The notes under the pieces are model-generated. The model did not search any database. It saw only the letters and a program-made list of their open reading frames with translations, and had not been told where the DNA came from. From the NCBI GenBank assembly GCA_013360295.1, contig JABWCL010000009.1, positions 1-64,000 on the forward strand: 64,000 nt of DNA, given 5' to 3'. Within the stretch, counting starts at the first letter, position 1, and every line of letters starts with the position of its first letter. This document shows positions 1 through 64,000 of the stretch, one piece after another. The translations under genes were made by a program, and so were the position numbers. Source of the DNA: Ignavibacteriaceae bacterium. GTDB taxonomy: Bacteria; Bacteroidota; Ignavibacteria; Ignavibacteriales; Ignavibacteriaceae.

Positions 1-213
1 AACGGCAGCGCCGCTCTAACAAGAAAGTTCTCCACAATCTCCGGGTTTATTGATACTTATATCGTAGACGGACTTGTGAATTTCACCGCGTATTTCAGCG
101 GTTTCGTCGGGATTATCCTAAGAAAATTCCAGACCGGAAAGGTTCAGACTTATCTGATACTGACACTTTTCTCGGTATTAATTATAATTTTAATGTATAT
201 CAATTATTTATAA
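1..213 (+). CDS. nuoL: NADH-quinone oxidoreductase subunit L, C-terminal fragment
   Basis: The last 70 codons of a gene cut by the window start, reading in frame 1 to TAA at 211-213. The visible part ends in a hydrophobic helix preceded by the pattern VDGLVN...GFVG...LRKFQTGKVQTY, characteristic of the NuoL tail just before its last membrane segment. NuoL is the distal antiporter-like proton-pumping subunit of the complex I membrane arm. It lies 24 bases upstream of nuoM in the order nuoL-nuoM-nuoN, which supports the call. Only the C-terminus is visible, so nothing can be said about the catalytic lysines or the lateral helix. Confidence 0.9.
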   Translation, partial: NGSAALTRKFSTISGFIDTYIVDGLVNFTAYFSGFVGIILRKFQTGKVQTYLILTLFSVLIIILMYINYL

Positions 214-237
214 AAAATAACAGGTATTGAACCTACT

Positions 238-1839
238 ATGCAATCATTCCCGTTATTAACCGTTATCACATTTCTTCCAATTTTTGGAATGTTCCTGGTA
301 TTATTTTTACCAAAGAACAATGATAAGTTAATTAAAATATTCACCCTCTTTATCACTTCAGCACAGGTGGTCCTGGCCGCTCTAATCTGGAGTATGTACG
401 ACTACTCGCTTGGCGGTGTGTACAGCGCAGAGTCTTTCCAGTTCGTGGAAAAGGCTGAGTGGATAAAAATTTCAGGCATAGCCTGGCTTGGGACAATCAA
501 AGTTGACTACTTTGTCGGAATCGACGGTATCAGCGCCCCGATGGTCCTTCTGACAGCGCTAATCTGCTTCATTGCTACCCTTTCCTCGTGGAATATCCCG
601 CATTCAATTAAGGGCTATTTCGCGATGTTCCTTCTTCTGGATGCAGGAATGATGGGAGTATTTGTGGCGCTTGATTTCTTCCTCTTCTACATCTTCTGGG
701 AGCTTATGCTTCTTCCGATGTACTTCCTGATAGGAATATGGGGAGGCCCGAGAAAAGAATATGCAGCGATCAAGTTCTTTATATACACTCTATTCGGAAG
801 TATATTCATTCTGCTTGCCATGATCGGTTTGTATCTCAGTGTGCAGGAAGTAATGCCTGATGGGTCGAAGGTTTTCACGTTCAACATGCTTAGCATGATG
901 GACCCAAATCTTTACACTCAGGATGGTATACTTTCTCATCTGAATCCGAATAATTTCAGACTGCTCGCTTTCCTCGGATTGTTTGTGGGATTCGCGATTA
1001 AAATACCTATGTTCCCTTTCCACACATGGTTACCTGATGCGCACGTTGAAGCTCCGACACCTATCTCCGTCATCCTTGCAGGTGTATTACTGAAAATGGG
1101 TACTTACGGTATTCTCCGGATTAACTACCCGATGTTCCCTGAAATAACCCATCAGCTTGCTTGGTGGATAGCGCTTTTCGGCATGATAAACATCGTGTAC
1201 GGTGCTCTAGTAGCAATGGCACAGAAGGATTTCAAGAAGCTTATCGCTTACTCTTCGGTTTCACATATGGGCTTTGTAATGCTCGGTATGGCTGCCCTGA
1301 ACACCGCAGGAATCTCCGGTGCAATTCTTCAGATGTTCAATCACGGTACAATCACTGCAATGCTCTTCCTCATTGTGGGCGTTATATATGACCGCTCTCA
1401 TACCAGGGGCTTGTACGATTTCGGTGGACTTGCCAACCAGATGCCTGTCTATACGGGTTTTGTTACGGTGGCTTTCTTTGCTGCGATCGGATTGCCAGGC
1501 CTGAGCGGATTTATCTCTGAAGCATTTGTTTTCCTCGGTGCTTTCAGTGTTGAGTCGATCAGAATAATTACGATTATCTCGACTCTTGGTATTTTGCTTG
1601 GCGCGGGCTATATGCTGTGGACGCTTCAGCGAGTTTTTCTGGGAGAGCTTAATCCTAAATGGTCCGGACTAAAGGATCTGGATTTCAGGGAATACGCAAT
1701 GTTGGTACCTCTGACATTGATCATTATCATTCTCGGAATATTCCCTTCAATAATGCTCGATTTCATGAATACTTCTGTAAATACAATGGTTGATTTTTTG
1801 ATTAAGAATCAACAGCTTTTTTCGAATATAATTCAATAA
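238..1839 (+). CDS. nuoM: NADH-quinone oxidoreductase subunit M (complex I antiporter-like subunit)
   Basis: A 533-residue polytopic membrane protein, normal length for NuoM, with about 14 hydrophobic segments. It is one of three antiporter-like proton channels in the complex I membrane arm. Family-specific residues are visible: the helix-5 glutamate in FWELMLLPMY (E155), a lysine in GFAIKIPMFPFHTWLPDAH (K255), and the lysine in GVLLKMGTYG (K286), which correspond to the proton-path residues of the family. The motif WLPDAHVEAPTP is diagnostic for the M/ND4 type. The gene sits between nuoL and nuoN with short spacers (24 and 10 bases), so the three are surely co-transcribed. Other nuo genes are presumably upstream, outside the window. 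Confidence 0.97.
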   Translation: MQSFPLLTVITFLPIFGMFLVLFLPKNNDKLIKIFTLFITSAQVVLAALIWSMYDYSLGGVYSAESFQFVEKAEWIKISGIAWLGTIKVDYFVGIDGISAPMVLLTALICFIATLSSWNIPHSIKGYFAMFLLLDAGMMGVFVALDFFLFYIFWELMLLPMYFLIGIWGGPRKEYAAIKFFIYTLFGSIFILLAMIGLYLSVQEVMPDGSKVFTFNMLSMMDPNLYTQDGILSHLNPNNFRLLAFLGLFVGFAIKIPMFPFHTWLPDAHVEAPTPISVILAGVLLKMGTYGILRINYPMFPEITHQLAWWIALFGMINIVYGALVAMAQKDFKKLIAYSSVSHMGFVMLGMAALNTAGISGAILQMFNHGTITAMLFLIVGVIYDRSHTRGLYDFGGLANQMPVYTGFVTVAFFAAIGLPGLSGFISEAFVFLGAFSVESIRIITIISTLGILLGAGYMLWTLQRVFLGELNPKWSGLKDLDFREYAMLVPLTLIIIILGIFPSIMLDFMNTSVNTMVDFLIKNQQLFSNIIQ

Positions 1840-1849
1840 GCGGACTGAA

Positions 1850-3358
1850 ATGAATATTGAGTATTTTTTCAATAGTCTGGCCTTTATAAAGCCCGAGATA
1901 GTAATCTCGCTGGGAGTTGTGGTGATTTTATCACTGGACCTCTTCCTTAAGAACGGTAAGAAATTGCTCCCATATACTTCCATTCTATTTCTGCTTGTGA
2001 CACTCTATTACCTCGTTGAACAAATGATGGTAATGGAGCCGGCCTTCAAGCCAATTGACTATTTCCCTATGGTAGCGGTTGATAGTCTTGGTACTTTCTT
2101 TAAGATTCTGGTCGTTGTAGCCTCGGTCTTTCTTGTTCTGTTTACGATGATCACAAAAGAATTCGATGAGAAATTCGACAGGTTCGGCGAATATTATACA
2201 CTGATATTCGGTATGATCCTTGGAATGTTCTTTATGATATCAGCAACCGATCTTATATTGATTTACCTCTCAATCGAAATGGTATCTCTGAGTTCGTACG
2301 TTCTTGCCGGATTTCTAAAACCTTCTAAAAGAAGCAGTGAAGCCTCCCTTAAATATCTCATTTACGGAGCTGTTTCTTCAGGTACTATGTTGTTTGGAAT
2401 CTCGCTTCTATTCGGACTCGTCGGGTCTACTAATTTGTTTGAGATAAATAAGTTCTTCTCGATGATGGGAGCCCCATCCGTAATAGTGTTCTTCTCCGTT
2501 CTTCTCATCTTCGCTGGTATTGGTTATAAGATATCCTCTGTCCCCTTCCACTTCTGGACACCGGATGTGTATGAAGGTGCCCCAACACCTATCACAGCCT
2601 ATCTTTCGGTTGCAAGCAAGGCAGCAGGGTTTGCACTTTTAATCCGTTTCCTGAAACTCGGTTTCATTGGAGACATCGTCTCGGATGGTATTTGGAGTAC
2701 CTTACCTGTGTTCAACTGGCAGGATTTTCTGGTGATCATTTCCATTTTAACAATGACACTTGGTAATTTCGCCGCTCTTTGGCAGGATAATGTCAAAAGA
2801 ATGCTTGCATATTCAAGTATCGCCCATGCAGGTTATCTCCTCGCCGCTCTCGCGGTTCAGACGGAGGCCGGTGTTCTGGCGGTGATGATATATTTCGCGA
2901 TTTATCTGCTCATGAATCTCGGTGCATTCCTTGTCGTGATCATTATTAATAATCAAGTTAATAGTGAGCATATAGATGATTATGACGGGCTTGGTTATTC
3001 AATGCCTTACCTCGGAGTGATGCTGGGTTTATTCCTTGTGTCACTGACAGGCCTCCCTCCGACTGCAGGATTTATAGGTAAGCTTTATGTGTTCCTTGCC
3101 CTGCTTGACAAAAATATGCTGGTACTTGCTCTCATTGTACTGTTAAACAGTGTAATCTCACTTTATTATTATATCAGGGTGTTAAAGCATATGTTCCTTA
3201 ACAAGAAGAAAGAGGCAGTTGAGCAGGTTCCAAATAAAATATTTGAGTCTTCCGTAGTTTTCATACTGGGAGCTCCGGTACTGATATTCGGAATTTTCTT
3301 TACCCCATTGGTGGATTTCGCAAAAACCTCAATCCACTTTCTTTTCTCAGCATTCTGA
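1850..3358 (+). CDS. nuoN: NADH-quinone oxidoreductase subunit N
   Basis: A 502-residue membrane protein of the NuoN/ND2 type, completing the nuoLMN block of the complex I proton-pumping arm. The glutamate-containing helix YLSIEMVSLSSYVLAGF and the following segment KRSSEASLKYLIYGAVSSG are typical of NuoN, as is the PFHFWTPDVYEGAPTPITA motif, which differs from WLPDAHVEAP in NuoM. About 14 hydrophobic helices are apparent. It begins 10 bases after nuoM and is followed within 25 bases by a strong terminator, so this is the last gene of the nuo operon. Confidence 0.97.
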   Translation: MNIEYFFNSLAFIKPEIVISLGVVVILSLDLFLKNGKKLLPYTSILFLLVTLYYLVEQMMVMEPAFKPIDYFPMVAVDSLGTFFKILVVVASVFLVLFTMITKEFDEKFDRFGEYYTLIFGMILGMFFMISATDLILIYLSIEMVSLSSYVLAGFLKPSKRSSEASLKYLIYGAVSSGTMLFGISLLFGLVGSTNLFEINKFFSMMGAPSVIVFFSVLLIFAGIGYKISSVPFHFWTPDVYEGAPTPITAYLSVASKAAGFALLIRFLKLGFIGDIVSDGIWSTLPVFNWQDFLVIISILTMTLGNFAALWQDNVKRMLAYSSIAHAGYLLAALAVQTEAGVLAVMIYFAIYLLMNLGAFLVVIIINNQVNSEHIDDYDGLGYSMPYLGVMLGLFLVSLTGLPPTAGFIGKLYVFLALLDKNMLVLALIVLLNSVISLYYYIRVLKHMFLNKKKEAVEQVPNKIFESSVVFILGAPVLIFGIFFTPLVDFAKTSIHFLFSAF

Positions 3359-3380
3359 CAAATTTAATTTTTTCCAGAAG

Positions 3381-3414
3381 AAGCCGGATACACAGTTATC
3401 CGGTTTCTTTTTTT
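3381..3414 (+). terminator. Rho-independent terminator after nuoN
   Basis: Inverted repeat AAGCCGGATA...TATCCGGTTT, about 10 base pairs including one G-U pair, with a 5-6 base loop, followed by a T-rich run (CTTTTTTTT). It lies 23 bases past the nuoN stop and before the next plus-strand gene, so it closes the nuo operon. Confidence 0.9.
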
Positions 3415-3480
3415 ATGCCTTTACAACAAGATAATCTTTCTTCATTTTACCATTTTCGAATGGAAAATAGATAACCAATT

Positions 3481-4626
3481 ATGCAATCTTTACCAGTTTA
3501 TCTCGATAATAATGCCACCACCAGAGTTGATCCTGAAGTATTAGAAGCGATGATACCATATTTCGGGCAAGATTACGGAAATGCATCTTCAGCGGGACAC
3601 ACGATGGGTAAACGTGCGAATGCAGCAATTGAACTAAGCAGAGAAAAAACAGCCGGTTTTCTTCGAACCGGTGTAACACAAATTATCTTCACTTCCGGAA
3701 CTACAGAAGCGAATAATATTTTATTGTTTGGGCTAACTCATAATCCAAATAAACGGCATATAATCACAAGTCGTCTTGAGCATTCTTCCGTTTTGAACCC
3801 CCTCAGATCTCTGGAAAAGTCAGGCTTCACGGTTAGTTATCTTGAAAATGATAATAATGGCTTTGTGGACCTCGACCAATTAGCTGATTCAATATCGGAA
3901 GAGACATTACTCATATCAATCATGTATGCAAATAACGAAATAGGAACTATCCAGGACATTCAGAGAGCTGGAGAAATTGCAAGGAGTCGAAATGTACTTT
4001 TCCACAGTGATATGGCTCAGTCGGTTGGAAAGATTGATTTTAACTTCGAGGACTTCCCGGTTGATATTGTAACATTTGGTGCTCATAAGTTTTACGGTCC
4101 TAAGGGCGTGGGAGTGCTTGCCTTCTGCCCGCAGGTCAGGAAGCAGATACTGACACCTGTAATTTTTGGCGGTGGACAGGAATCAGGACTCAGACCAGGA
4201 ACTTTAAATATACCGCTGATTGTTGGTTTAAGTAAGGCACTTGAAATAATAATCAGGGATAGAATTTCCTATATACAGGGAATCAACCAACTGACAACTA
4301 AACTTAAATCCACATTTATTAAGTTTGGAGATAAGGTAAAATTTAATGGTGATGCTCACCGGAGAATCCCAGGCAATCTCAATATCAGTATAAAGAATCT
4401 GGATGTAACAAAACTCGCAGCAAAAGCTAAAGATATTTGTTTTTCAACGGGTTCTGCCTGTAAAAGTGGGTCAGGTGAGCCAAGTCATGTTCTTCGGGCG
4501 ATTGGTCTAAGTGATACAGAAGCCAGATCTACTCTCAGATTTGGTATTGGGAAATTCAACACAGATGATGAAATTGATTATGCATGTTCCAGATTTTCTG
4601 AAATTCTTGATGAATTATTATATTAA
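3481..4626 (+). CDS. Cysteine desulfurase (IscS/NifS family)
   Basis: A 381-residue PLP enzyme that removes sulfur from cysteine and supplies it as persulfide for iron-sulfur cluster and other thio-cofactor assembly in the cytosol. It opens with YLDNNATT, carries the PLP lysine in GAHKFYGPKG (K203), the cofactor-side histidine in SRLEHSSVL (H101), and the catalytic cysteine in STGSACKSG (C327) on the long loop typical of the IscS/NifS subgroup. The C-terminus is short, without the extension IscS proteins use to bind IscU, and no iscU is nearby. It is the first gene of a tight cluster (spacers 23, 13 and 6 bases) with a 97-aa unknown, an IscA-type carrier and superoxide dismutase. The ATG lacks a strong Shine-Dalgarno site. 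Confidence 0.93.
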   Translation: MQSLPVYLDNNATTRVDPEVLEAMIPYFGQDYGNASSAGHTMGKRANAAIELSREKTAGFLRTGVTQIIFTSGTTEANNILLFGLTHNPNKRHIITSRLEHSSVLNPLRSLEKSGFTVSYLENDNNGFVDLDQLADSISEETLLISIMYANNEIGTIQDIQRAGEIARSRNVLFHSDMAQSVGKIDFNFEDFPVDIVTFGAHKFYGPKGVGVLAFCPQVRKQILTPVIFGGGQESGLRPGTLNIPLIVGLSKALEIIIRDRISYIQGINQLTTKLKSTFIKFGDKVKFNGDAHRRIPGNLNISIKNLDVTKLAAKAKDICFSTGSACKSGSGEPSHVLRAIGLSDTEARSTLRFGIGKFNTDDEIDYACSRFSEILDELLY

Positions 4627-4649
4627 TAAATTAATTTTATAGGAAAAAT

Positions 4650-4943
4650 ATGACTTTCGATCAGAAAAAAAATATTATTATAAATGACACGGGCGCCTTT
4701 CTTTCGTTTTTTAAGGTTAAGAATCCTGTTTATCATAATTCAAATGTTTTTTTCAGAGATATTCAATACAATATACTTTACTATTTTATAAATAAGGAGA
4801 TTAAAGCCACGTATGAAGAAGCGGAGGCTGTCGCTAAAGAATTTATTAAAAAACTCGAATCTGAAGGGAAACTGGTTCAGATATCACGAAACGCGTGGAA
4901 ACTGAATTACCCGGAATTTGTAACTTTAGCAAAGAGTGCATAA
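4650..4943 (+). CDS. Uncharacterised 97-aa protein in the Fe-S assembly cluster
   Basis: I do not recognise this family. The protein is small and soluble-looking, with no signal peptide, no membrane helix and no cysteine, so it cannot bind a cluster through thiolates. The N-terminal part is rich in aromatic and beta-branched residues; the second half has a charged helix (ATYEEAEAVAKEFIKKLESEG) followed by a short strand pair (KLVQISRNAWKLN), which might be a small winged-helix-like or alpha/beta fold. An AGGAAAA stretch precedes the ATG. It lies 23 bases after the cysteine desulfurase and 13 bases before the IscA-type gene, so it is co-transcribed and may have a role in cluster assembly or its control; that is inference from position only. 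Confidence 0.75.
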   Translation: MTFDQKKNIIINDTGAFLSFFKVKNPVYHNSNVFFRDIQYNILYYFINKEIKATYEEAEAVAKEFIKKLESEGKLVQISRNAWKLNYPEFVTLAKSA

Positions 4944-4956
4944 ATAGAGGAGTAAA

Positions 4957-5307
4957 ATGAGTAACGTTCAAATAGAATCAGATATTAAAGTAACAGAAAA
5001 AGCAGCAAAACAGATAACGCTGATCCGTAAAGAGAACGGTATCCCCGAGCATTTTGGACTCAGAGTTGGTGTCAAAGGTGGAGGTTGTTCGGGATTAAGC
5101 TACACTATGGGCTTTGATGAAAATCCTAAAGAGGGAGACACCGTGATCGAAGAGAGATCGGTAAGACTCTACGTAGATGGCAAGAGTTTATTTTATCTCA
5201 TGGGTACAGAGCTTGATTTTTCGGATGGCCTTAACGGCCGAGGTTTCGTATTTAATAACCCTAACGCAGTTAAAACATGCGGCTGCGGCAGTTCATTTGG
5301 GGTTTGA
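4957..5307 (+). CDS. iscA: Iron-sulfur cluster carrier, IscA/ErpA/HesB family
   Basis: A 116-residue A-type carrier protein that holds an Fe-S cluster or iron and passes it to apo-proteins. The three family cysteines are visible: one in KGGGCSGLSY and the paired C-x-C in TCGCGSSF at the C-terminus, about 65 residues apart. The intermediate LxFSDGLNGRGFVFNNPNA segment is also typical. A good Shine-Dalgarno sequence (GAGGAG) stands 5 bases before the ATG. It follows the 97-aa unknown by 13 bases and precedes the superoxide dismutase by 6 bases. Whether it is closer to IscA, ErpA or SufA cannot be settled by eye. Confidence 0.93.
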   Translation: MSNVQIESDIKVTEKAAKQITLIRKENGIPEHFGLRVGVKGGGCSGLSYTMGFDENPKEGDTVIEERSVRLYVDGKSLFYLMGTELDFSDGLNGRGFVFNNPNAVKTCGCGSSFGV

Positions 5308-5313
5308 TAGCCG

Positions 5314-6024
5314 ATGAATAGAAGAAATTTTTTAACTTTAGCCGCTGCTGCCGGCGCCACTGTAGCAGCAAAACCATTCACGAATTTTCAAAATATTAAT
5401 GATAGGAGTATCAACAAAATGTCCAAATTTGAATTAGCCCCCCTTCCCTATGCTTATGATGCATTGGAGCCTTTCATCGATAAGATGACAATGGAAATCC
5501 ACCATGGAAAACATCATAATGCTTATGTAACGAATCTCAATAATGCGATTGCCGGAACAGAGCACGAAGGCAAGACTTTAGAAGAGTTATTTGCAAATAT
5601 GTCAAAATTACCTGCCGCTATCCGCAATAACGGCGGTGGTCACTACAATCACACTCTTTTCTGGAATCTTATGAAAAAAGACGGCGGCGCACCAACTGGT
5701 GACTTAGCAAACGCCATAAACGGAGCATTCGGCAGTTTCGATGAATTCAAGAAATTGTTTAGTCAGGCTGGAATGACAAGGTTTGGTTCCGGTTGGGCAT
5801 GGTTAGTTAAAGCAGACGGAGCACTGAAAATCACCTCAACACCAAATCAGGATAATCCTCTCATGGATGTTGCTGAGATTAAAGGTTACCCGCTTCTCGG
5901 AATAGATGTTTGGGAGCACGCTTACTATCTAAAGTATCAGAACCGTCGCAACGAATATATTGAGAATTGGTGGAATGTTGTTAATTGGGATGCTGTTGCA
6001 AAACGTTTTGCTGAAGGGAAATAA
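5314..6024 (+). CDS. sod: Superoxide dismutase, Mn/Fe family, with N-terminal Tat signal
   Basis: A 236-residue Mn/Fe superoxide dismutase, converting superoxide to peroxide and oxygen. Metal ligands appear in [12 protein letters not shown] (His), [11 protein letters not shown] (His) and [10 protein letters not shown] (Asp and His). The second-sphere glutamine sits in NQDNPLM, the position typical of Mn-type enzymes, so Mn or cambialistic use is more likely than strict Fe. The N-terminus, [19 protein letters not shown], is a twin-arginine export signal, unusual for this family. A second in-frame ATG at residue 36 (5419) starts exactly where cytosolic SODs start and has a better ribosome site than the first ATG, so both exported and cytosolic forms may be made. 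Last gene of the Fe-S cluster, followed by a terminator. Confidence 0.95.
5404..5421 (+). promoter_or_regulatory. Internal ribosome binding site and alternative SOD start
   Basis: The sequence AGGAG at 5404-5408 is followed 10 bases later by an in-frame ATG (5419-5421) that opens the mature-type SOD sequence [14 protein letters not shown]. The annotated upstream ATG at 5314 has no comparable site in front of it. Initiation here would skip the Tat signal and give a 201-residue cytosolic enzyme. Confidence 0.5.
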
Positions 6025-6101
6025 CTTTTCAACAACTCAGGTGAATCGAGTTAACTTATTGCACGGTAATACAATAAGCCACCTACACTAAAATTCTAGA
6101 T

Positions 6102-6136
6102 AATAAAAAACCCGTCTTTCGACGGGTTTTTTATTA
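6102..6136. terminator. Bidirectional terminator between sod and atpC
   Basis: A-rich run, stem CCCGTC-tttc-GACGGG flanked by AAAAAA and TTTTTT, so the structure works in both directions. It ends transcription of the sod cluster (+) and of atpD-atpC (-); its edge touches the atpC stop codon. Confidence 0.93.
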
Positions 6137-6538
6137 TCTCCAGGTAGAGATTTTAATCCTGTTTAGTGCCCTGGCTAGAGAGGCCTCAGCCCTCATAATG
6201 TCAATTTCTTTTCCGGATTCCCTGATCCTGTTCCTGGCGCGTTCAGCAGATTTCTCCGCGCGTGCCACATCAATTTCCTCAGGCTTCTCGGCAGCATTGG
6301 CTAATATAAGTACCTTATTCTGGATCACATCTACAGTACCGCCGGAAGTAGCGAAATAAAGAGAGGATTCCTTGTTTTCAACAACTTTTATACCTCCTAT
6401 TTCGAAGGTACTGAGAATCGGAGCATGATTTACAAGGACCTGGAATTCACCCAAACTTCCCGGTACAGTTACTGATTCAACCTTGCCGGTATAACATACG
6501 CGGGCGGGGGTTACAATCTCAAGATCAAACTCTTTCAT
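6134..6538 (-). CDS. atpC: ATP synthase F1 epsilon subunit
   Basis: A 134-residue epsilon subunit of F1, part of the central stalk. The N-terminal beta-sandwich is recognisable (FDLEIVTPARVCYTGKVESV and GSLGEFQVLVNHAPILSTFEIG), followed by the C-terminal helical region (ARAEKSAERARNRI). Length is normal. It begins 3 bases after atpD, so translation is probably coupled. Only atpD and atpC are here; the other F1Fo genes must be elsewhere, an arrangement known from Chlorobi and relatives. Confidence 0.95.
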   Translation of the reverse strand: MKEFDLEIVTPARVCYTGKVESVTVPGSLGEFQVLVNHAPILSTFEIGGIKVVENKESSLYFATSGGTVDVIQNKVLILANAAEKPEEIDVARAEKSAERARNRIRESGKEIDIMRAEASLARALNRIKISTWR

Positions 6539-6541
6539 TTA

Positions 6542-7975
<1,434 letters not shown>

Positions 7976-7978
7976 CTA

Positions 7979-8009
7979 CAAAAATAGTTATAAAACTTAA
8001 AATTTACAA
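7979..8009 (-). promoter_or_regulatory. atpD: Candidate Bacteroidota-type promoter of atpD
   Basis: On the minus strand TTG, then 20 bases, then TATTTTTG, which fits the known Bacteroidota pattern TTTG-N19-21-TAnnTTTG. The -7 element ends 25 bases upstream of the atpD ATG, leaving room for a short leader with the AGGAG ribosome site. The region is very AT-rich, so a chance match is possible. Confidence 0.35.
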
Positions 8010-8044
8010 TTTACTAATATTCAATTTGCAATTAAATTAAGGAT

Positions 8045-10366
8045 TTACCTGACAACCATCATTTTACCAGTAAAGACATCCCCTAAACCGGTTACACTAT
8101 AATAATAGGTTCCGCTGCTAAGATTGAGTTCTGGAGAGTCCGCCTTCAGATCTATTACGACTAGCCCCTTATCCACTTCACTCTCAAAAAGTGTGGAAAT
8201 TCGCCTCCCGAGTATATCGAAAAGTTCAACTTTCAGCGGAGAAGAATGTTTAACCGCTATCCTTATCGTGGTGATGGTATTGAAAGGGTTTGGGAAATTC
8301 TGAAATACTTTAAAGTCCTCAGTAATAGGGCTTTCTTTATCCACGCTTACTGTTGGAATTATGAATGTGCCCGTCCCCCCGACATCATTATATCTCTTTT
8401 TAAACTCCTGCATAAACTTATTAGCAACGTAGATATCTTTGATTATGAGGGTATTTTCATCATTTTTGGTCTCCGCCGCGGTTGACCAGTTATGAGAACC
8501 GGTTATCACAAGTGGTGAGCTGGCAGGGTGAGCGGGATCAACCATCGCATATTTATGATGGAGTGTTCCTGTGCTGGTATTTCCAAACATCTCTGCAAAA
8601 GTAGTAAGAAACTGGTATTCACTTCCCTGCTCGTTTGTCTGATTGATGATACCGCGTATCGAAGATACACCAGCATTAAAGCGATTTTTCATTGCAGTCG
8701 CAGGCTCAGAACGGGTAAAAGTATACAAGGCAAAATATATCGAGTAATTAGCCGTATTAAGAGCGTTAACAATTTTCGTGGTTGTCTGGTCTGAGGGGCT
8801 GAAATAAAGGCTAATTTCCCTTCCGCCTATATTAAAAACGTGCTGAGTATTATCAAGCTTTGAACTGCCAAATTTTGCTGCGGCAGGATTTGGAGTATCC
8901 GTGTTGCTGCCCCACATCTCTTCAAATTCTGTCAGATAGGCTTGAGCAATGGCGTGATCAGCAATAGTAACTACGTTATTTTTCCAATTGAGTTCAAGGG
9001 AAGTGATGTTATATGAGCCAGTCCAGACCAGGTCATTGGAAGAGACAGTGTCCCGACCATCAAAAACGAAGAATTTGTTGTGCATAATTCCGTCTGTAGT
9101 CGGACGTTTAATAATGGGAATACCGGCATTGACAAGTTCCTGCATTGATGCCTGTGTTGCCCTGCTGTCATAAACGATCCTGATCCTAACCCCCCTGTTC
9201 TTAGCGTTAATTAAAGCCGCTGTAACATCATGGAGCCCGTTGAAACTGTAAACTGCCATATCTATGGAATATGTCGCCGCAGTAACTTTCTCTACCAATT
9301 TAGCCTGAAAATCGATGTTGTCTTCTGCCGCGTTACCGGGAATCGCTACGCTGGTGTCAACAGGATAATTGAAAAAAACTTCAATCCTTCCCGACTGAGG
9401 GTCAGTTGACGACGTGCTGACACTAAGTACCGTGCTTTGGCTCTCCCCCACCTGATTTCGTGATATCGCACGGTAGAAATATTTAGTAGATGGCTGCAAA
9501 CCACTGACAGCCAGTACATGATAAGTCGTGTCGGTGTTTGAAATAACTGAATCTAATTCGAGGGATGCAGTCCTTCCGTATTTAATAATCGTATTACCTT
9601 TCCTGGCAGTTTGGAAATAGACCGTAAAGGAAGTAGGTGTAATATTTGAAGCAAGCACAGCATTATAAATCTGCGGAGTACCGTCAAAGATCAGATCCTG
9701 AATAAACCTCGGTATAATCTGATATCCGCTGCTGTGTGGCGGGCTGGAATCAAACTGTCCGAGAATTCCTATAACGTCAATAGTTCCTGTTGGAATGGGT
9801 GTGCCGATTATCGATGAAACATCGTTATCTACGCGTAGTTGGATTGTACCCGTTCCGTCTGTGATATTGTAGTTGGTTCCACTAGCAAAATTACCTGAAG
9901 CAGAAATAGTTACATTATTTATTCGGATCAGCTGGCTTTCATATTCCTCAAACCCGTTCCATTGCTGACCTAAAATTTCAGCAATCGTGAGAACAATCGG
10001 AGTGACAGACTTATTACTGGAATGTTTTGTAAAGGAGGAAGCAGTAGCCGCCGAGTAGTTAAACTGAGTTAAGCCGTTAAAATGTGTAACTTTTGATTTA
10101 ACCGTGACCGAATCCCCTATCACAACAAAATTAGAAAAATTGCTGCCAAAAACAGAAATTCCCGCCGTGGCATCCTGGATACTGGCGGGACCGCCTGAGG
10201 CTCCAAACTGATTTGAAACAGTCACTATACCGGTTACGGTAACGGTTGAATCCATATAAAGAGGCAGTCCGTTTGCATCATTCGTGCGAAGGTTCGAAAT
10301 AGGTATAATATTCTGAGCTGCCAGATTGAGCACCATCCCCAAAACCAGAAACAGGACTTGCTTCAT
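8045..10366 (-). CDS. Secreted phospholipase D-family protein with OB-like and Fn3 domains and a T9SS tail
   Basis: 773 residues: signal peptide (1-18, ending AAQ); an OB-fold-like region with the pattern of nuclease-accessory domains (20-225, e.g. STVTVTGIVTVSN, ISVFGSNF, GTIDVIGILGQF); a fibronectin-III-like region (230-320); two PLD halves; and a T9SS type-A sorting domain (about 680-773, with FQNFPNPFN). Both HKD motifs are complete: H429-x-K431-x4-D436 with GSYN, and H603-x-K605-x4-D610 with GSHNWS. Such enzymes hydrolyse phosphodiesters in nucleic acids or phospholipids; the accessory domain favours nucleic acid but the substrate is not determined. Predicted to be exported and attached at or released from the cell surface. 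Its ATG overlaps the stop of the preceding lipoprotein gene (ATGA). Last gene of the surface module. Confidence 0.85.
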   Translation of the reverse strand: MKQVLFLVLGMVLNLAAQNIIPISNLRTNDANGLPLYMDSTVTVTGIVTVSNQFGASGGPASIQDATAGISVFGSNFSNFVVIGDSVTVKSKVTHFNGLTQFNYSAATASSFTKHSSNKSVTPIVLTIAEILGQQWNGFEEYESQLIRINNVTISASGNFASGTNYNITDGTGTIQLRVDNDVSSIIGTPIPTGTIDVIGILGQFDSSPPHSSGYQIIPRFIQDLIFDGTPQIYNAVLASNITPTSFTVYFQTARKGNTIIKYGRTASLELDSVISNTDTTYHVLAVSGLQPSTKYFYRAISRNQVGESQSTVLSVSTSSTDPQSGRIEVFFNYPVDTSVAIPGNAAEDNIDFQAKLVEKVTAATYSIDMAVYSFNGLHDVTAALINAKNRGVRIRIVYDSRATQASMQELVNAGIPIIKRPTTDGIMHNKFFVFDGRDTVSSNDLVWTGSYNITSLELNWKNNVVTIADHAIAQAYLTEFEEMWGSNTDTPNPAAAKFGSSKLDNTQHVFNIGGREISLYFSPSDQTTTKIVNALNTANYSIYFALYTFTRSEPATAMKNRFNAGVSSIRGIINQTNEQGSEYQFLTTFAEMFGNTSTGTLHHKYAMVDPAHPASSPLVITGSHNWSTAAETKNDENTLIIKDIYVANKFMQEFKKRYNDVGGTGTFIIPTVSVDKESPITEDFKVFQNFPNPFNTITTIRIAVKHSSPLKVELFDILGRRISTLFESEVDKGLVVIDLKADSPELNLSSGTYYYSVTGLGDVFTGKMMVVR

Positions 10367-11463
10367 CGCATATCCGTCGATAATACAAACCTAAGAATAC
10401 GGTTATTTCCGGCATCGGCCACATATAATGTCCGATCGAAATGGGCAACTCCCGATGGATTGTTGAAAATTCCAGGACCACCAAATGATTCCTTTTCGTC
10501 GCCAAATGAATTAAATTTGTAAATGGAATCTTTACCGGTATCAGCGATATATATGTTGTTGGCATTATCAATTGTAATTCCCTCCGGGCTGATGAATTTG
10601 TTTACTTTCATCATTTCGGCACCTCCGCTGCCTGGATCTAGTCTGTTCTGATAGCCCGCAAATTCAGATGTCACAACAAACGTCATCCATTGTGCCCTGA
10701 AACTGTTCTCACCGGTCATACCCATAATAAAATCAACGCTTCTGCGATTAAATGAAGCAAGTGCGCTAAGATTGTTTACCGAAAGTAAACCAGTGCCTAT
10801 AGGATTAAGGAGGGGTAATCTGCCAATAAGAGTATCCGCTTTTGCTCCGCCAGGTAAATTTTTCTTCTGAAAAATAAGGATTGAATTATCGGGGTCAATA
10901 ATACTGGTATTATTGGGGCCTTTCCTGCCAATATAGAATGAATTATCGTAAAATGTACATACCGATGTATAAACCCTATCTGGGAACTGGTAGTCTGAAG
11001 AAACGTTATACCTCGGTAAAATTCTGTTCATTTGTGCCGCTGAAAGATCGTGTAATGCACCTGCCATATCAATCTTGTAAACAGCGCTGTATGTCCTCGT
11101 TTCTCCGGTGCTGAGAGTAGTATCGAAGGTACCGCAAACAATTAAATTAAACTGGTAATCCTGCGCGAGTGCGACCGGTTTGGGCACAGATTTGGTGGAT
11201 AAAACCTGTCCATTGAGATTCATCATCACAATACGGTTGTTATCAGTATCGGCAACGTAGATGAATGGTTCTTTGCCGACTATTATATCCTGAGGGTTAT
11301 TAAAGCCACCCCAAACAGGCGATATCTGAACATAAATTGTATCACCAGTAATATTAGTTGTTCCGCCTGATGAAATAAAATCATCAAGGTCCAGTTTATC
11401 ACCGCAACCGATAAATGCAAATGCTAAAAGAACAAATGTACTTATATAATATTTCATATTCAT
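10363..11463 (-). CDS. NHL-repeat beta-propeller lipoprotein
   Basis: A 366-residue lipoprotein. The signal peptide ends in a lipobox, FAFIGC (Cys20), followed by acidic residues. NHL-type propeller blades are visible as YVADTDNNRIVMMN near the N-terminus and as PEGITIDNANNIYIADTG and LYVADAGNNRILRF at the C-terminus; the middle is more diverged. Such propellers usually bind proteins or ligands and have no catalytic site here. I chose the ATG at 11463, which forms a TGATG overlap with the stop of the PorV-like gene; a TTG one codon upstream and an ATG two codons downstream are alternatives. Probably an envelope partner of the TonB receptor, PorV-like protein and PLD protein encoded beside it; the partner role is inference. 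Confidence 0.82.
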   Translation of the reverse strand: MNMKYYISTFVLLAFAFIGCGDKLDLDDFISSGGTTNITGDTIYVQISPVWGGFNNPQDIIVGKEPFIYVADTDNNRIVMMNLNGQVLSTKSVPKPVALAQDYQFNLIVCGTFDTTLSTGETRTYSAVYKIDMAGALHDLSAAQMNRILPRYNVSSDYQFPDRVYTSVCTFYDNSFYIGRKGPNNTSIIDPDNSILIFQKKNLPGGAKADTLIGRLPLLNPIGTGLLSVNNLSALASFNRRSVDFIMGMTGENSFRAQWMTFVVTSEFAGYQNRLDPGSGGAEMMKVNKFISPEGITIDNANNIYIADTGKDSIYKFNSFGDEKESFGGPGIFNNPSGVAHFDRTLYVADAGNNRILRFVLSTDMR

Positions 11464-12455
11464 CAAATCCCTAAGCTAAGAGTTATTCTATGAGCCGCGC
11501 CTAATCTGTCAAAATGAGCATAGGCATAATCCACTGAAACTGTTGAGATCAGAAGCGGGGCTTTCAAACCCGCACCGAATGAATAATCCTGGTCTTCAAC
11601 ATTAAATTTATATCCTCCCCTAAGGAATAACTGAGAACCAAGCTCAGGAATTATATATGCGTATTCCAGCCCAACACCAACGTTTTCACTATTATCATTG
11701 GGATGATTCAGTTGAAGGCTCGCGGTTAACCGTTGCATATCTTCCATTATTGGTTCAAAAGCAAAACCAACCCGGAACATTGTTGGTGGCGAAAATGACT
11801 GCCAGTCTGATTTCTTTCGCTTTCCAACAAGACTTACTTCACCATCGGGAGCAAGTTGATTTCCAAAATTTGTGACTGCAACCGCGAATCGGGATGTGCC
11901 CAGTCCGGTATAGTAAAATGTTCCTAAGTCGATCAGGATTCCCCTCATCTTAAGTTTATCAAGAGTCTCCTCAACATATCTTAATGTACCACCAAAACTG
12001 AACTTATCAGTCATTTTCCTGGAATAAGATAAACCAACAGCTATATCACTGAAAGTAAAATATTCTCCGGTTCCGAAAGGCGCAAATTCCGTGGTGACTT
12101 TCATCTCATCCATAGTGAGTGCGATTACTGAGAGACCTATTGCATCTTCCGCGGTTAAATGATACACGACACCTAAATAGTCGTGGTTAATGTCCGCGAA
12201 CCATTTATTGTGTGAAAACATAATCTGATTTTCTGAAAAATTAACGAGTCCGGCGGGATTCCAGTAGAGTGCCGAAGCATCATCCACGACCGCCACAAAA
12301 CTCTCACCCATTGATGATGCTCTTCCGCCTACTCCGATTTTCAGAAATTGAAGTGAAGATATACCCGCTCTCTGCGCTCCCAAAGTAGGAAATAACTGCG
12401 CGCGGAGTGGAATGGCTGTTATAAATACCAATAAAACTAAAACGAATTTTTTCAT
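11463..12455 (-). CDS. PorV/PorQ-family outer membrane protein
   Basis: A 330-residue outer-membrane barrel with a signal peptide ending near IPLRAQ. The N-terminal signature FLKIGVGGRASSMGESFVA...ASALYWNPAGL is the hallmark of the PorV/PorQ (UPF0164) family, related to FadL-type barrels. PorV in known T9SS shuttles cargo from the translocon to the attachment complex. Here the gene is embedded among T9SS cargo and receptor genes rather than core T9SS genes, so it could be a dedicated cargo handler or simply a barrel of the same family. It starts 1 base after the TonB receptor stop and overlaps the NHL lipoprotein start, implying translational coupling. Confidence 0.88.
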   Translation of the reverse strand: MKKFVLVLLVFITAIPLRAQLFPTLGAQRAGISSLQFLKIGVGGRASSMGESFVAVVDDASALYWNPAGLVNFSENQIMFSHNKWFADINHDYLGVVYHLTAEDAIGLSVIALTMDEMKVTTEFAPFGTGEYFTFSDIAVGLSYSRKMTDKFSFGGTLRYVEETLDKLKMRGILIDLGTFYYTGLGTSRFAVAVTNFGNQLAPDGEVSLVGKRKKSDWQSFSPPTMFRVGFAFEPIMEDMQRLTASLQLNHPNDNSENVGVGLEYAYIIPELGSQLFLRGGYKFNVEDQDYSFGAGLKAPLLISTVSVDYAYAHFDRLGAAHRITLSLGI

Positions 12456-12456
12456 A

Positions 12457-15267
12457 TTATATCTTAAAATTTACTCCTACTCTGATATTCCTTCTGGTAA
12501 GATAGCGTGCAGGATTGTAGGGATAAGGATTTAACGGAGCCTGCAGGTCAGGGTATCTTGGATCGTTCCAACTTGTGGGAACATCATCTCCGAATTCGTA
12601 AGCTCTTCCGGTAACCGGATTAATGATCGCGGAGTTTTTCCAATCAAACAAATTGTTTATTTCGGCAAATAGTGTGAAAGAAGTTTTTCCAACTTTTATA
12701 TACTTTTCGAAATTCAGATCAATCCATGACCAATTATCACCAATTTCTCCGAACCTGTTAGTCCGGTCAGTCTCATATTCGGGCCTTCCGTCAATTTCAT
12801 AATTTCCCGTAAAGACTGAAGGTGTATACCTCTTCCCGGACTGGAAGAAGAATCTTACGAACACATTATAATCATCAAGAATACCATTGCCGAAATCAAA
12901 TAAAGCCTCATCTTTGGCAACATAGAAGCTCAGATTCAGCGATGCTGAAAAAGGCCTGTCCCACGGGACATAATCTTCCTTGATAGATTCATCGAGCAAG
13001 CCTGAAAGCACAAGGACGCCGTCATCTGCGGAACTGCTCTTCCCTGTCACGATTGAATAGGTAAAGGAAGCTGAACCGCTGAAGGCTCTGCCCATTCTCT
13101 TTTTATATTCAAACTCCAGGCCTCTTGATCTGGCATAATCCTGATTCACGTATGTGATGAATCTTTGAGTAGCGAACCTGGCAGAACTAATCCGGGATGT
13201 CCTGGTATTCACGTAATCAAAGATATCTTTATAGTATGCCGTTACGGTAAGGACGTCATCTTCCGTAAACTGGGTTTTTAAGCCCAACTCATAAGCCACG
13301 GTTGTTTCGGGTTTAAGGTTTGGATTTCCGAATTTCTGGAATGATGACTTCGCGCTGAATGGATTAAGTTTTGCGTATACAAACTGAGGTTTCGGCCATT
13401 TACTGAAATGACCGTATGAAAAGAACAGAGTCTGGTTATCAGAGATCGGGTGTGAAATACCCAATCTGGGGCTCAACCTTCCTTTATAATACCTGTCACC
13501 GAAGAACTTATAGCTTTCGGATCTGTATTTTTCCCGGACCTCGTCGGGAATTGTGATGACATCGGGGTTCCCGACAGCATCATCCACAAATTTACCGGGG
13601 AACCAAAAATCGAAGCGTAGCCCGAAATTAAGAATCATACCTCCGAAATTAATGTTATCCTGTGCGTATACTGAACCTAATGCAGGATAAACTTTGTATA
13701 TATCATTGTTAAGTCCGTACTCGCCAACCCACGGTTTATAGATATCCACAACCTGCATTTCCTGGAACTGCAGATTGAATCCGGTCTTAAATTTGTTTTT
13801 TTCATCAAAGAAACTTGTATAGTCTCCTCTTACCGAGAATTCTTCAAGATGGTGATCGTGCCAAGTAAAAGGATTTCCAACATCCCAGAATCCGTCGCCG
13901 GGTATCATACCAATCGTATCACGGGTAGAATTGTAATACTCAATCGGGAAATTAGGAAAATCCAATGGCTCATTATACTCATTCCATTTTTTTCCGTTGG
14001 CATCAGACCTGAGATGAGTGAAATAATGGCTTAACTTCAGTTCATAATAATTTTTGGAATTGACAGTGTGAGTAAGCGTGAATGTATGATAATTGTTTTT
14101 ATGCGTATAAACATTTGCCTGATCGAGAATATTCTGGAACTCATACTGGTAACCAGGACTTGGTTCGATATATTCCAGATTGGACTGAAGACTCTGAGAA
14201 TTCTGATTAATGCCCACAGACTGATTATAAGAATACGCAAATTTCATAGTCGGCGAATACTTATAAGTCAGTTTACCTAACCAGAACCAGTTATTCTCTG
14301 TCCGGAAAGCAAATTTTTCACCTCCGAAAATTGAAGAATAAATCTTCCTTGGTTTCACTTTAAAGTATCCCTGAGTTACGCCGTCACTCAATCCTGCATA
14401 ACCATTCACGAAAAAAGAAACTTCACCCGGAAGATTTAAACCGATTGCGGGCAAAACAAAGTTCGTAAGCGGCTCAGGACCACTAAAATTAAATTCCACA
14501 ATATCTGTATTAAAGACAAAGGGTGACGAGATCGGTAAAATATTATCCGTCTTATAAGACAGAAACGCGTGGAACCTGTTGATACTTCCTTCCCTGGTTC
14601 GCACATTTACAATTCCCGAGGTTGCCTGACCAAATTCAGCATTAAAGCCACCGGTAATTACCTCTACTTCCTCAATGGAATTCGCGCTAAGTTGCAAACC
14701 AAAACCTGTACCCGAGAGAGGATCCTGAACTGAAACACCGTCAAGCAAAAAAGCGTTTTCATACGAACGTCCGCCACGGATATGAATCGAATTATCCGAC
14801 TTAACCACGCCTGCCTGCTGGGTTACGATATCATTAATATTCTCAACAATTGAGAGCTCAATCTCCTCACGTGAAACTGAGCGTTTACTCTGTGTTTCCT
14901 CAACATTAACAAGCGGTTTCTCTCCAATTATGACAATGTCCTGTTCAAGTGTAAGCACGGTTTCATCCAGATTTACATTAAGCACAGTACTTTTCCCTGC
15001 GGTAATTTTAGTACCTGTATACTGAATAGTCTTGTAACCGATCAGGGATACTTCAACCGTATAACTTCCCGGTGATATATTCTGAATGTTAAACCTGCCC
15101 TGGATATCAGTGGTAGCCCCGAAGTGGGTACCTTTAACAATAATGTTTACCCCTGGTAATCCTTCTTTGGTTTTATTGTCGGTTACAACTCCGCTTACCG
15201 ACCCTTTGCTCTGCGGGAAGATTAACTGACAGAAAAGGAGTATTAATAGCGTAATTATTTTTTTCAT
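12457..15267 (-). CDS. TonB-dependent receptor with carboxypeptidase-like regulatory domain
   Basis: A 936-residue outer membrane receptor. After the signal peptide (about 1-18) comes a carboxypeptidase-regulatory-like beta-sandwich (20-110, GSVSGVVTDNKTKEGLPGVN...GYKTIQY), then the plug domain (about 115-225, with VSREEIEL, IRGGRSYENAFLLDGVSVQDP and GFNAEFGQATSGIVNVRT), then a long beta-barrel ending in GVNFKI. This architecture is typical of Bacteroidota receptors for large substrates, but there is no SusD partner next door, so a SusC role is unlikely. In Ignavibacteria and relatives similar receptors sit beside PorV-like proteins, as here. ATG overlaps the stop of the upstream lipoprotein gene (ATGA). 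Substrate unknown. Confidence 0.9.
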   Translation of the reverse strand: MKKIITLLILLFCQLIFPQSKGSVSGVVTDNKTKEGLPGVNIIVKGTHFGATTDIQGRFNIQNISPGSYTVEVSLIGYKTIQYTGTKITAGKSTVLNVNLDETVLTLEQDIVIIGEKPLVNVEETQSKRSVSREEIELSIVENINDIVTQQAGVVKSDNSIHIRGGRSYENAFLLDGVSVQDPLSGTGFGLQLSANSIEEVEVITGGFNAEFGQATSGIVNVRTREGSINRFHAFLSYKTDNILPISSPFVFNTDIVEFNFSGPEPLTNFVLPAIGLNLPGEVSFFVNGYAGLSDGVTQGYFKVKPRKIYSSIFGGEKFAFRTENNWFWLGKLTYKYSPTMKFAYSYNQSVGINQNSQSLQSNLEYIEPSPGYQYEFQNILDQANVYTHKNNYHTFTLTHTVNSKNYYELKLSHYFTHLRSDANGKKWNEYNEPLDFPNFPIEYYNSTRDTIGMIPGDGFWDVGNPFTWHDHHLEEFSVRGDYTSFFDEKNKFKTGFNLQFQEMQVVDIYKPWVGEYGLNNDIYKVYPALGSVYAQDNINFGGMILNFGLRFDFWFPGKFVDDAVGNPDVITIPDEVREKYRSESYKFFGDRYYKGRLSPRLGISHPISDNQTLFFSYGHFSKWPKPQFVYAKLNPFSAKSSFQKFGNPNLKPETTVAYELGLKTQFTEDDVLTVTAYYKDIFDYVNTRTSRISSARFATQRFITYVNQDYARSRGLEFEYKKRMGRAFSGSASFTYSIVTGKSSSADDGVLVLSGLLDESIKEDYVPWDRPFSASLNLSFYVAKDEALFDFGNGILDDYNVFVRFFFQSGKRYTPSVFTGNYEIDGRPEYETDRTNRFGEIGDNWSWIDLNFEKYIKVGKTSFTLFAEINNLFDWKNSAIINPVTGRAYEFGDDVPTSWNDPRYPDLQAPLNPYPYNPARYLTRRNIRVGVNFKI

Positions 15268-16802
15268 GGGATCAAACCAAATTCATCGAACAAAACTTTA
15301 TTAAATAGCAGTGATACATTACCTGCTGTGCCGTCGCATCGGTGAAGAGGAAGTCCGATAAAGAAAATATTCTTCTCGTTATTAATAAACCCGATCGCTC
15401 CCGGCAAAACATTATTCGCGAAATAATAGACTCTCTGAGCGCTAAATCCTGATATGTAGGTTGTTCGCACACGAGCTATACTTGCAGTAGTTGTCAGACC
15501 CGGATAATTAACAGCGTTAGGATCCGCTGATACCGCGGTATTAGGCAAAAGAAAAGAAAGCGGAGCAGATGTCGAATCAACAGGAAGAAAAGACTGTATA
15601 TTGATTACATCAAGCGTCTGAGGAAACTGCATAGAGAAAAATACTTTGCCGCCCGACTCTGTGAATTTTCTAACAGAATTTCCCGCCAGTTCCAGACTGG
15701 GATTTGTATCAGTATACCAAAAAATATATTTAAATAGTTTCAGTGTGACCGGGAAACTGATGTTCGAAAAAGGCAGTTTATTTTTATTCAAATCCCAGAC
15801 ATCATATTCACCATTCAATGCTCCCGAATTTACGCTATTCAAAGTTGTTGAATAAAAAGACGAAGCATCGTCAGCAGTGATATAGTCATCAATAAGCAGA
15901 AATTTACCCGTTGGTTTCTTTACGTACCAGTTTGTGGAAGATGACGGGAGAGAAATAAATTCACTCTTTGCGCCGGAGATATCTTCTGCCTGGACAAAGA
16001 ACTTATTGAAATCATTGTATTTAAGGCCTCGTAGCTGAACCGAAAACACATTCGATTCTGATCCGTCAATAAGAATATCCATCAGAGGTTCTGCTGCGTT
16101 CAGATCGTTGATCCTGAGTGTAATAAGCCTGATATTACCACCGATTACTACCCTGTCAGCAGGATCTGAAGTATCGTTAAGACATATTGTGATCTTACTT
16201 ATGGTTGCGTCTCCGTCAATATCAGAAGCATTCCAGGCGAAAGTCATAACCGGGAAGGAAGTATCTGGTAAAACTGTCAGCGTATTCCAGGATATCACAG
16301 GTGATGAGTTTTTTATCGGTACGTCAAGTTTAGCAGGAGTTGGATCAACATCTCCAATATCATAATACTTTTCACCATTATCCCAGATACCATTACCATT
16401 GTTATCAATAAAGGGTTCAGGCCCAAAATCAATTCCGTTCCTGAGCACCTTGTTATCATAGGTTCCGTTACCGCTGTTATCACAAGCGATTACCTGAAAC
16501 GGATAAGTGGTGTCACTGGCACCGATTTGCAAAGCAAAAAGGCTGTCATTTCTGGTGGTGAATCCCCAGTTCGTATTATCCCATGATATGTAATAACCAA
16601 TGACAAGTCCGTCAGGATCATCTCCCCACCAATGCATCTGAAGTTTACTCGGCTGCTGGGATATAGTTGTATCCGGTACGAGGAATAATCCCGTATCCGG
16701 AGGAAGATTGGACACGGGATTATCAACAAGCTCGTCAGTGCAGGATATTATTGTAGCTGATATCAGAGCTACCGCTAAAAAGCGGATTAAATACGATTTC
16801 AA
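15264..16802 (-). CDS. Large surface lipoprotein with Ig-like and Rossmann-like regions, function unknown
   Basis: 512 residues. Lipobox SATIISC (Cys21) marks a lipoprotein. The N-terminal half looks like one or two Ig/Fn3-type sandwiches (WWGDDPDGLVIGYYISWDN; FAWNASDIDGDATISKI). A calcium-loop-like motif, DNNGNGIWDNGE, interrupts them. The C-terminal half starts KFLLIDDYITADDASSFY and may adopt a glutamine-amidotransferase-like fold, as in other Bacteroidota surface proteins; no catalytic triad is evident. I do not recognise a named family. The start is TTG 7 bases after the preceding T9SS gene; its end overlaps the TonB receptor ATG, so the two are translationally coupled and probably act together at the outer membrane. 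Confidence 0.78.
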   Translation of the reverse strand: MKSYLIRFLAVALISATIISCTDELVDNPVSNLPPDTGLFLVPDTTISQQPSKLQMHWWGDDPDGLVIGYYISWDNTNWGFTTRNDSLFALQIGASDTTYPFQVIACDNSGNGTYDNKVLRNGIDFGPEPFIDNNGNGIWDNGEKYYDIGDVDPTPAKLDVPIKNSSPVISWNTLTVLPDTSFPVMTFAWNASDIDGDATISKITICLNDTSDPADRVVIGGNIRLITLRINDLNAAEPLMDILIDGSESNVFSVQLRGLKYNDFNKFFVQAEDISGAKSEFISLPSSSTNWYVKKPTGKFLLIDDYITADDASSFYSTTLNSVNSGALNGEYDVWDLNKNKLPFSNISFPVTLKLFKYIFWYTDTNPSLELAGNSVRKFTESGGKVFFSMQFPQTLDVINIQSFLPVDSTSAPLSFLLPNTAVSADPNAVNYPGLTTTASIARVRTTYISGFSAQRVYYFANNVLPGAIGFINNEKNIFFIGLPLHRCDGTAGNVSLLFNKVLFDEFGLIP

Positions 16803-16809
16803 TTTTTTC

Positions 16810-18936
16810 CTACTTTAATAAGAGTATCTTTTTGGTTAATGTCACATCCACACCACTCAGTCTGACAATATACATTCCTGAAGTATACGCGGAGGCGTCA
16901 AAAATAATTTTATAATTTCCGGGATTAGAGTAACCGTTAAACAGTTCCGCTACCCTGCTACCCAGTATATCAAATACTTCAACTTTAATATTCCCGGCTT
17001 TGGGAACACTAAAGCTTATTGTAGTGGATGGATTAAACGGATTTGGATAGTTCTGGTTCAAAACGTACTGTTCAGGGACTAATTCATTATTACCCTGAAT
17101 ATCTGAAACGTATCCGGTAAAATCATCAGCCTTTCTTGGGGCCAATTTGTAATTACTGAATGAATAATACAGGATACCGGAGAGACTGCTAAAACTGTCA
17201 CCCTGTTTTACCTGAGTAAATCCTGGCATTCCAATCATAAGCGAATCCCACGTATTATGGTAGTTATGGTTACCATCCTGTAGTTCAACACGTGTATTTA
17301 TATTGGATGTATCAGCGATAAAAATCTCACCGAAATTGTTTACAGTGCCCGAATTTCCGTCAGCATTATCATCAGTTACAACAACATTCGAATATTTAAT
17401 TATCATACTCTCATATTTTTCAGCAGCGATCGTTCCGTTTGAAACTACACCTATCTCCCTGGTTGTCAGTTCAACAGCCGCAGGAAGAGGATTGTTACTG
17501 GAGTTTACGATCAAAGAAGTAATTGAATCAATACGGGTAACATCAAAACTTTCCATCACTTTGCCGGACAGAGTAATATTTTGTCCTTTTACAAGATCCA
17601 GAGTGGTAATCCCATTAATTTGAATACCAGACCAAGGACCATTTCCATCCTGCATGTAAACTCTTAGAGGAGTAGAACCAAGGCCCGGGAGATCGGATGT
17701 ATCAGCAGTAACAATACCGGATAATGATACTCTCATATTATTGTATCCGCTAAAACCACTTCCAAAGGGACTGTACTGAATATCTGAAATCCTGAGAGGC
17801 CTGTTAAGAACAAAATAGTGATAACGGCTACGTGTGGTATCCTGAGGATTAACAGAATTTCTGTTTTCATTATCCTGAGCAACAATATAATAATCAACAA
17901 AAGAAGAATCGCCTGAAAGGGCGGGTATAGTTCCAACGAATGTTGTGCTGTCAGAAGGCAGTTTTGTCATGTTAACTTCGAAATACTGGTTCATATTAAC
18001 CCGGTATTTGAGTTTTGCTGAAGTAACAAAACCATCGAAATCAACTATCCTTGCTGAAACCTGAACAGCCTGTCCTGGGGAAATAACCGGCAAATCACGG
18101 GTAATGCTGGAAATGCTCGGCGGAGCAGCTGCGGTAACGATGTCACCGGGATAAAGGGGTGTTATATAATAGCCATCAGTTCGTGTTGAGATCGCGCCTC
18201 TGATATGACTTAGAAAGGAACCATCAAGTGGCGGCTCATAGGTAGTAAGGCCTGTAAGCCTGTGTCCCCTCTTAGTGAAGTAACCTGATTGATCGTACAT
18301 GAACATTGAATTGCCCTGTCCGTCATTTATCTTAAAGGTACCTGAACTGGTATTACGATCAGTCGTGAATACATTCCTTATCACAACATACATCCCCTCA
18401 TATTTTTCAGCGCCAATTTTATTAACACCGTTTTCCATAAAATCAGTAAGGCTCAGTTCAATTGGATCCGGTCTTTTGGGTAAAACCTCAACAACGTTTA
18501 CCGGTGTAATAGGATTAATCAGCATCTCGAATTGCGTAGTCTGGAAATATTCTGTAACTTTGCCCGTAAATTCAACTACCTGGGCAGTATCAATCAGGTC
18601 AAAAAAAGTACCCTGGCTTGCAATGGTAGTGTCGGTCTGCAGAAGCGCGATACCATTCCACGGCTGCCCGTTTTTATCCTGAGTATAGATATGCCATCTT
18701 GATCCTGCCCATACAATTGGTCGGCGGTCAGTTGAAGCATTAACGACAGGTGCGACTAATACAACTCCTCGAACACGGACTGTATCTCCATTTAATGGTG
18801 ATGGCGGCCCGCCGAGAGTAACGAGTAGAGAATCAGGGACGAACTGGATATCATACATCGATACCAGAGGATAAGTCTGCGCGTAAGTGATAAACTGCCA
18901 GACAAAAACTATAACAAGTAGTTTTAAGAACTTCAT
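16810..18936 (-). CDS. T9SS-secreted protein with repeated OB-fold-like domains
   Basis: 708 residues: signal peptide (about 1-19, ending TYAQ), two OB-like modules (about 45-270 and 400-600) separated by an Ig-like insert (about 275-385), and a C-terminal T9SS sorting domain with LNQNYPNPFNPSTTISF and the terminal KKILLLK. The modules share a pattern with the N-terminal region of the PLD protein at the other end of the cluster: GDTVRVRGVV...IYTQDKNGQPWNGI and MRVSLSGIV...VYMQDGNGPWSGI, each followed by AEKYE and an x-VVxT-x segment. These resemble accessory domains of extracellular nucleases, but no nuclease catalytic motif is seen here. Likely a surface binding or scaffold protein. Spacers to neighbours are 20 and 7 bases. 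Confidence 0.82.
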   Translation of the reverse strand: MKFLKLLVIVFVWQFITYAQTYPLVSMYDIQFVPDSLLVTLGGPPSPLNGDTVRVRGVVLVAPVVNASTDRRPIVWAGSRWHIYTQDKNGQPWNGIALLQTDTTIASQGTFFDLIDTAQVVEFTGKVTEYFQTTQFEMLINPITPVNVVEVLPKRPDPIELSLTDFMENGVNKIGAEKYEGMYVVIRNVFTTDRNTSSGTFKINDGQGNSMFMYDQSGYFTKRGHRLTGLTTYEPPLDGSFLSHIRGAISTRTDGYYITPLYPGDIVTAAAPPSISSITRDLPVISPGQAVQVSARIVDFDGFVTSAKLKYRVNMNQYFEVNMTKLPSDSTTFVGTIPALSGDSSFVDYYIVAQDNENRNSVNPQDTTRSRYHYFVLNRPLRISDIQYSPFGSGFSGYNNMRVSLSGIVTADTSDLPGLGSTPLRVYMQDGNGPWSGIQINGITTLDLVKGQNITLSGKVMESFDVTRIDSITSLIVNSSNNPLPAAVELTTREIGVVSNGTIAAEKYESMIIKYSNVVVTDDNADGNSGTVNNFGEIFIADTSNINTRVELQDGNHNYHNTWDSLMIGMPGFTQVKQGDSFSSLSGILYYSFSNYKLAPRKADDFTGYVSDIQGNNELVPEQYVLNQNYPNPFNPSTTISFSVPKAGNIKVEVFDILGSRVAELFNGYSNPGNYKIIFDASAYTSGMYIVRLSGVDVTLTKKILLLK

Positions 18937-18956
18937 TTTTTCTCCGAAGATTTATT

Positions 18957-21023
18957 TTATTTAATTACCAAAAATTTTCCGGTTTTGATTTTACCGGTTT
19001 CTAAATTTTTTACTGTAAACAGATATAATCCGGTAGCAATAGCCTGATCATTATCCGTTATAAGATCCCAGGCTTGTTCTCCACCTGACAACTGTTGTTT
19101 GCCGTCAGTAGCGTAATTCTGGAACCATCTTAAATCAGAACCGTTATTGTCCCGGTCATGATTTATTTTCTTAACAATGTCCCCTGACAAAGTGTAAATA
19201 TAAATATCACACTTCTCAGGAAGATTATAAAAGTACAGTTTTCTCAATCGTTCCGAACTTCCGTCCCAATACGCGTTTCCGTAGTAAGGATTCGGGTATA
19301 CGCCTATCTCTATGTTTTCATCATTTGTGGAGGGAGTTCCGGGAACTATCCTGACGATATTAGTCAGAGACGAAGACTCAAGGCTCTCAATGTTGTTCTC
19401 TTCATCTTTTTTATCAAAAGCTGATACGCTGAATAAATATTGCCAACCATTAAGCAGGTTGTCAATCTCCATTTTATAAAAATATTTTGTAGTGTCGCCG
19501 TCGAATGTTGCAGGCGCATTAAGTGATATTGCAGAAAAACCGGTATTAAAACCGGTATTATTTGCAAGGCTGTCAAATTCCGCAAATTTAATGAGAGAGG
19601 ACTGAATATTCTGGGCTTCGGTCAGATCAAATCCGGTATTAGTTCTGTATACACGGTACCCTTCAAAGTCTTTTTTCCCTGAAATCGGATCAACTGAACT
19701 TTCAGAAGATTTATCCCAATAGAGTGTCACCTTCCTGTCCTCTGCAATAGCCTTAACTTTTGGAATGCTGGGAGGAGTGGGGAGAATATACCTTGTAATA
19801 GTCCCATTGCCGTCAGCGTCCTCACCTGGATCAAGAATTCCGTTCCGGTTCCTATCCTCACCGTGATACGCTCGCAATGCCCATTCCGCGTTAGCATAAA
19901 GATTCTTTTTCTGTTCATCTGTATCTAGCGCGGCCGGATCGTTGCCGAACTTTTTAGCTGCAACTATCGCAAAAACCACATTCATAGAGTCGCCCGGTGC
20001 TAACTTTGAAAATGAACCTGCCGAGATCATAATCGACCTGTTCGAGGGTTGCTTAAGCGAACTAGGGTTAATATTAAAATTGTAACGGTTTGAACCTCCA
20101 AAATAGCCCTGAAGTTTACTGTATCTGCTGATATCATCCTGCGGTGCAAAGAAATTCGGATCCGAAGTATTCCTGAACTGCCAGGAAACAAAGTTGACAG
20201 AATCATAACTTCTGTCAGCTCCAAGAAATTGGAACCCAATATAACTATCGGTCAATCCGATATCACCGGTAGCATCAAATTCATACGCGATGAAAAGCGA
20301 ATCAAAATAGCCGTTTCCTCCCCTGCTGTAAAAAGTTGATCCACCCGGAGGGGTAACTTTCGTATTCCTGACAACAGCATCAGTCCACAATCCGATATAA
20401 ATGCTGTCAATATATTTATTGGAGATATTCTTTACCCAATAATTCATTATTACAAAAAAATTGGCGAAAGGAAAATTCCATGCATAAGATTCTTGTCTGA
20501 CCTTCAATCCAAGGGGCGAATGGTTTTCGATTAATTCACCGTTCGAGAGGTATTTATTTGTGTCAAGATACTCGGCAATAAAATCCTGATGTGATACCGC
20601 CAATGGCGAGAAAAATTTCGAAGTTAATAAAGATGAACGTTCAACAACCAGGCTTCCGGGATCATTTGTCCATTCGAACCCACCGCCCCTGGCAGAAACG
20701 GAGGCTGCATCCACAGCACCGGTTGTCACAAAAGGTCCGGACTTGTTCGCACCGGTGATATCAGTACTTGTAAATGCTCCTATATAAAGTCCGCCATCAA
20801 AAATATGTTCAATACCGCTGCCAAGGGGATACTCGCCGGAAGGCTGTTGCGGCCATTTACTAAATCCATGTCCATATGTCCCAAAATTAGTGAGCGTAAT
20901 ACCGATATTCCCAACGTTGGTGTATTTCGTATTATCGTCATCTGAAGATTTTTGGAGCTGTACCTGAGGGATCGAGAACGAGAAAGGTAAAAGCAAAAAT
21001 AAAGTTGTATAAATAAATTTCAT
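18957..21023 (-). CDS. Secreted protein with calcium loop and T9SS-type C-terminal tail, function unknown
   Basis: About 688 residues. I chose the ATG at 21023 (MKFIYTTLFLLLPFSFSIPQ), which gives a clean signal peptide and leaves 7 bases after lipA; an ATG 8 codons upstream would overlap lipA. The body is a large beta-rich domain unlike anything I can name (NVGNIGITLTNFGTYG; NYWVKNISNKYIDSIYIGLWTDAVV), as seen in many Ignavibacteria surface proteins. At about residue 395 there is a dockerin/EF-like loop DRNRNGILDPGEDADGNG, then an Fn3-like region. The C-terminus (YPNPYYGNA...GLYLFTVKNLETGKIKTGKFLVIK) is a T9SS-type sorting domain of the variant with YPNP-YY instead of FPNPFNP. First surface gene of the module. 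Confidence 0.8.
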   Translation of the reverse strand: MKFIYTTLFLLLPFSFSIPQVQLQKSSDDDNTKYTNVGNIGITLTNFGTYGHGFSKWPQQPSGEYPLGSGIEHIFDGGLYIGAFTSTDITGANKSGPFVTTGAVDAASVSARGGGFEWTNDPGSLVVERSSLLTSKFFSPLAVSHQDFIAEYLDTNKYLSNGELIENHSPLGLKVRQESYAWNFPFANFFVIMNYWVKNISNKYIDSIYIGLWTDAVVRNTKVTPPGGSTFYSRGGNGYFDSLFIAYEFDATGDIGLTDSYIGFQFLGADRSYDSVNFVSWQFRNTSDPNFFAPQDDISRYSKLQGYFGGSNRYNFNINPSSLKQPSNRSIMISAGSFSKLAPGDSMNVVFAIVAAKKFGNDPAALDTDEQKKNLYANAEWALRAYHGEDRNRNGILDPGEDADGNGTITRYILPTPPSIPKVKAIAEDRKVTLYWDKSSESSVDPISGKKDFEGYRVYRTNTGFDLTEAQNIQSSLIKFAEFDSLANNTGFNTGFSAISLNAPATFDGDTTKYFYKMEIDNLLNGWQYLFSVSAFDKKDEENNIESLESSSLTNIVRIVPGTPSTNDENIEIGVYPNPYYGNAYWDGSSERLRKLYFYNLPEKCDIYIYTLSGDIVKKINHDRDNNGSDLRWFQNYATDGKQQLSGGEQAWDLITDNDQAIATGLYLFTVKNLETGKIKTGKFLVIK

Positions 21024-21030
21024 TAAATAA

Positions 21031-21951
21031 TCACTGTGTTTGTTCAATAATAACTAAGCGTGCCTGCTGATCGGCGTGATAACTGCTGCGAACAAGAGGG
21101 CTGGATTCCACTACAGCAAATCCTTTTTTCAATCCTTCTTCTTTGAACATTTGAAATTCTTCCAGTGTCACAAACCGTGAAACCGGAAGATGCATTTTAG
21201 TAGGTTGTAAATACTGACCGATTGTAAGAATATCACATCCGTAAAATAATAAATCATCCATTAATGATAGCACCTGATCGTTGGTTTCACCAATCCCAAC
21301 CATAATACCGCTTTTCGTTTTGAGCCCCCTGTTTTTAAACCATCTTATCAGTTCGAGGCTTCGTTCATATTTTGCCTGAGGCCTGACAACATGATAAAGA
21401 CCGGGTACAGTCTCAAGATTATGATTGAGAATATCGGGAGGATTTTCCATTATCAATTCATAAGCATCCTCCACACCCCGAAAATCAGGAATCAGAATCT
21501 CAACCGTACACCCGGGTACCTTTTCCTTTATGAGCCGTACCGTTTCTGCGAAAATAAAAGCCCCGCCATCGTGCAGTTCATCCCGGTTAACCGAAGTAAT
21601 GACAACGTGTCTCAACTGCAATTCTTTGACAGCAACAGACACACGGCGTGGTTCATCCATATCAAGTTCATTCGGCATTCCAACCTTTACGCTGCAAAAA
21701 CCGCAACTACGTGTACAGGTGTCTCCAAGGATCATGAAAGTAGCGGTCTTGTGATTCCAGCATTCCGCAATATTTGGACATCTTGCTTCTTCGCAAACGG
21801 TATTTAATTTACTCGTTTTGACCAGCTGTTTAAGTTTTTGATAGTGTTCTCCGCCAGGTAATTTAATTTTCAGCCAGTCGGGCCTTTTACCCAGGTCCCC
21901 CCTCTGGTTCTCAATTATGTCTTTAACTTTTCTCTGATACTGATTAATCAT
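21031..21951 (-). CDS. lipA: Lipoyl synthase (radical SAM)
   Basis: A 306-residue radical-SAM enzyme that inserts two sulfurs into protein-bound octanoyl groups to make lipoyl cofactors. Both clusters are intact: the auxiliary [4Fe-4S] cluster cysteines C53, C58 and C64 (CEEARCPNIAEC) and the radical-SAM triad C79, C83, C86 (CTRSCGFC). The C-terminal SSPLVRSSYHAD supplies the conserved serine ligand. Normal length. It lies 25 bases after the E2 gene, which carries two lipoyl domains, and in the same operon as lipB, so the operon makes the enzyme complex and its cofactor. It is followed after 7 bases by the first surface protein gene without a terminator. Confidence 0.97.
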   Translation of the reverse strand: MINQYQRKVKDIIENQRGDLGKRPDWLKIKLPGGEHYQKLKQLVKTSKLNTVCEEARCPNIAECWNHKTATFMILGDTCTRSCGFCSVKVGMPNELDMDEPRRVSVAVKELQLRHVVITSVNRDELHDGGAFIFAETVRLIKEKVPGCTVEILIPDFRGVEDAYELIMENPPDILNHNLETVPGLYHVVRPQAKYERSLELIRWFKNRGLKTKSGIMVGIGETNDQVLSLMDDLLFYGCDILTIGQYLQPTKMHLPVSRFVTLEEFQMFKEEGLKKGFAVVESSPLVRSSYHADQQARLVIIEQTQ

Positions 21952-21976
21952 ATAAAAAATAAGTATATCCTATGTA

Positions 21977-23641
21977 TCAGAATGTTAAATTATCATTAAA
22001 ATTTTCGAGCTTATCCTTGATTGATTTCAGGAATAAGCCACCTAACATACCATCCACTAATCTATGATCATGTGAAAGGGTCAAATACATCATTGGTTTA
22101 ATCGCTATCATATCATTTCCATCCACCTCAATTACCACCGGACGTTTCACCACGGCACCAACTCCCAGAATGGCAACTTCAGGCTGGTTAATTATCGGGG
22201 TTCCGAACAATGTACCAAAGACTCCATAGTTCGTGATGGTGAATGTTCCACCCATAATATCATCCGGAGTAAGCTTCTTATTCCTGGATTTTTCGGCAAT
22301 TTCACCGATTGACCGGGCTAATCCAAGGAGATTCTTTTCGTGTGCATTCTTTACGTTTGGAACAATAAGACCATTTGATTCAAGAGCTACCGCAATGCCG
22401 AGATTTATAAACCTTTTCTGGAGTATTGAATTAGAGCCCGAGTCAATAGTCGAATTAACAAGAGGATGTTCTTTAAGAGCAATAACACTGGCGTGAGCGA
22501 TGAATGACAGGTAAGTAAGCTTAATACCATCATTTTTTAGTAAATGATCCTTATGCTTATCCATATAATTCCGTACTTTGGTCATATCAATCTCTACCAT
22601 GGCAGTTACGTGCACAGAAGTATCCCTGCTGTTAACCATGTGCTTCATTATTTTTGTACGGATATTATCCATCGGCACACGATGAATCTGGCCTGATATA
22701 TTACTTACCTCTGCACCCGAAGGTGATTTGATTATCTGAGGTTTTTCCACAAGTCTCGCGGCAACGGGTTGCTCAGCTGAAACAACCGTACCGCTTTTAC
22801 GCAGATCAAGATACTTAAGAATATCGTTCTTGGTGACTCTCCCATTTAATCCTGTTCCCTGAATTCTGTCCAATTCCGGGAAAGTAACATTTTCTTTCCG
22901 TGCGATATTCAATACCAGCGGTGAGTAAAATTTGTCAGAAAAACTCTGGCTAGCAGGTGTACTAACAAGAACCGTTTTTTCACGTTCCGCTAATGCATTA
23001 GAAGCGATTATATCGTGTACAGTTGTGGGTTCAGCTTTAGTAATCGGAGCCACAGGATGAACATCTGCTACTGATATTCTGGCAACAATATGGCCAACTG
23101 GAACAGTCTCCTGTTCCCGTACAAGAATCTCATTAACTACTCCCTGTGCAGGCGAGGGAACCTCGGTATCAACCTTATCGGTGCTTATCTCAAATAAAGT
23201 CTCGTCCTTTTTTATAGTTTCACCTGGCTTCTTATACCACTTAATCACTGTTCCCTCCATAACCGACTCTCCCATTTTCGGCATTGCGACATCAACCAGT
23301 GACGATGCATTACCTGATGGAATCGCAGGGGTTTCAATTATTTCTGTTGGTTTTTCAGTTACCACCGGTTCAAATTGTTTGGTATCGGTATCGGAACTGA
23401 ATTTCGCGGTATCAATTACTGCGACTACTTTTCCAACTTCAATAGTGTCACCTTCTTTGTAGAGCAACTGCACCACGACTCCCTCAGCCTGTGATGGTAT
23501 TTCAGTATCAACCTTATCCGTGCTGATCTCGAAAAGAATTTCATCTTTCTTGATCGGATCACCCGGCTGTTTGTGCCATTTAATAATTGTTCCTTCAGTG
23601 ACACTCTCACCCATTTTGGGCATAACAATATCTATTTTCAT
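21977..23641 (-). CDS. 2-oxoacid dehydrogenase E2 (dihydrolipoyllysine acyltransferase) with two lipoyl domains
   Basis: 554 residues: lipoyl domain 1 (1-77, lipoyl lysine K43 in STDKVDTE), a linker, lipoyl domain 2 (115-190, K156 in STDKVDTE), a linker, a peripheral subunit-binding domain (about 240-280, YSPLVLNIARKENV...GLNGRVTKNDILKYL), and the catalytic core (about 315-554) with the active-site HDHRLVDG (524-531). It transfers the acyl group from E1 to CoA. Two lipoyl domains and the fused E1 beside it fit a branched-chain or pyruvate dehydrogenase; the E1 motifs favour branched-chain. As no sucB is visible near the fused 2-oxoglutarate dehydrogenase at 48467, these lipoyl arms could also serve that enzyme (inference). 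Starts 27 bases after E1. Confidence 0.93.
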   Translation of the reverse strand: MKIDIVMPKMGESVTEGTIIKWHKQPGDPIKKDEILFEISTDKVDTEIPSQAEGVVVQLLYKEGDTIEVGKVVAVIDTAKFSSDTDTKQFEPVVTEKPTEIIETPAIPSGNASSLVDVAMPKMGESVMEGTVIKWYKKPGETIKKDETLFEISTDKVDTEVPSPAQGVVNEILVREQETVPVGHIVARISVADVHPVAPITKAEPTTVHDIIASNALAEREKTVLVSTPASQSFSDKFYSPLVLNIARKENVTFPELDRIQGTGLNGRVTKNDILKYLDLRKSGTVVSAEQPVAARLVEKPQIIKSPSGAEVSNISGQIHRVPMDNIRTKIMKHMVNSRDTSVHVTAMVEIDMTKVRNYMDKHKDHLLKNDGIKLTYLSFIAHASVIALKEHPLVNSTIDSGSNSILQKRFINLGIAVALESNGLIVPNVKNAHEKNLLGLARSIGEIAEKSRNKKLTPDDIMGGTFTITNYGVFGTLFGTPIINQPEVAILGVGAVVKRPVVIEVDGNDMIAIKPMMYLTLSHDHRLVDGMLGGLFLKSIKDKLENFNDNLTF

Positions 23642-23668
23642 ATAAGTTCCTTAAATTCTTTGCGCAGA

Positions 23669-25768
23669 TTAATATTGAGCCAATTCTTTGATTCCTTTAT
23701 AAACAACCTCCCGGGACGGTAATATCGCGTTCTCAAGTATCGGGCTATAAGGAATATGCGCATCCTGGGCAGCAATTCTTTTAACGGGAGCATCAAGAAA
23801 CCGGAAGCAGTTATCAGCGATCCGCGCTGCAACTTCGGCCCCAAATCCACCCGTAAGAGTATCTTCATGAAGAACAATCACTTTATTCGTTTTCTGAACG
23901 GAAGAGTAGATTAATTCTTCATCAAGAGGAATAATTGTTCTGAGGTCGACAACCTCAACTGATACTCCCTCATCTTCAAGCCTTTTCGCCGCAAATACAG
24001 CATCCCAGACTGAAGCACCATAAGTTACGACTGTGATATCTGTTCCCTCCCTGACCACTTTACCTCGACCGAATGGTAAGAGATAATCTTTACCTGGCTC
24101 CGTTGATATAGCATAGCTTTGGCGGTACAAACCTTTATGTTCGCAAAAAAGAACCGGATCATTTATCCTGATTGCTGTCCTGAGTAATCCTTTGGCGTCT
24201 GCCGCATTGGAAGGAAATGCGATATAAATTCCTGGTACATGGGCAAATATTGATTCAATATTCTGACTGTGGTACAATCCTCCGTGTATATACCCTCCAA
24301 CCGCTACACGAGTGACCACGGGTGAAGCCCAAGCATTCTTTGACCTGTACCTGATAGTTGCAAGCTCATCCTTCATTTGCATAAAAGCGGGCCAAATATA
24401 ATCGCCGAATTGGATCTCTACAACAGGTTTTAGACCGGCTAAGGACATACCAATAGCAACCCCCATTATGCTTGCCTCAGCAAGGGGTGAATTGAATACC
24501 CGTTCATCTCCGAACTTTGTAGATAATCCCTTAGTCGCGGTAAAAACTCCGCCTTTATTGTCTGCAATATCCTCACCAAAAACATAAATATCTGGATTTC
24601 GTTCAAGTTCTTCGTGCAGGCAGTGATTGATTGCATCGACCATAACGATATTACTGCCGGTTGTCTCTTCCTGTTCATACTCAAAAGACTCCTTGAAACC
24701 GCTTTCATCATATACATACCGGCTGGCCTCGCCCGGAAGCGGATCCGGGGCTTGTGTCGCAAATTCAACTGCTTTATCAATATCACTCTGCACTTTAGCA
24801 AGTACATCGTTTAATTCTTTCTCGGTTGCAAGTTCATTCTCCAGAACCTGTCTTCTGAATTTGTCAATCGGACATTTTTTGAGATCTTCCTCTATTTCAC
24901 TATGATCGCGATATTTCTTCTGATCGTCTGAGGAAGAATGTGACTGGAGCCTTACCACGTCGGATTCAATAAGTACCGGACCTTTACCGCTACGGAGGTA
25001 ATTAAAGGCATCCCTGGCAGTAATATAAGATTCAATAAAATCTGTTCCATCTATTTTCATCCGGAGAAGGTTGTGGTAACCTTTCATCATCTCGGAAATA
25101 GAGTGCCCTTCCCCGCCGGATTGTTTCCAAACAGGAACAGAGATAGCATACTTATTATTTTCAATGTGGAATAAAACCGGCAGTTTTTCTCTGCTAGCCC
25201 AGTTCACAGCCTCGTGGAACTCACCCTGGCTTGTGGTTCCTTCACCAGAACTTACATATGATACACTGTTAATTCCTTTTTTAACAGAAGCTAACGCTGT
25301 ACCGACTGCCTGTAAAAACTGAGTACCTGTAGGACTTGACTGTGATGGTAATTTAAAATTCCTGTTTGTGCCCCAATGACACGGTAATTGCCTGCCGCCA
25401 CCGGATGGGTCATCATCCTTAGCCAGACACTGAAGAAAAAAGTCACCCGCAGTATAACCCAGGCAAAGGATAAAAGTCAAATCCCTGTAATAGGGGAAAC
25501 TCCAGTCTTTAGCCGGATCCATCATTATACCAAGTGCGGCCTGTACTGCTTCATGTCCTGAGCAGGCGATGTGAAAAAAAGTCTTTCCCTGCTTAAGTAA
25601 AGTCATGGCTTTATTGTCGATCTGTCTGGAAAGATTCATAAGGTAATAAATACGCAGAAGCTCTTCTTTTGGTAAGTCCACAACAATACCGTTTTTGGAG
25701 AGCATCTTCTTATTCTTTTCTTTTTTATCAACCTTTTCCAGCAGGTCTGAGCTTTCTTTTTTTGGCAT
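23669..25768 (-). CDS. 2-oxoacid dehydrogenase E1, alpha and beta subunits fused (branched-chain type)
   Basis: About 699 residues from the ATG at 25768 (MPKKESSDLL), chosen because it begins 7 bases after the lipB stop; an upstream start at 25831 would overlap lipB by 56 bases and adds no recognisable sequence. The alpha half (about 30-350) binds ThDP through GEG...NN (175-177, 204-205); GEG, rather than GDG, is the branched-chain E1 form. The beta half (about 365-699) begins IVMVDAINHCLHEEL and has FNSPLAEASIMGVAIGMSLAGLKPV and IQFGDYIWPA, again closest to branched-chain E1 beta. It decarboxylates a 2-oxoacid and acylates the lipoyl arm of E2. The alpha-beta fusion is common in Bacteroidota. 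Substrate not proven: pyruvate is also possible. Confidence 0.9.
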   Translation of the reverse strand: MPKKESSDLLEKVDKKEKNKKMLSKNGIVVDLPKEELLRIYYLMNLSRQIDNKAMTLLKQGKTFFHIACSGHEAVQAALGIMMDPAKDWSFPYYRDLTFILCLGYTAGDFFLQCLAKDDDPSGGGRQLPCHWGTNRNFKLPSQSSPTGTQFLQAVGTALASVKKGINSVSYVSSGEGTTSQGEFHEAVNWASREKLPVLFHIENNKYAISVPVWKQSGGEGHSISEMMKGYHNLLRMKIDGTDFIESYITARDAFNYLRSGKGPVLIESDVVRLQSHSSSDDQKKYRDHSEIEEDLKKCPIDKFRRQVLENELATEKELNDVLAKVQSDIDKAVEFATQAPDPLPGEASRYVYDESGFKESFEYEQEETTGSNIVMVDAINHCLHEELERNPDIYVFGEDIADNKGGVFTATKGLSTKFGDERVFNSPLAEASIMGVAIGMSLAGLKPVVEIQFGDYIWPAFMQMKDELATIRYRSKNAWASPVVTRVAVGGYIHGGLYHSQNIESIFAHVPGIYIAFPSNAADAKGLLRTAIRINDPVLFCEHKGLYRQSYAISTEPGKDYLLPFGRGKVVREGTDITVVTYGASVWDAVFAAKRLEDEGVSVEVVDLRTIIPLDEELIYSSVQKTNKVIVLHEDTLTGGFGAEVAARIADNCFRFLDAPVKRIAAQDAHIPYSPILENAILPSREVVYKGIKELAQY

Positions 25769-25775
25769 TAATATC

Positions 25776-26492
25776 TCAATTAACTTTACTGAATAAATTT
25801 TCTTTGATATCGGTCGGGGAAGTTTTAACAACTCCAGTATGCCCGAATATGTTAATAAAATGTCTGAGCAGCTTTGATTTCACTTCATTTATTTCAATTG
25901 GTTTACACAGTTCTGCTTCAAGCGATGTAACTGATTTATCGGTAATCCCACAAGGAATAATACCGTTGAATTTCTTTAGTTCGGTATTTACGTTAAAAGC
26001 AAATCCGTGCATTGTTATCCAGGATGAAATTTTAATTCCAATAGCGGCAATTTTCCTGTCCTGAATCCAGACCCCCGTATATTTGGGATTTCTTCCACAC
26101 TCAAGTCCGTATTCGCTTGCCGTACTGATGATCAACTCTTCAAGAGCACGGAGATATTTGTGAGAGTCTTTTTGCCACAGATTAAGATCAATAATAGGAT
26201 ATCCTACCACCTGACCGGGACCATGATATGTTATATCCCCCCCTCTGTCAATCTCGAAAATATTTATTCCTTCTGCACGAAGCTCATCTTCGCTTGATAG
26301 AAGGTTATCTTTTGATGCAACTTTACCAAGCGTATAAGTGTGAGGATGTTCTAATAATAACACTACATCCGGGATAAGACCTTGCTTTCTTGCCAGGAAC
26401 AGTTGCTTCTGAAGTTCCCATGCTTCAGCATAAGGCAACAAACCGCAGTCGCAATACCACAGTTCTTTCTTAGATGTGAATTGATTCACCAT
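25776..26492 (-). CDS. lipB: Octanoyl-[acyl-carrier-protein] protein transferase
   Basis: A 238-residue LipB, which moves octanoyl groups from ACP to lipoyl domains. Visible motifs: LLLEHPHTYTLGK, the RGGDITYHGPGQVVGYP signature (83-99), the catalytic lysine in RKIAAIGIK (K147) and the catalytic cysteine in IIPCGI (C181). Normal length, slightly extended at both ends. Its start overlaps the end of lpd by 23 bases, and E1 starts 7 bases after its stop. With lipA in the same operon the de novo lipoylation pathway is complete. Confidence 0.96.
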   Translation of the reverse strand: MVNQFTSKKELWYCDCGLLPYAEAWELQKQLFLARKQGLIPDVVLLLEHPHTYTLGKVASKDNLLSSEDELRAEGINIFEIDRGGDITYHGPGQVVGYPIIDLNLWQKDSHKYLRALEELIISTASEYGLECGRNPKYTGVWIQDRKIAAIGIKISSWITMHGFAFNVNTELKKFNGIIPCGITDKSVTSLEAELCKPIEINEVKSKLLRHFINIFGHTGVVKTSPTDIKENLFSKVN

Positions 26493-27870
26493 AGGCGTTG
26501 GCAGCAGCTTCCATTATTGATTCCGACAGCGTCGGGTGTGCGTGTACTGTCTTGATAATAGATTCAGGAGTCGCTTCCAACGCTCTGGCAAGTCCGAGTT
26601 CAGCTATCATTTCTGTCGCTTCAGATCCAATGATGTGAGCGCCTAATAATTCACCGTACTTAGCATCAAAAATTAGCTTTACAAAGCCTTCCCTCTCTCC
26701 GATGGCGAAAGCTTTTCCACTCGCCATAAACGGAAACTTACCGATTTTTAGTTCATATCCGGCTGCTCTGGCTTTTTCCTCAGTCATACCCACTGAAGCA
26801 ACCTGTGGCTGACAATATGTACAACCGGGGATGTTCTCATAATCGACAGGGACAGTGTGCAATCCCTTTATTCCTTCAACGCAGGCGATTCCTTCAGCAG
26901 AAGCAACGTGTGCCAGCCAGGGCGGACCGATAACATCCCCTATCGCGTAAATATTAGATATGTTCGTTTGGAAGCTCTTTTTGTCAACTTTTATATGATT
27001 CTTAAAAATCTCAATACCCAGACTTTCCAAACCAATGTTTTCAATGTTCCCTACAACGCCAATTGCACTAAGTACTTTATCAGCCCTGATCTCAAACGTT
27101 TTAGAATCTTTAGAAACGGTAACAGTCACTGTATCCCCATCCACTTTCGCAGACTGTACAGTAGCTGAAGTGTGTATTTCTATTCCGCGCTTTTTGAAGT
27201 TTTTCTCAAGTGTCTGACTTACTTCCTTGTCTTCAATCGGGAGGATATTTTCCATCATCTCAATTATGTACACTTTTGTGCCAAGAACAGAATAGAAATA
27301 TGCAAATTCAATACCGATTGCCCCGGCACCAACGATAACAAGAGATTTTGGTTGCTCTTTAAGGCTCATAGCCTCGGTGCTGGTTATGATATAAGTGTGA
27401 TCAACAGGGATCTGGGGTACACTTCGGGGACGTGCCCCTGTTGCAATTATAATATTTTTGGCCTTGACGCACTCGATCTTTCCTTCCTGCGTCTTTACTT
27501 CAATGGTGTTTTTATCTGTGAGAGTTCCATAGCCTCTGAGTCGGTCTATTTTGTTCTTTTTGACCAGCATTTCGACGTTTTTCGTAATTCTCTCAGAGAT
27601 GTCCCTGCTCCGCCTGATAATCTTACTAAAATCAAATGATAACCCTTCTATCTTAAGACCAAAATCCTGATGATGATTTTTGATATCATCATACATTTCC
27701 GCGTTCTTAAGTAGCGATTTCGTTGGAATACACCCCCAATTCAGGCAAATTCCGCCTAAATTGTCCTTATCAATTACTAATGTTTTAAAACCAAGCTGAC
27801 CGGCACGTATTGCTGCAACGTATCCGCCGGGCCCTCCTCCGAGGATAGCTATATCATATTCTTTAATCAT
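26470..27870 (-). CDS. lpdA: Dihydrolipoyl dehydrogenase (E3)
   Basis: A 466-residue FAD disulfide oxidoreductase that reoxidises dihydrolipoyl groups with NAD+. FAD-binding GGGPGGYVAA (11-20), redox-active disulfide C42 and C47 in GGICLNWGCIPTKS, NAD-binding VGAGAIGIEFA, the second FAD motif YAIGDV, and the C-terminal catalytic HAHPTLSE (443-450) are all intact. First gene of the lpd-lipB-E1-E2-lipA operon, which runs on into the surface module. It is likely to serve every 2-oxoacid dehydrogenase in the cell, including the fused 2-oxoglutarate enzyme. It is preceded by an 88-base AT-rich gap that should hold the operon promoter. Confidence 0.97.
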   Translation of the reverse strand: MIKEYDIAILGGGPGGYVAAIRAGQLGFKTLVIDKDNLGGICLNWGCIPTKSLLKNAEMYDDIKNHHQDFGLKIEGLSFDFSKIIRRSRDISERITKNVEMLVKKNKIDRLRGYGTLTDKNTIEVKTQEGKIECVKAKNIIIATGARPRSVPQIPVDHTYIITSTEAMSLKEQPKSLVIVGAGAIGIEFAYFYSVLGTKVYIIEMMENILPIEDKEVSQTLEKNFKKRGIEIHTSATVQSAKVDGDTVTVTVSKDSKTFEIRADKVLSAIGVVGNIENIGLESLGIEIFKNHIKVDKKSFQTNISNIYAIGDVIGPPWLAHVASAEGIACVEGIKGLHTVPVDYENIPGCTYCQPQVASVGMTEEKARAAGYELKIGKFPFMASGKAFAIGEREGFVKLIFDAKYGELLGAHIIGSEATEMIAELGLARALEATPESIIKTVHAHPTLSESIMEAAANAYGESIHI

Positions 27871-27935
27871 TAAAACCTAAAAAAAATTATTAAAATATAC
27901 TCAACAAAAACGTAATATAAAATGACATATTTGAA

Positions 27936-27959
27936 GCAAAAACCCATAACAAAATGGTT
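27936..27959 (-). terminator. Possible terminator after acetoacetyl-CoA synthetase
   Basis: Minus-strand AACCAT-TTTGTT-ATGGGTT with one bulged base, followed by TTTTTG. It begins at the stop codon of the synthetase gene. The stem is short and imperfect, so the call is tentative. Confidence 0.4.
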
Positions 27960-29917
27960 CAAAAGCTATCTTTAAGTTCATAAAATATATCCAGAGATTC
28001 CGGATTAAGAAGCGCCTCTTTGTTATCTATACCCATGCCGTTAAGAATCCTGGAAACGGCCAATTCTACCTTTTTCCCATTCAGAGTACGGGGTATATCG
28101 CTGACAGCAACAATAGCACCGGGGACGTGTCTTGGGGAGGCTTTCGCCTTTATTTCATTCTTTAAAGTAGCTATCAGTTTTTCGTTCAGCACTGCTCCCA
28201 CTTGAAGAACCACAAAGAGTACAACCTGAACATCATTATCTTTGTTCCTTCCTACGACTAAAGAGTCAGCAATTTCCGGTATATTCTCAACCACGCGGTA
28301 AATTTCAGACGTCCCAATTCTTACGCCCCCTGGATTTAATGTAGCATCTGACCTGCCATAAACGATGATCTCACCCTCCTCATTGATTGATATAAAATCG
28401 CCATGTCTCCAGATACCGGGATATTTATCAAAATAGGATTTTCTATATTTATCATTGCCCGCATCGTCCCAAAAATAGACAGGCATCGAAGGGGCCGGCT
28501 TGGTACAGACCAATTCACCGGCCTGATTAATAACTGATTCTCCATTTTCATCCAGAGCACTAACTGCCATACCTAATCCGCGGCACTGAATATAACCAGA
28601 TCTTACGGGCAGCACGGGAGCACCTAACATAAAACACGAAATAATATCCGTGCCGCCTGAAATTGAGGAAAGTTGAATGTCACTTTTTATGTTCTCATAA
28701 ACCCACTTAAAGTTTTCCGGTGAAAGTGGTGAACCCGTGGAAAGCACACAACGTAAACGTGAGAGATCGTGTTTTTTCGCAGGATGATAGCCAAGTTTTT
28801 CGAGTCCGGATAGGTATCTCGGACTTGTGCCAAACACCGTTATTCCTGCTTCTTCACAAATCCTCCAGAGAAGTCCCGGAGAGGGAAAGAAAGGATTACC
28901 ATCGAATAATACTATCGTTGCACCGGTGTGCAGAGAACTGACAAGCCAGTTCCACATCATCCAGCCGCAAGTAGTATAGTAAAAAATTACATCGCCGGAA
29001 GTTAAATCCGTATGCAATGTATGTTCTTTATAGTGCTGAAGCAGTGTTCCTCCTGCTCCATGCACTATACATTTTGGTTTACCGGTTGTACCTGAAGAAT
29101 ACATAATATAGACCGGATGACTGAACCCAAATTTTTCGAAGGTGCTTATCTCATCTGGCGTGGAGATAAGGAGGTCCGGAAAATAGTGGCAGTTAACATC
29201 CGCGCCACCAGTATAATTTTCAAAGTCAGGTTCTTCATCCGTAATCAGCACCAGATCTGTGAGTGAATTAATATTTTGAGCAATACTGCGTATTTTTTCA
29301 CTGCAGTCAACCATTTTTCCGTTGTACTGATAAGAATCCGTAACAAAAAGAACCTTTGGAGCTATCTGGGTAAATCTGTCAAGAACCCCCTGCACACCAA
29401 AGTCACTTGAACTGGAAGACCAAATGGCGCCAATAGAAGTTGCGGCAAGCATTGCGATAACAGATTCAGTCGTATTTGAAACATATCCGCAAACGCGATC
29501 ACCCTTCCTGACTCCCCGTGTCTTAAGCCAGATGGCAACGGCTTTTACTTTAAGTCTTAACTCATTGAAGGATGTCCTGGAGGCAATCCCCTTCTCAGTG
29601 GCGGAAATGATTGCTGTTTTATCGGAATTAACACGGAGAAGGTTTTCGGCAAAATTTAGTTCAAGATTTGGAAACCACTTTACGCCTGGCATTTCATCAC
29701 CCTCGCGGACATTATTCAAATCACCTTCATAACGAATCGTGGAAAACTGAATAAGAAGACGCCAAAAGTCATCTCTCTTAGTAATTGACCACTCGTATAA
29801 TTCAGAATAATCCCTTAACGCCAAACCCATTTGTCCATTGACATACCCCATAAACCTGTAAATATTGGTTTTCTCAAGGCTGTTAGGATTCGGAGTCCAT
29901 AAAATTTCACCTGACAT
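27959..29917 (-). CDS. aacS: Acetoacetyl-CoA synthetase
   Basis: A 652-residue ANL-superfamily acyl-CoA ligase that activates acetoacetate to acetoacetyl-CoA with ATP. The ATP/AMP motif YIMYSSGTTGKPKCIVHG is intact, as are the core motifs GGTDIISCF, WRHGDFI, YGRSDATLNPGGVRIGTSEIY, and the C-terminal catalytic lysine region PRTLNGKKVELAV. N-terminal W-x-P-x4 and the length of about 650 are diagnostic for AacS rather than acetyl-CoA synthetase. Role: recovery of ketone bodies or supply of acetoacetyl-CoA, which links to branched-chain amino-acid breakdown by the nearby dehydrogenase (inference). It follows the flavin reductase gene by 9 bases. Confidence 0.93.
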   Translation of the reverse strand: MSGEILWTPNPNSLEKTNIYRFMGYVNGQMGLALRDYSELYEWSITKRDDFWRLLIQFSTIRYEGDLNNVREGDEMPGVKWFPNLELNFAENLLRVNSDKTAIISATEKGIASRTSFNELRLKVKAVAIWLKTRGVRKGDRVCGYVSNTTESVIAMLAATSIGAIWSSSSSDFGVQGVLDRFTQIAPKVLFVTDSYQYNGKMVDCSEKIRSIAQNINSLTDLVLITDEEPDFENYTGGADVNCHYFPDLLISTPDEISTFEKFGFSHPVYIMYSSGTTGKPKCIVHGAGGTLLQHYKEHTLHTDLTSGDVIFYYTTCGWMMWNWLVSSLHTGATIVLFDGNPFFPSPGLLWRICEEAGITVFGTSPRYLSGLEKLGYHPAKKHDLSRLRCVLSTGSPLSPENFKWVYENIKSDIQLSSISGGTDIISCFMLGAPVLPVRSGYIQCRGLGMAVSALDENGESVINQAGELVCTKPAPSMPVYFWDDAGNDKYRKSYFDKYPGIWRHGDFISINEEGEIIVYGRSDATLNPGGVRIGTSEIYRVVENIPEIADSLVVGRNKDNDVQVVLFVVLQVGAVLNEKLIATLKNEIKAKASPRHVPGAIVAVSDIPRTLNGKKVELAVSRILNGMGIDNKEALLNPESLDIFYELKDSF

Positions 29918-29926
29918 ATTATACTT

Positions 29927-30880
29927 TCACCAGTGAGCAATTGTTAAAATAACGGCAGCTTCATAAATTTTATTCAAAGCGAGATAGCGCTTTGCTGTTT
30001 TGTACAATAATTCTCTGCGGCTGCCATCTCCTGAATTAATTATCGCAGGAATCGCTTCTTCAAATTTTTCACTTATTACAAGCGAATTCAATTCTTCAAT
30101 CGATCTACTCTTCATCCGGGGCGACAGATTTTCATAAAAACTATTCAATTCTTCGATGGTCGGGAGTGATTCAAGGTGGCATAACTTACCCAGTTCATTC
30201 GCCGTTAATAATTCTGAATTCTTCCAGTCAAGCGGCAGTGCTTTATAACCGATTCCTGTCTTGCCCGCAGGTTTAGGTATCTCAAATACTGAATCGCCAT
30301 TGGCCCTGCAGTAATATTCTCCCGACATTCGAGCTACCAAATCGATTTTATACGGTGAAATGATCCCATGCTCAAACAATTCTTCATTGGTATGTATTAA
30401 TAGCACACGGCAAATAATCAAATTCCCCGAAGCTTTTCCATCTCCGAGATTTAGAATCTGTTCAACACGGCACTCCATTTGAAATGGTGACTCCAAGACC
30501 CGGGGCGGTCTTACCATCACCGATTCCACAGGTGTTAATCCGGACTCCTGGAACTCATCAATCTCAGGTGAGAATTCGGTTGAAGCAAAACTTATTTGTT
30601 CCACCATAGAAAAATTTACTGAATTGACGACACATTCTTTAGTTTCCGCAATATTAATGTAGGTATCCTTCAGGCTAGCGTCTTTTCCCCTGCGAGCCGG
30701 GGAAAAAGCAACATACGGCGGATTAGCTCCAAATACATTAAAGAATGAAAAAGGTGAAAGATTCCGTATACCATCAGCAGAGACAGAAGAAACGAGAGCA
30801 ATCGGCCGCGGGCCGACGCCACCCAGCAACAACCTGTGCACCTCAGGTACTTTTAATTTTTCGGGGTCAAATGTAATCAT
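29927..30880 (-). CDS. Flavin reductase-like (DIM6/NTAB) protein with C-terminal helical extension
   Basis: 317 residues. The N-terminal 190 or so form the split-barrel FMN-binding domain of the flavin reductase-like family: GGVGPRPIALVSSVSADG, NLSPFSFFNVFGANPPYVAFSP, and a CRVEQILNLGDGKASGNLIICRVL segment. These proteins bind FMN and reduce flavins or other small substrates with NAD(P)H. The last 110 residues are extra: a helical, TPR-like stretch (LPTIEELNSFYENLSPRMK...RYLALNKIYEAAVILTIAHW) without a family I can name. It is the first gene of a two-gene operon with acetoacetyl-CoA synthetase. Substrate unknown. Confidence 0.85.
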   Translation of the reverse strand: MITFDPEKLKVPEVHRLLLGGVGPRPIALVSSVSADGIRNLSPFSFFNVFGANPPYVAFSPARRGKDASLKDTYINIAETKECVVNSVNFSMVEQISFASTEFSPEIDEFQESGLTPVESVMVRPPRVLESPFQMECRVEQILNLGDGKASGNLIICRVLLIHTNEELFEHGIISPYKIDLVARMSGEYYCRANGDSVFEIPKPAGKTGIGYKALPLDWKNSELLTANELGKLCHLESLPTIEELNSFYENLSPRMKSRSIEELNSLVISEKFEEAIPAIINSGDGSRRELLYKTAKRYLALNKIYEAAVILTIAHW

Positions 30881-30940
30881 ATGAAATATTATAAATCATT
30901 TTTTATTTTTCGGAATTAATTTATTGATATAGACCAAATT

Positions 30941-31348
30941 TTGAAACTAATTTTTAATTTTCATCAGTCAGCGCTGATACCTTACCAAAAATCAGGAAAC
31001 TCAATCAAAGTGCTGCTGATCACTACACGTAAAAATAAATATTGGACAATCCCAAAAGGTTTCGTTGATCCTAATCTTTCTCCTTTCGAGTCAGCAAGGA
31101 AAGAAGCGTTTGAAGAGGCAGGGATCTCACAGTGCAAGGGAGAAAAACTGATCAGCCAGATAACTCTTCATAAGAAGATCGGATTGTGTTACCTGGAGAT
31201 ATTTGCTTCGCAGGTGGTAACAATGGTTGATATCTATCCTGAAAGCAGCTATCGTGAACGTGATTGGTTCAAACTGGATGATGCTGTCGGACTTATTAAG
31301 AACCGGGAAATAGCTGATAAAGTAAAACTGCTCCCACAGTACATTTAA
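30941..31348 (+). CDS. NUDIX hydrolase
   Basis: 135 residues from a TTG start; no ATG occurs early in this frame and the stop codon 24 bases upstream limits extension. The NUDIX box reads GFVDPNLSPFESARKEAFEEAGIS; the usual REUXEEXGU core is KEAFEEAGI, with Lys replacing the first Arg but both catalytic glutamates kept. Such enzymes cleave nucleoside diphosphates linked to another group (X), as in NDP-sugars or diadenosine polyphosphates; the substrate is unknown. The PKGFVDPNLSP pattern and the RDWF segment near the C-terminus resemble the diadenosine/diphosphoinositol polyphosphate hydrolase subgroup. Divergent from the flavin reductase gene and overlapping recX tail to tail by 4 bases. Confidence 0.85.
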   Translation: MKLIFNFHQSALIPYQKSGNSIKVLLITTRKNKYWTIPKGFVDPNLSPFESARKEAFEEAGISQCKGEKLISQITLHKKIGLCYLEIFASQVVTMVDIYPESSYRERDWFKLDDAVGLIKNREIADKVKLLPQYI

Positions 31349-31980
31349 TCATCGACTGTATCAAAAATCCCCGCAAGCACTTTCCTGATAACTTCGTAAT
31401 CATATCCCTTCGACAGCAAAAAATTGTAAAGATTACTTTTTTTTGTTTTTACGTCTTTATTCTGATAAGAGTAGGAAGACAACTTCTTTTCAGCAATTTT
31501 TCGTATATCACTGATATTCTCTTCATCATCAGGAAACAATACACGTATTTCATCAATGATCTTTCGATCAATCCCCTTCATTCTGAGGTCGTGCAGAATT
31601 TTTCTTTTAGAGTCTTTACCCCGGTTTAACCTGTCATTATAAAAAAGAATGGAAAATTCTTTATCATTTAATAATCCGGAATCGATAAATGACTGAAGGA
31701 CCTCGGTAACAAGGTCCTTCTCAAATTTTTTCTGAATAAGCTTAAGTTTAAGTTCTTCCCTGCCGTGTGGACGTCTGGATAGCAGTAATAGTGCTCTTTC
31801 CTTAATTCTCACTTTTTTGTCAAGCAGCAACAACTCCGAGAAGAGTTCGGAATCTATATCATCCCCTTTCCTTATCGCTTTTTCATAAATCACGATTTTG
31901 GAGACTCTTAATTTTTGGCCTCCGGAAAAGATTATTTCGGCACTTTCCTGCCCCCTTGAAACAATTCTTTCAATCGTCAC
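31345..31980 (-). CDS. recX: Regulatory protein RecX
   Basis: A 211-residue RecX, which binds RecA filaments and limits their extension. The charged three-helix repeats are visible: LLLLSRRPHGREELKLKLIQKKF, SGLLNDKEFSILFYNDRLNRGK-SKRKILHDLRMKGI, and the C-terminal NLYNFLLSKGYDYEVIRKVL. The N-terminal 60 residues form the less conserved strand-rich part. It starts at GTG 2 bases after the recA stop, so it is made together with RecA. Convergent with the NUDIX gene, sharing 4 bases. Confidence 0.93.
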   Translation of the reverse strand: MTIERIVSRGQESAEIIFSGGQKLRVSKIVIYEKAIRKGDDIDSELFSELLLLDKKVRIKERALLLLSRRPHGREELKLKLIQKKFEKDLVTEVLQSFIDSGLLNDKEFSILFYNDRLNRGKDSKRKILHDLRMKGIDRKIIDEIRVLFPDDEENISDIRKIAEKKLSSYSYQNKDVKTKKSNLYNFLLSKGYDYEVIRKVLAGIFDTVDD

Positions 31981-31982
31981 TT

Positions 31983-33044
31983 TTAATTCTTAGTCGTTTT
32001 CTTCTCTTTGACGGAAGTAGCAGTGCTTTCGCTTTTCTCATCCAGTTTGGGAATGAAACCCAGTTTTGTTTTTACTTCCAGAGTTAAAGTATCAAAAAGA
32101 ACCTTGGATTCAATAAGCTTTGCACGGAATTGCTCTCTTCCCTGAAATCTGTCTTCACCATATGTAAACCAGGCACCGCTCTTTTTAACTATGTTGTGGT
32201 TCACTGCCAGGTCAAGAATATCTCCGGACTTACTAATCCCTTCGTTATAGAGAATATCAAACTCAACTTCCTTAAAGGGAGGAGCAACCTTACTCTTTAC
32301 GATCTTAACTTTTGTTCTGTTACCAATAACATCATTACCCTCTTTGATCTGAGCAATCCTGCGAATATCAATTCTGAGCGACGCGTAAAACTTCAGTGCA
32401 TTACCGCCCGTGGTTGTTTCGGGATTTCCGAAAACCACACCAATTTTACTGCGCAGCTGATTCGTAAATATTACAGAAGTCTTGGACTTTGCTATGGCAG
32501 CAGTGAGTTTCCTGAGTGCCTGCGACATCAATCTTGCCTGAACAGCCATATGTGCATCTCCCATTTCGCCTTCGATCTCAGCCCTCGGCACTAACGCTGC
32601 TACCGAGTCGACCACTATAACATCAAGCGCATTGCTTCTAACCAATGTATCGGTTATTTCAAGTGCCTGCTCACCAAAATCCGGCTGGGAGAGGAGAAGA
32701 TTCGAAACATCAACACCCAGTCTCTTTGCGTATTGAACGTCAAGTGCGTGTTCAGCATCAATAAATGCAGCAAGTCCGCCTGTTTTTTGTGCTTCAGAAA
32801 TCACGTGTAAGCATAAAGTTGTTTTTCCGGAGGATTCGGGTCCATATATTTCCGTGATTCTTCCCCGTGGAATTCCACCGATACCAAGTGCCCAATCAAG
32901 TGAAAGCGCCCCTGTTGGTATCGCTTCGACCGGATTGATTATTCCGTCACCTAATTTCATTATAGCGCCTTTTCCGTAATTTTTTTCTATCGCTAAAATG
33001 GTGTCTTCAAGAATTTTCATTTTCGATTCTTTTTCGCTGCTCAT
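31983..33044 (-). CDS. recA: Recombinase RecA
   Basis: A 353-residue RecA, the strand-exchange ATPase of homologous recombination and SOS co-protease. Walker A is GPESSGKTT (68-76), Walker B is [19 protein letters not shown], and the loop-2 region has [27 protein letters not shown]. The C-terminal tail is charged ([18 protein letters not shown]), as usual. Normal length. The gene follows thpR by 22 bases and precedes recX by 2. I see no convincing LexA box in front, and since recA sits deep in an eight-gene operon, it may be transcribed mainly from the upstream promoter. Confidence 0.99.
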
Positions 33045-33066
33045 TTTATTCTTCCTAATTAAATAT

Positions 33067-33624
33067 TTATTGTTGTAATTCTATTTCATTAACTTTGTTA
33101 TAAACTGATCCGCTCTTTAGTAATGAACTCTCGTAGAGAACGAGTTTGTTAATCATAAACTCATTATCTCCCGGAACACGTTCAACGATTTTCGATATGA
33201 GAGAATGATCATAATAAGGTTTAATTCGTAAAACCGTAATATGCGGTGAAAACGGTCTGGTCTCTCTTTTGAATCCAATTGCAGAGAAATCCTTTTCTAT
33301 CTTCTGAAGCAAGGGAATTATGTCTTCCTTTATTTCTAATCCCGCCCATAATATTTGCGGGGTATTTCCCCTGGAGAATATTCCAAATTTACTAATTTTT
33401 ATATGAAATGGTTTAAAATAATATAGTGCATAAAATTTGCTTTTAATCAAAGGCAGCAATTCTTCCGCTGTGTCACCGAGAAATTTTAATGTCAGATGAA
33501 GTTTCTCCTCCCTTTCCCACTTTGGACGGAGACCTAGGCCACTTGAAAAATCACCAATCACCCCTGTTAGAAACTTCTTCGCTTCTGCGGGTAAATCAAG
33601 AGCGATGAAGAGCCTACGGTTCAA
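33067..33624 (-). CDS. thpR: RNA 2',3'-cyclic phosphodiesterase
   Basis: A 185-residue 2H phosphoesterase of the LigT/ThpR type, opening 2',3'-cyclic phosphates on RNA. The two catalytic motifs HxTx are clear: [11 protein letters not shown] in the first half and [10 protein letters not shown] in the second, and the N-terminus RLFIALDLP is typical. Start is TTG, 11 bases inside the end of cinA. The order cinA-ligT-recA is known from Deinococcus, where it is one operon; here recX follows as well. Confidence 0.93.
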
Positions 33625-34870
33625 AACTTATCCCTAGCAATGCACGACGAAGTAATTCCAGTGCAGCCTGAGTAGCACGCTGTTTGTTTACTAACCGGTC
33701 ATCTCCGAAATGAAATTCTTTTGAAAACACCTGGCCGGAGTCAGCATAGCCCACGTATACAGTTCCCACAGGTTTTTCGTTAGTCGCACCGGTGGGACCA
33801 AGTATCCCTGATATAGCTAACCCAATATCTGAGCCACTGATCGCTCGTATTCCCCTGGCCATCTCTTCAACAGTCTGTTTACTGACCGCGCCATATTCGA
33901 GCAATGTATCCTCATCAACATTTAATATTTCAACTTTAGCGGCATTGCTGTAGGCTACCACACCGCGTTCAAAATAATCGGAACTTCCGCTATGATTTGT
34001 AATTTCGTTGGCAATATTACCACCGGTGCAGGATTCAGCCACCGAGATTCTCAAATTTCTTTCTTTCAAAAGCCTGCCGACAACACCGCTCAGAGTCTCA
34101 GCATCCTTACCGTAAATGTATCTTCCTACCCTGCTTCTTATTTTTTGTTCGATTTCATTCAATCTGTCTGCCACCTCATTCTCCTCCTGACCGGATACGG
34201 TAATTCGTAATCGCACACCCAGATAATTTGGCAGGAATGCTAACTTGGCTCCCTCAAGAAGTTCATCGAGATTTCCAAGTTTTTCAAAAAGAGTTGATTC
34301 AGGAATTCCTGTTGTCAGGATGTTTGCTTGTTTGAGATAATGTGTATCATCACGCTTCAATTCCTTAAGTCCCGGAAGCACAAAATCTTCCATCATAGCC
34401 TTCATCTCTCTTGGGACTCCGGGCATTACAATAAAGACCTTATTTTCTTTATTTATCCAGTAACCCGGCGCCGTACCATTCATATTCCTTATTATCTGAG
34501 CACACTCTGGTACAAGAGCCTGATCCTCATTTAATTTTGTAACCGGTCGGTTAAATCGCGCAAACCGCTCTTTAATATCATTCAGGACCAATATGTTCAG
34601 TACTAGTGAAGTGTCAAAGAACGTGGCAACACAGTCCCTGGTAATATCATCGTGTGTTGGTCCAAGACCTCCTGTAACGATAATAATATCGTTATGAGAA
34701 AAAGCTGATCTGAAAGCCTCAAGAATATTAGAGTCGTTATCACCGACAATAGTAACCCGCCGGACCGTAATACTGGCCTCGGTCAGTTTTTCTCCTATCC
34801 ATGAGGCATTCGTATTGATAACTTGCCCGATTAGAAGTTCATCGCCAATAGAAACAATTTCTGCAGTCAT
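33614..34870 (-). CDS. cinA: CinA family protein (nicotinamide-nucleotide amidase / ADP-ribose pyrophosphatase domains)
   Basis: 418 residues. The N-terminal molybdopterin-binding-like (COG1058) domain (1-170) shows EIVSIGDELLIGQVINTNASWIG and VTGGLGPTHDDITRDC; the C-terminal PncC-like domain (about 255-410) shows SVAESCTGGNIANEITNHSGSSDYFERGVVAYSN, with the catalytic serine and the GTV-x-G strand. The full-length protein recycles pyridine nucleotides by removing the amide from NMN, and in naturally competent species is co-regulated with recA. Located upstream of thpR-recA-recX and downstream of pgpA (13 bases). Confidence 0.95.
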   Translation of the reverse strand: MTAEIVSIGDELLIGQVINTNASWIGEKLTEASITVRRVTIVGDNDSNILEAFRSAFSHNDIIIVTGGLGPTHDDITRDCVATFFDTSLVLNILVLNDIKERFARFNRPVTKLNEDQALVPECAQIIRNMNGTAPGYWINKENKVFIVMPGVPREMKAMMEDFVLPGLKELKRDDTHYLKQANILTTGIPESTLFEKLGNLDELLEGAKLAFLPNYLGVRLRITVSGQEENEVADRLNEIEQKIRSRVGRYIYGKDAETLSGVVGRLLKERNLRISVAESCTGGNIANEITNHSGSSDYFERGVVAYSNAAKVEILNVDEDTLLEYGAVSKQTVEEMARGIRAISGSDIGLAISGILGPTGATNEKPVGTVYVGYADSGQVFSKEFHFGDDRLVNKQRATQAALELLRRALLGISFEP

Positions 34871-34883
34871 AATTATCCTAAAA

Positions 34884-35333
34884 TTAAATTAATCTGTATA
34901 TCAGATTCATTACGAGACAGGTATACAACCCGGAAACAATATCATCAATCATAATACCCATTCCGCCTGGTATATTTTCAAGTTTACCGGCAGGAAACGG
35001 TTTAATGATGTCAAGTATCCTCCAGAGAATAAAAGCGGCAGTGATCCAGTATACATTCAACGGTAAGAAAAGGTAGCTAATCCAGGTTCCTACAAACTCA
35101 TCGAGAGTAAATTCAGAAGGATCTTTTCCATAAACCTTTTCGAATCTGTCTCCCATCGGGATCCCGACTAAAGTTGAAACCAGAATTGCCGGCAGGATGA
35201 TATAGTAATTAGTGAAACCCGGAATTAAAAATATTCCGGTCGCAACAATACTTCCGAAAGTACCGGAAGCGAAAGGAATGAAACCAGTATATATTCCGCT
35301 CCCATAGATCTTCGAAAAAAAATCCAGTTTCAT
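34884..35333 (-). CDS. pgpA: Phosphatidylglycerophosphatase A
   Basis: 149 residues with about four membrane helices. PgpA removes the phosphate from phosphatidylglycerol phosphate to give phosphatidylglycerol. Family motifs: GSGIYTGFIPFASGTFGS near the N-terminus, DEFVGTWISYLFLPL, and RILDIIKPFPAGKLENIPGGMGIMIDDIVSG in the second half with the conserved acidic residues. Its ATG overlaps the pgsA stop, so the two consecutive steps of phosphatidylglycerol synthesis are translated together. Confidence 0.95.
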   Translation of the reverse strand: MKLDFFSKIYGSGIYTGFIPFASGTFGSIVATGIFLIPGFTNYYIILPAILVSTLVGIPMGDRFEKVYGKDPSEFTLDEFVGTWISYLFLPLNVYWITAAFILWRILDIIKPFPAGKLENIPGGMGIMIDDIVSGLYTCLVMNLIYRLI

Positions 35334-35920
35334 TCCTTTACCGCCTTAAGAATAAGGTCATAGTTTTGTTTAATGTACACATATCCGGAGTGAACCGTTA
35401 TAATAGTTATCAGGAGCATTATATAATAAATAAAATGTTCGTTTAACATAAGAAAAGAAATGCTTTTAACGTTTTCACCGGAAAATTGGGAAACAGACAG
35501 AGTATAGAATACAAGGAGATAATAGAGAAAAATCATTTGAATAAAAGTCTTAACCTTTGCGTAAGTAGAAGTGGGGAAATTAAGATTTTTATAATCAACA
35601 TACCCCCGGACTGTTGTTACAAAAAGATCGCGCAAAACGATTAACAGTACCATCCATAAGGGAATAATGTCCAATATGACAAAACATAGAAAAGCAGCGC
35701 TCGTAAGAATCTTATCAGCCATAGGATCCCAAAACTTTCCCCACGCGGTAATATAATTAAACTTACGTGCCAGCCATCCGTCATACCAGTCTGTTAAGGC
35801 GGCAACGATATAAATAACGATAGAAATCTCCAGATGATAATCCCCGTCTGCCAAAAAGAAATAGACGAAGACAGGAGTCAATATTATCCGTAGAACGGTT
35901 AATTGATTAGGGAGTAGCAT
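35330..35920 (-). CDS. pgsA: CDP-diacylglycerol-glycerol-3-phosphate 3-phosphatidyltransferase
   Basis: A 196-residue integral membrane CDP-alcohol phosphatidyltransferase that makes phosphatidylglycerol phosphate. The full catalytic motif D-x2-DG-x2-AR-x8-G-x3-D-x3-D is present as D44, D47-G48, A51-R52, G61, D65 and D69. N-terminal LPNQLTVLRIILTPVFVY is typical of PgsA. About five to six helices. It overlaps the DUF971 gene by 14 bases and pgpA by 4. Confidence 0.96.
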   Translation of the reverse strand: MLLPNQLTVLRIILTPVFVYFFLADGDYHLEISIVIYIVAALTDWYDGWLARKFNYITAWGKFWDPMADKILTSAAFLCFVILDIIPLWMVLLIVLRDLFVTTVRGYVDYKNLNFPTSTYAKVKTFIQMIFLYYLLVFYTLSVSQFSGENVKSISFLMLNEHFIYYIMLLITIITVHSGYVYIKQNYDLILKAVKE

Positions 35921-36224
35921 GGTTCCCGGAAAACTTCTCTGAAAGATTCTTTAATAATGTATAGTCATAAATTCCGGTGGAATGTCCGTCTTTCCAGATG
36001 AGCGAAATGGCGTAACTGCCAACTGGCTGAATGCCAACAATGGTCTGCTGATCTTTAGTATAAATGGCAAAATAATTTTCACTCTGCGAATCTCTTTCTT
36101 CCATGCAAGTGGCGCAAGGACAGAATCTTCTTAATTCAGGGAGCGGCAATTCAGACGATGTTTCATCTTCCCACGTTATTAGTAATTTCTGCTGGCCTGC
36201 CAACTTGATTTTTTTAGGTTTCAT
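35907..36224 (-). CDS. DUF971 (GBBH-like N-terminal domain) protein
   Basis: A 105-residue single-domain protein. The motif LPLPELRRFCPCATCMEE, with three cysteines, and the closing IWKDGHSTGIYDYTLLKNL are the signatures of the DUF971/GBBH-N family, which forms the zinc-binding N-domain of gamma-butyrobetaine hydroxylases and occurs alone in many bacteria near Fe-S or Mrp genes. Function as a stand-alone protein is not established. Embedded between purC (4-base overlap) and pgsA (14-base overlap), so strictly co-translated, with no evident pathway link. Confidence 0.9.
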   Translation of the reverse strand: MKPKKIKLAGQQKLLITWEDETSSELPLPELRRFCPCATCMEERDSQSENYFAIYTKDQQTIVGIQPVGSYAISLIWKDGHSTGIYDYTLLKNLSEKFSGNHATP

Positions 36225-37117
36225 TTTATAAGCCTTTCCCCTGTTAGAATTTCGAATGCCCGGATATACTTTTCGGAGGTTTTTTGAATGATTTCAGCGG
36301 GAATTACAGGAGGCGGAGGCTGTTTATTGAAACCAATATTTAAGAGGTAATCTCTTACGAATTGTTTATCAAAACTTTCTTGGGTTGATCCGGGGAGGTA
36401 TTTATCCGCAGGCCAAAATCGTGATGAATCAGGAGTAAGAACCTCATCCGCAAGTATCAGTTTTCCATTTTCGTCTAAGCCAAATTCCAGTTTAGTGTCA
36501 GCGATTATAATTCCTTTAGTTGCGGAATACTCTGAGCACTTTGCGTAGATACTTTTACTTACTGCTGCAAGTTGGTCAAATAGTTCGGTTCCGATTAATT
36601 CGCGGCCTTTATCAATCTCGATGTTTTCGTCGTGTTTCCCTATCTCCGCCTTTGTAGAAGGTGTGAACAACGGGTTCTCAAGCTTACTGTTCTCAATTAA
36701 TCCGTCAGGTAACTGAATACCGCAAATCCTGCCCGTCCGCTTGTAATCATTCCAACCGCTTCCCGAAATGTATCCCCTGATAATACACTCAAGGGGAATT
36801 ATTTTCACTTTCCTTACGATCATTGATCTGTGTAATAATTGTTCCTCATATTTCCTGCAAAGTTCGGGATAGTGGTCGAAATCGTCGGTGATCAGGTGAT
36901 TTTCCACTATTTCTGAAGTGAATCGCAGCCAGAACTTTGTGATCTGATTCAGGACAATTCCTTTAAACGGAATTGGATCGTTCATTACAACATCGAATGC
37001 GGATAACCTGTCAGTTGATATTATTAGAAAGCTGTCTCCCAGATCGTAGATGTCCCGCACTTTTCCGCGGGAGTGCAGTTTTAAATCAGGCAGATCGGTT
37101 TGGAATAAGGGTTTCAT
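36221..37117 (-). CDS. purC: Phosphoribosylaminoimidazole-succinocarboxamide synthase
   Basis: A 298-residue SAICAR synthetase, joining aspartate to CAIR in purine synthesis. Visible family motifs: GKVRDIYDLGDSFLIISTDRLSAFDVV near the N-terminus, VRKVKIIPLECIIRGYISGSGWNDY, TPSTKAEIGKHDENI, IADTKLEFGLDENGKLILADEVLTPDSSRFWP. Length suits the longer, eukaryote-like/Bacteroidota version. It is the first gene of the eight-gene minus-strand operon reaching to recX; the 162-base gap upstream must hold the promoter. Confidence 0.97.
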   Translation of the reverse strand: MKPLFQTDLPDLKLHSRGKVRDIYDLGDSFLIISTDRLSAFDVVMNDPIPFKGIVLNQITKFWLRFTSEIVENHLITDDFDHYPELCRKYEEQLLHRSMIVRKVKIIPLECIIRGYISGSGWNDYKRTGRICGIQLPDGLIENSKLENPLFTPSTKAEIGKHDENIEIDKGRELIGTELFDQLAAVSKSIYAKCSEYSATKGIIIADTKLEFGLDENGKLILADEVLTPDSSRFWPADKYLPGSTQESFDKQFVRDYLLNIGFNKQPPPPVIPAEIIQKTSEKYIRAFEILTGERLIK

Positions 37118-37279
37118 AATTAATAAATAAATTAAATTATAAGTTACCTAAATATCTAAAAACTGAGAAAAAAGTATTCAACATTTTTCCAAACCTAAAA
37201 AATTTTACGTCGGGGTATATCCATAAGACGGATAATTTGGTATGTTTAAAATCATTTAATAACAAATTTCTGATAAATC

Positions 37280-38113
37280 ATGAAGATAACAGCACTTTTT
37301 GTAATTTTGTTTTTCTCGACTCTGGCATTTGCCTCCGGTGATACAACCTCAGCCTGGAAGAAGGACGGGGTGGCCGGAATAAATATCAGCCAGATCAGCC
37401 TTGACAACTGGTCCCAGGGAGGTGAAGACGCTCTCTCCTGGACATTCTTTACAAACATGAGTTTTGACTACCTCAGCAATAACTGGCTGCTGAAGAATAA
37501 GTTTAAATTAGCCTACGGAAGGACAAAACTTGGCGATGCCGATTACCGGACAAATGATAACGAAATCTATCTGGAAACTGTTCTTTCTTACAGCCTGGGA
37601 TGGGCAGTTGATCCGTATTTCAGTAATACTATCAGGTCATCAGTCTCAAGCGGGTTTGATTATAAGAAAACACCATACCTTAAAACCGCTGATTTCTTCG
37701 ACCCGGGTTATGTGAGCCAAAGTTTGGGTTTTACCTACCAAAAAATGGCCAATTTCAATTTCAGGCTCGGTTTCGGTTTCCAGGAAACATTCACATCGGA
37801 ACAAACTTTCTACGCTGACGATCCTTCCACAGCTGAGGTCGAGAAATTTAAATTGGAAACAGGTATTGAATCTGTTTCAGAGGGGAAATATTCTTTTGAA
37901 GAAAATCTTCTATTTACTTCAAAGTTGAGGTTGTTCAGTACTTTCAAAGAGATTGATGTTTGGGATGTACGCTGGGATAATACGTTGACTGCAAAGGTCA
38001 GTAAGTACGTTAACGTTAATTTAAATATACTCGTCATCTACGAGAAAAAACAGACACCCAAGACTCAGTTGAAAGAGGCCCTTCAATTAGGAATAGTTTA
38101 TAATTTATTTTAA
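37280..38113 (+). CDS. DUF3078 outer membrane barrel protein
   Basis: 277 residues: signal peptide (about 1-18, ending LAFASG), then a chain of amphipathic beta strands with the DUF3078 signature [29 protein letters not shown] and [12 protein letters not shown], and a final strand [14 protein letters not shown] ending in phenylalanine as outer-membrane barrels do. DUF3078 is widespread in Bacteroidota; no function is established. It precedes mscL by 20 bases and is probably co-transcribed. The 162-base gap to purC is AT-rich and holds the two divergent promoters, though I could not place them with confidence. Confidence 0.88.
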
Positions 38114-38133
38114 TTTTTAAAGGAAGTATTACT

Positions 38134-38532
38134 ATGTCAATAATTAAAGAATTTAAAGAATTCATTTCCAAAGGAAATGTGTTCGATATGGCTGTGGGTA
38201 TAATCATCGGCGCCGCATTCGGAAAAATTGTCAGTTCACTCGTTAATAATGTTTTTATGCCTCCGATCGGTTTATTACTTGGAGGAACTGATTTCAGTAA
38301 GTTCAATCTTGTGCTCAAAGAAGCTGTGGATGGCAAAGAACCCGTAATGCTGCAATACGGACTTTTTATAGGTACGACAGTGGAATTCCTGATCGTCAGC
38401 GCTGCGGTTTTCTCATTAATAAAAATAATTAATAAGTTCAAGCGCGAAGCTCAGCCGGCTCCTCCGCCTCCACCTAAGCAGGATCCACAGATTGTTCTGC
38501 TGACCGAAATAAGAGACCTCCTTAAGAAATAG
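38134..38532 (+). CDS. mscL: Large-conductance mechanosensitive channel
   Basis: 132 residues. MscL opens a wide pore on sudden osmotic downshift. N-terminal helix [35 protein letters not shown] is the classical TM1 pore segment; TM2 is [26 protein letters not shown], and the C-terminal bundle ([12 protein letters not shown]) closes the protein after a proline-rich linker (APPPPPK). The loop between helices is short. A Shine-Dalgarno AAGGAAG precedes the ATG. Confidence 0.97.
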
Positions 38533-38553
38533 TTTTCTCTTCTATCCAATCAT

Positions 38554-38583
38554 AGATGGGATGCGAAACGAAGCATCCCATCT
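38554..38583. terminator. Hairpin between mscL and the 1148-aa barrel gene
   Basis: Perfect 11-bp inverted repeat AGATGGGATGC...GCATCCCATCT with an 8-base loop, between convergent genes, 22 bases past the mscL stop. No clear T-run follows on either strand, so it could be a terminator or a transcript-end stabilising hairpin. Confidence 0.55.
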
Positions 38584-38588
38584 GCTAA

Positions 38589-41500
38589 TTAAAAAAACGC
38601 TCTGACTTCTCCCCTGAAATTGTGGATAATCCTGCTTCCACCGAGCTTTCTGGCGTCGTACGCCGCAGTACTCTGCAGGTTTTGTGCAATCCGATAGTCC
38701 ATATTAAACCTTGCGAAATAATTTTTCCCGGGTGAGTTACCACCTGTGAGTTCAAAAGGTATATTGTCATCGGTTTTATTTAAGAGAATTTCATTCCTCT
38801 CCAGCTCAGCTCTGATCCTCCCGATTCCTCCCAATGATATTATCATCCTGAACGTTTGCGCATTATTGTCCATAACAGTCGGTTTGTCCGGGAATATATC
38901 CTCATTTCTGCCGGTTTTCAAAAGTAACCCCACCTCAACGCTTCTAATCGGACGGTACGAAAGATCAAGCATGATATTATTTCCTTCAATCCTTCTGTTC
39001 CTGATCAGGTTCTTTACTGAATTAAGATGATCCGTGGAATTAATGAAGTCCGCCTGCATCGCAATCTCGGCAATCAATCTAAACCGGATTCGTAAAGATC
39101 TTTCCCGTAAGTAACCTCTCTCCGGTCCCGAACTAAACTGTGATAGACTGCGTCTCTGGTTGAATCTAACCCTGACGGAAAGTTCCGGATCGTCCTCATT
39201 TATAAATACATCTTTCTGAATAAACTGACTTCCCCTTATCGTCGTTGAATCGTTCAGCAAACTTCCCCGATCAAGCAGGTATATCTTATTACCGTTACGC
39301 TCTGATGAGTTTTCCTCAATCCGCAAAGTTATCTCCCCGGAAACAGGACTGAATATTCCGGATAACAAATCACTACCTTTCAGAAATTCTTTCAGAAGGT
39401 ATTTATTTCTTAATCCGGTTTTAAGATCAATGTTCGGAATTAGTTCATCACCGGGTACCGTCAGGAGAACAAAATTTCCGTCATAATTAGCGGGCTCAAA
39501 TTCAGATTCATCCCTGATTCCGTTATTATTCAAATCACCGACGTAACGATAATTGCCATTACCCGGGGTAACTTCAACAAAAACCCTCTCAAATCTTGAA
39601 GTTTTCTGAGTCGAAGCTTCATAGTAGATATCCCCCGTAAGAGAGCGGGCAAAAAGATTATAACGCAGGTAGTTCCGGATCAGAATGTTCTCGATATCAG
39701 AAAACCCCAAGAGACGGAACATGTCGCTATAATCCTTTTTTCTGATAGTGAAATTCAGGTCGGCGCTAATCTCACGAATATTGCGAGTTACGAATTTCAA
39801 TTCAATTCCTCTTGAGAAGGATTCGCGTTGTAATTTACCCGAAAGGGGCAATTTATCTTCTCTAAAAATGTATCCCGTCGTAAATCCTATCACTGAATTC
39901 CTGAAAAAATCTATTCCCGGTGCTACCTCAATAAAGTTGAGACTGTTGTTCAGCAGTGAATCGGAAGAACCGAGATTTTCCTTCTTATCCTCATAATTAA
40001 CTTTAAGCATAGGCGCAGCAATGGAGTATTCAGAAGTCAGGGTTAAGTAATTCCTTATCCAGTTACTCTCTGCTCCGTAGGAGAATGTTTTTACAAGATC
40101 AAATTTATTATTAGTTTTTATTGATTCTTTATCCTCGAACTGCAAATCAATTCTATACTTATCAGAATTAAAATTTTCTCCTTTCTTCAGTTTACCATAA
40201 TTTACTGAAGCGCCAAACATTTCATTAATCAGTAATGAGGTTGACAACTCATTTAATGTTTCCGATTCACCCGCGGAACTGTTACTTATATTATAATCCC
40301 GATTAAATTCAACCGCAGAAAAACGTTCAGGCGAAATAAACCTGTTCTGGATGAAGCGGTTTTTATAACCAATCGTAAGTTCTGTTTTGAGATTGTCAAA
40401 AATATTAAGTGAGATTTTATCTGATTTAAGACTTATACTTCTTGCAAAGCCATCGTTATCTGAGTCAGATACATCGGAAAGACGATTTTTATCATGCGAT
40501 GATAAAGCAAGTTCCGCGGAAATAGAAAATAATCCGTGTTCAGTAAATGAGAAAAGCAGATTTGAAAACTGTTTTAATTCCGGTAGAGGCAGAAATATTA
40601 TCGGCGAATAGTCTCCGGTCCGGGGCCCGGAATAATAGAACACTCCTACACTCTCCTTTTTATAATCTCCCATACCCAAACCAATATAAGAGAATGTGAT
40701 ATTGTATTTTGCACTGTCACTTCCGGGATTATATTTAAAATATTCAAGATTTGAGCCATTTATTGTGGTATCTCTTTTTTCATAGATACCCCTTTGCCTC
40801 CCCAGTGAATCCGCTGCTGCAAGGACTATGCCACTTTTTGATGCACTCACCCTATTATCACCGGCCTTTCGAAGGATTTCTTTATCTGAATCAGAGAAAA
40901 CAAAATCAATGGGGGCGTTTTCATCGTCACCTTCCCGGAGATATTGGAAGGATATTTTAATTTTGTCCTTTAGAAATTTGGTCGATGCACCACCGGAGAA
41001 AACATTTCTCGAAAATTTCCTGTCCGAGTATTCAAAATCAATATAGATCCTGCTTTGGTTTGTTATGATTCTTTTTGGAGTAAACGTAACCTGCGCGAGA
41101 GAGTAGTCAATAACGTAATCGTTATTTTCACCGCGTGTCATTGTCTCACCATCAATGAAGATTTTCTCAGAACCCGCTATTACAATTATATCACGTTCAC
41201 CGTTAGCACCGGTAAGTGTGTAGGGTCCCTGTACACCGTCAATGCCGGCAAGATTGATTGAATTATATTTCCCTTTTGAGGATGCCAGAGATATGCTTGC
41301 TTCTGAAGCATCGTAATTCCCGTCAAGATACAAACCCTGCAGTTTTCGATTAATATTGCCGAACTCACCAATACTCTTTTTTAGCTCGTAATCTCCAAAT
41401 ATCCCTGTTGCATTTTTATGCTTCACCTGTATGAAGACTTTATCGATCTCCTCCAGCGATTCAGTATTCCCCTCTGGTTGAATTGGGCTGTTTTCATCAG

Positions 41501-42035
41501 TGAGGGAGGCTACTAACTCGATGTCTTCAGACAGCTTGCCTGATAACTGAAGTCTCAAACCACTTTGTAAACTAAAATCGCGGTTGGTTCCGACGGTAAA
41601 ACCTCTGATTATTGATCCACTCTTTTCAATTCCGGGACCAAATATTGTTTCGGCGTTTATCGGGCGGGTAATAATCATTGATTTCGATGTATCTGTCCAG
41701 AATCCCTCTCCTGTCTTAAGCGGAATACGCTTAAAAGAAACCTTTTTAAGTGTGAATGGTATATAACGGTAAGAAACAATGAGCGTATCAAAAATTGATA
41801 ATGCTACAGAACTATCTAACTCAAAAGATCCTTTGGGGAAATTGATGTGGTATTGTTCTTCTGACAGGGTCCGGTTTCCAATATTTATTAAAACTGTTCC
41901 GGGAACTAAAGATATCTGAGAGAATTGATAATAGTTTCTAAGGGATACTGAAAAAGTATCCCTTTGAAAAAAATTAGCGGCCGACTGGGCATAAATCCCT
42001 GTCGCAAAAAGAAGGATGAATAAGAGTTTTCTCAG
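38589..42035 (-). CDS. Large outer-membrane beta-barrel protein, SprA-like segments, CTG start
   Basis: 1148 residues if translation begins at CTG 42035. The frame runs open upstream of the first ATG (41678) for 119 codons and encodes a signal peptide, RKLLFILLFATGIYAQS, directly after CTG; a TGA stands two codons before it and no ATG, GTG or TTG occurs between. The body is strand-rich, with DEN-type turns, and contains QLSGKLSEDIELVASLTDENSPIQPEGNTE and LEEIDKVFIQV, which resemble a recurrent segment of the giant T9SS translocon SprA; it is far shorter than SprA and the similarity is by eye only. It ends in ...VRAFF, as barrels do. Function unknown. A separate transcript from the export operon upstream is likely but no promoter was placed. 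Confidence 0.75.
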   Translation of the reverse strand: MRKLLFILLFATGIYAQSAANFFQRDTFSVSLRNYYQFSQISLVPGTVLINIGNRTLSEEQYHINFPKGSFELDSSVALSIFDTLIVSYRYIPFTLKKVSFKRIPLKTGEGFWTDTSKSMIITRPINAETIFGPGIEKSGSIIRGFTVGTNRDFSLQSGLRLQLSGKLSEDIELVASLTDENSPIQPEGNTESLEEIDKVFIQVKHKNATGIFGDYELKKSIGEFGNINRKLQGLYLDGNYDASEASISLASSKGKYNSINLAGIDGVQGPYTLTGANGERDIIVIAGSEKIFIDGETMTRGENNDYVIDYSLAQVTFTPKRIITNQSRIYIDFEYSDRKFSRNVFSGGASTKFLKDKIKISFQYLREGDDENAPIDFVFSDSDKEILRKAGDNRVSASKSGIVLAAADSLGRQRGIYEKRDTTINGSNLEYFKYNPGSDSAKYNITFSYIGLGMGDYKKESVGVFYYSGPRTGDYSPIIFLPLPELKQFSNLLFSFTEHGLFSISAELALSSHDKNRLSDVSDSDNDGFARSISLKSDKISLNIFDNLKTELTIGYKNRFIQNRFISPERFSAVEFNRDYNISNSSAGESETLNELSTSLLINEMFGASVNYGKLKKGENFNSDKYRIDLQFEDKESIKTNNKFDLVKTFSYGAESNWIRNYLTLTSEYSIAAPMLKVNYEDKKENLGSSDSLLNNSLNFIEVAPGIDFFRNSVIGFTTGYIFREDKLPLSGKLQRESFSRGIELKFVTRNIREISADLNFTIRKKDYSDMFRLLGFSDIENILIRNYLRYNLFARSLTGDIYYEASTQKTSRFERVFVEVTPGNGNYRYVGDLNNNGIRDESEFEPANYDGNFVLLTVPGDELIPNIDLKTGLRNKYLLKEFLKGSDLLSGIFSPVSGEITLRIEENSSERNGNKIYLLDRGSLLNDSTTIRGSQFIQKDVFINEDDPELSVRVRFNQRRSLSQFSSGPERGYLRERSLRIRFRLIAEIAMQADFINSTDHLNSVKNLIRNRRIEGNNIMLDLSYRPIRSVEVGLLLKTGRNEDIFPDKPTVMDNNAQTFRMIISLGGIGRIRAELERNEILLNKTDDNIPFELTGGNSPGKNYFARFNMDYRIAQNLQSTAAYDARKLGGSRIIHNFRGEVRAFF

Positions 42036-42124
42036 ATTTCAGGATTCGTATTTTAGATAAATCGACTTGAAATCTAATTTTTATCGTCTAGTAAAACAAG
42101 TTAATAAATAGGAATAAACAAGTT

Positions 42125-43351
42125 CTATTCATACCTTAAGGCCTCAATCGGATCCAGATTAGCTGCTTTATAGGCAGGGTACGTTCCGAATATCAATCCA
42201 ACAAGAACACAGATTGATAAGCCGATAGCAACCCAATCATATGGAATTGACGGCTGAGCATTTATAAGACTCCCGGCAAGGTTACCTAAACCAACCCCCA
42301 TTACTATGCCGATCGTTCCACCAATAATACACAATACTACTGCTTCAGTAAGAAACTGAAGCAGAACATCAATCTTTTTAGCTCCTACTGCCTTCCTGAT
42401 CCCGATCTCTTTGGTTCTTTCGGTTACTGAAACCAGCATTATATTCATAATTCCTACTCCGGCGGCTAATAAAGCAATTATTGAGACAACAAAGGCTCCG
42501 ATCTTTATACCCGAAGTGATGTCATTCACCTGAGTAATCATTGATTCGTTACTAAAAACATAAAAATCATTATCCTCACCAGGCGGAACCTTCCTTATAG
42601 TCCTCATATAACCTATTGAGGCCTCAATTATATCGTTGTAATCTTCTTTGGAATAAGACATCACGGTAATGTTTACGCTACGACTTCTGCGGCCATAGAA
42701 TGACTGAAATGTGGATAGAGGCAGAACAACATAATTATCTCTGCTCTGACCGAATAACTGAGGTTGCTGCTCAATTACACCGATAACTTTTAATGGATGT
42801 CCGTCAACATTTAACTCCTGGCCTATGGGGTTAATATTTCCAAAAAGCTTTACGACTATCTCGTTACCGAGGAGACAAACATTTCTTGAATACTGAACAT
42901 CATCCTCACGAAGATCTCTTCCATAATCCACATTCCAGTTGTTTGTACGCATGGCGTCAACGGTCGCACCGGCAATCTGAATATTCGGATTGGTCTCCTT
43001 ATTCCCAAATCTTACAACTTTTCCAAACTGCCATTGTTCTGCTCCGACGTACTTAGCCTGCTTAAGCAGACCCCGAAACTGTTCGAAATCCTCAAGGGTG
43101 ATATCCTTCCTGTTCCGGTCTCTCCTTGGTCCACCCACACGTATGTTTTCCCATTTCTGAATCTGGAAGGTATTTTTATTCAGCGAAGAGAAACCGCTCT
43201 CGATGCTATTCTGAAGCATAGTAATTATTGTCATAATCACAATGATAGAAAACAATCCCACTGTGATTCCGAGAATTGTGAGCATTGTTCTGAGTTTGTT
43301 CGCTCTAAGCGAAGTAACGGAAATACGGGCTATCTCAGATAAACTAATCAT
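42125..43351 (-). CDS. ABC transporter permease, MacB/FtsX type (second copy)
   Basis: 408 residues: TM1 near residue 20-45, a large periplasmic MacB-PCD domain (about 50-280), then three more helices near the C-terminus (KIGAFVVSIIALLAAGVGIMNIML, FLTEAVVLCIIGGTIGIVMG, DWVAIGLSICVLVGLIFGTYPAYKAANLDPIEALRYE). The VSVTERTKEIGIRKAVGA motif is the coupling region that contacts the ATPase. It overlaps the preceding permease by 4 bases. It is the last gene of the MacAB-TolC-like operon. The two permeases are similar in layout but clearly diverged, so they may form a heterodimer. Confidence 0.93.
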   Translation of the reverse strand: MISLSEIARISVTSLRANKLRTMLTILGITVGLFSIIVIMTIITMLQNSIESGFSSLNKNTFQIQKWENIRVGGPRRDRNRKDITLEDFEQFRGLLKQAKYVGAEQWQFGKVVRFGNKETNPNIQIAGATVDAMRTNNWNVDYGRDLREDDVQYSRNVCLLGNEIVVKLFGNINPIGQELNVDGHPLKVIGVIEQQPQLFGQSRDNYVVLPLSTFQSFYGRRSRSVNITVMSYSKEDYNDIIEASIGYMRTIRKVPPGEDNDFYVFSNESMITQVNDITSGIKIGAFVVSIIALLAAGVGIMNIMLVSVTERTKEIGIRKAVGAKKIDVLLQFLTEAVVLCIIGGTIGIVMGVGLGNLAGSLINAQPSIPYDWVAIGLSICVLVGLIFGTYPAYKAANLDPIEALRYE

Positions 43352-44586
43352 TCATACCTCAATGCTTCGACAGGGTCAAGTTTTGCCGCAGTGTAAGCAG
43401 GCGCTAACCCCGCTACAATTCCGGTTATTAATGAAATTCCGATCGCAAGAAATACAGCATCATACTGGACGGAGGTCGGAAGAAATCGATCAATTACCTG
43501 ACTGAGAATCACAGCAAATAATAAACCAATGAATCCGCCAATCAGACATATCGTTGAAGACTCAAGTAAGAACTGGAGTAGAATAGTCTTCCTTGTAGCT
43601 CCAATCGCTTTCCTTACCCCGATTTCCCTGGTACGTTCTCTTACAGAAACAAACATAATATTCATAATGCCGATCGCACCGACGAACAATGACAGGCTAG
43701 TGATAAAAATACCGGCAATCTGAATAACACCAACCACCTGATTATACTGCTCCATCAATCCTTCCTGCTGATTAATTGAGAAGTCATCAGGTTCCTGATA
43801 GCCCAGGCCCCGTATTTTTCTCATCACGCTTTGTGCTTCAACCTTTGTCTCTTCAACTAGAGCGGGAGATACAGCTCTGACATTTATTGTAACAGAACCG
43901 AATGACTGTCCCATAAAATGTTTAAATATCGTACCAATTGGAACAAAAACCTGATTATCCGGATTAAAATTTCCTAAGATGATACTCCCCTGCTCCTCAA
44001 GCACTCCGATAACTCTGAAGGCAACACCGCCTACTTTTATCTCTTTATCAAGAGCATCGCCAAGTGGGAAAAGATTTTTCGCAACTTCACTGCCAATAAC
44101 CGCTACGTATCTCGATGATTTGCTTTCAATTTCGGAATAAAATCTACCCATGGAAAATGTGAAGTTTGTCGTCTTTAAGTAATCGGCAGTCGAGCCATTG
44201 ATGATAACCCGGTCAATATACTTTTCCTTATGTTTGACTCTTTGTCCGGTGTTGGCAACAGGCGCACTCGCTAACGGCAATTGTGCCATTGAACGAAATT
44301 TATCGTAATCTTCCATTGTTATACTTTTCCTGTTTCTCATTTTCCACCATTCAACGTTTGAAAACCAGGCCCATTTGTCAATATACAGTACATCGGTGCC
44401 GAGGGAACTGATTCCTTCCTGGAATGAATTATCTATACCACGGATGGCCGTACTCATTGTTACAACAGAAGTAATACCGATCACAATTCCGAGCATAGTA
44501 AGGATCGATCGTATCTTATTGGAAAATATTGCGGTTATCGCAATAATAAATCCCTCTTTGAATTCAAAAAAGAAATGCTTATTCAC
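43348..44586 (-). CDS. ABC transporter permease, MacB/FtsX type (first copy)
   Basis: 412 residues from GTG, with the same architecture as its neighbour: TM1 (IIAITAIFSNKIRSILTMLGIVIG), a periplasmic domain, three C-terminal helices, and VSVRERTREIGVRKAIGATRKTILLQFLLESS as the coupling motif, ending in AKLDPVEALRYE. MacB-type permeases do not carry substrate across the inner membrane; they work by mechanotransmission, driving export of periplasmic compounds or lipoproteins through a TolC channel. It lies 17 bases after the ATPase gene. Confidence 0.93.
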   Translation of the reverse strand: MNKHFFFEFKEGFIIAITAIFSNKIRSILTMLGIVIGITSVVTMSTAIRGIDNSFQEGISSLGTDVLYIDKWAWFSNVEWWKMRNRKSITMEDYDKFRSMAQLPLASAPVANTGQRVKHKEKYIDRVIINGSTADYLKTTNFTFSMGRFYSEIESKSSRYVAVIGSEVAKNLFPLGDALDKEIKVGGVAFRVIGVLEEQGSIILGNFNPDNQVFVPIGTIFKHFMGQSFGSVTINVRAVSPALVEETKVEAQSVMRKIRGLGYQEPDDFSINQQEGLMEQYNQVVGVIQIAGIFITSLSLFVGAIGIMNIMFVSVRERTREIGVRKAIGATRKTILLQFLLESSTICLIGGFIGLLFAVILSQVIDRFLPTSVQYDAVFLAIGISLITGIVAGLAPAYTAAKLDPVEALRYE

Positions 44587-44603
44587 TGTGTACTTTCCGG
44601 CTT

Positions 44604-45311
44604 TTAATTAATTGTTGGTATATACCTGTCAAGCACTTTTTCGTCACTATGCACATATCCATCCTTGAGGCGGATAATTCTGTCAGCGTGTTTTGCAATG
44701 TATTCTTCGTGTGTAACCAAAATGATTGTATTACCCGTCTGGTGTATCTGATTGAACAGAATCATAATTTCTTCACCTGTTTTTGAGTCCAGGTTTCCGG
44801 TTGGTTCATCAGCCAGAATGATGGAAGGATTGGTGACAAGCGCCCGAGCGATTGCAACCCTCTGCCGCTGGCCCCCTGAAAGTTCATTTGGTTTATGATG
44901 AATACGTTCCTCTAGTCCGACATCAACCAGGGCTTTACGTGCCCTGTCTTTACGCTCAGCACCTGAAATACCTGAATAAATCAGAGGTAATTCGACATTA
45001 TGCAGGGCATTACTGCGGGAAAGAAGATTAAATGTCTGGAATACAAATCCGATTTCTCTGTTTCTAATCGCCGCAAGTTCGTTGTCAGTCATCGCGCTAA
45101 CGTTTTTATTTTTGAATTCATATCTTCCGTTGGACGGAGTATCCAGGCAGCCGAGCATATTCATAAGAGTACTTTTACCCGAACCTGATGGTCCCATTAT
45201 GGCAACGTACTCGTTTTTGTTTATCGTTAATGAGACGTCCCGTAATGCGTGAACTTCAGTATCTCCTACTTTGTATACTTTGGAGATGTTTTCAATCGTT
45301 ATAATATTCAT
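44604..45311 (-). CDS. ABC transporter ATPase, MacB/LolD type
   Basis: A 235-residue nucleotide-binding subunit. Walker [11 protein letters not shown]-loop VFQTFNLL, signature [15 protein letters not shown], Walker [14 protein letters not shown] and the H-loop VTHEE are intact. In E. coli MacB the ATPase and permease are one chain; here they are separate, followed by two permease genes. It starts 15 bases after the adaptor gene. Confidence 0.96.
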
Positions 45312-45326
45312 TGTTTTTGCTCAGGG

Positions 45327-46610
45327 TTACTTTTTCTTTTCACCGTTACGCTTTTTCTCTACGCTTACAACGGATCCGTCATTTAGTTCTCTCGAAATTG
45401 CCCGGTAGCTTCCAGAAATTACTTCCTCTCCACCTTTAATACCCTCCAGGACCTGAATATAATTATCATCACTAATGCCGGTTTTAACTTTTACTGACTT
45501 CGCTTTCCCTTGTTTTACTACGAATACTATCTCCTCGATCTTCTCCTGGCCATTCTTTTCCGTTTTAACCTGTGTAACCTGGTTCTCTTCTTCCTCTTCG
45601 CCCGCAAACATATTAAAGTCACCCCTTGCAGTGATGCTTACTAAAGGAACCGCAATGACGTTAGCACGGGTCTCAGTTTCAATCGTACTATTACATGACA
45701 TTCCCGGACGGAGATTTTTATCGTAATCCAGCACTCTTATCTTAACTTCGAAATTGACTACCTGGTCCTGCGTTCCTAAGCCGGCGGTCTTGGCGCTGTT
45801 CCCGATTTCACTAACTACTCCCTTTAGTATCCGGTCACCGAAAGCGTCTACTTTTATCCTTGCAGTATCACCGAGGGTGATCAAGACGATATCATTCTCA
45901 TCCACATCGACAATGGAAACCATTTTCGATAAATCTGCTACAGTCATTATATTTGTTCCCTGACTGAATCCGCTGCCCAGAACTCTTTCACCAAGTTCAA
46001 CGTTCAACTGGGTAACGGTTCCTGCTATAGGAGCAATAATCGTTGTTTTATTCAATTGTTCAAATGCCTCTTTAACTGAGGCTTCGTTTTGCGAAACCAT
46101 CGCTTCGGCTGATTCAAGCTGCGCAATTATTGACAGATATTCAGTCTTGGCATTTTCGATTTCCGCGTCACTGGCAAGCTTTTTGGCGTGAAGTTCTTTT
46201 ACACGGTTATAGTTGGAAGTCACCCTCTCCTTTTCAGCTTTCCTCATTGAAAGACTCGCTTTAGCTGACTGAAGATTCGCTTCGGCTCTTTGTTTGGCAG
46301 CGACATATGTATCGGCCTTAATCCTTAATAGAACATCGCCTCTCTTAACCTGGTCGCCTTCCTTAACAGGTAATGAGACAATTTCGCCAGTAACTTCCGG
46401 GGTGATGATCACTTTGAATTCAGGATCTATTTTGCCAGTAGCCGTAACGGTTTGAGTGATCGTACGTTTCTCAACAATCTCTGTCTGAACCTTTATCACT
46501 TCGCTCTTATTACCCTGTGTGATAACAAGAATTATAATCGCGAGTATCAGTACTCCGATTCCACTGAACAAATATATTTTCTTTTTCGATTTCTTACCGT
46601 TCTTTGCCAT
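45327..46610 (-). CDS. Periplasmic adaptor (membrane fusion) protein, MacA type
   Basis: 427 residues: an N-terminal membrane anchor (IYLFSGIGVLILAIIILVI), a lipoyl-like/barrel-sandwich half (about 55-95, TVTATGKIDPEFKVIITPEVTGEIVSLPVKEGDQVKRGD), an alpha-helical hairpin (about 95-190) that docks with the outer-membrane channel, the second lipoyl half, and a beta-barrel with a membrane-proximal domain. This is the HlyD/MacA architecture. It bridges the ABC permeases and the TolC-like protein encoded just upstream (14-base spacer). It has a strong Shine-Dalgarno (TTAGGAG) before the ATG. Confidence 0.93.
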   Translation of the reverse strand: MAKNGKKSKKKIYLFSGIGVLILAIIILVITQGNKSEVIKVQTEIVEKRTITQTVTATGKIDPEFKVIITPEVTGEIVSLPVKEGDQVKRGDVLLRIKADTYVAAKQRAEANLQSAKASLSMRKAEKERVTSNYNRVKELHAKKLASDAEIENAKTEYLSIIAQLESAEAMVSQNEASVKEAFEQLNKTTIIAPIAGTVTQLNVELGERVLGSGFSQGTNIMTVADLSKMVSIVDVDENDIVLITLGDTARIKVDAFGDRILKGVVSEIGNSAKTAGLGTQDQVVNFEVKIRVLDYDKNLRPGMSCNSTIETETRANVIAVPLVSITARGDFNMFAGEEEEENQVTQVKTEKNGQEKIEEIVFVVKQGKAKSVKVKTGISDDNYIQVLEGIKGGEEVISGSYRAISRELNDGSVVSVEKKRNGEKKK

Positions 46611-46624
46611 AGTATCTCCTAAAT

Positions 46625-47929
46625 CTAATTTTCATATTTTTCGAAATTTATCGAACCGATCCTGTAGTCCAGTTCCTCTTTATACTTCAAATAACTCACT
46701 CTCGCGCTGATGTAACTCGAGACTGCATTAGTATACTCTGAATTCGCTATCAGTACATTCAGTAGAGTAGTGGATCCAAGAGAATATTTTTCTTCTTCAA
46801 TTCTTCTGTTCTCTGTTGACGCAAATACGTTTTTCCTGCTAACTTCCAGACCCTTTTGTGCGGTAACCATATCCAGGTAAGTTTTCTGCATCTCTTTCGT
46901 TATTACTTTCTCAAGGTCCCTTAACTCAAGCTCCTTATTTCTCTTATTGACTTCTGCAATCTGAATCCTGTTTTCTACGCTCCAGCCGGAAAAAATCGGT
47001 ATGCTTAAGGTCAGGCCGAAAGAGTACTGTCTGTCATTAAACAAACTTCCCACCTCGTTAGATGAGGTACCAAAACTTATACTATTGCTTAAAACAGGTA
47101 AGTGGCCTGCTTTATTAATGGTCATTTGCTCTTCAGCATTAAGTAAGCCGATCTTTGCGCTTAAATAATCCGGTCTTTTATTAAAAGCTGCTTCTATCAT
47201 AGACCTAAGGCTTTCAACGTTAAATTCTTCGATTACTACAATGCTATCCCCACTTTCAGTAGGATCACTTAGTTCATAATTTTCAAGAACATCAAGCCCC
47301 AGATAATATAGAAAAGCTGATTTTGAATTTTCAAAATTATTTGAAGCCCTGAGTAATTCAAGTTCCGCCGTTCCGACTTTAACCTGCTGCTGATAAACAT
47401 CTGCAAGGGTCACTGAACCGAGTTTATTTCGCTCGGTTATTATCTCAAGGTTTTTCTTATTCCAGGCAAGATCATCTTCCCTGACCTTCATCAATTTCCG
47501 CAGGTAAATCAGGTCATAGTAGGAACTAATTGTTTGGAATACAATGTCCTGTTTTATCTTCTTAATGTCTAAAAGCGCTGATTCATAATCATTATACTTG
47601 GAGCGGAGATTTGAATAGTTCGCTAAGCCGTCATAAAGCACCCAGTTGGAATTCACCCCAGCGTTAAATCTTCCGCCATCCACGGCCGGGAAATTCTTAT
47701 TCTCAGTTCTCGACCAGTTCCAGCCGACATTTCCGTTAACACTCGGTAACAATTCACCTAAAGCAGCTTTAACGTTTGATTCGACAGACACCAGTCCGTT
47801 ATTTATTTTCTGGATCTGTATATTATTTTTCAGTGCAATCTTAACTGCTTCATCCAGGCTCAATTGCCTCTGTGGGAATAAACTGACGGATGAAATCAGG
47901 AAAATGAATATGATCACAATTTGTTTCAT
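46625..47929 (-). CDS. TolC-family outer membrane efflux protein
   Basis: 434 residues from the ATG at 47929, which gives a signal peptide (MKQIVIIFIFLISSVSLFPQ) and has GGAG 7 bases upstream. An open frame continues upstream into the tRNA-Phe gene but shows no coding character. The mature protein has the outer-membrane-efflux layout of long helical repeats: LSLDEAVKIALKNNIQIQ, GELLPSVNGNVGWNWS, and the second half beginning NKRPDYLSAKIGLLNAEEQMTINKAGHLPVLS. It forms the outer channel for the MacA-like adaptor and ABC components encoded downstream, and is the first gene of that operon. Confidence 0.92.
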   Translation of the reverse strand: MKQIVIIFIFLISSVSLFPQRQLSLDEAVKIALKNNIQIQKINNGLVSVESNVKAALGELLPSVNGNVGWNWSRTENKNFPAVDGGRFNAGVNSNWVLYDGLANYSNLRSKYNDYESALLDIKKIKQDIVFQTISSYYDLIYLRKLMKVREDDLAWNKKNLEIITERNKLGSVTLADVYQQQVKVGTAELELLRASNNFENSKSAFLYYLGLDVLENYELSDPTESGDSIVVIEEFNVESLRSMIEAAFNKRPDYLSAKIGLLNAEEQMTINKAGHLPVLSNSISFGTSSNEVGSLFNDRQYSFGLTLSIPIFSGWSVENRIQIAEVNKRNKELELRDLEKVITKEMQKTYLDMVTAQKGLEVSRKNVFASTENRRIEEEKYSLGSTTLLNVLIANSEYTNAVSSYISARVSYLKYKEELDYRIGSINFEKYEN

Positions 47930-48047
47930 TAAGTCTCCATACTGGAATATTTTTAAATCACGTTTAAATATGGGTTGTAGTTCATAAAATTGATGGGCAT
48001 AAAATATGAGCGGCGGCAGGTACTGATGAATGGTAACACCAAAAGAT

Positions 48048-48080
48048 AAAAAAAATGCGAAAGGTCGGTATCTTTCGCAT
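48048..48080 (-). terminator. Terminator of the tRNA-Phe transcript
   Basis: Minus-strand stem ATGCGAAAG...CTTTCGCAT (9 bp, 8-base loop) followed by eight T residues, beginning 7 bases past the tRNA 3' end. A textbook intrinsic terminator that also insulates the TolC operon. Confidence 0.95.
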
Positions 48081-48086
48081 ATGAGG

Positions 48087-48159
48087 TGGGCAGAGAGGGA
48101 ATCGAACCCCCGACACAAGGATTTTCAGTCCTTTGCTCTACCGACTGAGCTATCTGCCC
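48087..48159 (-). tRNA. tRNA-Phe (anticodon GAA)
   Basis: A 73-base cloverleaf. Acceptor stem GGGCAGA pairs with TCTGCCC; D-arm GCTCAGTCGGTAGAGC; anticodon stem-loop GGACTGAAAATCC with GAA in the loop; T-arm GGGGGTTCGATTCCCTC. Discriminator A. The 3' CCA is not encoded (the DNA reads ACCT), so it must be added afterwards. Strong terminator directly downstream. Confidence 0.97.
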
Positions 48160-48189
48160 TGTTCTCAAAAATTCAATTATTTTATCGTC

Positions 48190-48216
48190 AAAAAAGTAGC
48201 CGCAAGTTTGCGGCTA
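48190..48216 (-). terminator. Terminator of the tRNA-Val transcript
   Basis: Minus-strand inverted repeat TAGCCGCAA/TTGCGGCTA with a 2-base centre (a 7-bp stem with a 6-base loop in practice) followed by C and six T residues, 4 bases downstream of the tRNA-Val gene. Confidence 0.9.
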
Positions 48217-48220
48217 AGTG

Positions 48221-48295
48221 TGGGGGCTGAAGGAGTCGAACCTCCGACCCTCTGCTTGTAAGGCAGATGCTCTAAACCAACTGAGCTAAGCCCCC
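48221..48295 (-). tRNA. tRNA-Val (anticodon TAC)
   Basis: A 75-base cloverleaf. Acceptor GGGGGCT pairs with AGCCCCC; D-arm GCTCAGTTGGTTTAGAGC; anticodon arm TCTGCCTTACAAGCAGA with TAC; T-arm GGAGGTTCGACTCC. Discriminator A; CCA not encoded (ACAC in the DNA). It has its own terminator, separate from that of tRNA-Phe. Confidence 0.97.
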
Positions 48296-48350
48296 CCAAA
48301 AAAATTAGACTGTAAATATGTAAAAATTTTTATTAATAACAAAATTTCTG

Positions 48351-48423
48351 AGCGAGCGACGGGACTCGAACCCGCGGCCATTAGCTTGGGAAGCTAATGC
48401 TCTACCAACTGAGCTACGCTCGC
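48351..48423 (-). tRNA. tRNA-Gly (anticodon CCC)
   Basis: A 73-base cloverleaf. Acceptor GCGAGCG pairs with CGCTCGC; D-arm GCTCAGTTGGTAGAGC; anticodon arm TTAGCTTCCCAAGCTAA with CCC, reading GGG; T-arm GCGGGTTCGAGTCCCGT. Discriminator T, usual for glycine tRNAs. CCA not encoded (TCAG). No GC-rich terminator follows it, only an AT-only inverted repeat, so it may be read through into tRNA-Val. Confidence 0.96.
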
Positions 48424-48428
48424 ATATC

Positions 48429-48436
48429 CAAAAATA
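48429..48436 (-). promoter_or_regulatory. Candidate -7 element before tRNA-Gly
   Basis: TATTTTTG on the minus strand fits TAnnTTTG and ends 5 bases before the first base of tRNA-Gly, which would put the start of transcription at or very near the mature 5' end. No TTTG stands 19-21 bases further up, so support is partial. Confidence 0.28.
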
Positions 48437-48466
48437 CAAAAAATCCAATTAATGAAAAATATTAAA

Positions 48467-51400
48467 TTATAAGATAAATGCGTTTTTGATTAAATCAGCC
48501 TGCTGTTTTGCGGATAACTTAGAAGAGCCAACAGCAGGACTAGCGCTTGCGGGACGCCCTGAATATACAAGTTTTTGTCCATGAGTAAGATCTTCAACTA
48601 GTAAAGGACTTATAAAACTCCAGGCTCCCATATTCTTCGGTTCTTCCTGTACCCAGCAGACTTTATTAGCTTTTGAATAAGAGCTGAGCAGCTCACGAAT
48701 TTTCTTTTCTTCATAGGGATAATACTGCTCAAGGCGAACTATAGCGGCATCAGTTATATTATTATCATTACTGTATTTAATCAATTCATAATACACCTTG
48801 CCGGATGTGAGTATCACACGCCTGACTTTTTCCCTGTTCTGAACAGCATCATCGTCAATCACCTCTCTGAACTCTCCTTTAATAAATTCAGTCTTAGGAC
48901 TCTTTGCTTCGTTGAGTCGAAGTAATGATTTTGGCGTCATTATAATCAAGGGTCTGATAATCCCCTTTTTCATATGCCGTCTTAACAGATGGAAATACTG
49001 TGCCGGAGTAGTAGGATTACAAACTTCAATATTATCCTGGGCGCAAAGCGACAAGAATCGTTCCAGCCTGGCACTGGAGTGTTCCGGCCCCTGACCTTCG
49101 AACCCGTGTGGCAACAGCATTACCACATTAGATGGACTTTGCCATTTTTCTGCTGACGCAACGATAAAATTATCGATTATCACCTGTGCACCATTGGCAA
49201 AATCACCAAACTGAGCTTCCCATAAAACAAGTTTTATAGGATCCGCCAGACTATAACCATATTCGAATCCCAATACAGCTGCCTCAGAAAGAAAACTATC
49301 CAAAGCTTCGATATTAGCCTGTTTGTTAAACATATGATTTATCGGCAGATATTCCTGCCCGGTATTCATATCTGTCAGTGCGAGATGCCTTTGACTAAAA
49401 GTACCCCTCACACTATCCTGTCCGCTTAATCTGATAGGCGTTCCTTCCTGTAAGAGGCTTGCAAAAGCAAGAGATTCTCCGGTTGCCCAATCTGCTGACT
49501 CCTTACCATGAATAATCTCCCGCCGTTTAGCCAGGAATTTCTGAAGTTTGGGGTGAATGTTAAAGTTTTCCGGAACAGATGTCATCCTAAGAAGCAATTC
49601 ATCCAAAACTTTTTCAGTAACCGCAGTTTTATGCGAATGCTTAACAGCTTTAATCTTATCCTTTGAGACTGCTAACGGAAGATCAATCTTAAAATCGATA
49701 TGTTTTTTCTTTACTTTATCATATGCCTGATTAAGTTTCTTCTCAAATTCATCTACGAGCCGGTCATATTCGTCAGGCGTAATAATTCCGTCCTGAACGA
49801 GTTTCCCCGAATATATCTTAAGAACGGAAGGATGAGTCTTTATCTTTTCATAGAGTAATGGCTGCGTAAATCCGGGTTCGTCTCCTTCATTATGTCCGTG
49901 TCTCCTGTATCCAAGAAGATCAATGATTACATCTTTATGAAACTGCTGTCTGTACATATAAGCTATCTTAATCACCCACAGTGCGGCTTCCGGATCATCT
50001 CCGTTAACGTGAAAAATTGGCGCCTGGACCATTTTTGCAACATCCGACGCATATTCAGAAGATCGAGCATCCTCCGAAGTTGTTGTAAATCCGATTTGAT
50101 TATTAATAATTAGATGAATTGTTCCTCCGGTTCTGTAACCCTTCAACTGAGAAAGATTTAGTGTTTCCGCTACCACTCCCTGCCCGGCAAAAGCAGCATC
50201 ACCGTGAATAAGAACCGGCAACACATGTTTATGTCCTTTATCTTCGATCCTTGTCTGCTTAGCCCTGACGATACCTTCAACAACCGGGTTCACCCATTCG
50301 AGATGACTTGGGTTTGACGCGATCGAAACCGTAATATTATTCCCGAAGTGCGTTTTATAATTACCGGCAGCACCTAAATGATATTTTACATCACCCGACC
50401 CCTGATAAGATTCGGAGTCTATAATATCTTCGAACTCAGAAAAAATTGAATCGTAATGCTTTCCGATAATATTACCGAGTACATTAAGCCTTCCGCGGTG
50501 TGCCATTCCCAGGACAACTTCTTTAACATCATCATTTGCGGCTTCATTCAGAAGCATATCTAAAACAGGAATAACTGTCTCTGATCCTTCAAGGGAAAAT
50601 CGTTTGTGTCCCCTGAACTTGTTATGAATGAAAGACTCAAATTTTTCAGCCTGTATAAGTTTGTTAAGTGCGTTCCGCTTAACTTCGGGACTGAAACCTG
50701 GTTTATTCTGCACAGGTTCCATGGTCTTCTGGAGCCAGGTTTTTTCCTCGTGATTTTGGATGTGCATATATTCTACACCGATTTTATCACAATAGGTGTT
50801 TTGAAGTAAGGTGAGTATGTTCCTCAGTGTTGCGATCCTTAATCCTCCGAAACCACCAGTTATAAACTGACGGTCAAAATCCCAAATCGTCAGTTTATGG
50901 AATGAAGGATCAAGCTCCGCGTGGTAAATATTTTGTGAACCGAGGGGATCAATTGATGCAATAAGATGCCCTCTGACCCGATACATATTTATCAGTTGAA
51001 GTACACGTGACTGTTTTTCGGCCTCTAAAGCATACGGGATTGAATCGTAACCCTGTGGCTGTACATCCGTTTCCCACGTAATCGGTTTGAGCGGAACCCT
51101 TAGAGAGCTGAAAATCTCTTCATAGAAATTGTTTTTGCCGAGCAAAAGATCGTGAATTTCTTTGAGAAACATTCCTGATTCAGCACCTTGAATAATTCTA
51201 TGATCGTAAGTACTGGTAACTGTAAGAACCTTACTTATGCCCAGATTTGAGATGGTTTCAGGTGACATCGCCTGGTATGCGGCTGGATAGTGAATCGCAC
51301 CTGTAGCAATAATTGCCCCCTGCCCTAACATTAATCTGGGTACGGAGGCTACCGTTCCAATAGTTCCCGGGTTAGTCAGAGTTATAGTTGTTCCCAGGAA

Positions 51401-52069
51401 TTCCTGCGGATCAATCTGTCCGCTACGGGATTTCTTAATCAATTCTTCGTACTTATAGTAGAATCCCGCGAAGCTGAGAGAATCAGCGTTTTTAATATTG
51501 GGAACAAGCAATGAACGGCTGCCGTCTTTCCTTTCCACATCAATAGCTATTCCGATATTAATTGATTTCCGCCTGATTAGGTGTGGCTTTTCATCGATTA
51601 CCGTGAAAGCATTGTTCAATGACCGGAACTTCTTAATTGCTGTGATTATTGCGTAGGCTATAATATGCGTGAAAGATATTTTCTCCCTGCTATTCTTTTG
51701 GAGAAATGAATTGAGACTTATTCGATTCTCTTCAAGAAGTTTTACAGGGATACTCCTTTGAGAAGTCGCGGTCGGAATCGAGAGGCTTGATTCCATATTG
51801 TCTAATATTTTAGAAGCGCTGCCCGCAATTACTTTTAAATCATCCCCATCATCGGGAATTGGCATTGCCATTCTGGGTGAAACCATTATCCCCTTCTTAA
51901 TTTCTTCAGGAAGGACGTCAACCGACCCCGAATCTCCCCTGAAGTAGTTTTTCCAGTATTGTGGAACTGAGTTCGGGTCCTCCCGGAACTGCTCATACAT
52001 ATATTCAACGAACCAGGAATTTGAACCGAATTCTTCTATATTTGGATCTTTATTAATATTTTCGCTCAT
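48467..52069 (-). CDS. kgd: 2-oxoglutarate dehydrogenase E1 fused to an E2-like succinyltransferase domain (Kgd/OdhA type)
   Basis: 1200 residues. N-terminal E1o docking-like helix (NSWFVEYMYEQFREDPNSVPQYW, 17-39); a short linker; a 2-oxoacid dehydrogenase acyltransferase catalytic domain (about 105-320) whose active site is TYDHRIIQG with H290; then the full E1 component (about 345-1200) with AHRGRLNVLGN, HGDAAFAGQGVVAE, FGDFANGAQVIIDNF, and the C-terminal LVYSGRPASASPAVGSS. This is the fused form known from mycobacteria and corynebacteria, and unlike the usual E1-only SucA it lacks any lipoyl domain, so a lipoyl arm must come from another E2. No sucB lies next to it. Oxidative TCA step: 2-oxoglutarate to succinyl-CoA or, without CoA, succinic semialdehyde. 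Confidence 0.93.
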   Translation of the reverse strand: MSENINKDPNIEEFGSNSWFVEYMYEQFREDPNSVPQYWKNYFRGDSGSVDVLPEEIKKGIMVSPRMAMPIPDDGDDLKVIAGSASKILDNMESSLSIPTATSQRSIPVKLLEENRISLNSFLQKNSREKISFTHIIAYAIITAIKKFRSLNNAFTVIDEKPHLIRRKSINIGIAIDVERKDGSRSLLVPNIKNADSLSFAGFYYKYEELIKKSRSGQIDPQEFLGTTITLTNPGTIGTVASVPRLMLGQGAIIATGAIHYPAAYQAMSPETISNLGISKVLTVTSTYDHRIIQGAESGMFLKEIHDLLLGKNNFYEEIFSSLRVPLKPITWETDVQPQGYDSIPYALEAEKQSRVLQLINMYRVRGHLIASIDPLGSQNIYHAELDPSFHKLTIWDFDRQFITGGFGGLRIATLRNILTLLQNTYCDKIGVEYMHIQNHEEKTWLQKTMEPVQNKPGFSPEVKRNALNKLIQAEKFESFIHNKFRGHKRFSLEGSETVIPVLDMLLNEAANDDVKEVVLGMAHRGRLNVLGNIIGKHYDSIFSEFEDIIDSESYQGSGDVKYHLGAAGNYKTHFGNNITVSIASNPSHLEWVNPVVEGIVRAKQTRIEDKGHKHVLPVLIHGDAAFAGQGVVAETLNLSQLKGYRTGGTIHLIINNQIGFTTTSEDARSSEYASDVAKMVQAPIFHVNGDDPEAALWVIKIAYMYRQQFHKDVIIDLLGYRRHGHNEGDEPGFTQPLLYEKIKTHPSVLKIYSGKLVQDGIITPDEYDRLVDEFEKKLNQAYDKVKKKHIDFKIDLPLAVSKDKIKAVKHSHKTAVTEKVLDELLLRMTSVPENFNIHPKLQKFLAKRREIIHGKESADWATGESLAFASLLQEGTPIRLSGQDSVRGTFSQRHLALTDMNTGQEYLPINHMFNKQANIEALDSFLSEAAVLGFEYGYSLADPIKLVLWEAQFGDFANGAQVIIDNFIVASAEKWQSPSNVVMLLPHGFEGQGPEHSSARLERFLSLCAQDNIEVCNPTTPAQYFHLLRRHMKKGIIRPLIIMTPKSLLRLNEAKSPKTEFIKGEFREVIDDDAVQNREKVRRVILTSGKVYYELIKYSNDNNITDAAIVRLEQYYPYEEKKIRELLSSYSKANKVCWVQEEPKNMGAWSFISPLLVEDLTHGQKLVYSGRPASASPAVGSSKLSAKQQADLIKNAFIL

Positions 52070-52147
52070 AATAAAATTATAAATTTTAGTGGGATTATTG
52101 CTCTCTATTTTAGATTTGAGTTGTAAAGTTAGTTAAAAGATTAATCT

Positions 52148-52801
52148 ATGTCAAAACAAATTAAACAAACGATAGCTGAATTGCGATCCGAATATAAGTC
52201 CCGTACACTCGATATTTCTGATGTTTCCCAGAATCCGTTCGAAATGTTCGACAAATGGTTCACAGAGGCGATTAAATCGGGTATTAGCGAAGCGAATGCC
52301 ATGGCGCTTGCCACCTCCTCCCCAGGTGGGATACCTTCCGTCCGTACTGTACTGCTTAAGGATTTCAATCGGGAAGGGTTTGTGTTTTTTACCAACTATG
52401 AAAGTAAAAAAGGGAAAGATATTTTTCAAAACCCGAAGGCTTCAGTTCTTTTCTTCTGGAAAGAGCTTGAAAGACAGGTCAGGATTTCCGGATCTGTAAA
52501 GAAGACTTCCCGGCAAGAATCAGAGGAATATTTCAATCTCCGACCTATGGATACCCGGATCGGGGCCTGGGCATCAGCCCAAAGCAAACCGATTTCAAGC
52601 AGGTCACAACTGGAAGAAAAATTCAGGCAAATGAAAGAAAAATTTAATTCAGGACCCATTCCCCTTCCCGATTTTTGGGGAGGATATCGCATAATTCCAA
52701 ATGAGTTTGAGTTCTGGCAGGGACGTATAAACAGGCTCCACGACCGGATTTATTACAAAAAGAAGAGAGGTTACTGGCAGATCAGTCGATTAAATCCTTA
52801 A
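52148..52801 (+). CDS. pdxH: Pyridoxamine 5'-phosphate oxidase
   Basis: 217 residues. PdxH oxidises pyridoxine/pyridoxamine phosphate to pyridoxal phosphate with FMN. Visible: [24 protein letters not shown] for FMN binding, [36 protein letters not shown], the [15 protein letters not shown] segment, and the C-terminal [24 protein letters not shown] region with the substrate-binding residues. Normal length. Divergent from kgd; its 3' end overlaps the EamA gene by 20 bases tail to tail. A TAGATTTG element at 52111-52118 could be its -7 box, but no -33 box is evident. Confidence 0.97.
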   Translation: [217 protein letters not shown]

Positions 52802-53648
52802 CGGCTTTAGCCCTTCTCCCGTAGAGATAAATATTCAAGGATAGAGCCAGTATTATGATAATTCCTCCGATGATCGAATATGAGGAGGGAGATTCGCCGT
52901 ATCCAAAATAAACCCACACCGGGTTAAGTACGGGTTCTATCATTGAAAGCAAAGAAGCCTCGATAGCTGTTACCCTTTTTAAGCCATAGCTGAAAATCGC
53001 GTAAGCAATTCCGATTTGAAAAACTCCCAAATAACTAACCATTATGAGGTCATCTGAGTTCAGTGCGACAATTTCAGGGAGAGAGAAACTACAAATCAGA
53101 GCTATAATAATGTTACCCCAGAAAATTGAAGCCGACTGATACTCATTTCCATTTTTTCTGACCAGCAGTAAGAAAGCAGCAAAACATACTCCGGAAGCGA
53201 CTGCTACAAGATTACCGTATAAATACCCCTCTCCGAAATCACCCATAAAAAAAAGAAACATACCGCTAAAGCAAATAATCAGAATAACAAGATTCATCCT
53301 GTCAAATTTTGTTTTCAGCAGCAAAGGCTCGAGTACTAATACATAAAAAGGGGCTGTATACTGAAGAAAAATGGCATTAGCTGCGCTCGTCATTTTTGTC
53401 GCGGCTACGAAAAGTATAAGGATTCCTGCGTAAAAAACCGAACTAAGTATTGACAGACCATTTATTTTTGTGACCTCTATCCTGAAAAGGAACGCGAACA
53501 CCGCGGCTGCGAGGAGTGACCTAAAAAAGGATAGCTGAAATGCATTAAGAGAGATCAATTTAATAAAAATGCCACCGGTACTCCATATCACTCCGGCAAG
53601 TATAACGGCGAAAATACCTCTCTGATGAACGGGAAGAAAATTAAGCAT
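52782..53648 (-). CDS. EamA/DMT-family transporter
   Basis: A 288-residue membrane protein with about ten helices arranged as two repeats of five, typical of the drug/metabolite transporter superfamily. N-terminal GIFAVILAGVIWSTGGIFIKLI and the repeat-2 start GNLVAVASGVCFAAFLLLVRK fit the EamA pattern, as does the VTAIEASLLSMIEPVLNPVWVYFGYGE segment near the end. Substrate cannot be predicted; family members export amino acids and metabolites. It converges on pdxH with a 20-base overlap and is separated from the T9SS gene upstream by a strong terminator. Confidence 0.9.
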   Translation of the reverse strand: MLNFLPVHQRGIFAVILAGVIWSTGGIFIKLISLNAFQLSFFRSLLAAAVFAFLFRIEVTKINGLSILSSVFYAGILILFVAATKMTSAANAIFLQYTAPFYVLVLEPLLLKTKFDRMNLVILIICFSGMFLFFMGDFGEGYLYGNLVAVASGVCFAAFLLLVRKNGNEYQSASIFWGNIIIALICSFSLPEIVALNSDDLIMVSYLGVFQIGIAYAIFSYGLKRVTAIEASLLSMIEPVLNPVWVYFGYGESPSSYSIIGGIIIILALSLNIYLYGRRAKAVKDLID

Positions 53649-53682
53649 ATTCAGAATTTTTTATCAGTACTTACTAAATATG

Positions 53683-53715
53683 CATAAAAAAAGCGCCGGA
53701 GCAAATCCGGCGCTT
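53683..53715 (-). terminator. Terminator after the T9SS Asp-box protein gene
   Basis: Stem AAGCGCCGGA/TCCGGCGCTT (10 bp, 5-base loop) followed on the minus strand by seven T residues; 22 bases past the stop of the 756-aa gene. Very strong intrinsic terminator, marking the end of the minus-strand chain that starts outside the window. Confidence 0.95.
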
Positions 53716-53737
53716 AATATTTTTTAATATACAGAAA

Positions 53738-56008
53738 TTATTTAACAAGGAGCATCTTATTGCGTTTTACAAAATTACCAGCTTTCATTTCATAAACATA
53801 CGTGCCACTTGATATTCCGCCCGCGTTGAATGATACTTCATGCGCTCCCGCGGAGATATTCTCGTTTACCAGCTCGGAGATTTTATTCCCCAGTACATCG
53901 TAAACACTAATCTCCACAAATGAAGCTTCTGGAAGATAATATTTGATTTTAGTTGAAGGATTAAAAGGATTCGGGAAGTTAGCTCCGAGATCGTACTGCA
54001 TTGGTGTTGTTACTTCGACCTCAACTATATCTGAGAAACTAAATGAACCATCAAAATCTACCTGTTTCAATCGATAAAAATATGTACCAACCTTCGAGAC
54101 TTCATTATCAGACCAGGTGTATCTCTGAGTTTCGGTTGTATTTCCAGCGCCTGCGATGAAACCAACTGTTTCCCAAACCGCGATCTGTGAACCAACACGC
54201 ACTTTCCGTTGTATTTCAAAGCCACGATTGTTGGTTTCAGTAGCGGTCTGCCAGTCTAATCTGATTCCGCTTGCATCTAAACTGTAGGTAAAGGCAGCAA
54301 ACTCAACCGGAATCTCATCCTCAACAGTCAGGTTCACAGTTCTATAATGAACCGGTATTCCATTTGGTCCTTCCCCTTTAATCCTGAGTGTATATGAACC
54401 AAGCGTAACACTTCCACTTGTTTTGATCCTTAACTGAGCTGATCCGGGATAACTGCTAACGACATTCCCTGCCGGGAAGTCCAAAGTGATCGTACCATTT
54501 GTGGGAGTTGGCGTTACCGTGGCAGAAAAAGCTACTGTCTGATCATACAATTTAACAGATGGAACTGATACGGTCACAAAGTCTGAATCGTTATTATTCG
54601 CAATCTGAACTAATTGTGGATTTGCAAGCATCGCATAATCAGGGAAATAGGCTGTATAACTGCCGTAATTATTATTTCTGAAGTCTGTCCATGCAAGCAT
54701 TCCAACAGATCCTTTTGACATTATTGCGTCATAATCACCCTGATAAGCGGGCGCGCTTCCTGAAGAAGAGAGCTTTGTTTTAAATGTCCTGTTGGTAATT
54801 CTCTGATTTGGTTTAAAAGTTACACCACCATCATCTGAATAGGTTGCATAAACGTCCATTGAATCACTGGAGGGAACCAGACGGGAATCGTAGAATTTTA
54901 CATATAAACGACCGTTCTCTTTATCACACCAGATTGCCGGAAAGAAATTATGATTGGCAACAGTATTAGCATCATCATTAACCGTAACGGGATCCGACCA
55001 GGTCGCTCCCTGATCAGTGGAAAACCGGCTGAAAATGTCGGGTTTATTTCCGCTTCCGGCAGGCAGATTTGATGCATATACGAGGTAGAGTCTGCCACGG
55101 AAAGGACCGTAGCTATTATCAGCGGCGATCATCGGGTAAGGGCGTGTTCTCATTCCGTTCACTGTGGATCTTCCTGATAATTCAGTTCCAATCACATTGG
55201 AAAACTGTCTCTGGGATTTCTGAGTGAATGAGGTTCCTCCGTTAGTCGATAACCAAAATGTATAGGTGCCTAATGCATTTGATCCAGAGTGGGTAACAAC
55301 ATAAACGCAGCCACCCGGCACATCAGTTCCTCCGGTAACGTTGGGGCCTACAGCGACCATCATCCCCGGCAGGGCTTGCGGTGACAAAGTAGCTGTAGTC
55401 TGCCATGTCGCACCAAAATTCGTACTTCTTGAAAAATTACCAACCGATCCGCTTGCGGTCATTGTCGAGTAGACGTAGTTAGCGTATGGACCGCTTGTCT
55501 GATCCGCGGCAATCCAGTTTTTATCAACTCCTGCGATTGCGGTCACGGCCGCACTCCAGGTCGCTCCGTTATCAGTAGAACGCATGACTTTACATCCGGT
55601 TATACCGCCAAACATTGTTTCATAATATAGATTTCCAAGAGAATCATATGCCGTGACCGGATCTCCGTTCACGCTGATCCCAAAATTCGGCACCGAAGAA
55701 ATCCAATCGTGACCGTTAGTCGTCCTGTAGGCAGTATTAATATTATAGGCTGCAAACGACCATAATGGATTTAATGGATTCATAGAAAAATGTGGTTCAG
55801 CACTGGCTGTACCCATATCAAAATTATCGTAACCATTAATTGTAATTACCGCCTCCAATCCCATTGGCTGGGGTACGATATTAGTAAACTTTCCCGGGTA
55901 AGAATCAAAGTTCGGATTATCATTCCCGTCTCCATCATCCTGGGCAAATACTACCGCCGAGAAAAGAAAAATAATGATGAAAAATAGAAACCTGTAATTA
56001 TGTTGCAT
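53738..56008 (-). CDS. T9SS-secreted beta-propeller protein with Asp-box (BNR) repeats
   Basis: 756 residues: signal peptide (about 1-22, ending VVFAQ), a sialidase-type propeller with several Asp-box repeats (RSTDNGATWS, RSTNFGATWQ, STNGGTSFTQ, FSTDQGATWS, YSDDGGVTFK), an Ig-like region, an Fn3-like region (EFAAFTYSLDASGIRLDW...YTWSDNEVS), and a T9SS type-A sorting domain (NFPNPFNPSTKIKYY...KRNKMLLVK). The propeller resembles sialidases but the arginine triad cannot be confirmed, so enzymatic activity is not claimed. The GTYVYEMKAGNFV tail is typical. It follows the corrinoid protein gene by 34 bases, with AAGGAAGAGG before its ATG. Confidence 0.87.
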   Translation of the reverse strand: MQHNYRFLFFIIIFLFSAVVFAQDDGDGNDNPNFDSYPGKFTNIVPQPMGLEAVITINGYDNFDMGTASAEPHFSMNPLNPLWSFAAYNINTAYRTTNGHDWISSVPNFGISVNGDPVTAYDSLGNLYYETMFGGITGCKVMRSTDNGATWSAAVTAIAGVDKNWIAADQTSGPYANYVYSTMTASGSVGNFSRSTNFGATWQTTATLSPQALPGMMVAVGPNVTGGTDVPGGCVYVVTHSGSNALGTYTFWLSTNGGTSFTQKSQRQFSNVIGTELSGRSTVNGMRTRPYPMIAADNSYGPFRGRLYLVYASNLPAGSGNKPDIFSRFSTDQGATWSDPVTVNDDANTVANHNFFPAIWCDKENGRLYVKFYDSRLVPSSDSMDVYATYSDDGGVTFKPNQRITNRTFKTKLSSSGSAPAYQGDYDAIMSKGSVGMLAWTDFRNNNYGSYTAYFPDYAMLANPQLVQIANNNDSDFVTVSVPSVKLYDQTVAFSATVTPTPTNGTITLDFPAGNVVSSYPGSAQLRIKTSGSVTLGSYTLRIKGEGPNGIPVHYRTVNLTVEDEIPVEFAAFTYSLDASGIRLDWQTATETNNRGFEIQRKVRVGSQIAVWETVGFIAGAGNTTETQRYTWSDNEVSKVGTYFYRLKQVDFDGSFSFSDIVEVEVTTPMQYDLGANFPNPFNPSTKIKYYLPEASFVEISVYDVLGNKISELVNENISAGAHEVSFNAGGISSGTYVYEMKAGNFVKRNKMLLVK

Positions 56009-56042
56009 AGGACCTCTTCCTTAATAATGATTTATTGTAAAG

Positions 56043-56675
56043 TTAATTTATTAAATTTTTTGATATTTCAATGGCCTCCGTGGCATTTTTTGCATATCCG
56101 TCTGCTCCGATCTGATAAGCAAAAGCCTGATTGATTGGAGCCCCACCTATTATTGTCTTCACCTGCAAACCTTCCTGCTTCAACCTGTCAATGACCACTT
56201 TCATATAGCCCATTGTAGTTGTTAACAGAGCGGACATACCAAGAATCACAGCCTGATGCGCTTTTATCGCTTCAATATACTTTTCCACACGGATGTCTAT
56301 TCCTAAATCTACCACTTTAAAACCGGAACTTCTCAGCATCATGGCAACTATATTCTTCCCTATATCGTGAATATCCCCTTTTACTGTCCCAATGACAACC
56401 GTTCCATTTCCTTCTGTGTCTGTTTTAGATAAGAAGGGTTCAAGCAATGAAAGCGAAACTTTAAATGCCCTTGCGGAAATCAGAACCTGCGGAACAAATA
56501 TAATATTTTCCTTAAAACGTTGTCCGACAACATTCATTCCCTTCAGTAAACCTTCGTCAAGTATCTCCTTTGGCTGGAAACCGAGATAGAGCATTTGTCT
56601 GGTAAGTTCGCTGGCTGTTTCGTGTGTTCCATCTATTACCGATTTCGCGAGCAAGCTATAGTAATCTATCGTCAT
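56043..56675 (-). CDS. Corrinoid (B12-binding) methyltransferase subunit
   Basis: A 210-residue corrinoid protein. The N-terminal cap helical domain (about 1-85, with LLKGMNVVGQRFKENIIFVPQVLISARA) precedes the Rossmann-like B12 domain, where D101-x-H103-x-x-G106 (DIHDIG) supplies the cobalt-binding histidine, followed by the GMSALLTTTMGYMKVVIDRL and IIGGAPINQAFAYQIGADGYAKNA segments. It carries a methyl group between two methyltransferases, as in MtaC, MtbC and related systems. Its ATG overlaps the stop of the MtaA-like gene (ATGA), so the pair is translated together. The substrate-specific methyltransferase is not in the window. Confidence 0.92.
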   Translation of the reverse strand: MTIDYYSLLAKSVIDGTHETASELTRQMLYLGFQPKEILDEGLLKGMNVVGQRFKENIIFVPQVLISARAFKVSLSLLEPFLSKTDTEGNGTVVIGTVKGDIHDIGKNIVAMMLRSSGFKVVDLGIDIRVEKYIEAIKAHQAVILGMSALLTTTMGYMKVVIDRLKQEGLQVKTIIGGAPINQAFAYQIGADGYAKNATEAIEISKNLIN

Positions 56676-57853
56676 AACATATACTTTCCTTTCTCCTCAA
56701 TTAGTTCAGATAACAGTTCGATGTTTTCGGGAGGAGTCATCGGAGCGACCGAACACGCTGTACTCAGGATGAAACCTCCCCCCTGCATTCCAACGTCAAT
56801 TCTCCATTTTACATCCCGGACGATATCTTCGTGTGAACCGTACAGAAGTGTGTTAACAGGATCAATGTTACCTTTAATAAATGCCTTATTCTCCAAATAC
56901 TGTTTGGCAACGGGGAGTTCAACCGTCCCCAATGGAGGCGGATCTAGGGTATCAATTCCGTTCGTTCCGGTTTCTAACATCAAATCTAGCCTGTCACCGA
57001 TACTTCCGCAAGTATGCGTGTACACGGGAATCGAAAATTTATCTTGAACAGAATGGACAATCTTTTTCTCAAAAGGCAGAACAAATTCAGCATAATGATC
57101 ACGGGAGATTAATCCAGCCCCTGCGAATGCGGAGGAGATCAATATGGCATCGACGCCACAGTCGGCCTGACTCAAAGCCAGATCGACGGCGCCTTTTGTC
57201 AATTGTCCGAGGCATTCTTTTACCTTGACAGGATCATCCATTATAGCCATTAAAGCAGATTCATAATTCAATAGCTCCATAAACTGTGACCAAGGAGAAA
57301 AAATTTCAGAGTGTATGGACAGATCATTAGTGTTTCTTTTGACGGCTGACTTTATCGGATCAAGATGATAGTCAGGAAAGAAATTAGTAAAATCATTAAC
57401 CGCGCTTTGAAATCCCCAGGAGTAAGGATAAGTCACTTCTGTAATATCCCATGGCTCTATATAATATAATAGAGCAGGATCAATATCTTCAAATCGTGGA
57501 AAGATCCTTTCACCTTCAGGATTATAAAAGTGAGGATTGTCATCACTCGGTACTCTTGTAAAAAAACCGTCATCCCACCTTATAATTATATCATCATGCT
57601 TATTTTCAATACCGCTTATAAGAGACATTACGTCCCTTGGGCGTCCGGGAAGATTTATAAGAATACCATCAAATCTATATCTTTCCGCCAACCTGAATAA
57701 AGCCTCAACATAAGCTTCAGATGAAAACCATAATTCAATCGGATCAATGCCTGAGTTCAGGAAGTAATGGCCAATCGAAAGCTGACACATGAGAGGAACT
57801 TTGTCCGGCGTGCCGAGGGTCATTGATTTTTTTATTCGTTCTTTTGATTTCAA
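56672..57853 (-). CDS. Uroporphyrinogen decarboxylase-fold methyltransferase (MtaA/MtbA/CmuA-like)
   Basis: 393 residues from TTG. The URO-D fold is recognisable, but a zinc signature H-x-C...C is present: H280 and C282 in YTHTCGSIGDRL and C367 in STACSVAPMTPPENI. That pattern belongs to the corrinoid:coenzyme methyltransferases (MtaA, MtbA) and CmuA-type proteins, not to heme-pathway HemE, and the corrinoid protein is encoded directly downstream with a 4-base overlap. It therefore likely moves a methyl group between the corrinoid and a thiol acceptor; which acceptor is unknown. HemE is not supported. Confidence 0.87.
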   Translation of the reverse strand: MKSKERIKKSMTLGTPDKVPLMCQLSIGHYFLNSGIDPIELWFSSEAYVEALFRLAERYRFDGILINLPGRPRDVMSLISGIENKHDDIIIRWDDGFFTRVPSDDNPHFYNPEGERIFPRFEDIDPALLYYIEPWDITEVTYPYSWGFQSAVNDFTNFFPDYHLDPIKSAVKRNTNDLSIHSEIFSPWSQFMELLNYESALMAIMDDPVKVKECLGQLTKGAVDLALSQADCGVDAILISSAFAGAGLISRDHYAEFVLPFEKKIVHSVQDKFSIPVYTHTCGSIGDRLDLMLETGTNGIDTLDPPPLGTVELPVAKQYLENKAFIKGNIDPVNTLLYGSHEDIVRDVKWRIDVGMQGGGFILSTACSVAPMTPPENIELLSELIEEKGKYML

Positions 57854-57908
57854 TATAAAACTTGCAATGAGATAAAATTACTAGTTAGAGGGAAAACACA
57901 CTTAAATA

Positions 57909-58634
57909 TTAATTGCCTGCAATTAAAAAATTATATACCAGATATGCAAGATTAATTTGCAGCAAACCGAAACTAATTCCGCTTAACAAATCATATTTTC
58001 TCATTGTTTTCAGATCGTTATCATGTCCGAATGCCGAGTATTGTTCATAATAGCGGTCTGCTTTCAGCTTAGTGTAAGCAGATAATCCTCCGAGGACAAG
58101 AAGGCTCCCCATTAAAATATGTGGGAGATTTGATTTGAGAAATGATATTTCTTTGCCGTAAAGGTTCTCAGGTAGCAACTTTATCACCCCCAACCCGGCT
58201 TGAAGAGAATCGCTAAGAACCCGTCTGTTATAACCGGGCTTTGCCAATAAAAGCCCACTCTGACTCCTTGTAAGAACTAACGGGGTCGACCCCAAATATG
58301 CAGAATTATCGTATACTCTAACATCTGAAGGTTCGGTCCTGAGATAACGTTTTTCGCCCGGATCATATAAAAAAACAAATGACGAATCGCAGCCGGGAAA
58401 AGTTATTGTATCTTTGCTAATTATCCCCCAGTCATTTATTTTTTCTCTTATATAGAAAATGTGAGTGCCCGGAGAAACACGAAAGGATAATTCGTCACCG
58501 GTTTTTACCGAATCAGCAACCTCCACAGAGTAACTCTTAGAGAACTTAAAACGGATAGTATTAAAACAATCCTGTGCATTTATTGTATCAGCGTATACAA
58601 TAAGAAAAACCAATATCAGACTACGGTAAATCAT
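57909..58634 (-). CDS. Signal-peptide protein with PEGA-like region and C-terminal membrane segments
   Basis: About 241 residues from the ATG at 58634 (MIYRSLILVFLIVYADTINAQ), which gives a signal peptide; a start 17 codons further up would overlap the propeller gene by 65 bases. A PEGA-like surface-associated motif is visible in DVRVYDNSAYLGSTPLVLTRSQSG...AKPGYNRRVL. Near the C-terminus are two hydrophobic stretches (LPHILMGSLLVLGGLSAYTKL; LLSGISFGLLQINLAYLVYNFLIAG). No enzymatic motif. It overlaps the propeller lipoprotein gene by 14 bases. Function unknown; probably an envelope partner of the two proteins encoded upstream. Confidence 0.75.
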   Translation of the reverse strand: MIYRSLILVFLIVYADTINAQDCFNTIRFKFSKSYSVEVADSVKTGDELSFRVSPGTHIFYIREKINDWGIISKDTITFPGCDSSFVFLYDPGEKRYLRTEPSDVRVYDNSAYLGSTPLVLTRSQSGLLLAKPGYNRRVLSDSLQAGLGVIKLLPENLYGKEISFLKSNLPHILMGSLLVLGGLSAYTKLKADRYYEQYSAFGHDNDLKTMRKYDLLSGISFGLLQINLAYLVYNFLIAGN

Positions 58635-59760
58635 ATGCCTCCAAGAAATAATTATCATAACCAACAAAAAGCTGACCGTTATCAATAACCGGAGTTAGTC
58701 TGACCCTCCCATCAAAATTAAGAACTTTAATTACTTGTCCACTATTTTTCTCGACTATGAATATTTTTCTGTCAAGATTGGGATATAAAAGAAAATTACC
58801 GGTAACAAGTGGGGCTGCGTTTATTACGCCGCCGTAATTATGCTGCCATAGCAATTTACCGGTCAAGAGGTCGAGGCAAAAAATATCTCCATTCAAAGTT
58901 CCAAAATAAACGCGTTTCAAGTCGGACGAAATATAACTGTCGATCCTGCCGCCGGAATTAAACGTCCACTGCAGAATTTCATCCTTAACTACGTAAACTG
59001 TCCCTGTATAATCAGATGTAATTATTGCTCCATCCTTTACTGATAAATTCCCAAGTGGTGATCCGGATAGAGAAATTTTTAATTCAGTTTCGCCGGTTTT
59101 GTAGTTAAAATATATTAATTCCCCTGAATCAGTACCAAAAAGGAGATAATTTTTCTCCAGGAATAAGTTCGAATTGTTCCGCAGTTTTAGTTTTTTCGTC
59201 CAGATAATATCTCCTCTAAAGTTAGTTTTTATCACACTACCTTCTGTCGTAAGACAAAAAACCATATCATCCGCCAGGACTGGTACTGATAATACCTTCC
59301 CTTCAATCTCAATTTTATATAATTCAGTTCCCTTGTCGTAATCGTAAAAGATTAAAAGTGTTTGATTCTGATTCAGTTTTACCAGAGGGAAAATCACAAT
59401 ATTTTTATAAATCAGTGGTGCACACTGAATGGAGCCTTTATACCGCAAATACCCGATTCGCTTCCCGGTTTGTCTGTTAAACGAATATATCCTGCCGGAA
59501 AGGTCCGAAACAAATACTGCTTTCTCTGTCGTTACAACCGAGTTGAACCCAAGGTTTCCATTCGTTTCACTCCGCCATCGTGCAGTAAAAGTATCCGGTA
59601 TTAAAGAATCAATAAAAAAATCGCGTGACTCGTTGATACCAAACTGAACTGCTGTACTTTTTGAATGATCGTATGCATTCTTAATTCCTGATGCAGCGCA
59701 TCCTGAAAGGAAGATAAACAAAAATATTGAGGTTATTATTCTACTAATATTCTTTTTCAA
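58621..59760 (-). CDS. PQQ-like beta-propeller lipoprotein
   Basis: 379 residues from TTG, whose last two bases form part of the stop of the previous gene (TTGA). Lipobox FLSGC (Cys21). The body has PQQ/YWTD-like blades: SDLSGRIYSFNRQTGKRIGYLRY, VYFGTLNGDIFCLDLLTGKLLWQH, DRKIFIVEKNSGQVIKVLNFDG. The layout resembles BamB, which helps assemble outer-membrane barrels, and the gene sits directly after one encoding an Omp85-like barrel; a BamB role is plausible but not shown. No PQQ-binding catalytic residues are claimed. Confidence 0.82.
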   Translation of the reverse strand: MKKNISRIITSIFLFIFLSGCAASGIKNAYDHSKSTAVQFGINESRDFFIDSLIPDTFTARWRSETNGNLGFNSVVTTEKAVFVSDLSGRIYSFNRQTGKRIGYLRYKGSIQCAPLIYKNIVIFPLVKLNQNQTLLIFYDYDKGTELYKIEIEGKVLSVPVLADDMVFCLTTEGSVIKTNFRGDIIWTKKLKLRNNSNLFLEKNYLLFGTDSGELIYFNYKTGETELKISLSGSPLGNLSVKDGAIITSDYTGTVYVVKDEILQWTFNSGGRIDSYISSDLKRVYFGTLNGDIFCLDLLTGKLLWQHNYGGVINAAPLVTGNFLLYPNLDRKIFIVEKNSGQVIKVLNFDGRVRLTPVIDNGQLFVGYDNYFLEAYDLP

Positions 59761-62549
59761 AAGTCGTAACCGAAGAAAAACTGGTAAAATAGCCCTTCCT
59801 GAAAAGTCGTGAGGCGGTTTTGTATCTTTTTCCCAACGTCATACCTAAGAACAAGGATATTAAATAGATTAAAGCGAAGACCCGCGCCAATACTTCCAAG
59901 AGATTCTTTATATTCATCATCCCATGCACCACCGACATCACAAAAGACACCGGCACGAATTCCGTATAGTGAGAGATCCAAAAAAGGGAACTTGATTTTT
60001 ATATTATCAATTACCGGAATTCTTGCTTCAACAGATGAAATCCACATCTTTTCTCCCCTGATACTCCACCTTGGCCAGCCTCTGAGATCCCAGCTTCCCC
60101 CCATAAAGTATCTTCTGGCTTCTTTACCTTCATTGAAGTATAGAGACAACCGGAACGCGATATTTGATCGCAAGGTTATTCGCTGATAATACCTGAGATC
60201 CGTAATCAATGTGTAATAATTCACATTACTGTATTTAACATCAGTAGTATACCCAATCTGGAAGCGATAACGTGTTCCGTCCAAAGGACCGGTCAGATAC
60301 CAGAGAGAATTATCAAAAACGTATGCGATGGAGTTGCTTACCAGAAGCGCTTTCCTTTCAATGATTCCCGAGACGACCTGTTTGTCCGAATTCGCGATTG
60401 TAGCATCTATCTCCAGCCGATCAAAACGTGAAAAAGGAAACTGCATTATGAAGTAACTCCCGAAACTGCGTTCATAATAGTATTCATCTGAATCCCGGAT
60501 ATCATACCTTCTACCGCTGAAATTAAAAATACCATATCCGTGGTTTGCGCGGCTACCCATAGAGAACCGTGAGAGTGCCAGGTTGAAGCTCTGAAGAAAA
60601 TCGGACTGCACCTGGGCAGTATTATAAATAAGGAAAAAGTAATTATCGTCTCCAAACAAATCGCTGAGAGAAAACAATGCCCCGCCGCGAGTACCAAAAA
60701 CAGGATCAGTGCTTATCTGGCTTTGAGCGTAGTCGAGTGTATATTCCTTTTCATAATTCAGCACCTGGCGCTCTGAAGTTAAAAGGTAAAATTTTTCATC
60801 CCAGGGTTCCCCTATACCAGTATAATTGATATTATCAGTTTCATTATGACTCTTATCTAATTCAGTTTTATAAATACTGAATGTTAAATTTTCGAATCCG
60901 GAATAAAATAGTTCTCCTTTACTAATAAACGGATTAAAGATGCTGGATATGTATCTTGTCGCCCGTTTTATTCCGGAAGTTTCACCACCGGGATATTTTG
61001 TGTAAAATAAATTCCTTATGGAATCTTTTTCTCCAACGAAATAAAGAGTTGAATCCAGCTTATTGTAAAAAGGCTGAATGCAATTCCAACTCATATTTGT
61101 AATGTATCGGATGTTACCATTAGTGCTATTAAGTTCGAACAGGTTCGTAGCTCTTTCGTTTCTCCCGGCAGATCTGTCTGAAGCAAATAATACCAGATCC
61201 GGGTCCGCGCCATAAACAGGATCAATATCATAATAATAATCATTTGTCAGCCTTCTCTCTTGACCTGATTCCAGATCGAGTTCAAATATATCTCTGAATC
61301 CTTTCTGATCAGAAGCGCTGAACAATAGCTTATTTCCGTCAGCTGAAAAAGACGGACCTGAAATACTTAACAGGTAGCTTTTTGAGAAATTTAGTACTAT
61401 CTCATCCTGCTCGATGGAATAAAAATAGATAACATCATTCGGCCCTGATTTAGAAACAAATGAAATGATACCTCGTTCGGAGATATCAAGTTTCACCTCA
61501 AAGACGTGAAATGTTTCAAATTCCTTCGATTTTTCTCCCCTGATCACCAGTTTTCGATCGCCATATTTCCCTTCATCATCTTTCTCAACAAAATAGAGGG
61601 ATGTGTATCCGTCAATATTCGCGATGAAGTAAACCCTCTCGGAATTATATTTTTTATAGTAAACAGGAGTAAAAGCATAACCTTCATTAATCAATCTCAC
61701 AGAATTTTCCTGAAAACTTATGCCCCCGCCGACTTTGGGGAAATATAGGCGCTTAAGATCAGTCATCCACTCTCTGTCAATCTCTTCAAGTTCTTTCCCC
61801 AGGACGTAGACTAATAGTTCTCTAAAATTCTCATACATCCAGAAATCGTCAACCATCTGCATAACTTTCGCGTGACCATAATTTCGGCGAACAAAATGGA
61901 GGAATGATTCACCGGCTTTATACATTAGGTACGAACCGTAAATGCTGTTGATTTGGCTGAGACCCGGGAAATAATTATTAATAACAGCATCCCTCATAAC
62001 CATATCAGCCTGCGAGTCCCATTCAGATGACAAATACTCCGCTAAACCCTCGACAAACCACAATGGCGGCATACGGTCAGAGTATAACCGATGATCAGAA
62101 AGGATCTTCATGAGTTTGGTGGTCATGAATACGTGAACCAATTCATGTTCAATTACATGTTTAAATCTGTCCAAAGAACCACTGAATGGAATTACCACTC
62201 TCCCCTTAATAAACTCAAAGAAGCCGCCTACTCCTTCAGGAATAAATCCTGGAGTCGTGTTGGTCTGTTCAAAGTGATGATGGGTATTATAAAATATAAG
62301 CGGAACCCTGCGAGTGAAGATATGAGCGAATTCCTTTTTGTATTCCTGATAAGCATCTTCGGCATAACGGGCACCGATCGCAGCAATTTCATCCATTTCC
62401 CCGTAGAAATAAATGTCGAAGTGTTCTGTACGAATCACCTTCCATTCGAATTTTTCATACTGCACCTTATTTCTACCAAAGAAATAGAACTGCGAAAAAA
62501 GCTGAGGTGTAAGGAGAAGAAAAATAAAAACGAAAAGTAAACTCTTCAA
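59757..62549 (-). CDS. Metallopeptidase - WD40-like propeller - Omp85-like barrel fusion
   Basis: 930 residues from TTG with a signal peptide (about 1-20). Domain 1 (about 30-280) is a gluzincin-type metallopeptidase: HELVH (H135-E136-H139) and the third zinc ligand E167 in WFVEGLAEY, about 30 residues on. Domain 2 (about 285-580) has TolB/PD40-type propeller blades (SADGNKLLFSASDQKGFRDIFELDLESG; DLVLFASDRSAGRN). Domain 3 (about 600-930) is a 16-strand-type outer-membrane barrel with GGSWDLRGWPRW, close to the L6 motif of Omp85 proteins, and a terminal GYDF. All three zinc ligands and the glutamate base are present, so it should be active. Acts presumably at the outer membrane. The three downstream genes are coupled. 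Confidence 0.85.
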   Translation of the reverse strand: MKSLLFVFIFLLLTPQLFSQFYFFGRNKVQYEKFEWKVIRTEHFDIYFYGEMDEIAAIGARYAEDAYQEYKKEFAHIFTRRVPLIFYNTHHHFEQTNTTPGFIPEGVGGFFEFIKGRVVIPFSGSLDRFKHVIEHELVHVFMTTKLMKILSDHRLYSDRMPPLWFVEGLAEYLSSEWDSQADMVMRDAVINNYFPGLSQINSIYGSYLMYKAGESFLHFVRRNYGHAKVMQMVDDFWMYENFRELLVYVLGKELEEIDREWMTDLKRLYFPKVGGGISFQENSVRLINEGYAFTPVYYKKYNSERVYFIANIDGYTSLYFVEKDDEGKYGDRKLVIRGEKSKEFETFHVFEVKLDISERGIISFVSKSGPNDVIYFYSIEQDEIVLNFSKSYLLSISGPSFSADGNKLLFSASDQKGFRDIFELDLESGQERRLTNDYYYDIDPVYGADPDLVLFASDRSAGRNERATNLFELNSTNGNIRYITNMSWNCIQPFYNKLDSTLYFVGEKDSIRNLFYTKYPGGETSGIKRATRYISSIFNPFISKGELFYSGFENLTFSIYKTELDKSHNETDNINYTGIGEPWDEKFYLLTSERQVLNYEKEYTLDYAQSQISTDPVFGTRGGALFSLSDLFGDDNYFFLIYNTAQVQSDFLQSFNLALSRFSMGSRANHGYGIFNFSGRRYDIRDSDEYYYERSFGSYFIMQFPFSRFDRLEIDATIANSDKQVVSGIIERKALLVSNSIAYVFDNSLWYLTGPLDGTRYRFQIGYTTDVKYSNVNYYTLITDLRYYQRITLRSNIAFRLSLYFNEGKEARRYFMGGSWDLRGWPRWSIRGEKMWISSVEARIPVIDNIKIKFPFLDLSLYGIRAGVFCDVGGAWDDEYKESLGSIGAGLRFNLFNILVLRYDVGKKIQNRLTTFQEGLFYQFFFGYDF

Positions 62550-62582
62550 TACGCTATTATCTATCTGCCGTAAACGAATTTC

Positions 62583-63620
62583 TTAACGGGTTAGTTCATT
62601 TTTCAGATAATGAATGTAATCAATCTCGCTTGGGTCTTTTTTAGCAAGAATCGCGGCGTAATAACTTAACCAATCGATTTTAAGTATAAGATCGAGCAGG
62701 CGCTCTTTATATGATGACTGAAAACTTTCTACCTCCACCACTTCAATTCCCTTTGCGCTGATTAGTGAATTTGTAATTTCAAATCGTTTTTTGATTCTTT
62801 CATTATAAGAACTATCGAGGAGGTTAACGACGACGAATGCTCCGGGATTTTCAATGCACTCGAAAGAAATGATTTCATTATGATTCAGTTCAGGATACTC
62901 ATTATGATAGGCCATTTTTTTAGAATTTTCATTCAACTGTCCCTTTAACCTCATCCCTGCTGAATCGGTAGTATCAGAAGCGCTGAAGATTAAAACATGC
63001 CTCCCAAGTATTGCGATTGCCTGAGAGAGTAATTCCTCATTGTAAGAACCATACTCTTCTGATTTTTCTTTCCACATTTTCGTAAGTTTTTCCACAATCT
63101 CGGTCTGATCGGGGATAAGTTTTAACGTTTGGCATAATTTTAATAAAGTAAAAAAACTCTGCCCAATACTAAATCTTGGCTGAAAACCTGGGAACAACGG
63201 GACACAAGTTAGTGAATTTTGTGCTGCTATCTCCATGATTTTCCCCCCTGTTGTAAGACATACGATTTTACATTTCTTTTCGATTCCTTCCTTGAGGGTC
63301 GCAATTGTTTCCTCTGTATTTCCTGAATATGATGATACTATCAGAAGCGTGTTCTCTCCAGCGTGAGACGGGAGCCTGTAGTTCCTTACTATTGTTAGGG
63401 GAAGTCTGAGATCTTTCTGACAAAAATTTCTGAAAAGATTTCCGCTTATTGCTGATCCCCCCATCCCGCTAATTATTATTGAAGAAAAATCAGCCCTGAT
63501 AAGATCAGGAGTTAATGACATATCACGATACCAAGCCGATTTAATCTGCTCGTGATAGTTAAGTAATACATCGTATTGGTTTTCAGGATCGTACTTTGAG
63601 ATTAAGGATGCTATATTCAT
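62583..63620 (-). CDS. Bifunctional phosphoglucose/phosphomannose isomerase (SIS-domain)
   Basis: 345 residues with two SIS domains. N-terminal FSSIIISGMGGSAISGNLFRNF and LLIVSSYSGNTEETIATLKEG are the phosphosugar-binding loops of the archaeal-type bifunctional isomerase family; the C-terminal part has LNENSKKMAYHNEYPELNHNEI, with the catalytic glutamate and histidine, as in that family. It interconverts glucose-6-, fructose-6- and mannose-6-phosphate. It starts 1 base after ptsI, placing hexose-phosphate metabolism with a PTS component. Confidence 0.9.
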   Translation of the reverse strand: MNIASLISKYDPENQYDVLLNYHEQIKSAWYRDMSLTPDLIRADFSSIIISGMGGSAISGNLFRNFCQKDLRLPLTIVRNYRLPSHAGENTLLIVSSYSGNTEETIATLKEGIEKKCKIVCLTTGGKIMEIAAQNSLTCVPLFPGFQPRFSIGQSFFTLLKLCQTLKLIPDQTEIVEKLTKMWKEKSEEYGSYNEELLSQAIAILGRHVLIFSASDTTDSAGMRLKGQLNENSKKMAYHNEYPELNHNEIISFECIENPGAFVVVNLLDSSYNERIKKRFEITNSLISAKGIEVVEVESFQSSYKERLLDLILKIDWLSYYAAILAKKDPSEIDYIHYLKNELTR

Positions 63621-63621
63621 T

Positions 63622-64000
63622 TTAGATTATATTTCGTGTGCGTTGTATTGAATTTTCTTTGAAAAACTTTTTTATGAGTTCCTGTATTTCTTCTTCGTTA
63701 TCAGAAGCAAGGCATTCATTTACGAGAGACTCTGCATTTTTAAGTGAGAATGACCTGATGGTTCTTTTTATGGAAGGAATGGCTGAAGGGCTAACGCTTA
63801 TGATATCAATACCCATTCCGACCAATAGCGGTACTGCAAGCGTATCAGCAGCCATTTCTCCGCAGATACTTACAGGTTTTCCGGATTTTTTTGCCTCACT
63901 GATAATATGATTCAACGACCTGATCACAGAAGGATGAAATTCCTGGTAAAGTGCAGAGACAACATCATTCCCTCTGTCAACTGCCAGAAGATACTGTATG
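63622..64000 (-). CDS. ptsI: Phosphoenolpyruvate-protein phosphotransferase (Enzyme I), C-terminal part
   Basis: The last 125 codons of a gene cut by the window end; the frame is open to position 64000. It reads IQYLLAVDRGNDVVSALYQEFHPSVIR and PVSICGEMAADTLAVPLLVGMGIDIISVSP, the C-terminal signature of Enzyme I including the catalytic cysteine of CGEMAAD. Enzyme I takes phosphate from PEP and passes it to HPr. The ptsI-isomerase pairing suggests either a sugar PTS or a regulatory PTS; no sugar-specific component is visible. Confidence 0.93.
   Translation of the reverse strand, partial: IQYLLAVDRGNDVVSALYQEFHPSVIRSLNHIISEAKKSGKPVSICGEMAADTLAVPLLVGMGIDIISVSPSAIPSIKRTIRSFSLKNAESLVNECLASDNEEEIQELIKKFFKENSIQRTRNII

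Follow-up and report, generated by a model that had tools for sequence, protein, structure and literature searches.

In the survey of Heinz and Lithgow (2014), a WD40-Omp85 subfamily has been described, for which TolB is the nearest propeller and which was likened to a fusion of BamA and BamB (PMC4104836). For PlpD, an experimentally studied fusion of an enzyme with an Omp85 barrel, the enzyme domain has been located in the periplasm (PMC11116518). Proteolysis at the BAM complex is known from BepA, a periplasmic zinc metallopeptidase acting on LptD and BamA (PMC8423444). The BAM complex of F. johnsoniae, a member of the Bacteroidota, has been described in a paper (Nature 2025) that mentions neither BamB nor a propeller or a peptidase subunit (PMC12611786). 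Our literature search for peptidase-Omp85 or PD40-Omp85 fusions returned nothing except the 2014 survey, and because its main text names WD40-Omp85 proteins and never uses the word peptidase, it was fair of the first-pass annotation of the DNA analysed here to call such a combination little studied (PMC4104836).

This DNA, a stretch of 64,000 nucleotides from an Ignavibacteriaceae bacterium (the window), encodes a protein in which a predicted metallopeptidase, a TolB-like propeller and an Omp85 barrel are fused, and next to it a BamB-like lipoprotein. The fusion shares with the WD40-Omp85 subfamily the TolB-like propeller N-terminal to the Omp85 barrel and the absence of POTRA domains, whereas a peptidase domain or a co-encoded BamB-like lipoprotein does not appear in the main text of the survey (PMC4104836). 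As in PlpD and the type Vd patatin-Omp85 architecture (PMC11116518), an enzyme is placed N-terminal to the barrel and, in the fusion presumably, on the periplasmic side. However, PlpD is a lipase with POTRA and without a propeller, while the fusion has a peptidase and a propeller; neither patatin nor POTRA was matched in it, and its N-terminal domain has a peptidase fold. The BAM complex together with BepA resembles the proposed module in that an Omp85 barrel, a BamB-type lipoprotein and a periplasmic zinc metallopeptidase come together (PMC8423444), but there they are separate proteins and BamA carries POTRAs. Moreover, BepA belongs to the M48 peptidases, whereas the peptidase of the fusion is nearest in fold to collagenase, M30 and M1 gluzincins among the matches listed.

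PF00149 is the metallophosphoesterase family. The 'Metallo' subfamily of the 2014 survey rests on PF00149, although its authors speak of Omp85-metalloproteases (PMC4104836), likely a misnomer. This class was rejected as a precedent, because PF00149 is no peptidase family.

Architecture of the fusion protein

The fusion gene is intact: it begins with TTG and lies in an open frame of 941 aa with no internal stops. The following features, all on the minus strand, were assigned to it:

59757..62549, minus strand, coding sequence of the peptidase, propeller and Omp85 barrel fusion, 930 aa (open reading frame, alignment, Pfam, model)
62490..62549, minus strand, probable type I signal peptide, residues 1-20 (by eye and from the alignment consensus)
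61713..62489, minus strand, gluzincin-type metallopeptidase domain (Peptidase_MA_2), residues 21-279 (Pfam, fold match)
62133..62147, minus strand, HELVH, predicted zinc-binding and catalytic motif, residues 135-139
62049..62051, minus strand, E167, predicted third metal ligand (within WFVEGLAEY)
60846..61712, minus strand, TolB-like beta-propeller, residues 280-568 (PD40, fold match to TolB)
59760..60740, minus strand, 16-stranded Omp85 barrel with C-terminal Phe, residues 604-930 (profile, fold, model)
60051..60122, minus strand, loop 6 with LRGW (residues 822-825), about residues 810-833 (alignment, model)

Inspected by eye, the signal peptide shows a hydrophobic run followed by SQ (AQ in homologues) and has no lipobox Cys. 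It is followed by the gluzincin-fold peptidase (about 21-279), the propeller (280-568) and the barrel (604-930), in this order. In an alignment of 30 sequences (identity of the relatives to the window protein 27-55%), Pfam recognised Peptidase_MA_2 in all 30, PD40 in 29 and Omp85 (PF01103) in 20. The AlphaFold2 model calculated from these sequences (mean pLDDT 83.9, pTM 0.83) displays all three domains. Profiles, fold and model thus agree with the first-pass annotation, which had proposed one secreted protein uniting a peptidase, a TolB-like propeller and a C-terminal Omp85 barrel with LRGW, and we consider this architecture practically certain. The HELVH motif and E167 that it had pointed out are present at residues 135-139 and 167, and it would have abandoned the idea if the barrel had a non-Omp85 fold or the peptidase residues were unconserved, neither of which was found. 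H135, E136, H139, E167, R823, G824, E841 and D871 are invariant in 30/30 sequences, and at 27-55% identity the invariance of the four peptidase residues and of R823-G824 is far beyond chance. Mean column conservation amounts to 0.66 for the peptidase, 0.63 for the barrel and 0.49 for the propeller.

The Peptidase_MA_2 score of the window protein itself (25.2) remains below the cut-off of 32.4. Since propeller and barrel matches dominate a fold search with the whole model, the peptidase domain was modelled separately (pLDDT 80.8). It matches collagenase peptidase domains with Z 17.1 over 230 aa at 3.8 A, followed by the M30 enzyme lugdulysin with Z 16.9 and by M1 aminopeptidases with about 14, the matches listed ranging from 17.1 to 13. 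Collagenases, M30 and M1 enzymes are all gluzincins, and as modelled the domain has the fold of clan MA(E); the sequence signature of this clan, HExxH plus a downstream Glu ligand, is present in all 30 proteins. The domain is therefore predicted from its sequence to be active-site-complete, to bind zinc and to act proteolytically. Homology to the M48 peptidase BepA was rejected, because a PF01435 match is absent; M48 peptidases are also missing among the structural matches listed for the domain, which by itself excludes nothing. Two separate M48 frames are encoded elsewhere in the genome.

PD40 is the TolB-type propeller repeat. In the model, the propeller could be aligned to TolB with Z 25.8 over 245 aa at 2.5 A (VIA-align 2), while the TolB equivalog TIGR02800 gave 58.7 bits against a cut-off of 343, so that the assignment is to the propeller fold only. 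A profile of the fusion family also retrieved TolB and BamA chains by sequence.

The barrel and its membrane side

The first-pass annotation had suggested checking the structure prediction, the loop 6 motif and the number of barrel strands. The AlphaFold2 model has 16 strands between residues 604 and 928, and LRGW, which agrees with the (V/I/L)RG(F/Y/W) motif, lies in loop 6 between strand 11 (796-809) and strand 12 (834-853), i.e. at the position known from BamA. Omp85 did not appear in a single-protein Pfam hmmscan of the window protein; the barrel was recovered through the relatives and through a whole-genome search, in which PF01103 scored 38.5 bits against a cut-off of 24. Structural matches of the barrel include BamA of D. 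radiodurans (Z 22.9, 309 aa, 4.1 A; VIA-align 2) and BamA of F. johnsoniae (Z 21.6). Furthermore, the loop 6 R-G, E841 and D871 of the fusion align with the loop 6 Arg-Gly, E and D/E positions of the other Omp85 barrels encoded in the genome.

BamA receives its clients through its POTRA domains. In the fusion, neither Pfam nor the model revealed a POTRA; residues 21-603 are filled with the peptidase, the propeller and a short linker. The protein most probably sits in the outer membrane, and its peptidase and propeller are expected in the periplasm, because in an Omp85 barrel with an even number of strands both ends lie on that side. The earlier statement that the peptidase faces one side of the membrane can thus be kept and, by barrel homology, probably narrowed to the periplasmic side. 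The attribute 'self-inserting' is unsupported, because nothing points to insertion independently of BAM and the same genome encodes a separate BamA-like protein (843-aa frame).

A BamB-like lipoprotein as proposed partner

Two further genes follow the fusion:

58621..59760, minus strand, BamB-like PQQ-propeller lipoprotein, 379 aa, with LSGC lipobox (PQQ_2, TIGR03300, lipobox, linkage)
57909..58685, minus strand, small PEGA-like protein (weak PEGA match), which several relatives encode as third cluster gene

The BamB-like gene, overlooked in the first-pass annotation, is the next one after the fusion, and its start overlaps the fusion stop by 4 bases; such an overlap recurs in relatives, where it most often comprises 13 bases. 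PQQ_2 scores 88 bits on the product, which is the best PQQ_2 match in the genome and the sole one of BamB size. The BamB equivalog TIGR03300 reaches 102.6 bits, below its cut-off of 285.2; among 26 homologues, 25 match this model at E <= 0.001 (best 7.9e-53). All 26 have the lipobox Cys C21, and the lipobox is thus combined with a PQQ_2 propeller. For the PEGA-like product, the PEGA score is below the cut-off, while a homologue (L034) reaches 39.4 bits against 20.8.

A profile built from 26 of the BamB-like neighbours was searched across 148 genomes of the phylum. A full-length, strong match (E at most about 1e-64) was found in 34 of the 35 genomes with a short-type fusion and in none of the 113 others (Fisher p about 1e-32, a value that ignores relatedness). 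In the 35th (G096), the matches are weaker and split, and they lie beside the fusion on the same contig. In 33/34 genomes both genes are adjacent on one strand. As the profile was partly made from these neighbours, their own scores are partly given by construction, with about ten genomes lying outside it; the matches of neighbours outside the profile and the absence of matches elsewhere are not. Both genes are missing from six genomes (G009, G035, G078, G120, G011, G016) of families f2, f3, f9 and f12, other sampled members of which carry both, hence kinship alone does not explain the co-occurrence. The BamB-like gene is a near-obligate partner gene of the short-type fusion. BamB proteins face the periplasm. 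A physical complex between both products is proposed.

Upstream of the fusion, positions 62583-63999 (minus strand) contain a SIS/phosphoglucose-isomerase-like gene and the C-terminus of a PTS enzyme I-like protein; several relatives (L033, L009, L010, L005) have these genes at the corresponding place. The protein encoded at 53738-56008 (minus strand) combines BNR repeats with a C-terminal sorting domain of the T9SS (PF18962).

Short type, long type and pseudo-peptidases

The three-domain architecture represents a family with short and long types, and the family as well as the co-occurrence survey covers this phylum. A tree of 51 relatives places the short, BamB-linked proteins in one clade (SH-aLRT 99). 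The genome under study also contains a long paralogue on another contig (C72; L037 4550-7717) with 1056 aa and 27% identity to the window protein, which has peptidase and PD40 domains, HExxH and LRGF, and in whose barrel, by alignment, R-G, E and D are retained. A BamB neighbour is absent beside this paralogue and beside the other long-type loci examined. A third HExxH protein of this genome (L084 717-3764, minus strand, G000 contig C34, frame of 1016 aa) has a propeller-like middle part and a diverged barrel-like end with IRAY in place of the RG motif. Among plasmids, the sole match was a barrel-less copy on pSR116 of Salinibacter ruber (L060 5944-7845); its product, annotated as basic secretory protein-like, consists of peptidase and propeller.

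Six long-type proteins (L046, L047, L073-L076) from six sampled genomes of two families lack HExxH. The site reads, for example, EGxxK, QGxxG or YKxxD, and the Glu ligand is usually gone as well, while full length and the barrel R-G, E and D are kept. They form one clade (support 100) in the tree of 51 relatives, for which a single loss suffices, and are by their sequences natural pseudo-peptidases. The catalytic residues do not vary in the clade of the window protein or in any other lineage sampled.

Possible function of the fusion

How might such a protein work? The BamB-like neighbour and the built-in protease suggest an assembly or quality-control unit with its own protease. The POTRA-less barrel would anchor propeller and zinc peptidase in the outer membrane so that both lie on its periplasmic face, and the co-encoded BamB-like lipoprotein would be the partner of the fusion. 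Unfolded, stalled or mis-assembled outer-membrane proteins might then be received at the surface formed by propeller, BamB-like protein and barrel, and the peptidase would clip those that fail. By analogy with BepA on BAM, we tentatively regard the fusion as an outer-membrane-anchored, periplasm-facing quality-control protease in a BAM-like module, a reading to which we give somewhat less than an even chance. The missing POTRA and the TIGR03300 score well below its cut-off count against it, and quality control could also happen elsewhere, because a BamA-like protein and two M48 peptidases are encoded separately in the genome. A bolder form of the idea, that a second, self-contained BAM-like machine exists beside the standard BamA, with its own proofreading protease, client-binding propeller and BamB and with a related pseudo-protease clade, seems rather speculative.

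A different picture emerges if the barrel is no more than an anchor that keeps the peptidase on the inner side of the outer membrane and has no role in barrel assembly; lipoproteins, secreted proteins or envelope peptides would then be processed there. In PlpD, an Omp85 barrel has been turned into a holder for an enzyme (PMC11116518), and such a role is in line with the absent POTRA and with a peptidase fold that, among the matches listed, most resembles collagenases, M30 and M1 enzymes. However, the near-strict linkage to the BamB-like gene and the conservation of the loop 6 Arg-Gly, E and D even in the clade with dead peptidases argue for a working Omp85 machine, which makes a simple anchor unlikely, though still worth serious consideration.

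The same dead-peptidase clade could be taken to mean that the fusion is an Omp85/BamB-type chaperone or insertase without proteolysis, in which the peptidase fold mainly serves as a client-binding scaffold. Since this monophyletic group from six sampled genomes of two families has lost HExxH and kept the rest, including barrel motif and length, proteolysis is not essential to all functions of the family. For the window protein we nevertheless consider a non-proteolytic assembly factor quite improbable, because the catalytic residues are invariant in its clade and in the other sampled lineages and no domain of the fusion is more strongly conserved than the peptidase.

A surface protease, in which the N-terminal domains would pass the barrel and end up on the outside of the cell as in autotransporters or type Vd systems, would follow an earlier reading of PlpD, and the membrane side had been left open in the first-pass annotation. 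The even strand number together with the Omp85 barrel places these domains in the periplasm, and the partner carries a lipobox, BamB proteins being periplasm-facing. As PlpD itself has been shown to be periplasmic (PMC11116518), surface exposure is very unlikely. Finally, the idea that three genes were joined by chance or through an artefact can be dismissed, since the same order and open frame are conserved in tens of genomes from many families.

Implications for outer-membrane biogenesis

Beyond the first-pass annotation, the analysis adds the linkage to a BamB-like lipoprotein, a family with a short BamB-linked clade, and a long-type clade without HExxH. To our knowledge, quality control at the Omp85 assembly factors characterised so far is left to separate proteases. 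With a protease inside the barrel protein and a link to a BamB-like partner, the coupling between folding and degradation of outer-membrane proteins would become testable in one polypeptide. Moreover, the fusion would be a surprising partner for BamB-type proteins, given that the BAM complex described in this group includes none of them. Thanks to the natural pseudo-protease clade, the roles of catalytic and non-catalytic members can be compared.
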